DNA from: Propionispora sp. 2/2-37
GTDB lineage: Bacteria > Bacillota > Negativicutes > Propionisporales > Propionisporaceae
Reading direction: 5' to 3'
DNA length: 64,000 nt
Assembly: GCF_001298735.1 (NCBI RefSeq)
Contig: NZ_CYSP01000006.1
Span: 62,001-126,000 of the forward strand
In this document: piece by piece, positions 1 through 64,000 of the stretch
Position numbering within the stretch: the first letter of the stretch is position 1
Layout: every line of letters begins with the position of its first letter
Notes under the pieces: generated by a model
Database searches by the model: none
Seen by the model: the letters and a program-made list of their open reading frames with translations, nothing else
What the model was told of the DNA's origin: nothing
Made by a program: the position numbers and the translations under genes

Positions 1-762
1 CAGGTCAAAACGGCGCTCGCTGTTATATCCTTGGTAGGTTTTGGACTGATATTGGCGGGTACGCGGTTCATTGCGGAAAACTGCAATGGCTTCCAGGCAG
101 TCTCCGACAATAGTGTCAATAATCTGATTGGTATGAATTTGATTTTTTATGGAAGAACCCAGTTGGTAATGAGGAATAGTGGTTGCAATATCAATTTTAA
201 GTTTATTCAACCGGGCAAGTGCCATAGGAACCGGAGGAATAGCCAGCTCCCGGAGGGGAATTAACTCCAGCAAACGTTTGGATACGGCATGTGGTCCATG
301 GGCCGGTGTGGCCAAATTGATCTTTTTTTCCAACCCTAGTTCTTTATTGAGGTTGAGACGCCATTGAAAAGTCGGATTATAACGTTCTAAATGGCGGGGT
401 GGAGATGGATAACAATTGGTTAGTGCAATGTCCAGATGCCCTAATAATACTCCGTCAATAAGTTCAGATAAATTTTCGTTGAAAGTTCCCACCATATCGC
501 CGTCTACAAAGACAACGACATCACTGCCCAAGGATAACGCTACTTTGGCTCCAATGGAACGTGGAATGTCAATTCCCAGACATTCATGAAAATAGATAAT
601 CTGCAATTTGGGGATTCGCAACTGCAAAACTTCGTGCATGGTTGCGTCAATGGATCCGTTGGCAATCAGAATGATGTGGTCAATCGGTAAGGTGGCCAGG
701 TTTTGCAAAACGGTTGTGATACGGCCTGCTTCATTTCGTGCCGGAACTACCATAGTAATCAT
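1..762 (-). CDS. Family 2 glycosyltransferase, C-terminus cut by window edge
   Basis: The minus-strand reading frame begins with ATG at 762 behind a GAGGTGA ribosome site and stays open to the window edge (254 codons seen). The N-terminus has the GT-A signature: VVPARNEAG near residues 5-13, an IANGSID segment near 34-40 and a DGDMV acidic metal/nucleotide-sugar motif near residue 90. It should transfer a sugar from a nucleotide donor at the cytoplasmic membrane face; acceptor unknown. It is divergent from yabG, so it is not in the same transcription unit. No transmembrane segment is visible in the part present. Confidence 0.8.
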   Translation of the reverse strand, partial: MITMVVPARNEAGRITTVLQNLATLPIDHIILIANGSIDATMHEVLQLRIPKLQIIYFHECLGIDIPRSIGAKVALSLGSDVVVFVDGDMVGTFNENLSELIDGVLLGHLDIALTNCYPSPPRHLERYNPTFQWRLNLNKELGLEKKINLATPAHGPHAVSKRLLELIPLRELAIPPVPMALARLNKLKIDIATTIPHYQLGSSIKNQIHTNQIIDTIVGDCLEAIAVFRNEPRTRQYQSKTYQGYNSERRFDL

Positions 763-961
763 GCGCCATCACCTCGTAAAATGGGAGTGCGGTGCATTGT
801 GACCTAGCTCGAAAGAACTGGTGCCAAATTAGGTATGACACGGATAGGGTCACAACAGAATTTATTCAGTATAGTATATTGAAGGCTAGCGATAAATGCC
901 ACCGCTGTGGGAGAAATAGCTGAACGATTGGAATCCCCGCCGTTATCCGTCATACGGTGTG

Positions 962-990
962 ACCAATAAAATCTGTTCTACATAGTATGT
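962..990 (+). promoter_or_regulatory. Possible sigma-K-type promoter of yabG
   Basis: AC at 962-963 is followed after 17 bases by CATAGTATG at 981-989, close to the Bacillus sigma-K pattern AC-N16/17-CATANNNTA. The yabG start codon is about 38 bases downstream. The same AC-N17-CATAGTATG arrangement precedes the minus-strand gene at 4357-4668. YabG is a late mother-cell protease in Bacillus, which fits. The motif is short, so this is tentative. Confidence 0.4.
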
Positions 991-1026
991 AGTAGATAGA
1001 TGCTGAGCAGATGGGAGGGGACAGAA

Positions 1027-1908
1027 ATGTCTTCGATTCAGATCGGTGATTTGGTCATTCGCAAGTCTCATGGTGGCGACGTGATATTTAAAGTTGCTGA
1101 TATATATATGGATCCGGCGGGAGGAAAGCCGCTTACGGTACTCAAGGGAATGCATCTCAGACTGCTGGCTGATGCACCGGTGGAGGACCTGGAAAGAATT
1201 GATGCCGAACATTTACGGAATGAAATTGTCAGAATGGAAGGAATGCACAACGAAAGTTTAAAAAGGGTCATGATGCGCAGAAGCCTGGAACGGGAAAATT
1301 TTGAATTGCACCGTTCGGAGTCTTCCAAAAAATATGATTTTTTTGATCTGCCCGGGAGGGTTTTACACATCGATGGTGATGAAGAATATCTTAGAATGTG
1401 TTTGAAAACGTATGGACAGCTTAATATTGAGGCGGTAGGCCGGTGCATTGAGGAAACGAAGCAGCCCGATGCAGTGATCGGATTAATAAATGAATTCCGG
1501 CCGGACATCTTGGTTTTAACCGGCCATGATGCTTTGATCGGCAGTGGCAAGAAGAGTTTTAAAGACATGAATAATTACCGCAACTCCCGCTATTATGTAG
1601 AAGCTGTCAAAAAAGTACGGACATTTGAACCTGACCGGGATGATTTAGTCATTTTTGCCGGTGCTTGCCAGTCGTACTTTGAAGCCATTTTGGGTGCTGG
1701 TGCCAATTTTGCCAGCTCGCCTACAAGAATTTTTATTCATGCTTATGACCCGGTGTTTATTGCCGAGAAAGTTGCTTTTACTCCGATCAACCGCACTGTT
1801 GATGTTGGAGATGCAATTAGTGCTTCCGTTACCGGCATTGAAGGGGTTGGTGGCTTAGAAACCAGAGGAAAATTTAGGCTGGGTCTTCCTAAAACCCCCT
1901 ACAAATAG
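1027..1908 (+). CDS. yabG: Sporulation-specific protease YabG
   Basis: The 293-residue product matches the YabG family from end to end, starting SSIQIGDLVIRKS and containing the conserved VLHIDGDEEYL, ILVLTGHD and CQSYFEAILGAGANFASSP segments. YabG is a mother-cell cysteine-type protease that trims coat proteins (SpoIVA, SafA, YrbA in Bacillus) during spore maturation. I place the start at the ATG at 1027 behind GGGAGGGG (1013-1020); an upstream in-frame ATG at 1000 lacks a good ribosome site. In Bacillus yabG sits just before the veg/ispE/purR block, whereas here about 10 kb separates it from ispE. A hairpin follows the stop. Confidence 0.93.
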   Translation: MSSIQIGDLVIRKSHGGDVIFKVADIYMDPAGGKPLTVLKGMHLRLLADAPVEDLERIDAEHLRNEIVRMEGMHNESLKRVMMRRSLERENFELHRSESSKKYDFFDLPGRVLHIDGDEEYLRMCLKTYGQLNIEAVGRCIEETKQPDAVIGLINEFRPDILVLTGHDALIGSGKKSFKDMNNYRNSRYYVEAVKKVRTFEPDRDDLVIFAGACQSYFEAILGAGANFASSPTRIFIHAYDPVFIAEKVAFTPINRTVDVGDAISASVTGIEGVGGLETRGKFRLGLPKTPYK

Positions 1909-1924
1909 TGAAAAATAAACATAT

Positions 1925-1961
1925 GCAAAACAACCGTTGTGATAAACAATGGTTGTTTTGC
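1925..1961 (+). terminator. Terminator hairpin after yabG
   Basis: A 15-base stem (1925-1939 with 1947-1961, one G-U pair) with a 7-base loop follows the yabG stop. The T-run after it is weak (gtttatg). Confidence 0.65.
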
Positions 1962-2033
1962 GTTTATGCATAGAGACCGGTAATAGGATTTTTTCATCAT
2001 TATGTCAAATTATAAAACAGAGGGAGTGATGAT

Positions 2034-3374
2034 ATGAGGGAAACTGTACTTTATGTTTTGCTGGGGATAAACATAGCCACGTTTTTTCTCCTTGTTATAT
2101 TGGCCAGGCAGGTGAATAAACGGGAGGAAGCACAAAATGCTTTCAATATTCTGGAGAAGTATAGTGCACGGATAGAGATGACTTTTAAAGATGAGATCAG
2201 GCGCAACCGCGAAGAAATGACCGTTTATTCCAGAGCATTGCGCGAGGAGGTGCATAATACCTTAAGTAAAGTGAATGAATCCGTTTTGCGCCGGTTAAGC
2301 GACAATTTGCAGACGCAAATGATGCAGCTGGAAACTTTTTCGGCCCAATTACGGGTTTTGACACAATCAAATGAAGACAGGCTGGAAAATATGCGGAATA
2401 CGGTTGAGAAAAAATTATCAGAACTGCGCCAGGATAATACTCAGAAATTGGAGGAAATGCGTAAAACAGTCGATGAGAAACTGAATGCAACTTTGGAAAG
2501 AAGACTGGGAGAAAGTTTTCGGCTGGTTAGCGAGCGTTTAGAACTGGTGCATAAAGGATTAGGTGAAATGCAAATACTGGCTACGGGAGTAGGGGATCTG
2601 AAACGGGTTTTGACAAATGTTAAAACCCGGGGGATCTGGGGAGAAATCCATTTGGGAAATTTGCTGGAACAAATTCTGACCATGGAGCAATATGAGAAAA
2701 ACGTGGCAACCAAGCCCGGCAGCAATGAGCGGGTTGAGTTTGCCATTAAACTTCCCGGCCGTGATAAAGAAGGAACGACGGTCTGGCTGCCGATTGATGC
2801 CAAATTCCCGCAAGAGGATTATCAGCGTTTACTGGATGCGCAAGACGAGGCTAATCTGCCGCTGGTTGAAGAGGCCGGAAAAGCCCTTGAGAACCGGATA
2901 AAAGGCGAAGCCAAAGAGATTGCGGAAAAGTATATCAGTGTGCCGCATACCACGGAGTTTGCTATTTTGTTTTTGCCGATTGAAGGTCTGTATGCCGAGG
3001 TGTTACGCCGGCCCGGATTATGCGATCAGTTGATGCAGCGCTATAAAGTCATTATCACCGGTCCGACGACTTTAGCGGCACTTTTGAACAGTCTGCAAAT
3101 GGGGTTCCGTACACTAGCTATCGAAAAACGCAGCTCGGAAGTGTGGGCCATGTTAGGAGCGGTGAAAACCGAGTTCGGTAAATTTGGCGACTTATTGGAG
3201 AAAACCCAAAAAAAACTCCAGGAAGCGAGTAATTCTATTGATACAGCGGCTCGTAAGTCACGCACTATCGAAAGAAAACTAAAAACGGTACAGGAACTGC
3301 CGGCCGAGGAAGCTGTCGGATTATTAAATCAGGAATATGAAGAAAAGATTGAAGTAGAAAAACAAAATATATGA
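2034..3374 (+). CDS. rmuC: RmuC family DNA recombination protein
   Basis: The 446-residue protein has the RmuC layout: an N-terminal membrane segment (about residues 5-24, LYVLLGINIATFFLLVILA), a long coiled coil to about residue 190, then the conserved RmuC domain with GVGDLKRVLTNVKTRGIWGE, LPIDAKFPQEDYQRL and FLPIEGLYAEVLRR. RmuC proteins limit inversions and are thought to act as membrane-anchored nucleases on aberrant DNA structures. ATG 2034 follows GAGGGAGTGATG. It is separated from yabG by a terminator and looks monocistronic. Confidence 0.92.
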   Translation: MRETVLYVLLGINIATFFLLVILARQVNKREEAQNAFNILEKYSARIEMTFKDEIRRNREEMTVYSRALREEVHNTLSKVNESVLRRLSDNLQTQMMQLETFSAQLRVLTQSNEDRLENMRNTVEKKLSELRQDNTQKLEEMRKTVDEKLNATLERRLGESFRLVSERLELVHKGLGEMQILATGVGDLKRVLTNVKTRGIWGEIHLGNLLEQILTMEQYEKNVATKPGSNERVEFAIKLPGRDKEGTTVWLPIDAKFPQEDYQRLLDAQDEANLPLVEEAGKALENRIKGEAKEIAEKYISVPHTTEFAILFLPIEGLYAEVLRRPGLCDQLMQRYKVIITGPTTLAALLNSLQMGFRTLAIEKRSSEVWAMLGAVKTEFGKFGDLLEKTQKKLQEASNSIDTAARKSRTIERKLKTVQELPAEEAVGLLNQEYEEKIEVEKQNI

Positions 3375-3460
3375 TTATGTAAACATTGGCACTGGATTAT
3401 TGAAGGATTTTCTCTGTTTTTAACGAATATATCAACTTGGTTATCAAAATTATGTAAACA
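3374..3460. repeat. 12-base direct repeat upstream of the CAP gene
   Basis: ATTATGTAAACA occurs at 3374-3385 and again at 3449-3460, 75 bases apart, within the leader of the CAP-domain gene. A paired regulator site is possible; chance cannot be excluded. Confidence 0.35.
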
Positions 3461-3480
3461 AACAGAAAGGTAGGTTTTCA

Positions 3481-4167
3481 ATGAGACTAAAGAAATTTAG
3501 AAATAATCTCATGTTTGGCTTTTTAGTTGTGTCCATACTTTCAACGTCTTTTGTTGGTGCGTTTGCTTCTGCGGCTCAGGCCGCGGCTGCAGAGCAAGAG
3601 GTGACGGAAACTAGTAATCAAAAAAGCAAGGATCTAATTACCGGTTTGCTGGCAGTCGGATTGCTGGCTATTCTTGCAGGAGGCGGACATGATGATGACA
3701 AAGCGGCTGCCAGCAATAGTTCGACAGGAAATACTTCGACAGGGGATTCCCAAACCACAGGATCCAATTCGTCTACACCAGGAAGCAGCAGTGAAGTACA
3801 ACAGGCCTTTACCCTGTTAAACCAGGACCGTGCCAAGAACGGTTTGCCGGCATTAAAGCTGAATAGCCAATTGTCTGATTTGGCAGATGCTTATGCGGCA
3901 GATATGATCAGCCGCAATTACTTCTCCCACTACAATCCGGAAGGCCAGTCACCGTTCGATCGTATGCAGGAAGCCGGAATTAGTTATACCTATGCCGGAG
4001 AAAACCTGGCGACCAACACCAGCGTTGCGGCCGCAGAAACTGCGTTCATGAATAGTTCGGGACATCGGGCCAATATTTTGAGCACGAACTTTACCGAGGT
4101 TGGTCTTGGTGTTCGCCATGCGGCTAATGGCTCTGTATATGTAGTTCAAGAATTTATAAAACCTTAG
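3481..4167 (+). CDS. Secreted CAP (SCP/PR-1) domain protein
   Basis: The 228-residue product begins with a signal peptide (basic RLKKFRNN, hydrophobic stretch, AQAAAA near residue 35), then a short hydrophobic Gly-rich segment and a Ser/Thr/Asn-rich linker (about 75-100). Residues about 105-228 form a CAP domain resembling YkwD and SafA-associated CAP proteins, with LLNQDRAKNGLP, YFSHYNPEGQSPFDRM, YAGENLA and MNSSGHRANIL. The paired His and Glu residues of the CAP cleft are present. The Bacillus relatives are envelope or spore associated; activity is unknown. A good terminator follows. Confidence 0.88.
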   Translation: MRLKKFRNNLMFGFLVVSILSTSFVGAFASAAQAAAAEQEVTETSNQKSKDLITGLLAVGLLAILAGGGHDDDKAAASNSSTGNTSTGDSQTTGSNSSTPGSSSEVQQAFTLLNQDRAKNGLPALKLNSQLSDLADAYAADMISRNYFSHYNPEGQSPFDRMQEAGISYTYAGENLATNTSVAAAETAFMNSSGHRANILSTNFTEVGLGVRHAANGSVYVVQEFIKP

Positions 4168-4257
4168 CAAAACGAAGGGACGGTTCTTTTGCTTCGGACA
4201 AAATCGATTTCTTTTTTTCAAAGGGGGGTTAATTTGCTTAAACCGATCCTCCCAGAA

Positions 4258-4297
4258 AAAAAGCCTGCCTGATTTTTTCGGGCAGGTTTTCTTTTTC
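4258..4297 (+). terminator. Rho-independent terminator after the CAP gene
   Basis: The stem pairs CCTGCCTGA with TCGGGCAGG (one G-U) and is followed by TTTTCTTTTTC at 4287-4297. Confidence 0.8.
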
Positions 4298-4320
4298 TTG
4301 ATTGCGCTACCGCTACAGGC

Positions 4321-4351
4321 AAAAAAGCTACATTTACTTGGTAAATGCAGC
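4321..4351 (-). terminator. Rho-independent terminator of the Cys/His-rich gene
   Basis: On the minus strand an 11-base stem (GCTGCATTTAC with GTAAATGTAGC, 4351-4327) is followed by six T (4326-4321), just past the stop codon at 4357. Confidence 0.85.
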
Positions 4352-4356
4352 GATTT

Positions 4357-4668
4357 TTACTTGTACATCATGCATTTGGGACAGACACCGTGATGATAGG
4401 CGGAATCAAACTCATGGCCACAGGTCGGACATACTTTGAATACTTTGTACTGACATATCCTGTATAACTTGTAAACACATTTGAACGTTTTAACACATTC
4501 TTTTTCCATTTTAGGCATTTTAGGGATGTCGCAATACATCGGTTCGTAACAGTGATATTTTCCTGGATGTTCTTTATAACAATCGTCCTTCATATAATGG
4601 TGGTGACAATAATCGTCTTTGGTATCATCACAGTCGTATTTGGGATAATAGGTGCCTTTTGAATACAT
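4357..4668 (-). CDS. Cys/His/Asp-rich protein with C-terminal zinc ribbon, probable spore coat component
   Basis: I do not recognise a named family. The 103-residue product starts with a Tyr/Asp/His/Cys-rich half (DDTKDDYCHHHYMKDDC near residues 14-30) and ends with a two-knuckle zinc ribbon, CPTCG near 80 and CPKC near 97. The middle has several more Cys residues among aromatic and Lys residues. AGGAGG lies 9 bases before ATG 4668. It is divergent from the SPOCS gene, and both carry a sigma-K-like promoter. The composition resembles small coat or exosporium proteins and suggests metal binding or disulfide cross-linking; function is inferred. Confidence 0.75.
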   Translation of the reverse strand: MYSKGTYYPKYDCDDTKDDYCHHHYMKDDCYKEHPGKYHCYEPMYCDIPKMPKMEKECVKTFKCVYKLYRICQYKVFKVCPTCGHEFDSAYHHGVCPKCMMYK

Positions 4669-4719
4669 TCCAGCACAACCTCCTAATTATATTTATTCAG
4701 CCGGAAACGGCTTCTGTTA

Positions 4720-4747
4720 CATACTATGTTATTTAACAAGAAAGTGT
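4720..4747 (-). promoter_or_regulatory. Possible sigma-K-type promoter of the Cys/His-rich gene
   Basis: On the minus strand AC (4747-4746) precedes CATAGTATG (4728-4720) by 17 bases. The 11-mer ACATAGTATGT is identical to that in front of yabG (980-990). The predicted transcript would begin near 4713, right at a small AGCCG/CGGCT hairpin (4712-4699). Confidence 0.4.
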
Positions 4748-4813
4748 TATGTCTATTTAACTGCTGATAATTTTAAATTTAACTTCCTGCCGCCAGCATT
4801 CATGTTTTTAGTC

Positions 4814-4841
4814 ACACAAAAAAATTAGCAGGCATATATAT
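4814..4841 (+). promoter_or_regulatory. Possible sigma-K-type promoter of the SPOCS operon
   Basis: AC at 4814-4815 is followed after 17 bases by CATATATAT at 4833. The predicted start near 4848 leaves a short leader with GGGGGG at 4858-4863 before GTG 4871. The -10 is one or two bases from consensus. Confidence 0.35.
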
Positions 4842-4870
4842 AAATAGAACATACAAAGGGGGGAATATAT

Positions 4871-5632
4871 GTGGACGATAAAGATCTCCGCCAAACGGTA
4901 AGTGCATCCGCTGGGATGAATTATTACAATCAATGTACATTAGGTACGCAAGCCGGGCCACAGACTATTATAGTACGTCAGGTTATTGCCGAAAAGGAAG
5001 AGCAGAAAGTACTCGATATTCATGTTGTTGTTCCGGAAAGAAAACCGTCTATTGAGCAAATTGTCGATGTTTTAGTTAAAGATGTAGAAATTGATTGTGT
5101 TGATGTTATCACTGACAAGGTAATTGTACGAGGAGAGTTTGATGTTAAAGGTATCTATGTGGCTGCACTTCCTGATCAGCCGGTGCATGCAGTAGAAATT
5201 AGGCACTTTAAATGGACGCAGGATCTTCACATGCCGGGTGTTCGCAAAGGTATGGATGCTGACGCCAGCGTTATTATTGAGTTTGTGGATTATGACCTGG
5301 ATGAATGGACACGTGCTTACAAGCATAAGAACTATGAATATGATGACTGCGACACGGATCCCCATTTTGACGACTGCGATACCGACGATGACCACTGTGG
5401 GCATCATCACCATCATGATGACTGCGATACCGACGACAGTCATTGCGGGCATCATCATCATGATGACTGCGATACCGATGACAGTCATTGCGGGCATCAT
5501 CACCATCATCATCATGATTGCCGGGAATTCGACGTTTCCGTTGTGCTGAAAATTACAGCTAAGGTTATGGTTGATCGGGAAGTACAAGTTGCTGCTGCTG
5601 CTGGTGAAATGCCTTCAGCACCAAAAGGATAA
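4871..5632 (+). CDS. SPOCS-domain (DUF3794) protein with an inserted His/Asp/Cys repeat
   Basis: The 253-residue product starts at GTG 4871, 7 bases after GGGGGG. Residues about 33-150 form a SPOCS domain (ERKPSIEQIVDVLVKDVEI, DKVIVRGEF, ALPDQPVHAVE), the fold of SipL/SpoVID-type coat assembly proteins. At about 155-217 comes a repeat of DDCDTDD-HCGHHHH units (three full units plus a partial one), after which the last SPOCS strand resumes (FDVSVVLKITAKVMV). Comparison with the next gene shows that the repeat interrupts the domain in a loop rather than being a tail. About 20 His plus many Asp and Cys make a strong candidate metal-binding surface. Probable spore coat or exosporium protein. Confidence 0.82.
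   Translation: MDDKDLRQTVSASAGMNYYNQCTLGTQAGPQTIIVRQVIAEKEEQKVLDIHVVVPERKPSIEQIVDVLVKDVEIDCVDVITDKVIVRGEFDVKGIYVAALPDQPVHAVEIRHFKWTQDLHMPGVRKGMDADASVIIEFVDYDLDEWTRAYKHKNYEYDDCDTDPHFDDCDTDDDHCGHHHHHDDCDTDDSHCGHHHHDDCDTDDSHCGHHHHHHHDCREFDVSVVLKITAKVMVDREVQVAAAAGEMPSAPKG
5369..5515 (+). repeat. In-frame tandem repeat coding for DDCDTDD-HCGHHHH units
   Basis: Three units of 48, 45 and 54 bases (5369-5416, 5417-5461, 5462-5515), each starting GA(C/T)GACTGCGATACCGA and ending in a CAT/CAC run. Length differences come from the number of His codons. A degenerate partial unit precedes it at 5342-5368. Likely prone to slippage between strains. Confidence 0.9.
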
Positions 5633-5676
5633 GAACTTGTGCGCTATCATCTGCAAGATGAAAAGGGGGGAAGAGA

Positions 5677-6678
5677 ATGGCTGATGATCTAAGACAAAGT
5701 TCAGGTTCTACAGGTTCTACATCCACTACGGCTGTATCCGTCAGTGGAACAGGTACGTCAGATAATGCGCAGGTCATCTGCGGGTGCCCGGAACCTGGCC
5801 TGGAAACGATAGAAGTCGAACAGGTTCTTGGCGCCGAGATGGAGCAAAGAGTTGTTGAGCTTGATATGTTTGTACCGTCGCAAAAACCGGATATTGAACA
5901 AGTAATTGACGTTTATGTCAAGGACTTGGAAATTAATACGGTGGATATTATTCCGGATAAAGTGATTGTTCGCGGCGATCTTGAGGTAAAAGTTATGTAT
6001 GTGGCCGATCTGCCCGATCAGCCGGTGCATGCTTTTGAACGTTCTCATGTGCGGTTTACAAGAGATGTCCAAATTCCCGGGGCTTTACCGGAAATGACGG
6101 CTAAAGCCGACGTGCAGGTTGAATACATTGACTATGACTTCTGCTGCCATGAACCACGTAAAGTGCATATTACGATCGTATTGAAATTCTGGGTCCGAGT
6201 TGTAGACACTACACAAATGGATGTATATGCTTTAACTCCAATTGATCAGGTAGGACAGAGTGAAGCTGTTTCAGCTACTACGGCAAGCAGCGACTCAACA
6301 TCGGCAAGTTCTGTTACGGCAACTTCCGGTAGTGCGGCCACTGCGTCTAGCGGTGAAACAACATTGGCATCAGGGGCGGCCAGTGCCTTTACGAGTGAAA
6401 TGGCAACAGCTTCTCAGTTTGAGGGATATGGAGAAGAGAATGTATATGTTTCCGGGGTTACGCCGACGGTGGGTACTCAGCCGACAGTCAGCGGCACAGC
6501 TACTGTGACCGGTTCTGTAGTTAATGTGCGCAGTGGTCCGGGGACGAACTTCCCTATTGTAACCAAAGTAAGGCAAGGCGATGTAGTTACCATTCGAGAG
6601 CAGGCCTTCGGTTGGTACCGGGTGGTACTGTCGGATAATGCCACCATTGGCTGGATTGCCAGCTGGCTACTTGGGTAA
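5677..6678 (+). CDS. SPOCS-domain (DUF3794) protein with C-terminal SH3b domain
   Basis: The 333-residue product is a tandem paralogue of the upstream gene (44-base gap). Residues about 40-170 form the SPOCS domain (SQKPDIEQVIDVYVKDLEI, DKVIVRGDL, DLPDQPVHAFE), with only a short FCCHEPRK turn where the neighbour has its metal-type repeat. A Ser/Thr/Ala-rich linker (about 190-265) leads to a bacterial SH3 domain (about 270-333, VNVRSGPGTNFPIVTKV and GWIASWLLG), a module that usually binds peptidoglycan or other wall polymer. It could therefore anchor a coat complex to the cortex. ATG follows AAAGGGGGG AAGAG. Confidence 0.85.
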   Translation: MADDLRQSSGSTGSTSTTAVSVSGTGTSDNAQVICGCPEPGLETIEVEQVLGAEMEQRVVELDMFVPSQKPDIEQVIDVYVKDLEINTVDIIPDKVIVRGDLEVKVMYVADLPDQPVHAFERSHVRFTRDVQIPGALPEMTAKADVQVEYIDYDFCCHEPRKVHITIVLKFWVRVVDTTQMDVYALTPIDQVGQSEAVSATTASSDSTSASSVTATSGSAATASSGETTLASGAASAFTSEMATASQFEGYGEENVYVSGVTPTVGTQPTVSGTATVTGSVVNVRSGPGTNFPIVTKVRQGDVVTIREQAFGWYRVVLSDNATIGWIASWLLG

Positions 6679-6702
6679 TTGTAGTAAAGTGAAACAAAAA
6701 AT

Positions 6703-6746
6703 AAAACAAACACCACTTCGGTCGGGTACCGAGTGGTGTTTGTTTT
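6703..6746 (+). terminator. Terminator after the SPOCS pair
   Basis: A long stem (AAAACAAACACCACT with AGTGGTGTTTGTTTT) closes on a GC-containing loop and ends in TTTGTTTT. Confidence 0.85.
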
Positions 6747-6814
6747 GGCATGAATCATAAAGTGCATCATATATTACCATATGTAGGTATGTACGCAGAA
6801 GGGAGGAAGGGGAG

Positions 6815-7615
6815 ATGTTGTCAGCCGTCAAATATCTTGGACCGGTTGGCATGGGAGTGACGTCGCCGCAACTTTTTCTGGCTGATGATCATTGTGTATA
6901 TATAGTAAAACTGCAGAACAACCGGTTGGGTCCTAAGATACTGGCTAATGAACTGTTAGCCGCACAGATTGGCAAAAGCCTGGCATTAACATTCCCGCCA
7001 AGCGATATCATTTTTTTGGATGAAAAGATCATAAAAGAAAATCGCCGTTTATGGAGAACACGGGTGCCGGTGGGAATTCATTTTGCCAGCAAATACATAA
7101 AACAGAATCGATATGTCAGCAGGACAAATTTAGCGAAGGCCGGTAACATAAGCGATATGGCGGGTGTGGTTTTATTTGATCATTTGTTTCATAATTTTGA
7201 TCGAACAGGAAATCACAAAAATTTATTGTTATGTCAGGAACAAGAACATTTTCGAATATATGCCATTGATAATTCCCATTTGTTTGGTAAAGGACGATGG
7301 GATTCGCGTTTACTGGTTCGTCTGATGGATAGAATCGTTATTAACAAACAGCGTACTTACGGGACGTTGCTCAAATATTTTCTAAAGCCTGAGCATTTCA
7401 GCAAGTATGTTAAAAGTATGCGTACGCTGGATGACGGGTATTGGAACGATCTGGTCGGTTCCATTCCGGAAGAATGGTTGCCGCTGCCAAGTGAACGTGA
7501 GGTTTTGCTTCGGTTTTTATTAAGGCGGCGGGATATGGTTGATAAGATAGCCGAGCGTATTTTTTCACTAATCCCGGATAAAAACCGGAGTGCCGATATG
7601 AACCAGAGCATATAA
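6815..7615 (+). CDS. HipA-like kinase family protein
   Basis: The 266-residue product looks like the single-domain HipA-like kinase family: VYIVKLQNN with a phosphate-binding Lys near residue 31, FDHLFHNFDRTGNHKNLLL near 122-140 that supplies the catalytic Asp and metal-binding Asn, and YAIDNSHLFG near 149-158 in the DFG-like position. No HipB-like antitoxin is next to it, so it is not an obvious toxin-antitoxin pair. Substrate unknown. Its end overlaps the convergent L,D-transpeptidase gene by 48 bases. ATG 6815 follows GGGAGGAAGGGGAG. Confidence 0.65.
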   Translation: MLSAVKYLGPVGMGVTSPQLFLADDHCVYIVKLQNNRLGPKILANELLAAQIGKSLALTFPPSDIIFLDEKIIKENRRLWRTRVPVGIHFASKYIKQNRYVSRTNLAKAGNISDMAGVVLFDHLFHNFDRTGNHKNLLLCQEQEHFRIYAIDNSHLFGKGRWDSRLLVRLMDRIVINKQRTYGTLLKYFLKPEHFSKYVKSMRTLDDGYWNDLVGSIPEEWLPLPSEREVLLRFLLRRRDMVDKIAERIFSLIPDKNRSADMNQSI

Positions 7616-8212
7616 TTCCTCCACATTAGCGTTATGCATACGGATGCAGCCGTTGGAGACCATCTGGCCGATCAGCCAGGGGCGGTTGGTGCCGTGTATG
7701 CCGTAAGCGTCAAAATTAAGTCCCAGCCATCTTGTGCCCAGTACGCCTCCGGGATTCATGACTTTTAAGGCGATCGAAAAATTTCCTAAAGGCGTAGGGG
7801 TAGCAGATTTGCCAATTCCTATAGGATACTGCCGTAAGGGGGAATTACCGTCAAATAAAGTAAGCTGACGGGGCTGCCGGGCAATACGAATGTTGGCACG
7901 GGGCAGGGACAGGGAAGGATGGTTGCGCTGCACGGAGCGATCGGGAGGGATGAGTGAAGTGCTAATAGCTTTTTCCAGGCGGCAGTAGGTGACGGGATCA
8001 ATCCTGCCGGTTGCAGGCAGGTTTTCCGATAATTGAAATGAACGAACGGCAGCAGCGGTATCCTCATCATACGTGCTGTGAAAGGAACCAGTATATAACC
8101 CACGTACCGACAATAGCTTTTGTATCTGCCCGACTATCGGGTGCGTATAATTGCTATTTATTTTTTGTAAAAGAAGTAATGAATAATGGGGATAAAGTTT
8201 TCGTATATTCAC
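7568..8212 (-). CDS. L,D-transpeptidase (YkuD) with N-terminal peptidoglycan-binding domain
   Basis: The 214-residue product starts at GTG 8212 behind AAAGGAGATATTTCC. An N-terminal peptidoglycan-binding repeat (about 20-85, VGQIQKLLSVRGLYTGSF to VTYCRLEKA) precedes a YkuD catalytic domain (about 108-212) with HGTNRPWLIG and the active-site SNGCIRM, including the Cys nucleophile. Such enzymes make 3-3 cross-links or attach proteins to peptidoglycan. There is no clear signal peptide, as in several spore-associated YkuD proteins, which hints at action in the mother cell or forespore. Its 3' end overlaps the convergent kinase gene. Confidence 0.88.
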   Translation of the reverse strand: MNIRKLYPHYSLLLLQKINSNYTHPIVGQIQKLLSVRGLYTGSFHSTYDEDTAAAVRSFQLSENLPATGRIDPVTYCRLEKAISTSLIPPDRSVQRNHPSLSLPRANIRIARQPRQLTLFDGNSPLRQYPIGIGKSATPTPLGNFSIALKVMNPGGVLGTRWLGLNFDAYGIHGTNRPWLIGQMVSNGCIRMHNANVEELYALVHIGTPVFIRD

Positions 8213-8414
8213 GGAAATATCTCCTTTTGTTTTTTTGCTATTATATGAGGCGGTGCTGAATTTTGTGTTTTAATGCGAATACTGGTATAAAAAAATCATG
8301 AAGGTGGCAACAATAATGCTATGGTGGAAATAGAAGAAATATGTTCTTCAATTAAACCATGACCTGCCAGAAAGGGATTGTTTTTATGGATAATACTTGC
8401 TGTCGGAGGCCGCC

Positions 8415-9227
8415 ATGCAGAAAAAAGTAGCCGGACAATTGTTAATTATCGGCGGAGGCGAAGATAAACAAGGTGATTGTCAGATTTTGCGAAAATTCAT
8501 TGCCCTGGCGGGCAGGGAAGAAGCCCGTATCGCTTTGATTACTACAGCTACTGAATATCCTCAGGAGGTAGGAGTGGAATATCGTTCGTTGTTTAACGAG
8601 TTAGGGGCCGCCTCCGTAGTCATTTTATATATTAAAGACCGCGATGCGGCAAATGATCAGCATCATGCCAGTGAAATAGAGAATGCTTCCGGAATTTTTT
8701 TTACGGGAGGAGATCAATTGCGGCTAACCAGTATCTTAGGAGGATCTAAGGTGGATGCTGCTATTCGGTGTGCTATTGAAAAGGGAACGGTGATTGCCGG
8801 TACGAGTGCAGGGGCTTCCGTGATGAGCGACACGATGATTGTTGGCGGAGACTCAAGTGACACTCCTAAAAAATCCAGTCTGAGTATGGCCCACGGCATG
8901 AGTTTGATTGAAGGGGTAGTCATTGACCAGCATTTTGCTCAGCGTGGGCGTATTAACCGCCTGCTTGCCGCTGTATCACAAAATCCTCACGTTTTGGGCA
9001 TAGGGATTGATGAGGATACGGCTTTAGTGGTATCACCCGATGGCCGTTGCGAGGTAACTGGCTCTCAGACTGTAACCATTGTTGACGGCAAAAATATCAT
9101 TCATTCCAACATATCGGAGTCAAAGCGGAATGACCCTTTAGCGATTACTAATGTAATATTACACATTCTACCTGCAGGTTTCGGATTTAATCTGAAACGG
9201 CGGCTGCCGTTTATTTGCCGTACTTGA
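8415..9227 (+). CDS. cphB: Cyanophycinase
   Basis: The 270-residue serine exopeptidase of family S51 hydrolyses cyanophycin to beta-Asp-Arg dipeptides. The nucleophile elbow GTSAGASVMS is near residues 134-143, with LLIIGGGEDKQGD at the start, FFTGGDQLRL before it, and DQHFAQRGRINRL and GIGIDEDTA after. I start at ATG 8415, 5 bases after GGAGG (8405-8409), rather than at an upstream TTG (8397). The gene lies 18 bases before cphA, so the pair is one operon for making and reusing a nitrogen/carbon store. Confidence 0.93.
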   Translation: MQKKVAGQLLIIGGGEDKQGDCQILRKFIALAGREEARIALITTATEYPQEVGVEYRSLFNELGAASVVILYIKDRDAANDQHHASEIENASGIFFTGGDQLRLTSILGGSKVDAAIRCAIEKGTVIAGTSAGASVMSDTMIVGGDSSDTPKKSSLSMAHGMSLIEGVVIDQHFAQRGRINRLLAAVSQNPHVLGIGIDEDTALVVSPDGRCEVTGSQTVTIVDGKNIIHSNISESKRNDPLAITNVILHILPAGFGFNLKRRLPFICRT

Positions 9228-9245
9228 AACAGGAGGAGCATTTTC

Positions 9246-11915
9246 ATGCAAATCATTGCTATCCGTACCATCGAAGGGCCGAATATATACAGTTATCGTC
9301 CTGTCATCAAAACAACAATTGATATCGGGAAATATGAAGATATTTCGAGTGCAGAAATCAAAGGATTTAACAACCGTTTGCTAAAGCTGCTGCCCGGTCT
9401 TTATAGTCATCATTGCTCACGCGGACGGCAGGGAGGTTTTGTGGAACGGTTACATGAAGGAACCTATTTAGCCCATATTTTTGAACATGTTGTTCTGGAA
9501 TTGCAGTGTATGGCGGGGGAAGACGTCAACTTTGGTAAAACCCGTGATGCCGGAGGCAAGGGAAGATATCATGTGGTTGTCGGATATCGGACAGCGGCAC
9601 TGGTTGTAAAGGCACTATATGTGGCACATAACCTGTTACAGGCTATACTTGCTGAACAAAATTTTGATATTGTGGCTGCAGTCAAGTCAATTAAAGAGGC
9701 CGGTGCCGAAGGGTGTTTCGGGCCCAGTACAGCCGCTTTGTATGAGGAAGCCCGAAAACGTAATATTCCGGTAATCCGAATGGGTGAGAGCAGTCTGTTG
9801 TTTTTAGGTTATGGATATAAACGCAGACGGGTATGGGCTACGCTTACCGATCATACCAGTGCGTTAGCTTCGGATTTAGCCTGTGATAAACAGCTTACTA
9901 AACAGATACTGGCGGCCTCCGGAATTCCGGTGCCGGATGGGATTGTGGTTACCAGCATTACGGAAGCACAGCAGGCTTTAGTCCGGTTTGGCGGTGGACC
10001 GGTAGTTGTGAAACCGTTGTCAGGAAATCAAGGCAAGGGAGTTACACTCCATGTCCGGCGGGCAGCGGAAATGGAGCGTGCTTTTATGCTGGCCCAGGAA
10101 TATGGCAGGGAAATCTTAATCGAAGAGTATATTGCCGGACATGAGTACCGGTTATGTGTAGTGGGCGGTAAGCTGGTGGCTGCCGCTGAACGCATCCCGG
10201 CTTATGTAATTGGGGACGGGGTGCATACGGTTGAAGAACTGGTTCGTCAAGTCAATGCAAATTCGGATCGTGGCCATGGACACGAAAAACGGTTAACGAA
10301 AATTAAAATTGATGCCACGGCAGTTGACGTTCTTTTCCGTCAAAATCTTTCATTACAGGCGATTCCTGCAGACAAGCAGGTAGTCCGCATCCGGGAAAAT
10401 GCCAATTTAAGCACAGGAGGAACGGCGGTAGATGTTACCGACAGCGTACATCCGGATAATGCAAAGCTGGCCGAGCGGGCAGCCAGATTGATTGGTTTGG
10501 ATGTAGCCGGCATCGACATTATCGTGGATAATATTACGGAGGCCATTCAGGATGGGCATGGTGCCGTTATAGAGGTGAATGCGGCGCCGGGAATTCGGAT
10601 GCATCACTATCCTTCGGGTGGAAAAGCCAGGAACGTTGCGGAATGTATTATTGAGAGACTATTTCCCAATGGCGATAACGGCCGCATTCCGGTACTTGCC
10701 ATTACCGGTACCAATGGCAAGACCACGGTTACGCGGATGATTGGACATATATGGAAACAAGCCGGATTTTGTGTGGGCATGACAACAACGGATGGTATAT
10801 ATATTGATCAGTATTGTGCCATGCGGGGGGATACCACCGGACCGGCAAGTGCCCGCCTGGTATTGGCCGATCCCTCCGTCGAAGTGGCGGTGCTGGAAAC
10901 TGCCAGGGGGGGGATCATCCGCGGCGGGTTGGCTTTTGATCAATGTGATGTGGGGATTGTTACCAATATAACGGAGGATCATCTGGGACAAGACGGTATT
11001 GAAACGCTGGAGGATCTTGCTTTTGTTAAATCTTTGGTTGTGGAGACAGTCAAACCGGATGGAGTTGCATTGTTAAATGCGGATGATCCGTTTGTAGCCA
11101 ATATTGCTGCCAGGGTTAAAAGCGAGATTGTGTACTTTAGTACCGAAGCCAACAATATTGTTGTCAGGAGACATCTGGGAACCGGCGGCAAAGCTCTTTT
11201 TGTCAAAGAGGAGACTCTCTATGCGGCAAGTGGTGATCTGGCAAAAGCCATTATGCGGGTTAGCGATATCCCGGCAACCTTAAATGGTGTTGCCGTACAT
11301 AATCTGCAAAATGCAGTAATCGCTGCTGCGGCTTGTTATTGCATGAAAGTGCCCATTGCCTATATACGCCAGGGATTAAGCAGCTTTGAAGTTAATCCGG
11401 GCCGGTTACATATTCAGTCCATCCATGATTTTCGCGTTTGTGTGGACTACGGGCATAATCCTGCTGGTTATCAGGCAGTGATCAATACAGTACGCTGTTT
11501 GAATGCCAAACGGCTGGTGGGTGTTATCGCGGCTCCCGGTGATCGGCGCGATGATGTGATTCTTGATATCGGGCGGATTGCCGGCAGAGGATTTGATTAT
11601 CTGTATATAAAAGAGGATTCCGATTTGCGTGGCCGTCAGCAGGGAGAAACCGCCGCATTGTTGAAACAGGGGATTCTGGAGTCCGGATTTTTACCAGAAA
11701 ACATTAGAATGATTTTTTCAGAAAAAGAGGCCGTCAGAAGCGCAATCATGCAAGCCAACCCCGGAGACCTTATTGTGATTTTTTATGAGCAGTATGATGG
11801 AGTGTTGCAGGTAATTGGAGAATATTGTGATATTAAGCAAAATCAGGAACTGGAAGAGAAACAAATGTTGCTACCTGCTACATTTGAACATTTGGTGTTA
11901 GCTGATGCCAAATAA
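9246..11915 (+). CDS. cphA: Cyanophycin synthetase
   Basis: The 889-residue enzyme builds the multi-L-arginyl-poly-L-aspartate polymer. Three regions are visible: an N-terminal domain (1-160), an ATP-grasp domain that adds Asp (about 205-475, VVKPLSGNQGKGV, EEYIAGHEYRL, IEVNAAPGIRMH), and a Mur-ligase-like domain that adds Arg (about 485-880, P-loop ITGTNGKTTVTRM, VVLETARGGIIRGG-type motif, DYGHNPAGY). Length agrees with the family. AGGAGGAGC precedes ATG 9246. Storage polymer in a spore-former suggests use during sporulation or outgrowth; that link is inference. Confidence 0.96.
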   Translation: MQIIAIRTIEGPNIYSYRPVIKTTIDIGKYEDISSAEIKGFNNRLLKLLPGLYSHHCSRGRQGGFVERLHEGTYLAHIFEHVVLELQCMAGEDVNFGKTRDAGGKGRYHVVVGYRTAALVVKALYVAHNLLQAILAEQNFDIVAAVKSIKEAGAEGCFGPSTAALYEEARKRNIPVIRMGESSLLFLGYGYKRRRVWATLTDHTSALASDLACDKQLTKQILAASGIPVPDGIVVTSITEAQQALVRFGGGPVVVKPLSGNQGKGVTLHVRRAAEMERAFMLAQEYGREILIEEYIAGHEYRLCVVGGKLVAAAERIPAYVIGDGVHTVEELVRQVNANSDRGHGHEKRLTKIKIDATAVDVLFRQNLSLQAIPADKQVVRIRENANLSTGGTAVDVTDSVHPDNAKLAERAARLIGLDVAGIDIIVDNITEAIQDGHGAVIEVNAAPGIRMHHYPSGGKARNVAECIIERLFPNGDNGRIPVLAITGTNGKTTVTRMIGHIWKQAGFCVGMTTTDGIYIDQYCAMRGDTTGPASARLVLADPSVEVAVLETARGGIIRGGLAFDQCDVGIVTNITEDHLGQDGIETLEDLAFVKSLVVETVKPDGVALLNADDPFVANIAARVKSEIVYFSTEANNIVVRRHLGTGGKALFVKEETLYAASGDLAKAIMRVSDIPATLNGVAVHNLQNAVIAAAACYCMKVPIAYIRQGLSSFEVNPGRLHIQSIHDFRVCVDYGHNPAGYQAVINTVRCLNAKRLVGVIAAPGDRRDDVILDIGRIAGRGFDYLYIKEDSDLRGRQQGETAALLKQGILESGFLPENIRMIFSEKEAVRSAIMQANPGDLIVIFYEQYDGVLQVIGEYCDIKQNQELEEKQMLLPATFEHLVLADAK

Positions 11916-12055
11916 CGATAACCATATTTTTACAGAAATGTATTTTAAGCTAAATCATGAGAGGAGTATCTTAAAAAAAATATCGTTTATTGCAGGCATA
12001 CCTTCATTGATGTCGAATATATAATCCTCGAATCCGCATATGGAGGGATCCGACA

Positions 12056-12541
12056 ATGGAGGATAACAGTGTAGAAGAAGTAACAAACAGCCTGGAATTG
12101 CAATTGGTGGTTTTTCGTCTGGCGAAAGAGGAGTATGCCTTGCATATTACGAAAGTTCAGGAAATTAACCGGTTGGTACCGATTACCAAGCTGCCTCAGA
12201 CTCCTTTGTTTATGGAGGGAATTATCAATTTGCGGGGACGGATTATCCCTGTTATTGATTTGCGAAAACGCTTTCAATTAGCTGTGAATGAGCACAGCGA
12301 TGATTCCAGAATTATTGTTATTGAATTGAACGGGCAAACAGTTGGGATTATTGTAGATGCCGTCACGGAAGTGGTTCGCATGAGTCAGTCTGAGGTGGAA
12401 CCGCCGCCGCCGTCTTTCGTACTTGATGCGCAGTATATTCACGGCGTGGGGAAGGTAGGCGGACGTCTCTTGATACTGCTGAATATAGACAATATTTTAA
12501 CCAGCCAGGAAGATATCGAGTTAAGAGAAATTAATAGATAA
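12056..12541 (+). CDS. cheW: CheW-like chemotaxis coupling protein
   Basis: The 161-residue protein is a single CheW domain (about 15-155): LVVFRLAKEEYALHITKVQEI, GIINLRGRIIPVIDLRKRF and the closing KVGGRLLILLNIDNIL. It would link chemoreceptors to CheA. No other chemotaxis gene is near; flagellar genes are about 34 kb away. A TGTCGAA sequence resembling a Spo0A box (12011-12017) lies just before a TATAAT (12020-12025) upstream. ispE follows closely, probably by co-transcription. Confidence 0.9.
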   Translation: MEDNSVEEVTNSLELQLVVFRLAKEEYALHITKVQEINRLVPITKLPQTPLFMEGIINLRGRIIPVIDLRKRFQLAVNEHSDDSRIIVIELNGQTVGIIVDAVTEVVRMSQSEVEPPPPSFVLDAQYIHGVGKVGGRLLILLNIDNILTSQEDIELREINR

Positions 12542-12556
12542 TAAGTGAGGGCTAAT

Positions 12557-13423
12557 GTGCTGAAGGTAAGGGCTTATGCAAAGATTAACTTAACGTTAGA
12601 TGTACTGCATAAACGCAGTGACGGATATCATGAAGTAGCCATGGTCATGCAAGCGATTGATCTTTTTGATACGGTTCAGCTACAAAAACAGAACGGGGAT
12701 ATTACCCTTGAGGCTAATATTCCCGCTCTTGCTTGTGATGGTAGCAACCTGGCTTACAAGGCCGCTGCTTTGCTTAAAGACAGATGTGATATTAACGAGG
12801 GTGTTCATATTTCATTGCAGAAAAATATTCCGCTGGCTGCGGGATTGGCTGGCGGCAGTGCAAATGCAGCAGCTGTACTTAAAGGATTGAATAGTCTCTG
12901 GCAGCTTGGGCTAACCCAGTCAGAACTGGAAGAGTTGGGTGCTTTACTGGGATCAGACATTCCATTTTGTCTGCGGGGCGGTACGATGCTGTCCACAGGT
13001 CGGGGAGAGATTTTGACTCCCTTGCCGCAATTGCCGGTGTGTTATGTGGTTTTGGCGAAACCGGATATTTGTGTTTCAACTGCTAAAGTGTATGGTGCGT
13101 ACAGTGGTGCCAGAGTAATAAAACACCCTGATACCCAGGGTATGTTAAGAAGTCTGGAACGGCAGGATATTCAGGGAGTAGCTGATCGTTTATGCAATGT
13201 GCTGGAAAGTGTAACGGTATTTGATTATCCGGTGATTGACGAGATAAAACAAGCTATGCGTCGCTGCGGGGTTATGAACAGTTTGATGTCAGGCAGCGGT
13301 CCTACGGTGTTTGGTTTGACTGCTGATGCCGAACGGGCAACGTATGTTGCTTCTGAACTGGCTAAACAGTTTGGGGATAAAACAAATATTATTGTGGCAA
13401 AAACACTTGCAGGGGTGGAGTGA
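12557..13423 (+). CDS. ispE: 4-diphosphocytidyl-2-C-methyl-D-erythritol kinase
   Basis: IspE phosphorylates CDP-ME in the non-mevalonate isoprenoid pathway. The product is about 288 residues with the GHMP-kinase features: the start LKVRAYAKINLTLDVL, ATP-binding PLAAGLAGGSANAAA near 90-104, and MSGSGPTVFGL near the C-terminus. I start at GTG 12557, which gives the usual N-terminus and has AGTGAGG upstream; a GTG at 12545 is in frame but poorly placed. Only 4 bases separate it from the GntR gene. Confidence 0.94.
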   Translation: MLKVRAYAKINLTLDVLHKRSDGYHEVAMVMQAIDLFDTVQLQKQNGDITLEANIPALACDGSNLAYKAAALLKDRCDINEGVHISLQKNIPLAAGLAGGSANAAAVLKGLNSLWQLGLTQSELEELGALLGSDIPFCLRGGTMLSTGRGEILTPLPQLPVCYVVLAKPDICVSTAKVYGAYSGARVIKHPDTQGMLRSLERQDIQGVADRLCNVLESVTVFDYPVIDEIKQAMRRCGVMNSLMSGSGPTVFGLTADAERATYVASELAKQFGDKTNIIVAKTLAGVE

Positions 13424-13427
13424 GAAG

Positions 13428-14120
13428 ATGGAACGCCGATTACTGCCAATTCGTTTGGATAGCTATCAACCGCTTAGAGAAGTGGTATGTGAAACATTGC
13501 GTAATGCGATTGTAAATGGAATTTTAAAACCAGGGGAACGGTTAATGGAAATACAACTGGCCGAAGAACTTGGTGTCAGCCGTACTCCGGTCCGTGAAGC
13601 AATACGCAAACTGGAACTGGAAGGCTTTGTGGTTATGATCCCACGGCGGGGTACCTATGTGGCTGATCTTTCGATAAAGGATATTAATGAAGTGTATGAG
13701 GTACGTACGTCGCTGGACGTTTTGGCTGCCGGACTGGCTGCGGAACGCATTACGGAAGACGAACTGGAACAGATGGAACGCCTGCTCGTACAAATTGGTG
13801 AGTATATAGATAATAATGATATGGATAAAATAGTAGAGGCGGATAGTTTATTTCACGATATTTTATACCGTGCCAGCCGTAATGACCGTCTGGTAGGAAT
13901 TATCAATAATTTACGTGAACAGTTGACACGTTTTCGTTCGATGTCCATGTCCTATCCGGGAAGACTGAAAAATACTTTAGAGGAACACAGCCGGTTGGTG
14001 GAAGCGATTGCTCAGCGCGATCCGGAGCTAGCCCAACAAAGAGCGGTTGAACATATGGAAAATGCCGAGCAGACATTGTTGACGGATCTGAACGAACGTC
14101 GGAACCAGACAAAAGAGTAA
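13428..14120 (+). CDS. GntR-family transcriptional regulator, FadR/FCD type
   Basis: A 230-residue regulator with an N-terminal winged helix (about 10-75, LREVVCETLRNAIVNGILKPG, LAEELGVSRTPVREAIRKLELEG) and an all-helical FCD effector domain (about 80-215, with VYEVRTSLDVLAA, the metal-binding DSLFHDILY and EEHSRLVEAI). FCD domains usually bind small organic acids. It starts at ATG 13428 after the ispE stop (TGAGAAG). It sits in a housekeeping block between ispE and a nucleotidyltransferase gene, so its ligand and targets are not evident. Confidence 0.9.
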   Translation: MERRLLPIRLDSYQPLREVVCETLRNAIVNGILKPGERLMEIQLAEELGVSRTPVREAIRKLELEGFVVMIPRRGTYVADLSIKDINEVYEVRTSLDVLAAGLAAERITEDELEQMERLLVQIGEYIDNNDMDKIVEADSLFHDILYRASRNDRLVGIINNLREQLTRFRSMSMSYPGRLKNTLEEHSRLVEAIAQRDPELAQQRAVEHMENAEQTLLTDLNERRNQTKE

Positions 14121-14156
14121 TACGGCATACGCATTGTTACATAGGGAGGCCATAGT

Positions 14157-14915
14157 ATGTATGACGCAATTGTCTTGGCAGGGGGGAAAACCTGCCGGGC
14201 CTTGAGGGAAATGTCGTCAGAGACATATGAGGCGTTGATTGAAATTGCCGGTAAACCGATGATTTATTATATTGTCAATGCACTGGCAGGCTGCCGGGAT
14301 ATTGGCCGGATTTTTCTTTTAGGGCCGGTTGAGGAGTTGTCCCATTGTAAATTTCCAGTGCAGCCGGTGATTGCAGCAGCAGGACAGTCAATTATGGATA
14401 CCATTGCCAATGGGATGAGCCTGTTGGACCATACTGACAAAGTATTGGTCGTTACGGCTGATATTCCTTTTCTGACGGCGGCTGCGATTGAGGATTTTCT
14501 GGGAAAATGTGCTGGTCAGGAAGCTGATTTTTATTATCCCATTATATCTCGTGAAATCAGTAGTCAAAGCTATCCTAAAGCCCGAAGGACATACGTGCGT
14601 TTACAGGAAGGAACCTTTACCGGGGGAAATGTTTTTTTGGTCAATCCCCGCATTGTTCCACAGTGTCTGAAAAAAGCCAACCATATTATTGCCCGCCGGA
14701 AGAATCCGCTGCGGTTATGCGGACTTCTCGGTTGGACATTTGTTTTTAGGTTTCTTTGCGGTAACTTAAGCTTAGATATTATTCAACGCCGGGCATCGGA
14801 AATTTTGGGCATACAAGGTGCAGTGATTTACTCTCGATATGCTGAGATTGGAATGGATGTGGACAAGCCCGGTGAGCTTACCTTGGCACGCAGTAAAATG
14901 GCAGCTAGAATATAA
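14157..14915 (+). CDS. MobA-like nucleotidyltransferase family protein
   Basis: The 252-residue product has the nucleotidyltransferase fold: YDAIVLAGGK at the start (degenerate GTRM loop, here TCRAL), ADIPFLTAAAIE near 102-113 with the metal-binding Asp, TGGNVFLVNP near 157-166 and a late GMDVDKPGEL. It should transfer a nucleotidyl group to a sugar phosphate, cofactor or lipid headgroup, but I cannot name the substrate. It lies one gene before purR and two before glmU, which is a genuine sugar nucleotidyltransferase. GGGAGG precedes ATG 14157. Confidence 0.75.
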   Translation: MYDAIVLAGGKTCRALREMSSETYEALIEIAGKPMIYYIVNALAGCRDIGRIFLLGPVEELSHCKFPVQPVIAAAGQSIMDTIANGMSLLDHTDKVLVVTADIPFLTAAAIEDFLGKCAGQEADFYYPIISREISSQSYPKARRTYVRLQEGTFTGGNVFLVNPRIVPQCLKKANHIIARRKNPLRLCGLLGWTFVFRFLCGNLSLDIIQRRASEILGIQGAVIYSRYAEIGMDVDKPGELTLARSKMAARI

Positions 14916-14942
14916 ACGCGCAGATAAGCGCGTTTATATTTT
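14914..14942 (+). terminator. Terminator after the nucleotidyltransferase gene
   Basis: AAACGCGC (14914-14921) pairs with GCGCGTTT (14928-14935) around AGATAA, followed by ATATTTTG. Confidence 0.75.
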
Positions 14943-15080
14943 GATCTTCGAACGGATGGAATAAGTTTGTGGGTATGAAATATACTTCCAGCAGGATTTG
15001 TCAGGTGAACAGAGAATCTGAATAAAAAAGTTGTTTGCCGGGATAATGTTCGCTAAATTCCTGACAGTGGAGGCTAGTAA

Positions 15081-15890
15081 ATGAGTAAACTACGAAGAAC
15101 GGAACGAATTATTGCATTGACCAAAGTATTGGTTGATTCTCCGGGGCATTTATTTTCTTTGAATTATTTTTGTGAACTATTTGGAGCGGCTAAATCAACA
15201 CTTAGTGAAGACGTCCTGACAATCCGGCAAGTTATGTTAGAATTTGGACTTGGCAACTTAGAGACAGTTTCCGGCGCTGCAGGCGGAGTGAGGTTTCGGC
15301 CGTTTCAGCCAGAGCAGGTCATTGGTGATTTCTTGTATGAATTGGCTGGAAAATTGGCAACGCCGGACAGGATTATTCCCGGCGGATTTTTATATATGAC
15401 CGATATTCTTTTTACTCCTGAATTAATGGTGCGGGTAGGGGAGATTTTTTTTACAAAGTTTGCCCATTTAACGCCGGATTATGTCATGACCGTTGAGACC
15501 AAGGGAATCCCACTGGCGTTTATGACAGCCCGGGCCTTTGATTTGCCATTGGTCATTGTGCGGCAGGGGAATAAGGTGACGGAAGGTCCGTCAGTCAGTA
15601 TTAGTTATGTAACCGGCTCGGCGAAGCGCATCCAGTCCATGTCCCTGCCGCGCCGGGCCATTCCAGCCGGGTCCCGGGTTCTGGTCATTGATGATTTTAT
15701 GAAAGCCGGTGGGACGGCACGTGGTATTCTTGACTTGGCACAGGAAGTCGGAGTTGATATTGTGGGGACCGGTGTTCTGGTTGGGACAGCCGAGCCTAGA
15801 GTAAAATTGGTAAGGGATTATTTGCCGCTATTAGTTTTGCATGAGGTGGACCAGGAACGGAAAACGATTGATATCCGGCCGGCATTATAG
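15081..15890 (+). CDS. purR: Purine operon repressor PurR
   Basis: The 269-residue Gram-positive type PurR has an N-terminal winged helix (about 1-72, LRRTERIIALTKVLVD, AAKSTLSEDVL) and a phosphoribosyltransferase-like effector domain. The PRPP loop VLVIDDFMKAGGTA lies near residues 204-217. High PRPP releases it from DNA. In Bacillus purR is followed by yabJ and spoVG before glmU; neither is present here, and 275 bases separate purR from glmU. Confidence 0.94.
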   Translation: MSKLRRTERIIALTKVLVDSPGHLFSLNYFCELFGAAKSTLSEDVLTIRQVMLEFGLGNLETVSGAAGGVRFRPFQPEQVIGDFLYELAGKLATPDRIIPGGFLYMTDILFTPELMVRVGEIFFTKFAHLTPDYVMTVETKGIPLAFMTARAFDLPLVIVRQGNKVTEGPSVSISYVTGSAKRIQSMSLPRRAIPAGSRVLVIDDFMKAGGTARGILDLAQEVGVDIVGTGVLVGTAEPRVKLVRDYLPLLVLHEVDQERKTIDIRPAL

Positions 15891-16164
15891 CTTGGAGACT
15901 GCTTTTTGGATATACTGAATAAAATATATAAGCTGAATCGTGTTGGCAATTGATCCAGTACAGGCAATATTTCTATTTAACGAAATATTGTTTAAACGGC
16001 ATCCAAATAAAATAATATACTCTTTAATTAGTTATATAGATAAAATTCCTGTGAAAGATTGTAATTTATTTTTGGGTGCAGGATTCTTACCGCATATGTA
16101 GAAGTCGTTTAAGGTTTGGGTATTGTCGAAAATACTTACAAAAGTAACAGGGGGAGTTGTGGTA

Positions 16165-17547
16165 ATGTCTGAATTGGTAACGGTGATCCTGGCGGCAGGC
16201 AAAGGGACACGCATGAAGTCAGCCTTGCCGAAAGTTTTACACCGCATTGGTGGCAAATCCATGGTGGAACACGTAGTGGATGCCGCTAATTTTGCCGGGG
16301 CGCGTCAAAATATTGTTGTTGTTGGTTTTGGTGCGGAAAGAGTACAGAACGAGCTTACCGGACGGGCGGATTTCGCATTGCAGGAAAAGCAGCTGGGGAC
16401 AGGGCATGCGGTAATGCAGACGGAAAGCCTGTTAAAAGATTTTAACGGAACGGTCATGGTATTATGTGGTGACACTCCTCTGTTGCAGGGAGAATTATTG
16501 GCAAAACTTTATGCTGAGCACCGTGCTGTTAATGCGGCAGCGACGGTCTTAACCGCCGTCATGCCAGACCCTTCGGGTTATGGCCGGGTGATCAGAAATA
16601 CTGCCGGCGAAGTGCATAAGATCGTTGAGCAGAAAGATGCCTCTGCCGGTGAATTAGCTGTACGGGAAATTAATACAGGGATTTATTGTTTTGAAAGTCA
16701 ATTATTATTTGAAGCATTGAAGCAAATTAACTGTGCCAATGCACAGGGAGAATATTATTTGACGGATGTCATCGGTGTTTTGGTGCAGAAACAGGCAAAA
16801 ATATGGGCAGTTACTGCAGAAAATTATCATGATACCATGGGAATCAACTCAAGGCTGCAATTGGCACAAGCGGAAAAAATTATCCGGCAAAGAAAAAATA
16901 TGTCATTGATGGAACAGGGCGTAACCATCATGGACCCGGACAGTACTTTCATTGATGAGTCTGTCAAAGTGGCTCAGGATACCGTCATTTACCCTTTTAC
17001 CTGGCTGGAAGGCCGGACGGTCATTGGCAGTGGCTGTGTCATTGGACCGAATACACGTATTCAAAATACAAAAATCGGCAGGGATGTGACACTGCATTTT
17101 GTTTATGCCCATGATTGTGAAATTGGTGATGGCGTGACAGTTGGTCCTTATGTTCATTTACGTCCCAATACCAAACTGGATAACGGTGTAAAAATCGGTA
17201 ATTTTGTGGAAGTGAAAAATTCCAATATCGGTGAAAATAGCAAAATTCCTCATTTAAGCTATATCGGAGATACGGATATGGGTGCGCGGGTTAACATCGG
17301 CTCCGGAACGATTACTGTAAATTATGACGGGAAAGATAAACATCGGACTACCATTGAGGATGGTGCCTTTGTTGGGTGCAATTCGAATCTGGTAGCGCCG
17401 GTAACCATTGGACAGGATTCTTATGTCGCTGCCGGTTCTACCATTACAAAAGATGTGCCGCCGGCTGCTCTGGGAGTAGGCAGGGCACGTCAGGCCAATA
17501 TTGAGGAATGGGTAAACAAAAAGAAAATAAAAGAAAAGGGAGAGTGA
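16165..17547 (+). CDS. glmU: Bifunctional N-acetylglucosamine-1-phosphate uridyltransferase / glucosamine-1-phosphate acetyltransferase
   Basis: GlmU makes UDP-GlcNAc for peptidoglycan and outer-membrane glycolipids. The N-terminal uridyltransferase has LAAGKGTRMKSALPKVLH and VLCGDTPLL; the C-terminal half is a left-handed beta helix of hexapeptide repeats (IGDGVTVGPYVHLRP, GTITVNYDGKDKH). I start at ATG 16165 behind GGGGGAG (460 residues, the usual size); an earlier TTG at 16123 is in frame but lacks a ribosome site. A TTGTCGAA sequence at 16123-16130 resembles a Spo0A box. Confidence 0.96.
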   Translation: MSELVTVILAAGKGTRMKSALPKVLHRIGGKSMVEHVVDAANFAGARQNIVVVGFGAERVQNELTGRADFALQEKQLGTGHAVMQTESLLKDFNGTVMVLCGDTPLLQGELLAKLYAEHRAVNAAATVLTAVMPDPSGYGRVIRNTAGEVHKIVEQKDASAGELAVREINTGIYCFESQLLFEALKQINCANAQGEYYLTDVIGVLVQKQAKIWAVTAENYHDTMGINSRLQLAQAEKIIRQRKNMSLMEQGVTIMDPDSTFIDESVKVAQDTVIYPFTWLEGRTVIGSGCVIGPNTRIQNTKIGRDVTLHFVYAHDCEIGDGVTVGPYVHLRPNTKLDNGVKIGNFVEVKNSNIGENSKIPHLSYIGDTDMGARVNIGSGTITVNYDGKDKHRTTIEDGAFVGCNSNLVAPVTIGQDSYVAAGSTITKDVPPAALGVGRARQANIEEWVNKKKIKEKGE

Positions 17548-17660
17548 GTTGCCGGACGGACTTATCGGTTGGATCATACTATTTTAACAAGGCCGTTGCG
17601 AAACAGACGCTAGTGTTATAAAAATAGTTTGGCAACAGGCTATGGAGGTAATGTATTGAA

Positions 17661-18611
17661 ATGGAATTGAAAAACAAACAGCGGTTATGTCTTTTTAGCG
17701 GAAACGCCAATCCCGAATTAGCGCAGGAGATGGCGGACCATTTGGGAATTCCTTTGGGAAAAGCCTTTGTAGGTCAGTTTAATAACGGAGAAACTCAGGT
17801 TATTATTGATGAAAGTGTACGCGGCAAGGAAATTTTTGTCGTTCAGCCTACCAGCAATCCCGCTAATGAGCATGTTATGGAATTATTGATCATGGTGGAT
17901 GCTTTTAGAAGGGCCTCGGCTCGCCATGTGACGGCAATTATTCCCTATTATGCTTATGCTAGACAAGACCGTAAAACACGCGGACGGGAACCTATCTCGG
18001 CCAAATTAATGGCCAATCTGTTGACGACTGCAGGTGTGAGCCGTGTGATTACAATGGACTTGCATGCCGGGCAGATTCAGGGATTTTTTGATATCCCGGT
18101 GGATCATATGCCGGGCGTGCCTATTTTGGCGGAGTACATTGCCTCGAAAAACTTACAGGATATCGTTGTGGTTTCCCCTGATCTTGGCGGGGTAACACGG
18201 GCCAGACAACTGGCTGACCGCTTGGGCGCACCTATCGCTATTATTGAAAAAAGACGCCCGGCGCCCGGCGTGGCTGAAGTGATGAATACCATTGGCAGTG
18301 TAGAGGGAAAAACGGCAATTATTGTCGATGATATGGTAGATACAGCCGGTTCTTTGGTCGAAGGCGCAAAGGCACTGGAAAAACTGGGAGCAAAAGAGGT
18401 ATATGCCTGCTGTACGCATCCTGTTCTTAGTCATCCCGCTGTTGAACGAATTAACAATTCCAATATAAAGGAATTAATCGTTACCAATACGATAAAACTT
18501 TCTCCGGATAAATGCTCGCCGAAAATTAAGATTCTGTCGGTAGCTAAACTGTTAAGCGGGGTTATTGCCAATATTCATAATGAACTTCCGGTGAGTATAT
18601 TGTTCGATTAA
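17661..18611 (+). CDS. prs: Ribose-phosphate pyrophosphokinase
   Basis: The 316-residue PRPP synthase makes the phosphoribosyl donor for nucleotide, His and Trp synthesis. Conserved parts are the flexible loop region YYAYARQDRKTRGREPIS near 100-117 and the PRPP-binding VDDMVDTAGSL near 217-227, with MDLHAGQIQGFFDIPVDH in between. It follows glmU, as in Bacillus. It also supplies PRPP, the effector of PurR encoded two genes upstream. ATG 17661 follows GGAGGTAATG. Confidence 0.96.
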   Translation: MELKNKQRLCLFSGNANPELAQEMADHLGIPLGKAFVGQFNNGETQVIIDESVRGKEIFVVQPTSNPANEHVMELLIMVDAFRRASARHVTAIIPYYAYARQDRKTRGREPISAKLMANLLTTAGVSRVITMDLHAGQIQGFFDIPVDHMPGVPILAEYIASKNLQDIVVVSPDLGGVTRARQLADRLGAPIAIIEKRRPAPGVAEVMNTIGSVEGKTAIIVDDMVDTAGSLVEGAKALEKLGAKEVYACCTHPVLSHPAVERINNSNIKELIVTNTIKLSPDKCSPKIKILSVAKLLSGVIANIHNELPVSILFD

Positions 18612-18671
18612 GCATAAAACAGGGCTGGCAGGATATTGATCTACATTCTGCCTGCTTTCTGCTTGGGAGCG

Positions 18672-18700
18672 AGGACGCGGTATCGCGTCCTTTGCTCATT
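18672..18700 (+). terminator. Terminator after prs
   Basis: AGGACGCG pairs perfectly with CGCGTCCT around GTAT (18672-18691), followed by TTGCTCATTTG. Confidence 0.65.
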
Positions 18701-18756
18701 TGTGATATAATCTTTTTGATTACCGTGCCTATTGATTTACTATGGAGGAATACAGG

Positions 18757-19311
18757 GTGAAAATGATTGTGGGTCTGGGCAATCCCGGACAGAAATATGA
18801 AGCCACCCGCCATAATGTTGGTTTTATGGTGATAGACGAATTAGCAAAACGGTGGGGCATTGCTTCCTGGCGTACACGCAATGAAGCGTCGGTTGCGGAA
18901 AAGCGTCAGGCGGAACAGATATTATTGGTCAAACCGTTAACTTATATGAATTTAAGTGGCGTAGCCGTGGGAGAACTGGCGCGTTGGTACAAAATAGCTG
19001 TTACTGATATTATTGTGGTTTTTGATGACATGGATTTAGCCACAGGCCGTTTGCGTTTACGCACCACCGGCAGTTCAGGCGGTCACCGGGGAGTTGAGTC
19101 GTTATTGGTTCACCTGCCGTCTGCTGATTTTTTTCGGGTGCGCGTAGGGATTGGCCGTCCGCCTGCCGGGTGGCAGGTGGTTGACCATGTGCTCAGCCGT
19201 TTTACGGCTGAGGAAGAACCGCTTGCAACCGATGGCATTAAACGGGCGGCAGCGGCAGTGGAATGCCTGTTAGAACAGGGCATAAATAAGGCGATGAATC
19301 GTTATAATTAA
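18757..19311 (+). CDS. pth: Peptidyl-tRNA hydrolase
   Basis: Pth frees tRNA from peptidyl-tRNA that drops off the ribosome. The 184-residue product has GLGNPGQKYEATRHNVGF with the catalytic His, VKPLTYMNLSG, FDDMDL with the catalytic Asp, and GSSGGHRGVESL. I prefer GTG 18757, 7 bases after GGAGG; an in-frame ATG at 18742 sits before the ribosome site. The order glmU-prs-pth follows Bacillus, minus ctc. Confidence 0.95.
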   Translation: MKMIVGLGNPGQKYEATRHNVGFMVIDELAKRWGIASWRTRNEASVAEKRQAEQILLVKPLTYMNLSGVAVGELARWYKIAVTDIIVVFDDMDLATGRLRLRTTGSSGGHRGVESLLVHLPSADFFRVRVGIGRPPAGWQVVDHVLSRFTAEEEPLATDGIKRAAAAVECLLEQGINKAMNRYN

Positions 19312-19360
19312 TAGATTAATAGAGAACAGGTAACGGTCAGTATGGAGTAGGAGCTGATAG

Positions 19361-20599
19361 GTGTTGTTAGCAGCGTTGTTTGCAGATGAAAATGGGGAGA
19401 TTTTCGACGCTCCGGATTTCCGGGCTATGGGCAGAATCGGGCGCGATGACATGGTTTTGAATCTTGATGATATGATTCCGTTGCCGGAAGGGGCAACTCT
19501 GGTTTATTTGCCGGGACGGACAGCGGTGGGCGGCAGGGGGCAGCGGGAAGCGGTCATTCGCTGCAACGCGCTGGCGGTGGCAGCATTATTGCCTGCAGGA
19601 TATACCCGTACTCATTTGCCGGCTTTTAAGAAAAAGGCTGATGCCCCCGTTTTGCCTTTATACGGCTATACGGCAGCGGCTCTTTACCGGGACACCATTT
19701 ATGTCGCCGCGGTAAAGAGCGACGATAATGATAAATGGTGTCCGTCCCGTTATAATACGTCTGACTTTAAAAAAAGAGTTTCTAAAGTCAAAAAACAGCT
19801 GCGTGGCAACCGGATAGTTGAGCAATTGGCTCATTGTTCACTCAAATGGCATTGTTGTACAGCGCAAAATTTGTTTTATCATCGCTGGGAAGCGGGGATT
19901 CCTGTGTCGCCGGCTTGCAATGCCAATTGCATCGGCTGCATTTCCCTGCAGTCTTCGGAGTGCTGCCCTTCACCGCAAAGCCGCATTTCCTTTTCGCCTA
20001 CACCGGAGGAAATTGCGGCGGTCGGAACGTATCATCTGAGCAGCGCGCCGGAAGCGATCGTCAGTTTTGGACAAGGCTGTGAGGGAGAACCTTCTTTGGC
20101 TTTTAACAATATTGCCGGGGGAATTCAATTGATCCGGAGGCAAACCAATAAAGGCCTAATTAATATCAATACCAATGCCGGATTTACTGGAGGCATCCGT
20201 GCCATTGTTGATGCCGGACTGGATAGTATGCGGGTCAGTATGATTAGCGCGATTCCTAAGACCTATCAAGCGTATTACCGTTCGGATTATGATTTGGAAG
20301 ATGTAAAACAATCAATCTTCTATGCCCGGGAAAAAGGTGTGCGGGTATCGTTAAATATGCTTTTTTTTCCGGGATTAAACGATAGGGAAGAGGAATTGAA
20401 GGCATGGATTGCCTTTCTTGATGAAACCCGTGTTGCTATGGTCCAACTGCGCAATTTGAATTTCGATCCCGATTTGTTCCTTGATTTTGTGCCGTTGCAG
20501 CCGGGAAAAAGTCTAGGTGTAAAAGTATTCCTGACTCATTTACAAAACCGGTACCCCAATCTTTTACTGGGAAGTTTCAGCCACTTTTTTGAAAAATAA
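19361..20599 (+). CDS. Radical SAM protein of unknown function
   Basis: The 412-residue product carries the radical SAM cluster motif CNANCIGC near residues 187-194, preceded by the PVSPA strand, and a TIM-barrel core (VSFGQGCEGEPSLAF, LININTNAGF, LDSMRVSMIS, SLNMLFFPGLNDREEE). About 180 residues lie in front of the motif, a long N-terminal region whose fold I do not recognise. Extra Cys pairs (HCC and SSECC) flank the motif. GTG 19361 follows GTAGGAGCTGATAG. It stands between pth and rpmE with no obvious substrate gene nearby. Confidence 0.8.
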   Translation: MLLAALFADENGEIFDAPDFRAMGRIGRDDMVLNLDDMIPLPEGATLVYLPGRTAVGGRGQREAVIRCNALAVAALLPAGYTRTHLPAFKKKADAPVLPLYGYTAAALYRDTIYVAAVKSDDNDKWCPSRYNTSDFKKRVSKVKKQLRGNRIVEQLAHCSLKWHCCTAQNLFYHRWEAGIPVSPACNANCIGCISLQSSECCPSPQSRISFSPTPEEIAAVGTYHLSSAPEAIVSFGQGCEGEPSLAFNNIAGGIQLIRRQTNKGLININTNAGFTGGIRAIVDAGLDSMRVSMISAIPKTYQAYYRSDYDLEDVKQSIFYAREKGVRVSLNMLFFPGLNDREEELKAWIAFLDETRVAMVQLRNLNFDPDLFLDFVPLQPGKSLGVKVFLTHLQNRYPNLLLGSFSHFFEK

Positions 20600-20642
20600 A
20601 ATAGAAAAGTATAAATAAAAGTACAATACCTTTGCGGAATGA

Positions 20643-20671
20643 TTGCATAACATATAGTGGTATGCTATAAT
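20643..20671 (+). promoter_or_regulatory. Sigma-A-type promoter of rpmE
   Basis: TTGCAT (20643-20648), a 17-base spacer, then TATAAT (20666-20671) preceded by TGC, an extended -10. About 48 bases separate the -10 from the L31 start codon. Confidence 0.75.
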
Positions 20672-20719
20672 TGTTTAGTATGAATTTTAAGTGTTACACG
20701 AAGTGAGGTGCAAGATAGA

Positions 20720-20923
20720 ATGAAAGAAAAAATCCATCCCAATTTTGGCGAGGCTAAAGTTATTTGTGGTTGTGGCAACACTTTTATGACCGGTTCTGTA
20801 AAAAAGGAACTTCGCGTTGATGTGTGCTCTAAGTGCCATCCGTTTTTCACCGGACAACAGCGTAATATTACAGCGGGCGGACGGATTGAAAAATTCAATA
20901 AGCGTTACGGTCAAAAAGCCTAA
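20720..20923 (+). CDS. rpmE: 50S ribosomal protein L31, zinc-binding form
   Basis: The 67-residue protein begins [18 protein letters not shown] and keeps four Cys (CGC near 16-18 and CSKC near 36-39), so it is the zinc-containing form. ATG 20720 gives the family N-terminus; a GTG at 20708 overlaps the ribosome site. It has its own promoter and a terminator directly after. Confidence 0.96.
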
Positions 20924-20934
20924 GAGACGGACGG

Positions 20935-20962
20935 AGCAGAGCAGAAACGCTCTGCTTCATTT
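20935..20962 (+). terminator. Terminator after rpmE
   Basis: AGCAGAGC pairs with GCTCTGCT around AGAAAC (20935-20956), followed by TCATTT. Confidence 0.7.
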
Positions 20963-21061
20963 ATATCCAGTACCGTATGAAATATTATGTATCTTTGAAC
21001 ATACGCAACGAACTATGGAGTGTCGATCAAAGAGTAGGTTTGATTAGAAAGGATGAGTATT

Positions 21062-21964
21062 GTGAAACCTAAGATTTATATAGGCGGTCAGGCGGTTATC
21101 GAGGGTGTCATGATGCGCGGTCCGGCTTCTGTTGCGACAGCAGTGCGCGAGCCTTCAGGTGGAATTACCATTAAAAAAGAACCGCTTGTGTCCGTTGCCG
21201 ATAAATATCCGGTTTTGAAAAAACCAATGATCCGCGGGGTGGTAGCGCTTTTTGAATCGCTGGTTATCGGCCTTAGGGCTTTATCGTTTTCCGCACAGGC
21301 GGCCGGTGAAGAAGGGGAAGAACTGACTAATAAAGAAATCGCGTTGACCATGCTGTTTTCTCTGGGACTGGCGGTAGTCTTATTTGTTGCCGTTCCCACT
21401 TATGGCGCGAAATATATTCATAGTACCGTTTCCGATCCTATTTTGTTAAACCTTTTCGAGGGAGGATTGCGGCTGGCTATCTTTTTGCTTTATATTGTAG
21501 CTATTTCTTCCATGAAAGATATCCAACGGGTTTTCCAATATCACGGTGCCGAACACAAAACCATTCATGCTTATGAGGCCGGAGTGCCGCTGGAGGTGGA
21601 AAATGTCCGTAAGTTTAGCACCCTTCACCCGCGCTGCGGTACCAATTTTTTATTAATTGTTATGGTTGTGAGTATTGTTATGTTTGCTTTTTTGGGGTGG
21701 CCATCGCTGTGGGAACGCATTACATCACGCATTATTCTTATGCCGCTGGTGGCAGGAATTGCGTATGAAGTTATCCGGTTTGCCGGACGTAGTTCGAAGG
21801 CATGGGTAAGGTATGCCATTATGCCGGGACTTTGGCTGCAAAAATTAACCACCCGTGAACCGAGTGATGATCAGATCGAAGTAGCCATTCAGGCGTTTGA
21901 AGCCGTGCGGCCAAATGAAGAGACAGACGGAAATACGGAGGAACTTTGCGGTCAATGCCCGTAA
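21062..21964 (+). CDS. DUF1385 membrane protein, YqhQ-like
   Basis: A 300-residue integral membrane protein of the YqhQ/DUF1385 family. It opens with IGGQAVIEGVMMRGP, has hydrophobic segments near 100-125, 140-160, 200-220 and 235-250, and the family motif HGAEHKTIHAYE near 170-181. Function is unknown in the family. GTG 21062 has AAAGGATG at good spacing; ATG 21053 directly abuts that site. Placement between rpmE and prfA is common in Clostridia and Negativicutes. Confidence 0.88.
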   Translation: MKPKIYIGGQAVIEGVMMRGPASVATAVREPSGGITIKKEPLVSVADKYPVLKKPMIRGVVALFESLVIGLRALSFSAQAAGEEGEELTNKEIALTMLFSLGLAVVLFVAVPTYGAKYIHSTVSDPILLNLFEGGLRLAIFLLYIVAISSMKDIQRVFQYHGAEHKTIHAYEAGVPLEVENVRKFSTLHPRCGTNFLLIVMVVSIVMFAFLGWPSLWERITSRIILMPLVAGIAYEVIRFAGRSSKAWVRYAIMPGLWLQKLTTREPSDDQIEVAIQAFEAVRPNEETDGNTEELCGQCP

Positions 21965-22025
21965 CGACAGAGAGATTGTCTAAGGTAGTTTGATTGCAAA
22001 AGATATGCTGATGAGGTGAATGTTG

Positions 22026-23093
22026 GTGCTTGACAAACTCCAGGCCATTGAAGACAGATACAGTGAATTGGAAAATTTAATTAGTGATCCTACCGTTATT
22101 GCCAATATGGCGGAATGGCAAAAACATACGAAAGCCCATTCAAAACTAACGCCGCTGATCACCAAATTCCGGGAATATAAGGAAGTGCTGCAATCTTTAC
22201 AAGACACACAAGAACTGCTGCAGGAAAAATTGGACGATGATTTACGGGAAATGGCGGAACTGGAATTAGTTGACCTTAAGCAGCGGGAGGAAACGTTGAC
22301 TCAGGAATTGCGCATTTTGTTGCTGCCCAGAGACCCTAATGATGATAAAAGCGTCATTGTGGAGATACGCGGTGGTGCCGGCGGTGATGAGGCGGCTTTA
22401 TTTGCCGGGGATTTGTTTCGCATGTATACCCGTTATGCTGAAAATCGCGGTTGGCGGACTGAACTGCTGGAAGCCAATGCACCGGATTTAGGCGGTTTCA
22501 AGGAAGTCATATTTGTGGTTGATGGTGATGGCGCCTATAGCCGTCTGAAGTACGAAAGCGGAGTGCATCGTGTGCAGCGTGTACCGACAACTGAATCAAG
22601 CGGGCGGATACACACGTCAACCGTTACGGTTGCCGTATTACCTGAAGCGGAGGAAGTGGATGTTAGCATCAATCCCAACGATTTAAAAATAGATACCTAT
22701 TGTGCCAGCGGTGCAGGCGGGCAGCATGTCAATAAGACGGAATCGGCGGTCAGAATTACCCATTTGCCATCAGGCATTGTAGTGACTTGTCAGGATGAAA
22801 AATCACAACTGAAAAACCGGGATAAAGCCATGAGGGTTTTGCGGGCAAAGCTGTTGGAGGCGGCAGAGGCCGAACAGAAGGCTGACGTAGCAGAAGCTCG
22901 TAAAAGCCAGGTAGGTACCGGTGACCGCAGTGAACGTATCCGGACCTATAACTTCCCACAAGGGCGTGTTACCGATCATCGCATCGGCTTAACACTGCAT
23001 AAACTGGATTTTGTGTTAAACGGCGATCTTGACGAACTGATTCAGGCCTTAATTACCGCGGATCAGGGCGAACGCTTGAAGCAGGCTGAATGA
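22026..23093 (+). CDS. prfA: Peptide chain release factor 1
   Basis: RF1 recognises UAA and UAG. The 355-residue product starts [12 protein letters not shown] and holds the codon-recognition region ([19 protein letters not shown], containing a P-T-type tripeptide near residue 188) and the catalytic GGQ in [15 protein letters not shown] near 232. GTG 22026 lies 9 bases after GAGG; the in-frame ATG at 22020 is too close. prmC, whose product methylates the GGQ glutamine, follows after one base. Confidence 0.96.
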
Positions 23094-23094
23094 T

Positions 23095-23955
23095 ATGGAT
23101 AAGAAATGTGTATGGACGATAGGGACATTGTTAACATGGACTAAGCAGTATTTTGGAGAAAAAGGCGTGGATAATCCGCGCCTGGACGCCGAAGTACTGC
23201 TTTCCCATATCTTAGGTAAAGACCGCCTGTATTTATATGTGCATTTTGATCAGCCGCTGGAGCAGGCAGAACTGGCTGCCTTCCGGGAAACGGTCAAAAG
23301 GCGGGCCCGGCGTGAACCGGTAGCTTATATTACTGGCAGCAAAGAGTTTATGGGACTTTCTTTTGCGGTGAACCGGTCGGTACTTATTCCGCGGCCGGAC
23401 ACCGAAATTCTGGTGGAGGCTGTATTGAAGCGCTTGCAGGGAAGGGGCAATCCCAGTATTTTAGATCTCGGAACCGGCAGTGGAGCGATTATTGTCAGTC
23501 TGTTAAGCAAAGTTCCGCTCGCCGCCGGAGTGGCAGTGGACATTTCCGATCAGGCCCTGACAGTTGCTAAACAAAATGCGGTCACGCATCAGGTAATGGA
23601 GCGACTGGAATTAAAGAGGGGAGACCTTTTCGAGCTACTTGAAAAGAGCGTGTTTGACGTTATTGTATCCAATCCGCCCTATATTTTGGATGAAGATCTG
23701 GTTCGTCTAGAGCCGGAGGTTAAATATGAACCACATGGCGCTTTGTCCGGCGGCCCGGACGGACTGATTTTTTACCGGCGGATTATCGGCGGCATGGCGC
23801 TGCATCTGAAACCGGAGGGCTTCGGAGCTTTGGAAGTGGGAGAAGGGCAGGCGGCGGCAGTGGCGCAAATGGCGGCTGCAAACAGTATGGTGGTAGAAGA
23901 AATTATAAAAGATTACGCAGGGATTGACCGCGTTGTGATGCTGCGACGAATATAG
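23095..23955 (+). CDS. prmC: Peptide chain release factor N5-glutamine methyltransferase
   Basis: PrmC methylates the Gln of the GGQ motif of RF1 and RF2. The 286-residue product has an N-terminal helical domain, the SAM-binding LDLGTGSGAIIVSLL near 124-138 and the catalytic NPPYI near 194-198. It is coupled to prfA (one-base gap) and runs into tsaC after 15 bases. Confidence 0.95.
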   Translation: MDKKCVWTIGTLLTWTKQYFGEKGVDNPRLDAEVLLSHILGKDRLYLYVHFDQPLEQAELAAFRETVKRRARREPVAYITGSKEFMGLSFAVNRSVLIPRPDTEILVEAVLKRLQGRGNPSILDLGTGSGAIIVSLLSKVPLAAGVAVDISDQALTVAKQNAVTHQVMERLELKRGDLFELLEKSVFDVIVSNPPYILDEDLVRLEPEVKYEPHGALSGGPDGLIFYRRIIGGMALHLKPEGFGALEVGEGQAAAVAQMAAANSMVVEEIIKDYAGIDRVVMLRRI

Positions 23956-23970
23956 GAAGGAGAGCTATTC

Positions 23971-25014
23971 GTGAATACGGAACATATCATTGTCAATAGG
24001 AAGCACCCGGATAAACATTGCCTGCGCAGGGCAGCACAGTATTTACGGCAGGGCGGTTTGGTCGCTTTTCCCACAGAAACGGTGTACGGGCTGGGGGCGA
24101 ATGGCCTGGACCGGGAAGCGGTTGCCAATATATTTAAGGCCAAGGGACGGCCGGGAGATAATCCTCTCATTTTACATATTGCCGAACGGGACGAAGTAGG
24201 AAAACTGGCGGCAGCTATTTCCGCCAATGCGGCGCTTCTGATGGATACGTATTGGCCGGGACCGCTCACTGTTATTTTACCCCGTCAGCCGGTCGTTCCC
24301 GATATGGTTACCGGCGGACTGGATACAGTCGCTATCCGGCTGCCGGATTCGGTTGTGGCACGGGCCCTTATCCGCCTTGCCGGTGTGCCGGTAGCCGCTC
24401 CGAGTGCCAATATTTCCGGACGACCCAGTCCGACCAATGCCGGCGACGTCCTGGCGGATATGAATGGGAAAATAGCGGCGGTGGTGGATGCCGGAGATTG
24501 CAATATTGGGGTGGAATCCACGATTGTGGACTGTACTACGCCGGTGCCGACCCTGCTTCGGCCGGGCGGCATTACTTTGGAAATGCTGTTTGAGACCCTG
24601 GGTGAGGTTGAAGTAGACCCGGCTTTGGTAAAAGAAGATGAAATCCCCAAAGCTCCGGGTATGAAATATACACATTATGCACCATTGGCGCCGATGACAC
24701 TGGTGGAGGGGGCAACACAGACCCCGCAAATTTTATTACGGGAAATTAACAGGGCTTTGACTTGTAACAAGCGAGTGGGCGCTGTAGTATCCGAAGAAAC
24801 GGCGGCTATTCTGCCGGACAATGTGATATTGGCTGTATGGGGGAAACGTGAGGATACAGCCGCGGCTGCAGCTGCTTTGTATACCGTCTTGCGCTATTTT
24901 GATGATAAACCGGTTGATATGATCTATGCTGAGGGAATCACCGAAAAAGGTCTGGGTCTGGCGGTTATGAACCGGCTGCGCAAGGCCAGCGGGTATCGGA
25001 GCATAAAGAACTAA
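23971..25014 (+). CDS. tsaC: Threonylcarbamoyl-AMP synthase, two-domain Sua5 type
   Basis: The enzyme makes threonylcarbamoyl-AMP from Thr, bicarbonate and ATP for the t6A37 modification of ANN-decoding tRNAs. The 347 residues contain a YrdC domain (about 12-210, GGLVAFPTETVYGLGANG, KGRPGDNPLILHI, SANISGRPSPTNA) and a C-terminal Sua5 domain (about 235-345), joined by a PGMKYTHYAPLAP linker typical of YwlC. GTG 23971 follows AAGGAGAGC. Confidence 0.94.
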   Translation: MNTEHIIVNRKHPDKHCLRRAAQYLRQGGLVAFPTETVYGLGANGLDREAVANIFKAKGRPGDNPLILHIAERDEVGKLAAAISANAALLMDTYWPGPLTVILPRQPVVPDMVTGGLDTVAIRLPDSVVARALIRLAGVPVAAPSANISGRPSPTNAGDVLADMNGKIAAVVDAGDCNIGVESTIVDCTTPVPTLLRPGGITLEMLFETLGEVEVDPALVKEDEIPKAPGMKYTHYAPLAPMTLVEGATQTPQILLREINRALTCNKRVGAVVSEETAAILPDNVILAVWGKREDTAAAAAALYTVLRYFDDKPVDMIYAEGITEKGLGLAVMNRLRKASGYRSIKN

Positions 25015-25071
25015 ATTGCTATACTATCATCCTGTCCGCGCACATATATATATAAGCGCGGAGGTGGGATG

Positions 25072-25668
25072 GTGAGTAGTTTGGAAGTGCTTATCCTGAG
25101 TATGGCACTGGGTACGGATTTGTTTTCGGTGGCAATTCCGATTGGCATGAACCGGATCAGGTGGAATTTTATTCTGCGGGCAGCCTTGCTTTTTGCTGTT
25201 TTTCATATTGTTATGATTTTAACCGGTTATCATTTTGGCCATTGGCTGGGAATGGCGGTTGAGCATGTTGAAACCTATCATGTGGAATGTTCGTCACTGG
25301 TTATGCAAAACTGGGCAAATGCTTTTGGCGCTCTTGTTTTAGCCGGATTGGGTATTTACATGATGAGGGAAAACTTGACGGGAGGAGAGGAAAATACTTC
25401 TTCCGGCAAGATGCTGCAGGGCTGGGCATTGGCCATGCTGGGTATCAGTGTCAGTATTGACGCTTTGGCAGCAGGATTTAGCATGGGGATGATCGATGTG
25501 GATCTGATCAAATTAAGTGTTACCTTGGGTGTGGTGATTTTTGTTATTGCGCTGGTAGGTCTGACTTTGGGGCGGCGTTTGGGAAAATGCATTGGTTCCA
25601 GGGCGGAATTGGCGGGGGGGGCCGTACTGGTGGGATTAGGCCTGCATATATTGTGGACGGCATTATAA
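25072..25668 (+). CDS. mntP: Manganese efflux pump MntP family
   Basis: A 198-residue protein with six predicted helices in two inverted halves, each with an acidic motif: GTDLFSVAIPIGM near 14-26 and SIDALAAGFSMGM near 127-139. The Asp residues are the expected metal ligands. The family exports Mn2+. GTG 25072 sits 7 bases after GGAGG; the ATG at 25069 is too near. Bacillus keeps the same gene (ywlD) between tsaC and ywlE. No yybP-ykoY Mn riboswitch could be recognised in the short leader. Confidence 0.85.
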   Translation: MSSLEVLILSMALGTDLFSVAIPIGMNRIRWNFILRAALLFAVFHIVMILTGYHFGHWLGMAVEHVETYHVECSSLVMQNWANAFGALVLAGLGIYMMRENLTGGEENTSSGKMLQGWALAMLGISVSIDALAAGFSMGMIDVDLIKLSVTLGVVIFVIALVGLTLGRRLGKCIGSRAELAGGAVLVGLGLHILWTAL

Positions 25669-25748
25669 TGGTAAGGAACAGCGAGCTTCACCAAGTAATA
25701 TGCTAAGGTCTGGACATACTATTATTTGGTAAGGAGGAGTTTTGCCTT

Positions 25749-26216
25749 ATGGTAAGAGTTTTATTTGTTTGTACCGGCAATACCTGCCGCAGTCCTATGG
25801 CTGAGGCTTTATTGCGTAAAAAAATCGGACAGGCCGGCTTGGAGCATGCTATTGCCGTATCTTCTGCCGGCATTATGGCCGGGGAACAATATCCGGCAAC
25901 GGAGCAGGCCTGTAAAGCTATGCGTATGCAGGGAATTGATTTGAAAGGGCATCGCTCCCGGCAGTTGACGGTGGATAGTATTCATGGAGCCGACCTGGTC
26001 CTGACCATGTCAAAGTCACATAAGGAACGGATTATCAGTATGTTCCCGGAAGCAAGAGGAAAAGTATATACTTTGGGCGAATATACATCTGCCGGCGGTG
26101 ATATAGCTGATCCTTTTGGCGGTGACTGCCGGGTATATGTGCAGACTGCTGCAATCCTGGAGCAGTTGCTGGCACAGGCATGGAAAAAAATTGTCGCTTT
26201 AGCAGGAATAAAATAG
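25749..26216 (+). CDS. Low-molecular-weight protein phosphatase, YwlE-like
   Basis: The 155-residue product has the P-loop VCTGNTCRSPMAE near 6-18 and the general-acid DPF near 118-120. In Bacillus YwlE is a protein-arginine phosphatase; a Thr after the catalytic Cys (C-T-G-N-T) as seen here is the feature linked with arginine-phosphate preference. No mcsB is in the window. rpiB, which separates ywlE and ywlG in Bacillus, is absent here. Confidence 0.9.
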   Translation: MVRVLFVCTGNTCRSPMAEALLRKKIGQAGLEHAIAVSSAGIMAGEQYPATEQACKAMRMQGIDLKGHRSRQLTVDSIHGADLVLTMSKSHKERIISMFPEARGKVYTLGEYTSAGGDIADPFGGDCRVYVQTAAILEQLLAQAWKKIVALAGIK

Positions 26217-26236
26217 TGAAACGGAGAATCTGTGGT

Positions 26237-26830
26237 ATGGACAAAAACAAAGAGCATTTTGAAAGCCTGAATCAAGAAACTGCCCCGGACATCCGGCAAC
26301 TCACCCGGCAGACAATAGCAGCTGCATCCGAGCTGGTCCAGGTTGCTTCCATGCAACCTGGACAGATTTTGGTGATTGGTTGCAGCACCAGTGAGGTACG
26401 GGGAAAACATATCGGATCAGCCGGTTCGGCAGAAGTGGCACAGGCTCTGCTGACAGGCCTTTTGCAGGTTGCCGGCCAGTATGACATCGCTCTGGCGATA
26501 CAATGCTGTGAGCATTTAAACCGTGCGTTGGTTGTGGAGCGATGGGTAATGGAAAAATTTAATCTGGAAGAGGTCAGTGTCGTTCCTGTGGCTAAGGCTG
26601 GTGGTTCGCTGGCGGCTTATGCCATGCGTGCCTTCAGCAATCCGGTTATTGTGGAATCCATTCAGGCACATGCGGGCATGGACATTGGCCATACTTTGAT
26701 TGGCATGCACTTAAAACGCGTGGCTGTACCAGTTCGTCTGCAGCAGCAACAAATTGGCGCTGCTTTACTTGTTGCTGCCCGCACCCGGCCTAAATTAATC
26801 GGTGGCGCACGAGCCGTGTATGAAGCATAA
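26237..26830 (+). CDS. TIGR01440/DUF436 family protein, YwlG-like
   Basis: A 197-residue conserved protein of unknown function: VIGCSTSEVRGKHIGSAGSAE near 48-68, QCCEHLNRALVVE and AHAGMDIGHTLIGMHL near 146-161. The same gene stands before glyA in Bacillus. ATG 26237 follows GGAG at 26223-26226; an earlier in-frame start would overlap ywlE. Confidence 0.88.
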   Translation: MDKNKEHFESLNQETAPDIRQLTRQTIAAASELVQVASMQPGQILVIGCSTSEVRGKHIGSAGSAEVAQALLTGLLQVAGQYDIALAIQCCEHLNRALVVERWVMEKFNLEEVSVVPVAKAGGSLAAYAMRAFSNPVIVESIQAHAGMDIGHTLIGMHLKRVAVPVRLQQQQIGAALLVAARTRPKLIGGARAVYEA

Positions 26831-26866
26831 TATCAATAATAGAAGAGTTTGGAGGAGAAGAAACAA

Positions 26867-28102
26867 ATGAGTACACTACGTGGTTTTGACCCTGAGATCG
26901 CCCGTGTTATTGAGCTGGAATGCCAACGTCAACAAAACAAATTGGAATTGATTGCATCGGAAAATTTTGTCAGCAGGGCGGTTATGGAAGCACAGGGATC
27001 GGTTTTGACGAATAAATATGCCGAAGGATATCCGGGACGCCGCTACTATGGCGGCTGTGAGTATGTGGATATGGTGGAACAGCTGGCTATTGACCGGGTT
27101 AAAGCTTTGTTTGGCGCCGACCATGCAAACGTACAGCCGCACTCCGGTGCCCAGGCCAATACGGCGGTTTATTTTGCTTTTTTACAACCCGGGGATACCA
27201 TATTGGGTATGAACCTGTCGCACGGCGGTCATTTGACCCACGGCAGTCCGGTTAATATTTCCGGTAAATATTATCAGGTAATTGCTTATGGTGTCGATTC
27301 TGTCACGCACCGGATCAATTATGAGGAGCTTGAAGATCTGGCTATGACCCATAAGCCTAAAATGCTGGTTGCCGGCGCCAGTGCGTATCCACGGATTATT
27401 GATTTTGCAAGATTGAGTGAAATTGCCCGAAAATCCGGTGCTATGCTGTTTGTGGATATGGCCCATATAGCCGGGTTGGTGGCAGCCGGTCTGCATCCGA
27501 ATCCTGTGCCTTACGCGGATATTGTAACAACGACAACCCATAAAACCTTACGTGGCCCGCGGGGCGGGGTTATTTTATGCCGTCAGGAATATGCGGCTGC
27601 TGTAGATAAAGCCATATTCCCGGGCATCCAGGGTGGACCGTTGATGCATGTAATCGCTGCTAAGGCTGTTGCATTTAAAGAAGCTATGACAGATGAATTC
27701 CGCCTGTATCAGGAACAAGTGGTTAAAAATGCGCGTGCTTTGGCCGATAAACTGACTGTAGCCGGGTTTAATCTGGTTTCGGGTGGGACCGATAATCATC
27801 TGATGCTGGTGGATGTGCGGGGGCAAAATCTGACCGGTAAACAGGCAGAAAAATTATTGGATGAAGTCGGCGTTACCGTTAATAAAAATACAATACCGTT
27901 TGATCCGGCCAGTCCGTTTGTAACCAGCGGCATTCGTATCGGTACTCCCGCACTGACTTCACGCGGGATGAAAGAAGAAGATATGGCGGTTATTGGTGAG
28001 ATTATCAGTATGGTGCTTAACCGTCCGGAAGATAATGAAGCTAGGGCAACAGCGGCTACTATGGTCGAACAGTTGTGTAAAAAATATCCGTTATATGCTT
28101 AG
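26867..28102 (+). CDS. glyA: Serine hydroxymethyltransferase
   Basis: The PLP enzyme interconverts serine and glycine while loading tetrahydrofolate with a one-carbon unit. The 411-residue product has [26 protein letters not shown], and the PLP-lysine motif [14 protein letters not shown] near 220-233. ATG 26867 has GGAGGAG upstream; an ATG at 26849 lies ahead of that site. It lies 11 bases before upp. One-carbon supply fits both purine synthesis and acetogenic metabolism. Confidence 0.97.
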
Positions 28103-28113
28103 GAGATGAACAG

Positions 28114-28740
28114 ATGCAAGTAAAGATAATTGACCACCCTTTAATACAGCATAAATTATCGTTGATCCGCGATGTGAAAACAGGACCGAAAGAGTTCAGG
28201 GAATTGCTGGATGAAGTAGCCATGTTAATGGCGTATGAAATTACCCGCGATCTGCCGCTTGAGGTCACGGAAATTGAGACCCCGGTGGCCAAATGCCAGT
28301 GCAGGATGCTGACAGGTAAAAAAATAGGAGTTGTTCCTATACTGCGGGCCGGTTTGGGTATGGTCAATGGGGTATTGCGGCTGATACCGGCAGCAAAAGT
28401 CGGGCATGTCGGGTTATACCGTGACCCGGATACGCTGCAGCCGGTTGAATATTATTGTAAACTTCCTTCTGATGTGGCTGAAAGGGACTTTGTGGTAATT
28501 GACCCCATGCTGGCTACCGGAGGATCATCATCAGCGACTATTGACATTCTCAAACAAAAAGGCGCCAAACATATCAAGCTGATGTGTCTGGTAGCGGCAC
28601 CGGAAGGTGTACTGTTTGTCAACAAGCAGCATCCGGACGTGGGAGTATATACAGCCGCAGTGGATGAGTGCCTGAATGATCATGGCTATATTGTGCCTGG
28701 ACTGGGTGATGCCGGCGACCGAATTTTCGGGACGAAATAA
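28114..28740 (+). CDS. upp: Uracil phosphoribosyltransferase
   Basis: The salvage enzyme converts uracil and PRPP to UMP. The 208-residue product has the PRPP site [19 protein letters not shown] near 127-145 and the uracil-binding [12 protein letters not shown] near the C-terminus. It is probably co-transcribed with glyA and closed by a strong terminator. Confidence 0.97.
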
Positions 28741-28753
28741 ACTTACAGACGAT

Positions 28754-28785
28754 AGAGAATCCGTTTTAGAGGTTCTCTTTTTTTT
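28754..28785 (+). terminator. Rho-independent terminator after upp
   Basis: AGAGAATCC pairs with GGTTCTCT (one mismatch) and is followed by a run of seven or more T. Confidence 0.88.
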
Positions 28786-28918
28786 GCAGGAAGCAAACAA
28801 ACGCTGCTAAGGGAAAATTTATATCTGGCGACCTGGCCTGCAGTAATATATAATAATGGAGATAAGAACACTCAATATGCAATAAATAAAAGCAACAGGG
28901 CAAAGGGAGTTGTTGACC

Positions 28919-29371
28919 GTGATTCGACCGTCCTGGGACGAATATTTTATGAAAATGGCACGGGTGGCCGCCACCCGTTCCACTTGCTTACGCCGGCAGG
29001 TGGGAGCTGTCATAGTGAAAGATAAACGGATTTTAACTACAGGTTATAATGGCGCGCCGCAGGGAATACGGCATTGTAGCGAGACCGGCTGTCTTAGGGA
29101 AGCTGCTGGCATTCCTTCCGGTGAAAGACACGAATTATGCAGAGGTACTCATGCGGAGCAAAATGCCATTGTACAGGCGGCTTTTCATGGTGTGCAAATC
29201 GAAGGAGCAACTTTATATTGTACGCATCAGCCGTGTTCAGTTTGTACAAAAATGATTATTAACGCCGGAATAAAACGTATTATCTATGAAAATGCTTATC
29301 CCGACACTCTGGCCGTTGCCATGCTGGAGGAAGCCGGTATTTGCTGTGAATGGATTAAAGCTGAAAAGTAA
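28919..29371 (+). CDS. comEB: Deoxycytidylate deaminase
   Basis: The 150-residue zinc enzyme deaminates dCMP to dUMP for thymidylate synthesis. It has the zinc motifs GTHAEQNAI and PCSVCTKMI and the family start [22 protein letters not shown] 28919 is placed 10 bases after AAGGGAG; TTG codons upstream are too near that site. In Bacillus the gene lies in the comE operon, though many Clostridia keep it between upp and the atp genes as here. The next gene encodes another nucleotide-pool enzyme. Confidence 0.92.
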
Positions 29372-29453
29372 GGAAGTTTCCGCTAAAATTCCTGTACAAA
29401 GTTAAAGCAATATGTTAAAATTTTACGTAAATAAGCAAACGGAGCGGCTATCT

Positions 29454-30125
29454 ATGCTGGAATCCATCTATTTGCCAAAATTAAATCACCTTGTCCCCAC
29501 TTTGGATTCAACGCTGTTGAAGATCATGGAGGAGGCTGGAGAACTGGCACGGGCGGTCTTGAAATTTTTGCCGTTCGAAAGTTTGCAGCGGGATCTTGTT
29601 CTACAAAATGCTGCTGCTGCTGTTTTGCTGGACGATGTAGCCGGCGAACTGCTGGATGTGGCGCAGACTTGTGTCACTATGATTTTTGTAATGGAAGATA
29701 TGCCGGAGTTTGCCGGCGTTTCAACAGAAGAATTGATAAACACTCACTTAAGCAAGCTGGAAGCAAAAGGCTACCGGTTTGACCATACGCCTGCCTACAG
29801 TATTACGACAGAGGGAAATTATAAATATTTAGTCCTGCCCAGATTATTATTGGAAGAAGTTACGCTATTGACAACGGTCTGCAAGATACAAGAAGAATTG
29901 GGCGAGTTGACTCAGTTTTTGGGCAAACGTCTGGGAGCGTCGGGGGAAACTTCCAGATTGCCCCGGGATGAAGCGTTACAGGGCTGTGCTGAGGAACTGC
30001 TCGATGTTGCACAGTGCTGCTTTACTATGATGTACATTTTAGCAGAGCGCTACGGTGCCGATATCGGCATATTGGTAGAAAGACATATAGAAAAGCTGAG
30101 ACGTAAAGGATATTGTACCCGGTAA
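29454..30125 (+). CDS. Tandem MazG-like nucleotide pyrophosphohydrolase
   Basis: The 223-residue product holds two MazG-like domains in one chain. Domain 1 has EEAGE at 26-30, ELLD at 65-68 and ends KLEAKGYRF; domain 2 has EELGE at 147-151, ELLD at 181-184 and ends KLRRKGYC. Each half carries its own ExxxE/ExxD metal-binding set, so both look competent. These all-alpha enzymes hydrolyse (d)NTPs to monophosphates. ATG 29454 is 8 bases after GGAG; an ATG at 29412 has no ribosome site. The gene lies 82 bases after comEB. Confidence 0.78.
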   Translation: MLESIYLPKLNHLVPTLDSTLLKIMEEAGELARAVLKFLPFESLQRDLVLQNAAAAVLLDDVAGELLDVAQTCVTMIFVMEDMPEFAGVSTEELINTHLSKLEAKGYRFDHTPAYSITTEGNYKYLVLPRLLLEEVTLLTTVCKIQEELGELTQFLGKRLGASGETSRLPRDEALQGCAEELLDVAQCCFTMMYILAERYGADIGILVERHIEKLRRKGYCTR

Positions 30126-30168
30126 TCCGGGAGACCCGGATAAATCAGCGTGCGTTGAAGGTCGGTTT

Positions 30169-30214
30169 CTGTCAAAATCAAGAAGACTCGATGGTTTTGA
30201 CAGATTATTTTTTA
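30169..30214 (+). terminator. Rho-independent terminator after the MazG-like gene
   Basis: CTGTCAAAATCA (30169-30180) pairs with TGGTTTTGACAG (30192-30203, one G-U), followed by ATTATTTTTTAT. Confidence 0.88.
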
Positions 30215-30326
30215 TAAAAAGACAGTAAAAGGGCAAAATGGATGGTATTTATCATGCTGATTATGAATATAGCTACAGGGAATGAAAATACTAGAAAAAC
30301 GGACTGTATAGAGAAACCGGTATAGT

Positions 30327-30355
30327 TTGACAAGTACTGATACGTAAGTTACAAT
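30327..30355 (+). promoter_or_regulatory. Strong sigma-A-type promoter of the GlcNAc-1-P transferase gene
   Basis: A perfect -35 TTGACA (30327-30332), 17-base spacer and TACAAT -10 (30350-30355), 35 bases before the start codon. Confidence 0.85.
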
Positions 30356-30390
30356 GAAAACGTTGGTTTAGGAAAGAGGTGTTTACGTTT

Positions 30391-31419
30391 ATGCAGGCAT
30401 ATTTTGTTGCATTTATCGTAGCGTTGGCTGTGGCCTATTTTGCTACCCCGTATATAAAAAAACTAGCTGTTAAAGCTGGGGCCATGGATGCACCGGATGC
30501 CCGGAAAGTTCATACCAGCCCGATTCCCCGCATGGGAGGACTGGCAATTTATGCAGGTTTTATTCTGGCGGTGTTATCCAGCATGCAAATTACACATGAT
30601 ATTTTTGGTTTGCTGGTTGGTGGTACGGTGATTTTAATTGTCGGCATCATTGATGATTTGAAACAGCTGTCGGCCAGGGTCAAATTATTTGGACAGATCG
30701 TAGCGGCTGCGGTGCTGGTATTATTTGATGTGCGGATTGAGTGGCTGACGAATCCGTTTGGTGATATGATCTACGTTGAATATTTGTCCATCCCGCTGAC
30801 CATTCTATGGGTGGTCGGGCTTACAAATACCGTGAACCTGATTGACGGCCTGGATGGTTTGGCCGCAGGAGTTTCCACCATTGCTTCTATTACGATATTG
30901 CTGGTTGCCTTGCAGCAGAATTTTTGGACAGTTGCCATTATGATGGCTGCTTTAGCGGGCAGTGCGCTCGGCTTTTTGCAGCATAACTTCAATCCGGCAA
31001 AGATTTTTATGGGCGACACCGGCAGTATGTTCTTAGGCTATATGCTCGCGGGGATTTCCGTACTCGGTATGGTCAAAAGTGCGGCGACAATTGCGCTAAT
31101 TGTTCCTATCTTGGCATTGGGACTGCCGATCATGGATACCTTGTTTGCCATTATACGCCGCTATAATGGCGGGCGTCCGATTTTCAAACCGGATCGTGGT
31201 CACTTGCATCACCGGCTGCTGGACTTGGGTCTGACACAAAAACAGGCGGTATTGCTTATGTATGTCATCAGCGGTTGTCTGGGACTGAGTGCTATTGCCC
31301 TGACGGAAGTGAATAAGGGATTGGGCGCGATTATCATCGCTGTTGTGCTGATTATCGCTTTCTTAGGTGCGAAAAAAATCGGCGTTTTGAAATCGGATAA
31401 ATCAGTTGGCAGTCATTGA
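30391..31419 (+). CDS. tagO: UDP-GlcNAc:undecaprenyl-phosphate GlcNAc-1-phosphate transferase
   Basis: A 342-residue MraY/WecA/TagO-family membrane enzyme that starts synthesis of wall teichoic acid, O-antigen or other polyprenyl-linked glycans. About ten hydrophobic helices carry the motifs IDDLKQ, NLIDGLDGLAAG, FMGDTGS and the cytoplasmic HLHHRLLDLG, which matches the UDP-GlcNAc-using His loop. In a diderm it more likely feeds O-antigen or enterobacterial-common-antigen-like glycans than teichoic acid, so wecA would be an equal name. ATG 30391 has AAGAGG upstream; GTG 30379 abuts it. The 2-epimerase gene follows. Confidence 0.92.
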   Translation: MQAYFVAFIVALAVAYFATPYIKKLAVKAGAMDAPDARKVHTSPIPRMGGLAIYAGFILAVLSSMQITHDIFGLLVGGTVILIVGIIDDLKQLSARVKLFGQIVAAAVLVLFDVRIEWLTNPFGDMIYVEYLSIPLTILWVVGLTNTVNLIDGLDGLAAGVSTIASITILLVALQQNFWTVAIMMAALAGSALGFLQHNFNPAKIFMGDTGSMFLGYMLAGISVLGMVKSAATIALIVPILALGLPIMDTLFAIIRRYNGGRPIFKPDRGHLHHRLLDLGLTQKQAVLLMYVISGCLGLSAIALTEVNKGLGAIIIAVVLIIAFLGAKKIGVLKSDKSVGSH

Positions 31420-31450
31420 TTTAATCGTGAAGTTGCATATGCAAAGACTG

Positions 31451-31475
31451 ATGGGTAGGCATAGTGCCTGCCCAT
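31451..31475 (+). terminator. Hairpin between the GlcNAc-1-P transferase and 2-epimerase genes
   Basis: ATGGGTAGGCA (31451-31461) pairs with TGCCTGCCCAT (31465-31475) with one mismatch around TAG. T-run is short (TTTCTG), so it may attenuate rather than stop transcription. Confidence 0.5.
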
Positions 31476-31510
31476 TTCTGATAAATAAGCGATAATGGGG
31501 GAGTGTATAC

Positions 31511-32698
31511 ATGCAGCAATGTAGGGAGAAGCCTAAACTTAAAGTTATGACAATCTTTGGTACCCGTCCGGAGGCCATCAAAATGGCACCGGTTGTTCTG
31601 GAACTGGCCCGGTATCCGGAGTTTATTGTACCGGTAGTTGTTGTTACGGCACAGCACCGGGAAATGTTGGACCAGGTTCTTTCGTTATTTGCCATTACAC
31701 CGGATTATGATCTGGATATTATGTCACAGGGACAAACTCTTTTCGACATTACCTGCCGGGCAATGAACGGACTTAATGAAGTAGTGGCAAAAGAAAAACC
31801 GGATATTGTGCTGGTGCATGGTGATACCACGACTACCTTTGCCGGTGCGCTGGCCGCGTATTATCATCAGACGGCGGTCGGCCATGTAGAGGCGGGGCTG
31901 AGGACTCATAATAAATATTCACCTTTCCCTGAAGAAATCAACCGTAAATTAACCGGTGCTTTAGCTGATCTGCACTTTGCGCCGACCGAGGTTTCCCGCC
32001 AGAATCTATTGGCGGAAGTAGTGCCCGATGATCAGATTATTGTTACCGGCAATACAGTCATTGATGCTTTAAGAATGACGGTGGATGATCAATATGTCTT
32101 TAGTGACAAGCTGCTGGCCGGAATTGACTATCATAACAGACGGATTATTCTGGTGACAACACACCGGCGGGAAAACTTAGGGGAACCGATGCGGCATGTA
32201 TATCAGGCTTTAAGAGATATTGTAACGGAATTTACCGACGTGGAAGTTGTTTTTCCTGTACATAAAAACCCAAAAGTCCGGGAAGTGGTGCAGGCCGAAC
32301 TGGGAGGACTGGATCGGGTGCATTTAATAGACCCGTTAGATTACCAGCCTTTTGCCAATTTAATTGCCCGGGCTTATTTGGTACTTACTGATTCAGGAGG
32401 AATTCAGGAAGAAGCACCGTCTTTAGGAAAACCGGTTTTGGTGCTGCGTGATACAACGGAGCGTCCTGAAGCAGTTAAAGCCGGGACGGTTCGCCTAATT
32501 GGCACGGAACAGCAGTGTGTATATGAGGAAACCCGCCGCCTGCTGACAGATGAAGCGGCGTATGGATGTATGTCGGATGCCTGCAATCCTTATGGCGACG
32601 GACAAGCTTCCAGACGTATTGTAGAGACTATTTTGTTTAAATATGGATTTATCAGTAAGCGGCCGGATGTATTCCGGATGGATGCTTGTTTTAAATGA
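31511..32698 (+). CDS. wecB: UDP-N-acetylglucosamine 2-epimerase, non-hydrolysing
   Basis: Interconverts UDP-GlcNAc and UDP-ManNAc, the ManNAc donor for surface glycans. The 395-residue product shows [13 protein letters not shown] at the start, VHGDTTT, VEAGLRT, FPEEINR and VTTHRREN, which carry the catalytic Asp, Glu and His residues, and late [18 protein letters not shown]. It pairs functionally with the preceding transferase. In Bacillus the same gene (mnaA) lies between the tagO region and atp. ATG 31511 follows GGGGGAGTG. Confidence 0.95.
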
Positions 32699-32777
32699 CA
32701 GGACGTTAATTTTTTGTTAGGAAACTATTTTGTTGAAGGATTTTCTTAGTGCTTGGCGAAATCTTCTATTATGTGTT

Positions 32778-32786
32778 TGATATAAT
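32778..32786 (+). promoter_or_regulatory. Extended -10 promoter element before the ATP synthase operon
   Basis: TGATATAAT (TG at 32778-32779, TATAAT 32781-32786) about 52 bases before atpZ. No convincing -35 at 16-18 bases. Confidence 0.5.
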
Positions 32787-32837
32787 CTTCCTCAGCAGGA
32801 AATAATAGTTCTGAAACGTGCTGTAAGAGGTATTTTT

Positions 32838-33053
32838 ATGCGCAAGGATGAGGAAAAGCAAGCTTATTATTCTTTTGGCATAGCATTGACAATTGGTTTT
32901 ACTATGGCTGGTAATGTTGCGGTTGCCTTGTTTATCGGGCATATGGCGGATGCCTGGCTGGGAACCTCTCCGTGGTTGGCTGTTTCTGGAATTATTATTG
33001 GTATGATTTCAGGATTATGGTCTATATACAAAAAAGTAACTGACCGGTTCTGA
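32838..33053 (+). CDS. atpZ: AtpZ/AtpI family protein
   Basis: A 71-residue protein with two hydrophobic helices (about 12-34 and 42-62) and the family pattern of polar N-terminus, G-FTMAGNVAVALFIGHMAD and a basic tail. AtpZ-type proteins occur at the head of atp operons and have been proposed to act with AtpI in assembly or in Mg2+/Ca2+ handling. Here it stands directly before a separate atpI. Confidence 0.82.
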   Translation: MRKDEEKQAYYSFGIALTIGFTMAGNVAVALFIGHMADAWLGTSPWLAVSGIIIGMISGLWSIYKKVTDRF

Positions 33054-33083
33054 ACAAAAGTATGTCGTATAGAAAGGGAAAAA

Positions 33084-33485
33084 ATGCAATCACTTGTTTT
33101 AGAAGGCAAAAGAATTTTAAACCAGGTGTGTTTGTGGAGTTTCTTAATTTCTTTCGGCTCATATCTGATGGAAGAGATCGAATTTGCTTATGGCATTCTA
33201 ACTGGCTCTGTGAGCGGTGTGGCGTATTTGATGATGATGTCTTTCCGGGTGAAAAAAGCTGCAGACTTGCCGCTTCAACAGGCAATAGCCTATATGCGGA
33301 CAGGCTGGATAATCCGATTGGGCTTTATTGCCTTGGTGGCATCATGGGCTGTTAATATGCCTAATGTAGACATTGTTGGGATGTTGTTTGGATTATTTTT
33401 ACTTTATATTATTGTTTTTTTTCATGTTGTTAAAATAGTGATGCGCACCAAAGACAACAGGAAATTGTTTATAAGGAAGGAGTGA
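33084..33485 (+). CDS. atpI: ATP synthase subunit I
   Basis: A 133-residue protein with four predicted helices, a weakly conserved operon partner that assists c-ring assembly. It opens QSLVLEGKRILNQVCLW, has LLIGSVSG-like GILTGSVSGVAYLMMM, and ends in a basic tail. AAAGGG lies before ATG 33084, and atpB begins 4 bases after its stop. Confidence 0.78.
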   Translation: MQSLVLEGKRILNQVCLWSFLISFGSYLMEEIEFAYGILTGSVSGVAYLMMMSFRVKKAADLPLQQAIAYMRTGWIIRLGFIALVASWAVNMPNVDIVGMLFGLFLLYIIVFFHVVKIVMRTKDNRKLFIRKE

Positions 33486-33489
33486 GAAA

Positions 33490-34170
33490 ATGGAGCATGG
33501 TGGCGGTCATGAAATTGGAGCGCACAAATTAGCACATATTGCTGGTTTAACATTCAATATGGATACTTTATATATGACTTGGTTGACCATGGCATTTATT
33601 ATTTTGATTGCGGTATTGGCCGTAAGGAAACGGTCTATGATACCGCGAGGCTGGCAGAATGTATTGGAAATGACGATAACCGCCTTGCTGGACCAATTGG
33701 AAAGTACTGTCGGTCCTAAAGGGTTAAAGCTGGCTCCGCTGATAATTACCTTGTTTTTATTTTTGCTTTTTTCCAACTGGCTTGGCTTGATTCCCGGATT
33801 TACGTCGCCGACCAATGATTTAAACACTGCGTTGGGATTGGCATTAATGATAGTCATTCTTGTTCATGCAACAGGAATAATAAACAAAGGAATTATAAAA
33901 CACCTAAAGCATTTTATTGAACCTAATCCTTTTTTTCTGCCAATTAATCTTGTTGAAGAGATTGCAAAACCGGTAACGTTGTCTTTCCGTCTTTTCGGTA
34001 ACATTATGGCAGGCGAGATTTTACTTCTTATTTTAGGGATGCTGGTGCCTTATTTTGTTCCTACTCTCTGGTTAGCATTTAGTGTGGTGGTAGGTATTAT
34101 TCAGGCATTTATTTTTACAATGCTTGCCATGTCTTATCTGTCCAGTTCACTAAAAGATGAGCACCATTAA
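33490..34170 (+). CDS. atpB: ATP synthase subunit a
   Basis: The 226-residue Fo channel subunit has several helices and the essential Arg in SFRLFGNIMAGEILLLIL near 164-181. The motif LIPGFTSPTNDLNTALGLAL near 102-121 is also typical. Together with the c-ring it forms the two half-channels for the coupling ion. Confidence 0.95.
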   Translation: MEHGGGHEIGAHKLAHIAGLTFNMDTLYMTWLTMAFIILIAVLAVRKRSMIPRGWQNVLEMTITALLDQLESTVGPKGLKLAPLIITLFLFLLFSNWLGLIPGFTSPTNDLNTALGLALMIVILVHATGIINKGIIKHLKHFIEPNPFFLPINLVEEIAKPVTLSFRLFGNIMAGEILLLILGMLVPYFVPTLWLAFSVVVGIIQAFIFTMLAMSYLSSSLKDEHH

Positions 34171-34230
34171 AAACAACAATCTCATTTTATTTGTTATTAG
34201 CTTTATTACAGGGTGAAAGGAGGAAACCAT

Positions 34231-34479
34231 ATGGAACATGCTATTATTGTCGCCGCTTCTGTTATTGCGGCAGCTTTAGCTATTGGTCTGGCTGCATTTG
34301 GCGCTGCTGTAGCTGACGGCAATGTCACAGCGAAAGCAATTGAAGGGATCGCCAGACAGCCTGAGGCGAAAAACACTATTTTGGTAAATATGTTTATTTC
34401 TGTAGGCTTAATTGAATCAATTCCGATTATTGCCGCAGTTATTGCCATTTCTTTAGTTTTTGCTAATCCGTTTATTTAA
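34231..34479 (+). CDS. atpE: ATP synthase subunit c
   Basis: The 82-residue hairpin protein of the c-ring begins at ATG 34231, 6 bases after AAAGGAGG. Helix 1 ends in AVADGNVTAKAIEGIARQPEA (polar loop RQP near 42-44), and helix 2 has the ion-carrying Glu62 in LIESIPII followed by Ser63. Asp29 lies where Na+-type c subunits have Gln (or Glu in the Fusobacterium two-carboxylate ring). H+ or Na+ use cannot be decided by eye. A 229-base gap with a large hairpin separates it from atpF. Confidence 0.95.
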   Translation: MEHAIIVAASVIAAALAIGLAAFGAAVADGNVTAKAIEGIARQPEAKNTILVNMFISVGLIESIPIIAAVIAISLVFANPFI

Positions 34480-34637
34480 CTGCTTTTAGTAGGAAAAGTA
34501 TCTTGAAAGGCTGTGAACTTGTTCCGGGAAATCTATAAAGGATGTATGTAGTACCTTGACCGTCAAGGGATGCTTATGATCAACTTGGAAGTTCAGTACT
34601 CATTTGTCTCTTTTATTAATAACTCCGGAATCAGTGT

Positions 34638-34678
34638 AGGACGTCTGGATTAGAGCACTTTTGCTCTGCCGACGTCCT
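34638..34678 (+). other. Two-tier RNA hairpin between atpE and atpF
   Basis: Outer stem AGGACGTC (34638-34645) with GACGTCCT (34671-34678) encloses an inner stem AGAGCA (34652-34657) with TGCTCT (34662-34667). No T-run follows. It sits about 18 bases before the atpF ribosome site, so a role in mRNA processing or in setting the high c-to-b ratio is possible. Confidence 0.7.
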
Positions 34679-34708
34679 GTTATATGCCTTATGAGGAGGA
34701 TGGCCTTT

Positions 34709-35205
34709 GTGATCGAGATAAATGCGACCTTGGTGGCGCAAATTATAAATTTTTTAATTTTGGTCTTCATTTTAACCAAAGTGGCGTATAAGCCTTTAAT
34801 GAAAACTTTGGAAGATCGTCAGACCAGCATAGCCAATAGTGTGGCAGCGGCGGAAAGCGACAGACAGGCAGCCGAGGAAATGAAACACGAATACCAAAAA
34901 CAGCTTGCCGAGGCACGTGCCCAGGCCCAGGTTATTGTGGAAAAGGCTGAAAAACTGGCGGAAAAAAATAAGGAAGATATTTTAGAGGAGGCCAAAGCAG
35001 AACGGGCCCGTTTATTGGAGACGGCGCAGGAGGAAATTGCCCGTGAACGGCAATTGGCTTTAGTTGAGCTTCGTGCTGAGGTTGTAGGACTTTCGATTGC
35101 TGCGGCGACCAAGGTTATTGAAAAAAACATTGATGCCGAAGTAAATTCCCAGTTGGTTTCCGAATTTATTGATAAACTGGACGATAAGAAGATAGGTGGC
35201 CTGCC

Positions 35206-35212
<7 letters not shown>
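34709..35212 (+). CDS. atpF: ATP synthase subunit b
   Basis: The 167-residue stator stalk subunit has an N-terminal membrane helix (LVAQIINFLILVFILTKVAY) and a long charged coiled coil. GTG 34709 gives the standard MIEINATLV start and lies 9 bases after GGAGG (34695-34699); ATG 34700 is flush with that site. The end overlaps atpH by 7 bases. Confidence 0.95.
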
Positions 35213-37307
<2,095 letters not shown>

Positions 37308-37313
37308 TAAGAT

Positions 37314-39625
<2,312 letters not shown>

Positions 39626-39628
39626 CCC

Positions 39629-40045
39629 ATGGCCAAGACAATTAGACTGGAAATTGTGACCCCGGAAAAAATTTTTCTTACTGATGATGTGAATATGGTT
39701 ATTGCCCGTACCACGGGCGGTGATATCGGTGTTTTACCGGGACATGCCCCGTTGATTGCCGGACTGGATATCTGGATACTTCGCTTACTGCGAGATGACG
39801 GGGAGCAGCAACTGGCCCTATGTGGGGGCATGATTGAAGTAAAGCCGGATAAGGTCACTATTTTGGCAAGTTGTGCGGAAAAGCCGGAAGAAATTGATGT
39901 TATACGGGCCGAGGCCGCCAAAACGCGAGCTGAAAAACGCCTGCAGGCGCCGCAGCAAGGCGGAATTGATGTTGCCAGAGCGGAGCTTGCCTTGAAACGG
40001 GCTCTCCTTAGATTGAAGATAGCAGAAAAGGGGCATAAAATGTAA
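39629..40045 (+). CDS. atpC: ATP synthase subunit epsilon
   Basis: The 138-residue regulatory subunit has a beta-sandwich (IRLEIVTPEKIFLTDDV, GDIGVLPGHAPLIAGL) and a C-terminal two-helix region rich in Ala, Glu and Arg that can extend to inhibit hydrolysis. Last gene of the operon; its stop codon lies in the 5' foot of the following hairpin. Confidence 0.95.
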   Translation: MAKTIRLEIVTPEKIFLTDDVNMVIARTTGGDIGVLPGHAPLIAGLDIWILRLLRDDGEQQLALCGGMIEVKPDKVTILASCAEKPEEIDVIRAEAAKTRAEKRLQAPQQGGIDVARAELALKRALLRLKIAEKGHKM

Positions 40046-40080
40046 TACAAAGGCAGGCTGCATTGCCTGCCTTTGTATTA
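40043..40080 (+). terminator. Terminator hairpin of the atp operon
   Basis: A perfect 16-base stem (40043-40058 with 40065-40080) around TGCATT. The atpC TAA is the first three bases of the stem. No T-run beyond the TTTGTATTA within the 3' arm. Confidence 0.75.
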
Positions 40081-40179
40081 CCTGTACCCCGATAGATGAA
40101 TGACAACCATTTCCTTGCATAGAATCCCTAAAAAATGGCAAACATGATAGTAAAGATTATATTTGCAGGGATGTGCAGA

Positions 40180-40944
40180 ATGCGTTGGTTTTCTTATGGT
40201 ATTATTGGTTTTGGTATACTTGGTGTTTGCCTTTTGTGTCTTTCCTATGTTCAGGCCGCAGCTACAACGGAAGTGCTGCGACAGGCTATGGCCGCCCTAG
40301 AGTTGAAAGAGAAAGAAGCGTCAGTCAGCAGTTGGACGGAGCTGCCCTGGGGGAAAATCAGCGAAGAAGAGTGCAGTTCTATAGTAGCTGAAACAATGAA
40401 AAAGCTGGAAATCGGGCCGGAACAATACCGGATCGGGGCAGTTCATAATGGACGTCAGCGTTTTATGACAGCAGAAGCAGTTTTAGAAAATGTAACAATA
40501 CGTGTGCTGGTTGAATCCGTCACTTTTCCGGACAAAGGCAGGGATAAGGAAGTTTCCCAACATTACCTGGTTGTGCATGTGACGGAATATGGGCTAAATA
40601 AGTCTATACTGGATAAATATCGTCAAAAAGTTTCGGACATTATCGCGAATTTTGGAGAAACGCCTCGGATTACCACTTGCCTGGTCGGTTATCTTGATGG
40701 TAAACTAGGTAAGGAAGAATGGGCAGAGCGTATAAATAAGGCTTTCCAGGCGGTTCATGCTACCCAATGCCGAATCATATATGGTGAGAATTTTGCCAGC
40801 GGTATAGGCTATACGGCAGGGATACCTGAATCCGTGGATTCGAATCATCAACCGGTTAATGTTAATGTAGCCGTCCGGTACAGCGAATTTGAGAATCGCA
40901 CTTATTTTATTATTGGCTCTCCAGTTATTAATAGAGAATATTAA
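40180..40944 (+). CDS. ywmB: YwmB family TATA-box-binding-like protein
   Basis: The 254-residue product has an N-terminal signal or anchor helix (FSYGIIGFGILGVCLLCLS) and resembles the secreted YwmB family, whose two lobes have a TBP-like fold by structure. Function is unknown. It precedes murA and spoIID exactly as in Bacillus. ATG 40180 has AGGGATG upstream; ATG 40171 and 40135 are in frame but poorly supported. Confidence 0.78.
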   Translation: MRWFSYGIIGFGILGVCLLCLSYVQAAATTEVLRQAMAALELKEKEASVSSWTELPWGKISEEECSSIVAETMKKLEIGPEQYRIGAVHNGRQRFMTAEAVLENVTIRVLVESVTFPDKGRDKEVSQHYLVVHVTEYGLNKSILDKYRQKVSDIIANFGETPRITTCLVGYLDGKLGKEEWAERINKAFQAVHATQCRIIYGENFASGIGYTAGIPESVDSNHQPVNVNVAVRYSEFENRTYFIIGSPVINREY

Positions 40945-41014
40945 GCTTATGATAACATCTGTATACACGGAAAAGAAAAAGCGGTCAGAAGAGTTAGTGG
41001 GGGGACCATAGGAT

Positions 41015-42271
41015 ATGGAAAAATTAATTATTACAGGGGGCAATCGGTTGACCGGGACTGTAAAGATAAGCGGGGCCAAAAATGCGGTGTTACCTATTAT
41101 TGCTGCCTCGCTTTTAGGGACTTCGCCCAGTACACTGGAAGAAATCCCCGATCTGGAAGATGTCCGTACGTTTACACACGTGCTGGAACATTTGGGCGTG
41201 GAAACGCAGCGCGAAGCAGACTCGCTATTCATAGATAGTTCAAATATTACCAGTTGTGACGCTCCTTATGAACTTGTGCGTAAAATGCGGGCATCTTTTC
41301 TGGTCATGGGGCCGCTGCTGGCGAGGCGTGGCTCGGCTAAAATTTCTCTGCCTGGCGGCTGTGCCATCGGCACGCGTCCTATCGATCTGCATTTAAAAGG
41401 GTTTGAGGCGCTGGGAGCGGAAATTGATATCGGACATGGCTATATTGAGGCCAAAGCGCCAAACGGGCTACACGGTGCCAGAATTTATTTAGACTTTCCC
41501 AGTGTAGGAGCAACGGAAAATATCATTATGGCAGCTAGTTTGGCAAAAGGCGTCACTATTTTGGAAAATCCGGCCCATGAGCCGGAGATTGTGGATTTGG
41601 CAAACTATCTTAATGTGATGGGCGCACGAGTACGCGGTGCCGGGACCAATGTAATTAAGATAGAAGGAGTCAGTGAACTCAGAGGAACCTCTTATACGGT
41701 CATACCGGATCGTATTGAGGCAGGAACATATATGGTGGCTGCAGCTATGACCGGGGGGGATGTCTGGATAGAGAATGCGCTAACCGAACATTTAAAACCT
41801 GTCATAGCCAAACTTAAGGAAGCAGGAGCAAGCATAGAGGAAGATGTCAGCGGACTCCGGGTGTATAGTTCCGGAAGGTTACGGTCTATTGATATTAAAA
41901 CCTTGCCGTATCCGGGATTTCCTACCGACATGCAGGCGCAGTTCATGGCATTGTCGACGGTGGCTCAAGGAACCAGCGTTTATACGGAAACCGTGTTTGA
42001 AAACAGATTTATGCATGTTGATGAACTGAAACGCATGGGTGCCAATATAAAAATCGAGGGCCGCAGTGCCATTGTTGAGGGTGTCCCTAAGCTTACCGGC
42101 TGCCAGGTCAAAGCTACTGATTTGCGGGCGGGAGCAGCTATGGTGCTGGCCGGCCTAGTTGCGGAAGGTCAGACAGAAGTGGGTTACATTCATCATATTG
42201 ACCGTGGATATGACGGTATTGTGGAAAAGCTGCGTGGAATTGGCGCAGATATTCAGCGGATTAATAAATAA
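41015..42271 (+). CDS. murA: UDP-N-acetylglucosamine 1-carboxyvinyltransferase
   Basis: MurA adds enolpyruvate to UDP-GlcNAc, the first committed step of peptidoglycan synthesis. The 418-residue product has [12 protein letters not shown] near 17-28 and the fosfomycin-target Cys in [16 protein letters not shown] near 113-128. GGGGGGACC precedes ATG 41015. A strong terminator separates it from spoIID. No second murA is in the window. Confidence 0.96.
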
Positions 42272-42296
42272 AAAAAGCAGTAGCAATAAAAGATGA

Positions 42297-42332
42297 AGGG
42301 CAGTCAGGCCGATAGGCTTGACTGCCTTTTTA
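42297..42332 (+). terminator. Rho-independent terminator after murA
   Basis: GGCAGTCAGGCC (42299-42310) pairs with GGCTTGACTGCC (42315-42326, one G-U) around GATA, then TTTTT. Confidence 0.9.
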
Positions 42333-42446
42333 TGTCATAGTAACCGCGACGGTTGCATAGGATATAGTGATTATGTAACAGCCCGTCATTTGTATCAGCT
42401 ATGTTTTAGAATCATTGAAAATAGAAGATAAGAGGAGAATTCAACC

Positions 42447-43445
42447 ATGAAAAAAGTGCTGGCAGGCACTATTGCCCTCGTTGTTTTATTAGTGTTGGTG
42501 GTTCCGGCGGTGGTAATACACAGTTTATTTGTATTTGTGCCGCCTAACAAATCGGAACGTGCCCTATACAAGGGGGAAGATATTGTGATAAGAGTGTATT
42601 TGCCTGATCAGGACAAGATTATGGAACTGAATCTGGAAGAATATATAAAAGGAGTAGTAGCGGCGGAGATGCCGGCGCAATTTGAACCGGAAGCATTGAA
42701 AGCGCAGGCGGTGGCGGCCAGAACCTATGCGGTAAAAAATATGATTGCCTTTGGCGGTAAAGGCGTGACAGGGCATCCGGGAGCGGATATCAGCACCGAT
42801 CATAAAGAAGGACAGGCGTGGCTGGATGAGAAGGAGCTTGTGACACGCTGGGGGCCGTTAAGCTACACAGTGTACTGGAACAAAATCAGCAAAGCGGTTG
42901 AAGAGACACGTGGAATTATTATCACTTATCAAGGGGAGCCGATACACGCCGTTTTTCATTCGACGAGCGGCGAACGGACGGCCAGTGCGCAGGAAGTATG
43001 GGGATTTGATTATCCTTACCTGAAAAGTGTACCCTGCCAGTGGGATAAACAATCGCCGCGTTATAGTGATGCCAAGACCTTTGCCTTGTCAGATATTGCG
43101 GCCCGGCTGGGAGAAGATACGGAAATTATAACAGCCGCGCAGAATCCAAACGGTCAAGTTGCAGAAATAACCGAAATGACCGATTCGGGGCGGGTCAGCC
43201 AGGTCCGTATTGGCAGTAAGGTATTATCCGGTTCGGTAGTACGGGATAAGCTGGAGTTGCGGTCAACCAATTTCCAAGTACAACTGGCCGGCGATAAAAT
43301 GATTTTTAAAACTATCGGTTACGGTCATGGAGTTGGCCTGTGCCAGTATGGAGCCGATGGCATGGCTAAAGAAGGAAAAGATTATAAATATATTCTCCGA
43401 TACTACTATACCGGGATTGATTTTAAAAACATTCTGGAATCATAG
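42447..43445 (+). CDS. spoIID: Stage II sporulation protein D
   Basis: SpoIID is the lytic transglycosylase of the DMP engulfment machine, made in the mother cell. The 332-residue product has an N-terminal anchor (LAGTIALVVLLVLVVPAVVIHSL), the catalytic Glu in YIKGVVAAEMP near 66-76, QAVAARTYAV after it, and the closing GYGHGVGLCQYGADGMA. ATG follows AGAGGAG. spoIIQ and spoIIID come next. Confidence 0.96.
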   Translation: MKKVLAGTIALVVLLVLVVPAVVIHSLFVFVPPNKSERALYKGEDIVIRVYLPDQDKIMELNLEEYIKGVVAAEMPAQFEPEALKAQAVAARTYAVKNMIAFGGKGVTGHPGADISTDHKEGQAWLDEKELVTRWGPLSYTVYWNKISKAVEETRGIIITYQGEPIHAVFHSTSGERTASAQEVWGFDYPYLKSVPCQWDKQSPRYSDAKTFALSDIAARLGEDTEIITAAQNPNGQVAEITEMTDSGRVSQVRIGSKVLSGSVVRDKLELRSTNFQVQLAGDKMIFKTIGYGHGVGLCQYGADGMAKEGKDYKYILRYYYTGIDFKNILES

Positions 43446-43503
43446 GAAGAAAATGTCTGGAATAAGGTCAAAAAGGGCATACTGCTAATGAGGTGATACC
43501 GGT

Positions 43504-44223
43504 ATGCCAAAACAAGTAATAAAAATCCTAAGCATGGTGAAAGAACGCTTGTCCGTGCTTGGCAAACTTGATTTTATACATTCGCTGTATGCTGCAACCG
43601 GCATGTTGGTAACGGCTGTTATATTGATGCTGGTTGTTGCGGCAAGTATAAGCAATACGGGCAGTAAGCCGAGTCCCGAGGTATCGCGGCAGTCTTTGGC
43701 AATTAGTACGGTTAATACGCCGGAAGATCCCGGTGAACTGCAGCCGGTCAAGGAAGATTATGTGCTGCCGCAGCCTGCCCCGGCCGCAGTCATAGTGGAA
43801 CAATCCGCCAGCCAGGCCGTTGTTGAGAACTCCGCAGGCGAAGCTGTATGGCCCCTACAAGGTCAAATTAAAACCGATTTTGGCTGGCAGGAATATCCGC
43901 TTTATGGCGAATGGCGTTTTCATGCCGGTGTTGACATTGTTGGGCAGGAAGGCGTGGCCGGTACTGTGCGGTCTGCTTTTCCTGGAAAAGTCATTGATAT
44001 TTATGAAGACCGTCATACCGGGCTGACAGTGTCCGCAGCACATGGAAAAGATACGGTTTACTACGGTTCTTTAGCAGAAGTCAAAGTGCAGAAAGGTGAA
44101 CTATTAACTGCCGGACAGGTGATCGGAACGGCCGGAACTTGTCCCAGTGAACCCTTTGTTCATCTCCATTTTGCCGTAAAACGAGGGGGGAATTCGGTAA
44201 ATCCCCGGGAGTTTTTGAAATAG
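43504..44223 (+). CDS. spoIIQ: SpoIIQ-like M23 metallopeptidase
   Basis: A 239-residue bitopic protein: membrane segment near 30-48 (AATGMLVTAVILMLVVAAS), Pro/Ala-rich stalk, and a C-terminal LytM domain (about 120-238). The zinc motifs HAGVD near 144-148 and HLHF near 217-220 are intact, whereas Bacillus SpoIIQ has lost one ligand. It should form the forespore side of the SpoIIQ-SpoIIIAH channel and may also cut peptidoglycan, as argued for clostridial SpoIIQ. Position after spoIID matches Bacillus. Confidence 0.85.
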   Translation: MPKQVIKILSMVKERLSVLGKLDFIHSLYAATGMLVTAVILMLVVAASISNTGSKPSPEVSRQSLAISTVNTPEDPGELQPVKEDYVLPQPAPAAVIVEQSASQAVVENSAGEAVWPLQGQIKTDFGWQEYPLYGEWRFHAGVDIVGQEGVAGTVRSAFPGKVIDIYEDRHTGLTVSAAHGKDTVYYGSLAEVKVQKGELLTAGQVIGTAGTCPSEPFVHLHFAVKRGGNSVNPREFLK

Positions 44224-44322
44224 CACCATCAGGTTGTTGATTTATTTTCCTTTGCAATGATACCTTATTTTCAGCGAAAATCGTTGCCGGCTGATAGTAC
44301 TTTTCCTTCCTCATCCGGAATC

Positions 44323-44367
44323 AATACAAATCATGCGCGAATTTTCTTTTCGCGCATGATTTGTATT
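44323..44367 (+). terminator. Terminator after the spoIIQ-like gene
   Basis: A perfect 18-base stem (44323-44340 with 44350-44367) around a T-rich loop, followed by TGTCC. Confidence 0.8.
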
Positions 44368-44416
44368 TGTCCGCATATACATTTAGCAAGTAGTAGGTGA
44401 GGGGGAAGCGACAAAG

Positions 44417-44683
44417 ATGAAAGACTATATTCGCAAAAGGGTGTTGGATATTTGTAATCATATTCTGGAAAGCAAACATACTGTGCGGCAGGCGGCTGCT
44501 GTATTTGGTGTTAGCAAAAGTACGGTGCACAAAGACATGATTGAACGCTTGCCGACGATAAATAAAAGGCTGTCCAATAAGGTGCGGAAGGTACTGGAGA
44601 TTAATAAAGCGGAGCGCCATATCCGGGGAGGGGAAGCAACTAGAAAAAAATATCAAGAAACAAAAGAACATGAAGAAAATTAG
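44417..44683 (+). CDS. spoIIID: Sporulation transcription factor SpoIIID
   Basis: The 88-residue mother-cell DNA-binding protein has a helix-turn-helix (TVRQAAAVFGVSKSTVHKDM near 22-41) and a basic C-terminus. It shapes sigma-E and sigma-K gene expression. GAGGGGGAAGCG precedes ATG 44417. mbl follows after about 200 bases. Confidence 0.97.
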   Translation: MKDYIRKRVLDICNHILESKHTVRQAAAVFGVSKSTVHKDMIERLPTINKRLSNKVRKVLEINKAERHIRGGEATRKKYQETKEHEEN

Positions 44684-44886
44684 AGGATTTTAAAAGTAAT
44701 TGTAGAAGCTAAAAAAATATATGCATTTCTGATTATCATCCATAAATAGGAAGCTGACATATGGGCGCTATCGTGCATCGGAGGATGTTTTACAAATTGC
44801 TGACAGATAGGTTGCCGTATGCCGCTTGCTTTTTTATATGATAACAGGAGACAAGCTTAACTGGCAGTTTCGAAAGGGGATTTTTA

Positions 44887-45912
44887 ATGTTTGGTTCGAT
44901 GGATATTGGCGTTGACTTAGGTACGGCAAATGTTTTGGTGTACATAAAAGGTAAGGGGATTGTGTTGCGGGAACCGTCCGTAGTTGCTATTGACCGGGAT
45001 ACCAATCAAATTCTGGCGATTGGGGAAGAGGCCCGCCGAATGCTGGGGAGAACGCCGGGGAATATCATTGCTATCCGTCCGTTAAGGGAAGGTGTAATTG
45101 CGGATTATGATACGACAGAAAGTATGCTGCGGCATTTTATCCAGAAGGTTGCCGGTAAAAACTACTTTTTTAAGCCGCGCATTATGGTATGCATACCGTC
45201 GGGTGTGACGACGGTAGAGAAAAGAGCGGTTCTGGAAGCCACCATGCAGGCTGGTGCCCGAAGGCCGTATTTAATTGAAGAACCCATGGCGGCTGCGCTG
45301 GGAGCGGGCGTGGATATTTCGGAACCCTGCGGCGCCATGGTTGTTGATATCGGTGGTGGAACTACCGATGTGGCTGTATTGAGCTTGGGCGGCATTGTGC
45401 TAAGCGAATCCTTGCGTATCGGCGGTGATAAATTTGATGAAGCGCTGGTTCGCTACGTAAAGAGAGAATATAACATTATGATTGGGGAACGTACCGCAGA
45501 AGAAATTAAAGTGAAAATTGGCACCGCATTTCCTAATGAACGGGATGAATATATTGAGGTACGCGGACGGGATTTGGTCTCGGGTCTGCCCAAAACCGTA
45601 AGAATCAGTTCCTCAGAAACCAGGGAAGCCCTTTCGGAACCAGTTTCTTTAATTATACAAACCGTTAAATCGGTTTTAGAAAATACACCGCCGGAGCTTT
45701 CTTCCGATATTATGGACAGGGGGATTGTGATGACCGGGGGCGGAGCCCTGCTGAATGGACTGGAACGGCTGATTATTCAGGAAACCGGCATTCCGACCTA
45801 TCTGGCTGAAGATCCATTGTCCTGTGTGGCCCTGGGTACGGGTAAGGCGCTTGATTCACTCGAAGCAATAGAAGATAGTTTAACGACTCTAAAAAAAGGA
45901 AGTATTGCATAA
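44887..45912 (+). CDS. mbl: MreB/Mbl rod-shape determining protein
   Basis: The 341-residue bacterial actin has DIGVDLGTANVLVYIKGKG near the start, the phosphate-2 loop VVDIGGGTTDVAVLS near 158-172 and ATP-binding MTGGGALLNGL near 286-296. It guides side-wall synthesis. Position after spoIIID and before flgF/flgG matches Bacillus mbl-flhO-flhP, which favours Mbl over MreB; no mreC or mreD is adjacent. AAAGGGG precedes ATG 44887. Confidence 0.93.
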   Translation: MFGSMDIGVDLGTANVLVYIKGKGIVLREPSVVAIDRDTNQILAIGEEARRMLGRTPGNIIAIRPLREGVIADYDTTESMLRHFIQKVAGKNYFFKPRIMVCIPSGVTTVEKRAVLEATMQAGARRPYLIEEPMAAALGAGVDISEPCGAMVVDIGGGTTDVAVLSLGGIVLSESLRIGGDKFDEALVRYVKREYNIMIGERTAEEIKVKIGTAFPNERDEYIEVRGRDLVSGLPKTVRISSSETREALSEPVSLIIQTVKSVLENTPPELSSDIMDRGIVMTGGGALLNGLERLIIQETGIPTYLAEDPLSCVALGTGKALDSLEAIEDSLTTLKKGSIA

Positions 45913-45967
45913 ATGTAGAATTATAATAGTGGTACATTCTGGTTGATATTGTTTAAGGTGCTATCCT

Positions 45968-45975
45968 GCCGATAA
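45968..45975 (+). promoter_or_regulatory. Sigma-D (sigma-28) type -10 element before flgF
   Basis: GCCGATAA at 45968-45975 is an exact match to the sigma-28 -10 consensus, 20 bases before the flgF ATG. The expected TAAA -35 at 15 bases is not present, so the call rests on the -10. Confidence 0.45.
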
Positions 45976-45995
45976 AAAAATGGGAGAGATGTTTT

Positions 45996-46745
45996 ATGAT
46001 TCGGGGAATTTACACGGCTGCGTCCGGAATGCTGGCTGAGTCGCTTCGTACGGATACGATCGCGAACAATCTGGCAAATGTCAATACGGCCGGCTATAAA
46101 AAGGATGTGGCGGTCAGCCAGGATTTTCGCAGTATGTATATTGAGCGTATTAATGATGGCCCGGAAACGCCGATCATTGGAAATATCGGCGTGGGTGCGC
46201 TGATTGAAGAAATCGCCACCATTCATACGGCCGGACCGATGCTCCATTCGGGGAATCATTTTGATCTGGCGATAAGCGGAGAAGGCTATTTTACAGTGGC
46301 GACGCCCAACGGTGTACGCTATACACGTAATGGTTCGTTCACGAGAAATGCCCAGGGGATATTGGTAACGCAGGAAGGTTATCCGGTAATGGGACAAAAT
46401 GGCGGAACAATTCGTGTTGACGGACAAAAAGTGGTTATTTCGGGCGATGGTCAGGTGGCAGTGGATGGAATTAATGTCGGCGCTTTGCAAGTGGCGGCGT
46501 TTGATAATGAGAACCAACTGGTTAAAGAGGGCGCTACGCTGTATATCGCTCCTGATGGAGTGCAGGCGAGAGCGGCCGGTGGGCTTGTCTCGCAGGGTTA
46601 TCTAGAACAATCCAATGTAAATACTGTGTCCGAGATGGTAAACATGATTGCCGGCTATCGTGCTTATGAGGCAAATTCTAAGGCGGTGCAGGCACAGGAT
46701 CAGTTATTGGATAAAGCGGTAAATGAAGTTGGCAGAGTGAGTTGA
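45996..46745 (+). CDS. flgF: Flagellar rod protein FlgF
   Basis: The 249-residue proximal rod protein (FlhO in Bacillus) has the flagellar rod motif GMLAESLRTDTIANNLANVNT near 11-31, the central hook/basal-body domain (AISGEGYFTVATP, YTRNGSFTRN) and the C-terminal heptad region SEMVNMIAGYRAYEANSKAV. It is first of a six-gene rod, L-ring and P-ring run. Confidence 0.92.
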   Translation: MIRGIYTAASGMLAESLRTDTIANNLANVNTAGYKKDVAVSQDFRSMYIERINDGPETPIIGNIGVGALIEEIATIHTAGPMLHSGNHFDLAISGEGYFTVATPNGVRYTRNGSFTRNAQGILVTQEGYPVMGQNGGTIRVDGQKVVISGDGQVAVDGINVGALQVAAFDNENQLVKEGATLYIAPDGVQARAAGGLVSQGYLEQSNVNTVSEMVNMIAGYRAYEANSKAVQAQDQLLDKAVNEVGRVS

Positions 46746-46781
46746 AAATTTGATGAATGATGACGGGAGGAATGTTGTGTT

Positions 46782-47567
46782 ATGATGCGTGCGCTTTGGA
46801 CCGCCGGTACGGGTATGATTGCTCAACAGACTAATATTGATAATATCTCTAATAACCTGGCTAACGTAAGTACTACGGGGTTTAAAAAAAGCCGGATTGA
46901 TTTTCAGGATTTGATGTATCAGACCGTTCGTCAGGCCGGTGCTACGTCGGGGGCGGATACACAGTTGCCTACCGGGCTGCAGGTCGGTTTGGGAGTACGG
47001 GAGGCTGCCATTCAGAAGGTTTATACGACGGGTAATTTGCAATCGACTGGTAACGATTTGGATATGGCACTTCGGGGAGATGGCTTTTTCCAGATTACCA
47101 TGCCGGACGGTACGCTTGCTTATACCCGTGATGGCTCTTTCAAAAAAGACAACCAGGGTCGACTGGTCACTTCGGAAGGGTATCTGGTGGAACCTCAGAT
47201 TACCATTCCGGAGGGAAGTACAGATCTTGCTGTGGCTGCTGACGGTACGGTCACCGTAACGAATGCAGACGGGGATATAGAGGATTTGGGACAGTTGGAA
47301 ATAGCCCAGTTCATTAATGCTGCGGGGTTGGAAAGCATCGGAGGCAATTTACTTAAGGAAACCGAGGCATCCGGTGACCCGGTGGTAGTCGTTCCGGGAG
47401 AAGAAGGATCGGGAACTATCCTTCAAAAGTATGTGGAAATGTCCAATGTCCAGGTGGTAGAAGAAATGGTAAATATGATTGTTGCGCAGCGGGCTTATGA
47501 GGTGAATTCCAAGGCGGTAACAACGAGCGATGAAATGCTGGAGACGGCCAATAATCTTAAACGATAG
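46782..47567 (+). CDS. flgG: Flagellar distal rod protein FlgG
   Basis: The 261-residue distal rod protein begins MMRALWTAGTGMIAQQTNID and has SNNLANVSTTGFKK, LRGDGFFQITMPDG, YTRDGSFKKD and the C-terminal EEMVNMIVAQRAYEVNSKAV. Two consecutive ATG codons (46782, 46785) follow GGGAGG. A diderm FlgG shaft passes through the P- and L-rings encoded downstream. Confidence 0.95.
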   Translation: MMRALWTAGTGMIAQQTNIDNISNNLANVSTTGFKKSRIDFQDLMYQTVRQAGATSGADTQLPTGLQVGLGVREAAIQKVYTTGNLQSTGNDLDMALRGDGFFQITMPDGTLAYTRDGSFKKDNQGRLVTSEGYLVEPQITIPEGSTDLAVAADGTVTVTNADGDIEDLGQLEIAQFINAAGLESIGGNLLKETEASGDPVVVVPGEEGSGTILQKYVEMSNVQVVEEMVNMIVAQRAYEVNSKAVTTSDEMLETANNLKR

Positions 47568-47579
47568 GTGATTGAGGTC

Positions 47580-48416
47580 ATGGCGCGAAAAGTTTGGTGG
47601 GTTCTTTGGCTGCTGATGATTACCTTTTCCGGTCAAGGGTTAACTGCGGATAAAAATAATACAGCTGCTCAGACGGTGTGGAAAGATACGCTGCATATTC
47701 AAGGACAGCCAAACCATGGACATATTTCGCAGTATCGTCAAAGCATGGCAAGTTCAGGAACACCGCAGGTGATTAGCGCGGACAGTTTGCAACGGGCGGC
47801 CATTGCGGAAATTAAAAACCGGACAGGTCTGGCATATGAGGATAACCGGCTGACGATTGCGCCGCTCAATTCACCGGGGGATGTCGTACTTCCGGCGGGA
47901 AGGGCCGACTTTTACATTGAATTTCCCTATGGTATTCGCTTCAATATACCGACAACTGCCTATGCGGTGATTAAACTGGACGGGCGGGTATACGCCAAAG
48001 CCAATCTCAAATTTGATGTACGTATGTTTCAGGATGTAGTTGTGGCCGCCCGCAGTATTGCCATTAATGAGGTCATTGCACCGGAAAGCATAAAATATGA
48101 ACGCGTGGATATCGGACGGATGGCGCAGGGGTATATTACTGCAACGGACGAGGTTACGGGTATGCTGGCCCGCCGAGTGATTTCGCCGGGAACGCCGATC
48201 AATAAGTATATGCTGGACGAGCCGTTAGCCATCCGGCGTGGCGGATTGGTTACCATCATTGTCCGTATTGGTGATCTGGAAGTTACAACAGAAGGAGAAG
48301 CTTTGCAAAGCGGCAGCGTGGGGGACCTGATCCGGGTTCGCAACAGCACTTCCAAAAGAGTGGTTGCTGCCCGGATACTTGATGAGAAATCAGTATTAGT
48401 ACCTGTTCACCAGTGA
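47580..48416 (+). CDS. flgA: Flagellar P-ring assembly chaperone FlgA
   Basis: A 278-residue secreted protein: signal peptide (VWWVLWLLMITFSGQGLTA) and a C-terminal SAF/ChapFlgA domain (about 150-277) with ARSIAINEVIAPESIKYERVD, ARRVISPGTPI and GGLVTIIVRIGDLEVTTEG. FlgA escorts FlgI to the P-ring. ATG 47580 follows AGGTGATTGAGG; GTG 47568 directly abuts the flgG stop and lacks spacing. Confidence 0.9.
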   Translation: MARKVWWVLWLLMITFSGQGLTADKNNTAAQTVWKDTLHIQGQPNHGHISQYRQSMASSGTPQVISADSLQRAAIAEIKNRTGLAYEDNRLTIAPLNSPGDVVLPAGRADFYIEFPYGIRFNIPTTAYAVIKLDGRVYAKANLKFDVRMFQDVVVAARSIAINEVIAPESIKYERVDIGRMAQGYITATDEVTGMLARRVISPGTPINKYMLDEPLAIRRGGLVTIIVRIGDLEVTTEGEALQSGSVGDLIRVRNSTSKRVVAARILDEKSVLVPVHQ

Positions 48417-48450
48417 TCTGGTAAGTGAAAGAAAGTGAGGTGACACGGTC

Positions 48451-49053
48451 GTGAGAATACATAGGATACACAGGATGGCAGTTTCCGTTTTGGTTTTCTT
48501 TTTCCTGCTGTTACCGGTGGCGACGGCTGTACGGGCAGAATCGTTATGGAGCGATAACAGTCAGGCTATGTCGCTATACAGTGACCGTAAGGCGCATGTA
48601 GTTGGGGATATTATTACCATTTTGATTAATGAAAGTTCCAGTGCCAGCCGGTCCGGCAGTTCCAGCAATTCAAAATCGGCGAGCACTAAGGTAAGTGCCG
48701 GAGTTGGACTATTTACTTTTCTAAATGATGCCAGTGCCGGAAGCTCCGATTCCTTTTCCTCTAAGGGGTCGATAACCAACAGTAATAAAGTTACGGGCAA
48801 GATCACCGTTCAGGTGATCGAGGTCCAGCCCAATGGAAATTTGGTTGTTTCGGGTACTCAGACGATTAAGCAAAATGGCGAACAACAGAAAATTACTATA
48901 TCCGGTGTTGTCCGGACCGATGATGTAGCAGCTGATAATACAATTTCCTCTAATCTGGTTGCCAATGCCCAGCTTTATGTTGATGGAAAAGGACCAATTG
49001 CCGGAAAGCAGCGTCAGGGTATTATCACTCAGCTTTTAAATATCTTATTCTAA
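48451..49053 (+). CDS. flgH: Flagellar L-ring protein FlgH, no lipobox
   Basis: The 200-residue product has a signal peptide cut after VRA and the FlgH core: GDIITILINESSSASRSG, Ser-rich segment, VIEVQPNGNLVVSGTQ, ISGVVRTDDVAADNTISS and QRQGIITQLLNILF. FlgH forms the outer-membrane L-ring. Proteobacterial FlgH is a lipoprotein, but this one contains no Cys at all, so lipid anchoring is excluded. GTG 48451 follows GTGAGGTGACACGG. Confidence 0.93.
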   Translation: MRIHRIHRMAVSVLVFFFLLLPVATAVRAESLWSDNSQAMSLYSDRKAHVVGDIITILINESSSASRSGSSSNSKSASTKVSAGVGLFTFLNDASAGSSDSFSSKGSITNSNKVTGKITVQVIEVQPNGNLVVSGTQTIKQNGEQQKITISGVVRTDDVAADNTISSNLVANAQLYVDGKGPIAGKQRQGIITQLLNILF

Positions 49054-49103
49054 TTGTGACAGGAAGCAGGCGAACAGGCCGTCTGTGCTTAAGAAAGGAT
49101 TTT

Positions 49104-50228
49104 ATGCCTATGCGTAAATTGATAGTTGCATCGGTTACTGCCCTTATGGTTTTCGGTATAATGACGCCCATTATGGCTGAAACTATGGGGGCGGTTACCC
49201 GGATTAAAGATGTGGCCAAGGTGCAGGGTGTTCGTGCCAATCAGTTGCAGGGGTATGGTCTGGTGGTTGGTTTGGCTAATACAGGAGATTCGGATACGAA
49301 AAGTATTCAGACTATGCAGTCCATTGCCAACATGTTAAAAACTTATGGCGTTACCGTGGCCAGTTCCGAATTAAAATCCAAGAATGTTGCCGCCGTCATT
49401 GTGACGGCCCAGCTGCCGCCTTTTGCCAAACCCGGTGACACGATTGATGTTACAGTGTCGTCCATTGGTGATGCTAAAAACCTGCAGGGAGGAGTTTTAT
49501 TACAGACTCCCTTGCGGGCAGCTAACGGCTTGGTGTATGCGGTAGGACAGGGGCCGATTTCAACCGGCGGTTTTGTCGCCGGTAATGGCGGGAATAGTCA
49601 GCAGAAAAATTTTCCTACTGTTGCCAACCTGCCTAGTGGTGCTATTGTGGAACGTGATGTTCCGATGCAGTTCAGCAACAGCGGTAGTATTTCTCTCTCT
49701 CTGACCCAGCCTGATTTTACTACCGCCAATCGGATTAGCGAAGCGGTTAATTACCGCTTTGGCTCCATTGCTATGGCCCGTGATCCGGGGACAGTGGTCA
49801 TCTCCGTCCCTATGGGGTACCAGGATAATGTCGTCGGTTTTGTGGCTTCGGTGGAAGAACTGCCAATCATAGCTGATAATATAGCCAAAATTGTTATTAA
49901 TGAACGGACCGGTACGGTGGTTATGGGAGCCAATATTGCCGTTGATTCCGTAGCGGTAACTCAGGGTGGTTTAACTGTTAAAATCAGCCAGACTACGGAT
50001 GTTTCGCAGCCTCCGCCTTTTTCCGGCGGCAGCACGACAACGACGACAAATACTAATGTCAATGTTCAGGAAGACGAAGCCCATACCATTGTATTGCCTT
50101 CTACGGCCAATGTCGGCGACGTGGTTAAAGCCTTGAATTCGGCCGGTGCCACACCGCGTGATATTATATCTATTTTGCAGGCCATTAAGGCAGCCGGAGC
50201 ATTGCATGCTGACTTGCAGATGATGTAA
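49104..50228 (+). CDS. flgI: Flagellar P-ring protein FlgI
   Basis: The 374-residue product forms the peptidoglycan-level ring around the rod. Signal peptide (LIVASVTALMVFGIMTPIMA), then RIKDVAKVQGVRANQLQGYG, GLVVGLANTGDSD, GAIVERDVP, the family VPMGYQDNVVGFVASVE and the C-terminal ILQAIKAAGALHADLQMM. ATG 49104 or 49110 are both possible after AGAAAGGA; a frame extending to 49056 lacks a ribosome site and a signal peptide start. Confidence 0.94.
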   Translation: MPMRKLIVASVTALMVFGIMTPIMAETMGAVTRIKDVAKVQGVRANQLQGYGLVVGLANTGDSDTKSIQTMQSIANMLKTYGVTVASSELKSKNVAAVIVTAQLPPFAKPGDTIDVTVSSIGDAKNLQGGVLLQTPLRAANGLVYAVGQGPISTGGFVAGNGGNSQQKNFPTVANLPSGAIVERDVPMQFSNSGSISLSLTQPDFTTANRISEAVNYRFGSIAMARDPGTVVISVPMGYQDNVVGFVASVEELPIIADNIAKIVINERTGTVVMGANIAVDSVAVTQGGLTVKISQTTDVSQPPPFSGGSTTTTTNTNVNVQEDEAHTIVLPSTANVGDVVKALNSAGATPRDIISILQAIKAAGALHADLQMM

Positions 50229-50264
50229 TGATTGACAACAAAGAAGAAATGGTCGGGTGAGGCT

Positions 50265-50663
50265 ATGAATATCAACAGTGTCAGTGGCATCAGCAATGTC
50301 GGCACTGCAAATAGCTTTTCGGGTAAAGCCGGAGCTTTGCAGGCCGATACCAGCGGCAGTTTTGCTGAAAAGCTGGAGCAAGCGGAACGCAGTATTAATA
50401 AGACTCAGGACGCAGCTAAGTTAAAAAAGGTTTGCCAGGATATGGAAGCTGTTTTTTTGAACTTTATGATGAGCAAGATGCGGGAAACCGTTCCTAAAGA
50501 TGGCTTATTAAAAGAAAGTAATGCGCAAGTGATTATGACTTCCATGCTGGATACGGAACTAACGAAAAATATGTCGCAGGCAGGCGGCATAGGATTAGCG
50601 GATTTGTTATATCGTCAGTTGTCCCAAGACAGGGAAGCAAATGGGGAAAGCCAGACGCCATAA
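50265..50663 (+). CDS. flgJ: FlgJ-type rod-binding protein, no muramidase domain
   Basis: A 132-residue protein with only the rod-binding domain (about 50-120, KKVCQDMEAVFLNFMMSKMRE, TSMLDTELTKNMSQAGGIGLA). The glucosaminidase half of proteobacterial FlgJ is missing, as in many non-enteric bacteria. GGTGAGGCT precedes ATG 50265. Its stop codon lies in the loop of the terminator. Confidence 0.9.
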   Translation: MNINSVSGISNVGTANSFSGKAGALQADTSGSFAEKLEQAERSINKTQDAAKLKKVCQDMEAVFLNFMMSKMRETVPKDGLLKESNAQVIMTSMLDTELTKNMSQAGGIGLADLLYRQLSQDREANGESQTP

Positions 50664-50680
50664 TGGCGCCTGGCTTTCCC
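50644..50680 (+). terminator. Terminator overlapping the end of flgJ
   Basis: A 17-base stem (50644-50660 with 50664-50680, one mismatch) has the flgJ stop TAA as its three-base loop. The T-rich tail is weak. Confidence 0.75.
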
Positions 50681-50716
50681 ACTTATTGTATAATCTGGAG
50701 GTATTGGAGAAAAATC

Positions 50717-52150
50717 ATGAAACAGCTGTTTCGAATTGTAGTTTGTTTGTTGGTGTACATGTATATTTGCCTGTATTCCGGTAGTTTATATGCGGCTTCA
50801 ACGGCTGCTGTCATACAAAACATGCGGGTTAGCCAATCAACGGAAAAAGTACGTATCGTTTTAGAAGTGGACAACCTTCCTGAATACAGCGTTCAGTTAG
50901 TCAACGAAAATCAGAAGGCAACAGATGTTGCATCGCATATTCTGATCAATATGCCAGGTACAGTAAATAAAAGTCAACTGCCTGCTTTACCGCAAAGTGA
51001 TCCGGTTTTTAAAAGCCTGCGGCTTACGAATACAGGAGGGAAACTGACTGCGATTATTGATCTAAAGAAGTCTGCTGTCTATAAAGTCTTTACTTTGAAA
51101 GGTCCTAACCGTCTGGTTATTGACATCATCAAGGAGTATGACCATAAAATACAAAAACAAATAGCCCCGGGTTTATTATATACGTCAATACTGCGTGGCA
51201 CGGCGGCAGGACCGGTTTTAGCGCATATTCTGGATATCAATCTGCAGGAAGGCTTACAGCTTCAGCCTTTGTTATCTAATGAAAAGGTAGCCGGTTTGGA
51301 AAGACTCTCAGCCATGAGTAGCCGGGCCGGAGTGCTGGCTGCCGTAAATGCACCTTATTTTGCCTTGGACGGAACCATTTTGGGTGTTACTAAAATTGAC
51401 AATACGATTGTGAGCAGTCTTGCTATTTCCCGTACTGCATTCGGTATCTTCCCGGATGGTAAACTGCTCATCGGCGAGGTCCAATATCAGGGCAAAGTTG
51501 AATTGCCTGATGGACAAACACTGCCGATTACCGGTGTGAACTGTGAGCGGGGGACTGATGCACTGGTATTATATAATGAATATTACGATGTGACAACCGA
51601 TACCAATCCCTTTGGCACGGAGTATATTGTGGAAGGAGATACGGTTACAGCAATCAATACCAGCAATAATTCGACTATTCCCAAGGGCGGTTTTGTCTTG
51701 TCGGCTCATGGTGCTGCTGCGCAGGCGCTGTCAAAACTGAATGTGGGTGATAAGGTAAAAGTCATGCAAACTCTAGGAACAGAATGGGATCAGGCAATCC
51801 ATGTCATCGGAGCCGGGCCGCGGTTGGTTAAGGATAACAGTATTTCCATAACCAGTAAAATGGAGGCATTTGAAAGTGACGTGACTGCGGGCAGAGCACC
51901 GCGGACAGCAGTCGGTATAACGAAGAACGGGCATGTTTTATTGGTGGTTGTGGATGGACGTCAACAACATAGTATCGGATTTTCCCTATTGGAGTTAAGT
52001 GCGTTTATGCAGGAAATGGGGGCAGTACAGGCCATGAATTTTGATGGCGGCGGGTCCAGTGAAATGATTGTCCGGGGTGAAGTAGTCAATAAACCTTCCG
52101 ACGGACGTGAGCGTTCTATCGGTGCCGGACTGGGTATTATTTCCCGGTAG
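50717..52150 (+). CDS. AMIN-domain phosphodiester glycosidase (NAGPA-like) protein
   Basis: A 477-residue exported protein. After a signal segment (RIVVCLLVYMYICLYSGSLYA) comes an AMIN domain (about 22-140, IQNMRVSQSTEKVRIVLEVD, LKGPNRLVIDII), which binds peptidoglycan in other proteins, then a NAGPA/DUF2233 glycosidase domain (about 160-475) with AAVNAPYFALDGTILG, RTAFGIFPDG, APRTAVGITKNG and MNFDGGGSSEMIV. The family cleaves sugar phosphodiesters, for instance on teichoic-acid-like or glycan polymers. ATG 50717 follows GGAG. It stands between flagellar and lipid-transport genes. Confidence 0.85.
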   Translation: MKQLFRIVVCLLVYMYICLYSGSLYAASTAAVIQNMRVSQSTEKVRIVLEVDNLPEYSVQLVNENQKATDVASHILINMPGTVNKSQLPALPQSDPVFKSLRLTNTGGKLTAIIDLKKSAVYKVFTLKGPNRLVIDIIKEYDHKIQKQIAPGLLYTSILRGTAAGPVLAHILDINLQEGLQLQPLLSNEKVAGLERLSAMSSRAGVLAAVNAPYFALDGTILGVTKIDNTIVSSLAISRTAFGIFPDGKLLIGEVQYQGKVELPDGQTLPITGVNCERGTDALVLYNEYYDVTTDTNPFGTEYIVEGDTVTAINTSNNSTIPKGGFVLSAHGAAAQALSKLNVGDKVKVMQTLGTEWDQAIHVIGAGPRLVKDNSISITSKMEAFESDVTAGRAPRTAVGITKNGHVLLVVVDGRQQHSIGFSLLELSAFMQEMGAVQAMNFDGGGSSEMIVRGEVVNKPSDGRERSIGAGLGIISR

Positions 52151-52281
52151 TTTGCTAATTAACCATAATGCTGTATAATGATAATACATACATAAATAGA
52201 GTACCTGTTTACATTCTTGTAAAAATCAGAGAAATATTTTTGTGAGTACAAGTATTATGCTGAGAACAGGGGGAGAGTAGT

Positions 52282-52593
52282 ATGCTTTACAAAAGAAAAG
52301 TCATCTTGGCTACGGTCATGCTATTGCTCGCTTTTGCTGTCTGGGTATCGGCAGCTAACCGTTTAATTGATCAAAAAAGTGTATTATCCGGAAAAGTATT
52401 GGCTAATCATTTAGTCGTTGCCGGGACTGCAGTCCGTGAAGGTGATATCCTGGTTATGGTTGACAGCATTACCGGTCCCGTTCCGGCTGTCCGTTCTACT
52501 ACGGACGGTGTAGTCCGGGAGGTGCTGGTAAAACCGGGAGAAAGTATTCGTGCCGGAGAAGTGCTGGTTCGTATTGAATCAGTACGCAAGTAA
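52282..52593 (+). CDS. Membrane-anchored barrel-sandwich (biotinyl-lipoyl-like) small protein
   Basis: The 103-residue protein has one N-terminal membrane segment (VILATVMLLLAFAVWVSAA) and a single barrel-sandwich domain (about 35-100: GKVLANHLVVAGTAVREGD and DGVVREVLVKPGESIRAGE). The usual modified Lys of biotin or lipoyl carriers is absent, so it resembles a lone HlyD/RND-adaptor lipoyl domain. Partner unknown. It lies 9 bases before the S55-like gene, so the two are likely co-expressed. GGGGGAGAG precedes ATG. Confidence 0.72.
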   Translation: MLYKRKVILATVMLLLAFAVWVSAANRLIDQKSVLSGKVLANHLVVAGTAVREGDILVMVDSITGPVPAVRSTTDGVVREVLVKPGESIRAGEVLVRIESVRK

Positions 52594-52611
52594 ACAGGAG
52601 GGATGATTTTT

Positions 52612-54441
52612 TTGCTAAATACATGGAAGCGGTGCTTGCTTCTTTTCATCATTATGATTTTTTTGCCATTTACAGCACAAGCTTACCCTTCGACCATGCC
52701 GATAGACCAAATTCAAAAGGGTATGAGGGGCATCGCGAAAACGGTAGTGTCCGGTACGACAATTGAGGATTTCAATGTAGAAGTTTTGGGCATTATGGCT
52801 CAGCCGGGGGCTTCCGGTAATTTGATTCTGGTAAAGACATCCGGAGATGTTATTGAACGTACAGGTGGAATTGTGCAGGGAATGAGCGGAAGCCCGGTCT
52901 ATATAGACGGTAAACTGGTAGGTGCGATTGCCTATGGCTGGCCGCTTACCGATCATACTATCGGAATGGTTACGCCTATTGCCGATATGTTGAAATTATG
53001 GGATATATCCGATACCAAACCATCTATGGAAACTAAATTGCAAAATAACAGTACCTTACAGCCAAAGCCTATGGTTACTCCGTTGATGGTTTCCGGTTTC
53101 GGTGAGTCGGCTTTAAGCATGCTGAAAGAAAAATTGAGTCCTTTTCAATTAATGCCGTATGCCGTCGGCAATGTGCCGCAAAGTGAGGTGGCTCCTAATG
53201 CGGCTTTTGAGCCGGGCAGTGCTGCAGGTATCGAATTGGTCCGGGGGGATGTCAGCATTGGTGCCATTGGTACGGTAACCTATACGGAAGGCAATAAAGT
53301 CCTGGCTTTTGGCCATCCCTTCCTGCAAAAGGGAGGTGTATCCTATTTTATGACCAATGCTTCTATCTTTACGGTAGTTAATGGTTTAGAAAGCGGCTTT
53401 AAAGTAGGTACGACCGGTGACCTGGTCGGTATGGTTACTCAGGACCGCAAAGCCGGTATTGCCGGTGTGATAGGTCAATATCCATCCGTTATTCCGATAC
53501 GGATAACAGTTAACGACGTCAATACGAATAAGATCCAGGATGATGCTGTCCAGGTGGTGCAAAATGAAGAATTAGCACCCATATTATCGGCAACTACCGC
53601 GTATAATGTTATTGAAAAGGCGATGGACCGGGTCGGGGCAGGCACGGCTAATGTAAGTTTTACGATAACAGCACGTAATATGCCCGGACAAACCTTACAG
53701 CGGGAAAATATGTTTTATAGTCCGGCCAATATTGGTGAAACAGCTGTTGGAGAGTTCTTTGAAGCGTTAAATCTCCTTATGAACAACCAGTTTAATCCGG
53801 TGGATATTATGGATGTAAAAGTAAAGGTGGAGGTCGACAAGGAACGGAAAACTGCTTCGATAGTCAGCGCGAAGGCCCAGGCCACAACAGCAAAACCAGG
53901 GGATACCGTTGCTATTAACGTTCAACTGAAACCTTTCCGTGGTGAACCAATCACCAGAACGGTTAACTTTACTGTTCCGCAGGAACAAGCACCAGGCCCG
54001 CTGCTGCTGGAAGTCCGCGGCGGCGGAATGGTTCCGCTGACGCAGCTATTATTAAGCCAGCAGGGAGTTGATGAGGCGCTCTTAAAGGGAATTAAGGCAA
54101 AAACAAAAACCAAATCCTTTGAGGATACGCTTAATAATTTTGTTTCGCGTGACCGCAATAATACGGTTGTCGTAGAGATCCTCGATACCCAGATGCCGGC
54201 AGGAGCAGGCGGGGAAGAAAAAACGGCGGAGAACAAGGCGGTCGATACAGAAGTTTTGCCACAATCTCAGGACGATGATACATCGCTGAAAGTGAAGAAA
54301 AAAAGGGAATTGACAATTGAAAATAAGGGTGAAGTCGCTACTGCTCAGGCAAAATACAAGGCTTTTATCACTACCGATTACATTGTCGATAATGACACAC
54401 AGGTTTTGCTGAATGTAGAAGCGAAAGATACCAAGAAATAA
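52612..54441 (+). CDS. SpoIVB/S55-like protease-fold protein, permuted motif order
   Basis: A 609-residue exported protein (signal segment LLLFIIMIFLPFTAQA). The S55 serine motif GMSGSPVYIDGKLVGA lies near 90-105 and the His motif LAFGHPFLQKGG near 231-242. In SpoIVB the order is His region first, Ser last; here the two halves are exchanged. The C-terminal half (about 360-609) is beta-rich with a charged tail. The substrate is unknown. ATG 52603 abuts GGAGGG, so TTG 52612 at 10 bases is preferred. It precedes mlaEFD but a terminator intervenes. Confidence 0.78.
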   Translation: MLNTWKRCLLLFIIMIFLPFTAQAYPSTMPIDQIQKGMRGIAKTVVSGTTIEDFNVEVLGIMAQPGASGNLILVKTSGDVIERTGGIVQGMSGSPVYIDGKLVGAIAYGWPLTDHTIGMVTPIADMLKLWDISDTKPSMETKLQNNSTLQPKPMVTPLMVSGFGESALSMLKEKLSPFQLMPYAVGNVPQSEVAPNAAFEPGSAAGIELVRGDVSIGAIGTVTYTEGNKVLAFGHPFLQKGGVSYFMTNASIFTVVNGLESGFKVGTTGDLVGMVTQDRKAGIAGVIGQYPSVIPIRITVNDVNTNKIQDDAVQVVQNEELAPILSATTAYNVIEKAMDRVGAGTANVSFTITARNMPGQTLQRENMFYSPANIGETAVGEFFEALNLLMNNQFNPVDIMDVKVKVEVDKERKTASIVSAKAQATTAKPGDTVAINVQLKPFRGEPITRTVNFTVPQEQAPGPLLLEVRGGGMVPLTQLLLSQQGVDEALLKGIKAKTKTKSFEDTLNNFVSRDRNNTVVVEILDTQMPAGAGGEEKTAENKAVDTEVLPQSQDDDTSLKVKKKRELTIENKGEVATAQAKYKAFITTDYIVDNDTQVLLNVEAKDTKK

Positions 54442-54480
54442 GCAGAATGCACCTTGGCACAAGGTGCATTCCGCTTATTT
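54437..54480 (+). terminator. Terminator after the S55-like gene
   Basis: A stem of about 19 bases (AATAAGCAGAATGCACCTT with its partner ending CCGCTTATTT, one mismatch) around GGCAC. The stop TAA (54439-54441) is part of the 5' arm. Confidence 0.85.
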
Positions 54481-54653
54481 AAACGGCAAGAAGGCATATA
54501 ATGCTAGGGGAAGAAAGAGTTTCCGGCAGGGAAGTGACTTCTTGTATAGAATACTATTTATAGATAGAAATAAAGCTGTTTTTGTCTAAATGACGCATTT
54601 GAAATATACCTGTCCAGCGGGGAAATGGATATGACTTTGGTGAGGGATTACAC

Positions 54654-55424
54654 ATGAAGGCATTGTTAGAAGACATCGGACGAAACGTTATTGCCGGAAT
54701 GGAAAGCGTCGGCAAAATCGTTTTGTTGTTGGGAGAAAGCATATATCATTTGCGCAGGCGGCCTAAGCCGGTTCATGTATTTCGTCAAATGTCGCATCTG
54801 GGCGTAGACTCGCTGCCTATTGTATTATTAACCATATTGTTTACAGGAATGGTCATGACATTGCAAAGTGCCAATGAGTTCATTAAGTATGGCGCCCAGT
54901 CTTCCGTTGGCGGTGTGGTTGCCATTGCAATGGGACGGGAACTGGCGCCGGTACTGACCGGGGTTGTTTTGGCCGGACGCGTAGGGGCGGCCATTACGGC
55001 GGAAATCGGCTCTATGAAAGTAACTGAACAAATTGATGCGTTGCGCGTTATGGCGGTTAATCCGGTGGCCTATCTTGTGGTGCCGAGGTTAGTTGCCTGT
55101 GTGATTATGACGCCGGTGCTGGTTATATTTGCCGATGTTATTGGAACGATTGGCGGTTATTTGGTCGCAACGCTGCATTCGGGGATTGGCTCGGTGACTT
55201 ATTTGCACTCCATAAAAGTATTTGCGGTTGTCAATGATATCACCGGCGGTTTGGTAAAAGCTATGGCATTTGGCATGATTATTGCCATTGTTGGCTGCTA
55301 TAAGGGACTGACTACCGCGCCGGGTGCTGAAGGGGTCGGACGGGCCACCACCGCTTCCGTAGTGACGTCAATTATTTTAATTTTTATCAGCAATTATTTC
55401 TTATCCATGATATTATTTCGTTAA
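54654..55424 (+). CDS. mlaE: MlaE-type ABC lipid transporter permease
   Basis: The 256-residue permease has the MlaE fold with about five helices: DSLPIVLLTILFTGMVMTLQ, the conserved GRELAPVLTGVVLAGRVGAA near 103-122, and EIGSMKVTEQIDAL after it. With MlaF and MlaD it moves phospholipid between inner and outer membranes. No mlaA, mlaB or mlaC lies in the window. GGTGAGGG precedes ATG 54654. Confidence 0.93.
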   Translation: MKALLEDIGRNVIAGMESVGKIVLLLGESIYHLRRRPKPVHVFRQMSHLGVDSLPIVLLTILFTGMVMTLQSANEFIKYGAQSSVGGVVAIAMGRELAPVLTGVVLAGRVGAAITAEIGSMKVTEQIDALRVMAVNPVAYLVVPRLVACVIMTPVLVIFADVIGTIGGYLVATLHSGIGSVTYLHSIKVFAVVNDITGGLVKAMAFGMIIAIVGCYKGLTTAPGAEGVGRATTASVVTSIILIFISNYFLSMILFR

Positions 55425-55450
55425 GCCGGAGCATGATGAGAGGTGAAAAA

Positions 55451-56212
55451 GTGATCCAGTTAACTGCTGTTGATATGTCAATTCAGGGGAATAAGATATT
55501 GCAGGATATAAACCTTGAAATTTCTACCGGTGAAACGATGGTTATTATTGGGCCCAGCGGTTCCGGAAAAAGCACTTTGTTAAGGCTGATTGTCGGCTTG
55601 TTAAGGCCGACGTCGGGTGAAATCTGGATAAACGGAACTGAGATTACCGGGCTTTCCGAAAATGAATTAAATCAGATCCGGTTGCGGATGGGGATGGTGT
55701 TTCAGTATTCCGCCCTGTTTGATTCCATGACAGTGGGAGAAAATGTCGCTTTCGGATTACGTGAGCACACCAATTTGTCCGAAGAAGAAATTACAAAAGC
55801 TGTGCGCCGCAGGCTGCGCATGGTAGGGCTATTCGGCAAAGAAAATGTTATGCCGAATGAACTTTCCGGCGGTATGAAAAAACGTGTCAGTCTGGCCCGG
55901 GCGATTGCCGTGAATCCGGATATTATTCTTTATGATGAGCCGACAGCGGGCTTGGACCCGATTATGTCCAGCAAGATTGACCGCTTAATTTCCAGTACAA
56001 AGCGCATCATGGGAGTTACTTCTGTAGTGGTTACACATCACATGAGCAGTGCATTTAACATCGCTGACCGTATTGCCATGATTTACGGCGGGCGCATTAT
56101 TGAGGTAGGTACCGTAGAAGAAATCAAACAATCGAATAATCCGTTGGTCCAGCAATTTGTTTACGGTTTCAGAACGCCTGGAACCACTGCCAGAAGGAGG
56201 ATACAGTCGTGA
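55451..56212 (+). CDS. mlaF: MlaF-type ABC lipid transporter ATPase
   Basis: The 253-residue ATPase has Walker A IGPSGSGKSTLLRL near 34-47, Q-loop VFQYSALFDSMT, signature ELSGGMKKRVSLARA near 139-153, Walker B IILYDEPTAGLDP and a switch His in VVTHHMSSA. GTG 55451 lies 5 bases after AGAGGTG; ATG 55433 precedes that site. The end overlaps mlaD by 4 bases. Confidence 0.94.
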   Translation: MIQLTAVDMSIQGNKILQDINLEISTGETMVIIGPSGSGKSTLLRLIVGLLRPTSGEIWINGTEITGLSENELNQIRLRMGMVFQYSALFDSMTVGENVAFGLREHTNLSEEEITKAVRRRLRMVGLFGKENVMPNELSGGMKKRVSLARAIAVNPDIILYDEPTAGLDPIMSSKIDRLISSTKRIMGVTSVVVTHHMSSAFNIADRIAMIYGGRIIEVGTVEEIKQSNNPLVQQFVYGFRTPGTTARRRIQS

Positions 56213-57483
56213 ATTTGAGTACAGAGGCAAAAGTAGGGGCAGTGACATTACTCGGGATGGCTTTGTTAGTATATATGATTCTTCATTTAGGGAATTTTTC
56301 CCTGAGGGAAGATGGGTATCCGCTGCAGGCGGTTTTTAGTCAAGTAAGTGGTTTAAAGCAGGGCAATGCAGTGCGCTATGCCGGAGTGGAAGTGGGTAAA
56401 GTTAAAGATATCAGAGTTAGCCCCGAAGGAGTACAGGTGCAGCTATTGATCCATTCGGGGGTGATTATCCCGGAAGGGTCCAGCTTTGTCATCGGGGCAG
56501 ACGGTTTAATGGGAGAAAAATTTATTGAAATATACCCCAGTGCCAGCCCCAGGGCCCTGGAGCCCAATTCCATTGTACGCGGCGAGGAGCCCAAGGGATT
56601 GGACAACTTAATTGCCAATGCCGATAAGGTGTTAGGCGATGTGCAAAAGCTGGTGCAATCCTTAAATGATATTCTTGGCGATGAAAAGGTAAAAGCTTCG
56701 TTAAAAGAAAGCATGCTGAACGCCCGGGAAATAACGGCTAATTTAAATGCCTTGAGTGCCACGCTGGCCCGGATGGCAGAGAATAATGCAGCAGATGTGC
56801 ATACTATGGTTACCAACCTGAAGGATATGTCCGGGAGTTTGAATATGGTTGCCGCCCGTGTGGATGGCCTGGTTGCCGACATCGATAATAACGGACAAAC
56901 GGCAGGCGATCTGCGGGAGACACTGGCCAATATTAAAAGCACCAGTGCACGCATTGAAAATATGGCTGCTTCACTGGAGGGGGTTGTCACCGATCCGCAA
57001 ACTGGTGAAAACCTTAAACAAACATTAAAAAATACCCGGGAAGCCAGTGAAAAGGCGAATAAGATGCTTAGCAAAGTCGATTCTTTGAATGCGGAAACCG
57101 GTTTTGAAGTGTTATATAATCCAGATACCTCGAATTACCAGAGTAATGCCGATATTAAGATCAACACTTCACCGACTGATTTTGCCGTCATTGGAGTTCA
57201 TGGTATTGGTGAAGAGAATAAAGGGAATTTTCAGATAGGAAAAGGCAATGAGTCTTTTGCCGGGAGGGCCGGTATTGTGGAAGGCAAAGTCGGGGTAGGC
57301 TTGGATGCCAAAATTAACAGCCAAATGCGGATGTCGCTGGATGTGTATGATCCCAATGATGTACGGGTTAAACTCAGAACACAGTATCAGATTGCTCCGG
57401 ATACTTTTCTGGTGGGGCAGACCGAGAGTTTAAATAGAAATCCGGAGGACAATACTTATTTTGGAGTGAGACACAGCTTTTAA
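56209..57483 (+). CDS. mlaD: MlaD/MCE protein with C-terminal beta-barrel-like domain
   Basis: The 424-residue protein has an N-terminal helix (GAVTLLGMALLVYMILHLG), one MCE domain (about 38-118, FSQVSGLKQGNAVRYAGVEVG, GADGLMGEKFIEIYP), a long helical stretch (about 128-300), and a beta-rich C-terminus (about 305-424) of alternating polar/hydrophobic strands that ends in Phe (GVRHSF), the hallmark of outer-membrane barrels. This agrees with the Veillonella MlaD, reported to span the envelope as a single bridge in place of MlaA/MlaC. GTG 56209 follows AGAAGGAGG. Confidence 0.9.
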   Translation: MNLSTEAKVGAVTLLGMALLVYMILHLGNFSLREDGYPLQAVFSQVSGLKQGNAVRYAGVEVGKVKDIRVSPEGVQVQLLIHSGVIIPEGSSFVIGADGLMGEKFIEIYPSASPRALEPNSIVRGEEPKGLDNLIANADKVLGDVQKLVQSLNDILGDEKVKASLKESMLNAREITANLNALSATLARMAENNAADVHTMVTNLKDMSGSLNMVAARVDGLVADIDNNGQTAGDLRETLANIKSTSARIENMAASLEGVVTDPQTGENLKQTLKNTREASEKANKMLSKVDSLNAETGFEVLYNPDTSNYQSNADIKINTSPTDFAVIGVHGIGEENKGNFQIGKGNESFAGRAGIVEGKVGVGLDAKINSQMRMSLDVYDPNDVRVKLRTQYQIAPDTFLVGQTESLNRNPEDNTYFGVRHSF

Positions 57484-57532
57484 GCACTGCACCAACGGGA
57501 ATTGCAGTAGCTTTTTGACGGGAAGTGAAATA

Positions 57533-58282
57533 ATGATGATTGACGTGCAAGCGCTATACGCCTGGTTTTCTCAATATGTACATTCCTACTATAATCAGGA
57601 CCCGGATATTCAGTTTCATATCCGGCAAAAGGAAGAACATACCTTACGTGTGGTGGATTACTGCCGTAAACTGGCTCAATATCTGCAACTGAATGGACGG
57701 CAGCGAACGTTGGCAGAGCTGGTAGGTTTGTTTCATGATGTCGGGCGTTTTAAGCAGTACACAGAATATCAAACCTTTGATGACAGAAAGTCCGTAAATC
57801 ATGCAGAATTAGGGTTGGCAGAGATTTCCGGCCTACCGGAGTTAACGGTATTGTCAAGCGAAGAACGGGAAATTTTCGATTTTGCCATTCGCAATCATAA
57901 TGCCATGCAAATAGCCCCGGTACCCGATACGCAATATGAAATATTTGCTAAATTGATTCGTGATGCTGACAAACTGGATATTTATTATGTATTATCTCCT
58001 TTTTTACAACCACCTACGCCCGAGGGATATACCAAGTTGTTTATCGAGGATTTGCTGAACGGGAAGCAGTCCAGCTTTGCCAATATCAGGACACCGGATG
58101 ACAGTAAGTTGGTACGGTTGAATTGGGTTTATGATGTCAATTATTGCTGGACGTTAAGAGCGATCAGGGAGAAGAGCTATGTCGAGGAGATATTGTCCTA
58201 TTTGCCGAAAAATCAGGAAATTGAAGCTGCAGGTCAGCGCCTGCTGGCCTATATGGATCAGCGAATATCATCGGGGAAATAA
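57533..58282 (+). CDS. HD-domain phosphohydrolase
   Basis: A 249-residue HD protein. Metal-binding motifs: H near 33 (EEHTLRVVDYC), HD in LVGLFHDVGRFKQY near 68-82, H in NHAEL and IRNHNAM, and D in RDADKLDIYYVL. The HD family hydrolyses phosphate esters or nucleotides; the substrate is not evident, and YP-type cyclic dinucleotide motifs are missing. ATG 57533 follows GGGAAGTGA; the frame extends upstream to 57515 without a better site. Confidence 0.82.
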   Translation: MMIDVQALYAWFSQYVHSYYNQDPDIQFHIRQKEEHTLRVVDYCRKLAQYLQLNGRQRTLAELVGLFHDVGRFKQYTEYQTFDDRKSVNHAELGLAEISGLPELTVLSSEEREIFDFAIRNHNAMQIAPVPDTQYEIFAKLIRDADKLDIYYVLSPFLQPPTPEGYTKLFIEDLLNGKQSSFANIRTPDDSKLVRLNWVYDVNYCWTLRAIREKSYVEEILSYLPKNQEIEAAGQRLLAYMDQRISSGK

Positions 58283-58289
58283 CTGAGTG

Positions 58290-58320
58290 CAGCCGGTATG
58301 CGGACCGGCTGTTTTTTGTT
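58290..58320 (+). terminator. Rho-independent terminator after the HD gene
   Basis: CAGCCGGT (58290-58297) pairs with ACCGGCTG (58304-58311) and is followed by TTTTTTGTTTT. Confidence 0.9.
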
Positions 58321-58436
58321 TTAAGGCAGAGAAGAACGAAAAAATGATGATTTTGGCATTCAACTTATAAAAATAGCCGGATAGTCTCACAATATATAGA
58401 GAAAGCGACTATTTACTTTATAGGAGGAAAAGCTAG

Positions 58437-60560
58437 ATGAAGGAAGACAACAAGCTGATCAAGAGTTCCGATCCTGTCAGTGGCAGCGATGTAGAATCAA
58501 TTGCAAGCCGGGGTGATGCCAGCGGTACCAATCACCCAGGTGAACATTTTGATATTCATCACAACAGCAAAAAATATTTTGATATACAAAAGTCACCTTC
58601 TTCGATAGAAGCGGTACATAAATGGCAGCGCGAACATATTCAGGTGCATGACCAGAGTAAGGATGGTTTCCCGTTAAACGTAATTGTAGACCCGGCCATG
58701 CGGGAGATGTATCAGCATGTGCATGCACAAGGCTTAACCAATGTCTTTGATCGGTTTGAACAACAGGAAAAGATTCGTTGTAATTTTTGTCAGCAGGGCT
58801 TATCCTGTCAGTTATGTGCCAATGGACCCTGCCGTATCAATGCCAAAGTGCCGCGGGGAAATTGTGGTGTAGATGCTCATGTCATGGTGGCCCGCAACTT
58901 TGTTTACCGTCATGTGACGATTGGCACCTCAGCAAATATTTTTCACGCCCAGCAGGCGGCCCGTACTCTCAAGGCGGCTGCTGAGCACCCGCAAAGCGGT
59001 TTAAAAATACGCGATCGAGAAAAACTTCTGCACTATGCTAATCTGGCCGGTTTGTCCAGCCATGGCGATGATAATCAGGTTGCTGTTGCGTTTGCAACCT
59101 GGGTGCTGGAAGATATGGGACGCCCTTACTGGGAAGAATCAAAAATGACACAGGTCTTTGCCCCGGCCAAACGGCAGCAATTGTGGCGTAAACTTAATCT
59201 TTTCCCCGGCGGAGGGTTTAGTGAAGTGGCACTGGCACAAACCAAATGCATGACCAATCTGAATGCCGATCCGGTCGACTTTTTACTGACTGCGGTCCGG
59301 CTGGGCATTGCTAATGAATACCAGGGGTTGTTTGCCTTAGATATCTTGCAGGAGATTTTGATGGGAACGCAAAAAATCCGGACTGCCAGGCAGAACATGG
59401 GGCTGTTAAAAAAAAATATGGTCAATATCATTACAAATGGCCATATGCCATTAACCGCTCATGTGGTAATTGAGCAGGCCTCCAGAACGGAGTGGCAGGA
59501 AAAGGCCAAACAGGCCGGAGCAGAAGGGATACAGGTTTTGGGTCACGTTTGTGAGGGACAGCAGCTCCTAAACTACCAGCATACCGGTGAAATGAGCGCC
59601 TATGCCGGTCAGGAGGGGGAGTGGCTGTCGGAAGAATATTTACTGGCTACCGGAGCGGTTGACCTCTTTATGTTTGACTATAACTGCACCATACCTACCT
59701 TGCCGTTGTATGCAAAACGTTTTGGAACCACAATGGTCAGCACGCATGAAGTCATTCGCATGCCGGATACGGCTGTGATTGAATTTAATCCGCAAGAAAT
59801 GCGCAAGCAAGCTGATACCATTCTGGATATGGCCATTGCTGCCTATAGAAAGCGGCGGCAAGAAAGCAGAGAAGTGTATATCCCGCCGCATATTTCGGAC
59901 TGTATGGTTGGTTTTAGCACAGAATCGGTTAAAGCGGCTTTGGGAGGTTCATGGAAACCTTTGATTGATGCCCTTGTGGCGGGGAAAATCCGTGGCATTG
60001 CTACCATTGTCGGGTGCACTACCGCCAGATATGGACAGGGTGGCAGCAATATTTTCCGGATAACCAAGGGTTTGATTAAAAACGATATTTTAATTTTATC
60101 AGGCGGGTGCACTTCATCGGTTATGCAGTATACCGGGCTGGCTGATCCTAAAGCGGCGGAAGAATGTGGTCCCGGACTGAAAGAAATATGTAAAGCATTG
60201 GGTATTCCACCGGTACTATCGTATGGTGCTTGCGTGGATATTGGGAAAATGACGCAGACTGCCAAAGAAATAGCTGAGGCCTTAGAAGTGGATACCAATC
60301 AATTGCCCTTGGTTATCGGGGCACCAGAATATCTGGAGCAGAAAGCGGTTGCCGATGCCTGCACGGCCATCGCTCTGGGGTGGCTGGTGCATGTGGCGCC
60401 GGTTCCTTCCGTTACAGGCAGTGATGTTGTAATCAAAACGCTGACAGAAACAACAGAAACTCTCGGATTAGGAAAACTGACTGTGGAAACCAGTGCGGAC
60501 AAGACCGTTCAAATTTATATTGATCATATTGAAAAAAAACGACAGGAACTCGGAATTTAG
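58437..60560 (+). CDS. cooS: Anaerobic Ni-Fe carbon monoxide dehydrogenase catalytic subunit
   Basis: CooS interconverts CO and CO2. The 707-residue product carries cluster B Cys in CQLCANGPCRI near 124-134 and NCGVD near 142, and the C-cluster set: His in NGHMPL, Cys in GHVCEG, DYNCTIP, IVGCTTAR, SGGCTSSV and GACVDIG. The D-cluster region is CNFC near 115-118 with Ser123 where the hydrogenoformans enzyme has Cys47. About 76 extra N-terminal residues, His-rich, precede it. No cooC, cooF, acs or hydrogenase gene is adjacent. AGGAGG lies before ATG 58437. Confidence 0.94.
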   Translation: MKEDNKLIKSSDPVSGSDVESIASRGDASGTNHPGEHFDIHHNSKKYFDIQKSPSSIEAVHKWQREHIQVHDQSKDGFPLNVIVDPAMREMYQHVHAQGLTNVFDRFEQQEKIRCNFCQQGLSCQLCANGPCRINAKVPRGNCGVDAHVMVARNFVYRHVTIGTSANIFHAQQAARTLKAAAEHPQSGLKIRDREKLLHYANLAGLSSHGDDNQVAVAFATWVLEDMGRPYWEESKMTQVFAPAKRQQLWRKLNLFPGGGFSEVALAQTKCMTNLNADPVDFLLTAVRLGIANEYQGLFALDILQEILMGTQKIRTARQNMGLLKKNMVNIITNGHMPLTAHVVIEQASRTEWQEKAKQAGAEGIQVLGHVCEGQQLLNYQHTGEMSAYAGQEGEWLSEEYLLATGAVDLFMFDYNCTIPTLPLYAKRFGTTMVSTHEVIRMPDTAVIEFNPQEMRKQADTILDMAIAAYRKRRQESREVYIPPHISDCMVGFSTESVKAALGGSWKPLIDALVAGKIRGIATIVGCTTARYGQGGSNIFRITKGLIKNDILILSGGCTSSVMQYTGLADPKAAEECGPGLKEICKALGIPPVLSYGACVDIGKMTQTAKEIAEALEVDTNQLPLVIGAPEYLEQKAVADACTAIALGWLVHVAPVPSVTGSDVVIKTLTETTETLGLGKLTVETSADKTVQIYIDHIEKKRQELGI

Positions 60561-60566
60561 AAACGG

Positions 60567-60603
60567 AAAAGGAAACCACTTCATATAGCGGTTTCCTTTT
60601 TTC
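60567..60603. terminator. Bidirectional terminator between cooS and the Nudix gene
   Basis: AAAAGGAAACC pairs with GGTTTCCTTTT around a 12-base loop; T-runs exist on both strands, so it can serve both convergent genes. Confidence 0.85.
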
Positions 60604-60606
60604 TAC

Positions 60607-61221
60607 CTAATCAAACACGATTTCTTTATCTTTATTCTCCCGGAAGGCAAATAACATTTTAATTTGGTCCTCCGTATTGCGGCTGACTGATAATTTCGGC
60701 AGTTGGTCAAGCGGGAAATAATCAACGGCACTTGTTTCCATGCCTGGAGTCAGTGTGCCGCTGACCGGCTCACAAAGAAAAAACATTTTATAAATATAAT
60801 GAATATCCGGCGGGTGCGCATGCCGCTGCTTATCCAATACGGCCAGCAGTTTGGCAGCTCTAACGTGGAGACCGGCCTCCTCACGTACTTCTTTCACTAC
60901 GACCTCGCTTGGAGTAAAACCGATATCGGCCCAGCCACCGGGCAACGACCAGCAACCGTCGATGGTTTCTTTAACTAATAAGATTTTATTTTCTTTAAAA
61001 ATAACGCCCCGAACATCTACCTTAGGAGTGGCATAACCATGCTCATGGATAAAAATATTTTGAATCTGTGTAATGCTTTTGCCGATTAAATCAGCCAGCA
61101 TTTTTTCACTGATTTCTTTTAATTCCTCAAAACGTTCCAGATCATATTTATTTTGGGAATAGGTTAAGCCGTTTTGCGCAATGGATTGTAAACGTTGGAT
61201 ATAGGAAAGCCAGTGTTCCAT
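60607..61221 (-). CDS. Nudix hydrolase with N-terminal helical domain
   Basis: A 204-residue product of the family with a helical N-terminal domain (WLSYIQRLQSIAQNGLTYSQ, YDLERFEELKEIS) and a Nudix fold (about 68-195). The Nudix box is GWADIGFTPSEVVV then KEVREEAGL near 96-118: the first catalytic-box Glu is Phe and the Arg is Lys, while the metal-binding EVREE is kept. Relatives act on nucleoside diphosphate sugars or similar. AAAGGGACAG precedes ATG 61221. It is convergent with cooS. Confidence 0.85.
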   Translation of the reverse strand: MEHWLSYIQRLQSIAQNGLTYSQNKYDLERFEELKEISEKMLADLIGKSITQIQNIFIHEHGYATPKVDVRGVIFKENKILLVKETIDGCWSLPGGWADIGFTPSEVVVKEVREEAGLHVRAAKLLAVLDKQRHAHPPDIHYIYKMFFLCEPVSGTLTPGMETSAVDYFPLDQLPKLSVSRNTEDQIKMLFAFRENKDKEIVFD

Positions 61222-61319
61222 AATCTGTCCCTTTCTTTAGCTAGGATAAACTTGGGTAAGTTTCGTTATTATTGTATCAGAGAGTAGGGCGTTAGTCTAC
61301 TTATTAGCTATATAACAAG

Positions 61320-61345
61320 GCAGCTATCACCGAGGTAATAGCTGC
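61320..61345 (-). terminator. Hairpin terminator of the ferredoxin gene
   Basis: On the minus strand GCAGCTATTACC (61345-61334) pairs with GGTGATAGCTGC (61331-61320, one mismatch). The following CTTGTTATAT is only moderately T-rich. Confidence 0.65.
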
Positions 61346-61370
61346 TTCATACCGTGTTGCTTTGAGTTTC

Positions 61371-61538
61371 TTATTCACCGGGGCTGATGGCTCCAACCGG
61401 ACAAACTGAAGCACAGGAGCCGCAGTCAATACAGTTTTCGTCGATATTGTATTGAGTGTCTCCTTCGGAAATTGCATTGACCGGGCAGGTGGAAGCGCAT
61501 GCGCCGCATTTAATACATTCACTGTTAATTTTATACAT
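61371..61538 (-). CDS. 2[4Fe-4S] ferredoxin
   Basis: A 55-residue clostridial-type ferredoxin. Two CxxCxxCxxxCP motifs are complete: CIKCGACASTCP near 8-19 and CIDCGSCASVCP near 36-47, with the usual internal duplication. It carries low-potential electrons and is a plausible partner for CooS, encoded about 800 bases away and convergent with the intervening Nudix gene's opposite neighbour. AAGGAGGTGACATC precedes ATG 61538. A CRP/FNR-type operator lies in the promoter. Confidence 0.95.
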   Translation of the reverse strand: MYKINSECIKCGACASTCPVNAISEGDTQYNIDENCIDCGSCASVCPVGAISPGE

Positions 61539-61565
61539 GATGTCACCTCCTTATAGCTCACTTAC

Positions 61566-61571
61566 ATTATA
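61566..61571 (-). promoter_or_regulatory. -10 element of the ferredoxin promoter
   Basis: TATAAT on the minus strand (61571-61566), predicting a start near 61559 and a leader of about 20 bases containing AAGGAGG. No good -35 is seen, as expected for an activator-dependent promoter. Confidence 0.6.
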
Positions 61572-61589
61572 ACTAAAAGATAAACTTAT

Positions 61590-61609
61590 AATGTGATGCA
61601 TATCACATT
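61590..61609 (-). promoter_or_regulatory. CRP/FNR-family operator upstream of the ferredoxin gene
   Basis: AATGTGAT-N4-ATCACATT is a perfect inverted repeat matching TGTGA-N6-TCACA. Its centre lies about 40.5 bases upstream of the predicted start, the class II activation position. It is not the CooA type (TGTCG-N6-CGACA). Confidence 0.65.
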
Positions 61610-62214
61610 TTTCGGTATTGCCGTTAAAAAGCAAACCGCCAAACTATGGACATAGCTTATATGTATATATTTCACAGCATGGATATAAAATCCTTTTTAC
61701 ATATTTCTCATTCAAAAGAAAATATCATATTTTTTGCTCTGATGCCCTAGCGGATTAGCAAAACTTTTCGTTCACCGGCAATAAAATACGGCCGTTTTTT
61801 CATTTTGCAGATGATAGGAGACAGTGAATGTGATAATTTCAGATAATCCTGCATGCTTTTCAAATTATCCTGCTTATCCAATAAGCTTACAATGCAAAGC
61901 TGCGCGCAATTGCTTTTAAGCATTTACTGATTTCTAGATAACGACTCATACCTGCACAGTATCACCTTTTTTCACATTTGTAGTGAAGAGATATTAGTGA
62001 AACCCGGTAGATTAGTTTTGGACGTAAACATATATTGATTTCATTCTTAGCCGCTGCCAGCATATGCCCCTGCCTACGTAATTTATTATACTCCTTTGCT
62101 ATTTTTATATTAATATATTATATTACGAAGAAGGATTAGCTTTACAAGTTTTTCCGGACAATTGATTGGTAGTGAAAGGCAGCGTGTTTATAATACCGTG
62201 GAGCCGCAACGGAA
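61610..62214. other. AT-rich intergenic region with no recognised gene
   Basis: About 600 bases between the ferredoxin promoter and the aminotransferase terminator. I see no open frame with a ribosome site and family resemblance, no tRNA, and only small weak hairpins. Very AT-rich stretches occur near 62090-62135. It may hold an unrecognised small RNA or be decayed sequence. Confidence 0.5.
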
Positions 62215-62260
62215 GGGATATAAAGAGATCCTGCATTTTGGCAGGTTCTCTTTATATCCC
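62215..62260 (-). terminator. Terminator of the aminotransferase gene
   Basis: A stem of about 20 bases on the minus strand (GGGATATAAAGAGAACCTGC with its partner, one mismatch) begins directly after the stop codon at 62261. T-run weak (CTTCCGTT). Confidence 0.75.
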
Positions 62261-63556
62261 TCAAGGAAGAAGTCCTCTTCTTTGTAATTCCTGTTCGGTA
62301 CTGACCAGCTGGACACAGAGAACGAATAACTCCATGGCTTGTTGTAATTCCGGCAGAGGTGGCAGTGTAGGTGCAATACGGATATTTTTGTCTTCAGGAT
62401 CCCTGCCGTAAGGATAAGTTGAGCCGGCAGCAGTAAGGGTGACACCAGCTTGGGCTGCTTTGGCCACTACCTTCCGAGCACAGCCGGGAAGGGTATCAAA
62501 ACTGATAAAATAGCCACCGTTGGGTTTACTCCAGCGAGCGATATGTTTGCTTCCCAGATGAGTTTCTAGCAGAGAAAATACCAAATCGAATTTTGGCTTA
62601 ATGATGGCAGCATGACGGCGCATTTGACTTTCTACTCCCGCCAGATCTTTAAAGAAACGGATGTGACGCAATTGATTAAGTTTATCGGGTCCGATGGTCT
62701 GCTGCAGCATTTGTTTTTTCAGCCAGTTGATATTGGCTTCACTGGCGCCAACCATAGCAATTCCCGCGCCAGGGAAGCTGACTTTAGAGGTTGAAGCAAA
62801 CATAAACACCCGGTCGGGATGACCGGCTTGTTTACAGGCTGTCAGGATATTCAGCAAATGATCCGGAGTATCAGTGAGATGGTGTATGGCATAGGCATTA
62901 TCCCAGAAGATTCGAAAATCACCGGCTTTTGCCGGCATGGCAGCCAAGCGCTTCACAACGCTGTCAGAATAAGTTATTCCGGTGGGATTGCTGTATTTGG
63001 GAACACACCAGATCCCTTTGATGCTTTCATCTTGTGCTACCAATTTTTCTACCTGGTCCATGTCCGGACCAGCGGATTGATAATGGATGGTGATCATTTC
63101 AATTCCAAGATATTCACAGATACCAAAATGGCGGTCATAACCAGGGCTGGGACAGAGAAATTTTATTTTAGGATAGTTTTTCCAGGCAGTTTGGCTATCC
63201 GGGAACCCGTGCAAGATGGCGCGGACGATCAAGTCGTGCATTAATGCCAAACTGGAGTTGCCGCTGACAATGATTTCACTGGTTGTGGTTTCTAATATCC
63301 GGGAACATAATTCTTTAGCTTCAGGGATACCGTCAACACCGCCATAATTACGGCAGTCAATACCGTCGGCCGACCGGTAATCAGTTGGTTGTAAACAGTC
63401 AATTAGGCCGGAAGACAGATCTAATTGTTCAGCACAGGGTTTTCCCCGTGACATATCCAGTTTTAATTTTTTATCCTGAAAATTCCGGTAGTTTTGGGAT
63501 AATGTGGCATAATGTTCTTGCAGTTCGGCATCAGCCATCATTTCCAATTGGGTCAT
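62261..63556 (-). CDS. Aspartate aminotransferase, subgroup Ic type
   Basis: The 431-residue PLP enzyme begins with the family hallmark LKLDMSRGKPCAEQLDLSSG near 31-50, has VSGNSSLALMHDL, CPSPGYDRHF, PKYSNPTGITY and the Schiff-base Lys in FASTSKVSFPGAG near 254-266, with RIAPTLPPLPEL near the C-terminus. This family (recently assigned subgroup Ic) transaminates aspartate with 2-oxoglutarate. AAAGGAGCG lies 9 bases before ATG 63556. It is monocistronic and divergent from recQ. Confidence 0.88.
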   Translation of the reverse strand: MTQLEMMADAELQEHYATLSQNYRNFQDKKLKLDMSRGKPCAEQLDLSSGLIDCLQPTDYRSADGIDCRNYGGVDGIPEAKELCSRILETTTSEIIVSGNSSLALMHDLIVRAILHGFPDSQTAWKNYPKIKFLCPSPGYDRHFGICEYLGIEMITIHYQSAGPDMDQVEKLVAQDESIKGIWCVPKYSNPTGITYSDSVVKRLAAMPAKAGDFRIFWDNAYAIHHLTDTPDHLLNILTACKQAGHPDRVFMFASTSKVSFPGAGIAMVGASEANINWLKKQMLQQTIGPDKLNQLRHIRFFKDLAGVESQMRRHAAIIKPKFDLVFSLLETHLGSKHIARWSKPNGGYFISFDTLPGCARKVVAKAAQAGVTLTAAGSTYPYGRDPEDKNIRIAPTLPPLPELQQAMELFVLCVQLVSTEQELQRRGLLP

Positions 63557-63766
63557 TTTACATCGCGCTCCTTTTTATCCTTTTCCATTATACGCGACTT
63601 AACGAAATTCAGGCAACAGGTAGAGCTGAAAAAAATCAAGTATCTTGTATTCACCACACAAAAAGCGCAATGCGGAAAGGCACCTTCGAAGATGGGGAAG
63701 CTGCAGGATTTTAATAATCGCATTTCGAATGTAATATAGTAGTATAATTTGACAGAGGAGAGCAAT

Positions 63767-64000
63767 ATGTTAACTCAGGCACGGAATATATTGCAACAGT
63801 ATTACGGATATCCGGAGTTTCGTCCGGGACAGGCCGATATCATTGACAGCTTATTGCGCGGGAGGGATACCTTGGCGATTATGCCGACAGGTGCAGGAAA
63901 ATCGCTATGTTTTCAAATTCCGGCTTTATTATTTTCGGGAATTACAGTGGTCATTTCCCCATTGATTTCCTTAATGAAAGATCAGGTGGATTCTCTTTCC
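63767..64000 (+). CDS. recQ: ATP-dependent DNA helicase RecQ, N-terminal part only
   Basis: The open frame runs from ATG 63767 (after GAGGAGAGC) to the window edge, 78 codons. It shows the RecQ start [19 protein letters not shown], Walker [16 protein letters not shown] and the DEAH-superfamily motif [12 protein letters not shown]. RecQ unwinds recombination and fork structures. A TATAAT at 63743-63748 may be its -10. Confidence 0.92.

Follow-up and report, generated by a model that had tools for sequence, protein, structure and literature searches.

The window, a 64,000-nt stretch of the 4.12-Mb genome of Propionispora sp. 2/2-37, carries two adjacent genes for SPOCS-domain proteins, here called c1 and c2, and a divergently oriented gene for a Cys/His-rich protein, here called the partner. 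All three open reading frames were found where the original prediction had placed them. The locus comprises the following features.

3481–4167, plus strand: CAP-domain protein of the spore YkwD type (PF00188; TIGR02909 below its cut-off)
4357–4668, minus strand: Cys/His/Asp-rich partner, 103 aa, with a variable N-terminus and a conserved end (about 4372–4431)
4720–4748, minus strand: putative partner promoter, AACA, 16 bp, CATAGTATG
4813–4842, plus strand: putative c1 promoter of mother-cell sigma type, CACA (4813–4816), 16 bp, CATATATATA (4833–4842)
4871–5632, plus strand: c1, single-SPOCS protein with a predicted loop insertion, 253 aa, GTG start (PF12673, E 9.3e-11)
5297–5521, plus strand: predicted disordered Asp/His/Cys insert of c1, residues 143–217, between the last two strands of the SPOCS fold
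5368–5509, plus strand: tandem DNA repeat within the insert, three copies of a 45-bp period encoding DDCDTDDxHCGHHHH units (Tandem Repeats Finder score 207)
5621–5629, plus strand: C-terminal tripeptide PKG of c1
5677–6678, plus strand: c2, SPOCS domain (5890–6138; PF12673, E 3e-16), Ser/Thr-rich linker and C-terminal SH3b domain (6514–6672; SH3_3, E 6e-13)
6815–7615, plus strand: HipA-like kinase directly downstream of c2 (PF20613, E 2e-19; weak Fam20C match)
7568–8212, minus strand: L,D-transpeptidase (YkuD) with a peptidoglycan-binding domain, convergent

Both c1 (42.3 bits) and c2 (60 bits) score above the curated cut-off of 23.6 for the SipL/SPOCS family (PF12673), and the genome holds one further SPOCS place, a 211-aa frame on contig 24. 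The NCBIfam names for c1 were uninformative. In the AlphaFold model of c1, built on a 13-row alignment, the core is confidently all-beta: residues 31–142 form beta strands with pLDDT mostly >90, residues 148–213 of the insert fall below 50, and the insert is flanked by confident strands (129–142 and 219–240, the last strand at pLDDT about 92). Comparison of the model with solved structures gave no match at E <0.001, and no solved SPOCS structure was found for comparison. When the two profiles are aligned, c1 and c2 correspond from end to end of the domain (hhalign E 6e-77; 159 columns, 44% identity), and the only large gap is the one caused by the c1 repeat. The PF12673 match ends at residue 143 and the insert starts directly after it, past the end of the Pfam model; therefore, its position within the fold is evident only from the AlphaFold model and from the alignment with c2. 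Since the confident beta fold is broken by the disordered repeat and then completed by its last strand, the Asp/His/Cys repeat is, according to the model, a loop insertion inside the SPOCS fold. Both the loop insertion and the full-length alignment of the two paralogues had been proposed in the original prediction and are borne out here, while its estimate of about 60 residues of repeat is better divided into an insert of about 75 aa, counted from one flanking strand to the other, and a repeat proper of about 55 aa.

A set of 151 genomes drawn from the Negativicutes, the class being assigned by way of the named relatives, was searched for SPOCS proteins and SpoIVA, which were present in 53 and 51 genomes, respectively (both in 49, SPOCS only in four, SpoIVA only in two, neither in 96). 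SPOCS tracks SpoIVA across the Negativicutes, and draft genomes can explain the exceptions. The original prediction had suggested looking for the gene set among the Sporomusaceae, which proved too narrow, as the set is present across many families of the class. The c1 and c2 genes are adjacent on one strand in 52/52 complete loci, the 53rd being cut by a contig end. The SPOCS protein of locus L009, which has no linked c2 and looks like the third paralogues described below, was for that reason not counted in the c1 statistics. The insert lies at the same site in all 52 complete c1 orthologues, none of which carries the repeat at the C-terminus or elsewhere, and it ranges from 24 to 153 aa in length (median 59 aa; 63 aa in L123). 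On average, it consists of 27% Asp, 21% His and 9% Cys (58% for the three together), against 10%, 2% and 0.6% in the core, and its mean pairwise identity is 30%, against 77% for the core. Thus, the composition of the loop has been kept and its sequence has not. Chance or an annotation artefact as the source of the loop is ruled out by the 52 orthologues.

These data bear on the view that the loop is a passive spacer, namely a fast-evolving low-complexity linker in which Asp, His and Cys accumulate by repeat slippage and which serves solubility or spacing only. The repeat array of c1 fits such an origin, as do the hypervariability of the loop and the Pro/Glu-rich character of some loops. The corresponding turn of c2 is short in 25 of the 27 aligned orthologues, the exceptions being L088, with a His-rich insert, and L124, which is frame-shifted; the turn is long also in the third paralogues of L128, L129 and L173, which, together with the c2 of L088, indicates that the site tolerates insertion. 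However, all 52 orthologues have retained the insert, even though c2 closes the same fold with a short turn; the Asp, His and Cys content of the insert averages 58% across the class in spite of the sequence turnover, and the short c2 turn is itself often made of Cys and His (FCCHE, HHHT). We therefore regard a mere spacer as quite unlikely.

Alternatively, the loops and the Cys/His-rich partner could form a metal store or buffer, as in the metal-loaded layer of the original prediction; Zn, Ni, Cu or Mn would then be deposited in the coat, either to be used at germination or to protect against metals and oxidants. The clusters HHHH, CGHHHH and DDCDD are reminiscent of the ligands in His tags and metallothioneins. 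A sequence search of the PDB with the c1 profile gave weak matches alone, most of them probable His tags; the insert part matched mainly chain ends of Fab constructs which, judging from the match list, are probably such tags. Yet His makes up just 0–6% of the inserts of L086, L099, L115, L116 and L121, several of which have Pro- or Glu-rich loops, and the locus persists in these lineages. With most His gone from several lineages, a strict role in metal loading becomes less convincing, and, as far as composition can tell, any one strict metal function of the loop is disfavoured. In addition, one loop per scaffold unit would give a modest capacity, and the examined stretch of the window showed neither a metal transporter nor a metallochaperone beside these genes. 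A metal store thus appears improbable. Because some His-poor loops are Pro/Glu-rich, the common property of the loops may be only that of a long, polar, disordered stretch.

The partner has a variable N-terminus rich in Asp, Cys, His and Met, and a conserved end with the motifs KECVKT.K...KLYRIC..R.YK.C and CPxCGHEFD..x.G.CPKC (here CPTCGHEFD...CPKC). No match over the cut-off was obtained in Pfam or NCBIfam, and none in the PDB; the best zinc-ribbon family score was 18.8 bits, below the Pfam cut-off of 30.8. An AlphaFold model from four sequences has a mean pLDDT of 43, with the C-terminal ribbon at about 70–75. The zinc ribbon proposed for this end accordingly stands in part: two CxxC pairs are conserved in nearly all of 40 orthologues, but the family score stays below the threshold. 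The partner lies beside c1 in 40 loci and is divergent in 40/40; 39 of these loci have a gap of 58–1744 bp and the remaining locus a gap of 4175 bp. It occurs somewhere in 45/151 genomes. The co-occurrence of the three genes is therefore conserved as foreseen, given the invariable c1-c2 pair. Near c1, the partner was undetected in about eight loci with enough upstream sequence, most His-poor loci included. Loci without a partner tend to have His-poor c1 loops (Mann-Whitney p 0.001; not resolvable from phylogeny). We considered tying the presence of the partner to His-rich loops but dropped the claim, since the tree offers only about five independent contrasts, one of them on supported branches.

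Among the 27 aligned c2 orthologues, the SPOCS domain was found in 27 and the SH3_3 domain, not LysM, in the C-terminal position of 26. The SPOCS definition names SpoVID, CotE and SipL (PMC10867305), and c2 resembles SpoVID and the SipL of Clostridioides difficile in combining PF12673 with a small C-terminal binding domain and in co-occurring with SpoIVA. In contrast, SipL has three DUF3794/SPOCS domains plus LysM and SpoVID has SPOCS plus LysM, whereas c1 and c2 have one SPOCS domain each and c2 has SH3b instead of LysM. Outside the Negativicutes, the c1/c2 profile matches among those listed were SipL-sized frames of 428–682 aa. SpoIVA is a ligand of the C-terminal LysM domain in C. difficile SipL, and peptidoglycan is not bound by the LysM domain of SpoVID (PMC6436350). 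By analogy, contact of the c2 SH3b domain with SpoIVA is at least as likely as the cortex anchoring envisaged in the original prediction.

The c1 protein ends in PKG in 49 and in AKG in three of the 52 complete orthologues. KG is the C-terminal end of 35/51 c2 proteins, and the third paralogues end likewise (the [PA]KG loci are L076–L129, L173, L174 and L182). The fetched loci contain 700 distinct ORFs of >=150 aa, and the 88 of these with a [PATV]KG end are all SPOCS proteins; when six whole genomes were searched for PxxPKG ends, SPOCS proteins were the only real ORFs to match, the other matches being fragments of <=30 aa. The C-terminal [PA]KG of c1 is an unreported feature, and this SPOCS-specific P-K-G constitutes a second, independent lead. 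As to its role, docking, processing or Lys cross-linking are guesses. The last of these enters a further explanation of the loop, modelled on Cys-rich exosporium proteins and transglutaminase substrates, in which loop Cys and the C-terminal Lys would cross-link c1, c2 and the partner into an insoluble coat by disulfide or other covalent bonds. The C. difficile exosporium is built by the Cys-rich CdeC and CdeM (PMC6101409), Cys persists in most His-poor loops at an overall mean of 9%, and the terminal Lys is present in every complete c1 and in most c2. Nevertheless, cross-linking leaves the enrichment of Asp and His unexplained, and some loops have just 2–3 Cys; we consider it unlikely.

Regions upstream of c1-type genes contain CACA (or AACA), exactly 16 bp and CATATATAT[A/G] in 50/53 cases, with a GGGGGG-type ribosome site close behind the motif, and at full stringency this motif occurs at one place in the whole Propionispora genome. 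The partner pattern recurs upstream of most partner orthologues. Sigma-E and sigma-K are factors of the mother cell, the compartment that makes the coat, and the -10 consensus of sigma-K is CATAnnnTA. The putative partner promoter, AACA-N16-CATAGTATG, fits sigma-K, and the c1 -10 element fits sigma-E or sigma-K only with a mismatch; from these sequences, we infer mother-cell-type transcription of c1 and the partner.

The gene set extends beyond the original trio, as a kinase, an L,D-transpeptidase and a CAP protein are linked to it class-wide in spore-forming Negativicutes. The transpeptidase (44/51 loci) and the CAP/YkwD protein (38/51 loci) suggest that the SPOCS pair lies in a spore-envelope gene neighbourhood. 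In 47/51 loci, the kinase gene follows c2 in the same orientation, and its catalytic-type residues D147, N151, N154 and D170 (open-frame numbering) are kept in at least 95% of the 47 orthologues. This HipA_2/Fam20C-like enzyme is a candidate coat kinase for the c2 linker, which contains 26% Ser plus Thr between SPOCS and SH3b (48 orthologues). The kinase CotH acts on the Ser-rich part of CotB (PMC7821199), and by analogy the c2 linker is a possible substrate. The locus thus resembles the CotB-CotG-CotH module in pairing a kinase with a coat protein that has a Ser-rich segment, but here the kinase is of HipA_2 type and c2 phosphorylation is conjectural.

The closest functional precedent for c1 is CotE, the outer-coat morphogenetic SPOCS protein of Bacillus subtilis and Bacillus cereus, which like c1 is a small single-SPOCS protein. 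Membership of c1 in the CotE family (PF10628) is ruled out, as the CotE model gave no match; the family was found in 0/151 genomes, this one included, with a positive B. subtilis control. In B. cereus, CotE trimers need Ca2+ to assemble into a meshwork, because a disordered tail containing 15 acidic residues blocks assembly when Ca2+ is missing; CotE lacking this tail no longer requires Ca2+ (PMC11980541). Similarly, c1 combines a structured domain with a disordered acidic segment, metal gating being known in CotE (PMC11980541). Unlike the C-terminal tail of CotE, the disordered segment of c1 is an internal loop, and it is also rich in His and Cys. From the B. cereus precedent and the absence of CotE in the 151 genomes, we think that c1 is CotE-like, with a metal-sensitive disordered segment that has moved inside the domain as a loop and gained His and Cys. 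Contacts between the coat proteins CotY and CotVW are driven by His-rich tails (PMC12630357). The c1 protein and its partner share with CdeC/CdeM and CotY/ExsY the features of Cys-rich, repeat-bearing spore-surface assembly proteins, CotY also having a His-rich tail; however, no SPOCS domain is described for those proteins, and the partner here is zinc-ribbon-like.

Taken as a whole, the locus is best explained as a Negativicutes spore-coat (basement or inner coat) assembly locus in which c1 is a CotE-like scaffold with a metal- or redox-responsive loop, a reading to which we give about even chances. The coat-type scaffold of the original prediction is favoured by these comparisons, with the coat location itself being inferred. 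In this scheme, c1 would self-assemble as a SPOCS scaffold in a CotE-like role, and its disordered, acidic, His/Cys-rich loop would be a regulatory and cross-linking element. In the free state, the charge of the loop would keep scaffold units apart; with Ca2+ or transition metals, and later disulfides, the loop would condense and join neighbours. The c2 protein would occupy the SpoVID/SipL position, its SPOCS domain pairing with c1 and its SH3b domain contacting a putative ligand, SpoIVA or peptidoglycan. The partner, as a late (sigma-K-type) coat component, may co-assemble with the loop via metal or disulfide bridges.

A search of the open-licence literature found no description of these proteins, in agreement with the earlier statement that the set is undescribed. 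SPOCS coat scaffolds have precedents; apparently new, to the extent of this search, are the loop of metal type inside the domain, the zinc-ribbon partner and the locus shared across the class. Since the loop and its surrounding genes are kept across the class, they represent a real, apparently undescribed element of Negativicutes spore building. What is known of coat assembly comes from Bacillus and C. difficile. The spore-forming Negativicutes, a class of outer-membrane spore formers, were not yet genetically tractable according to a 2021 review (PMC7985256), so their coat is nearly blank. The locus offers a conserved candidate coat set for them, a testable equivalent of CotE/SpoVID/SipL, and its dozens of loop sequences on one scaffold are a natural experiment for asking if coat assembly depends on metals in the way that B. 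cereus CotE depends on Ca2+. A bolder proposal would be a distinct Negativicutes coat basement replacing CotE/SpoVID of Bacilli and SipL of Clostridia, with a fast-evolving metal/redox-switch loop on a SPOCS scaffold, a zinc-ribbon partner and a SPOCS-specific P-K-G read by a processing or docking factor; this we hold to be rather doubtful, though conceivable.

Several further SPOCS proteins were observed. Third, unlinked paralogues (L128 3504–4136, L129 3386–4048, L173, L174 and L182) carry a variable insert at the same turn; depending on the genome, this insert is rich in His/Cys, Lys-Pro-Cys or Tyr/Asp. The excluded protein L009 (4902–5828, Sporomusaceae UBA7701) has five HHHHDDCDDKCDHK-type units without a linked c2 and is probably of the third-paralogue type with an even longer array. 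One genus (group g30: G036, G083, G107, G111, G119, G127 and G147) has 8–9 SPOCS places per genome, some of them arranged as short tandem clusters whose SPOCS proteins are very divergent (L130, L131). Outside the SPOCS proteins, letters like those of the c1 loop recur in the N-terminal HHHHHDxCxC repeat of a heavy-metal P-type ATPase-like protein from Lachnospiraceae (L010, 4943–7405), which would represent convergent use of this composition in a metal-transport protein.
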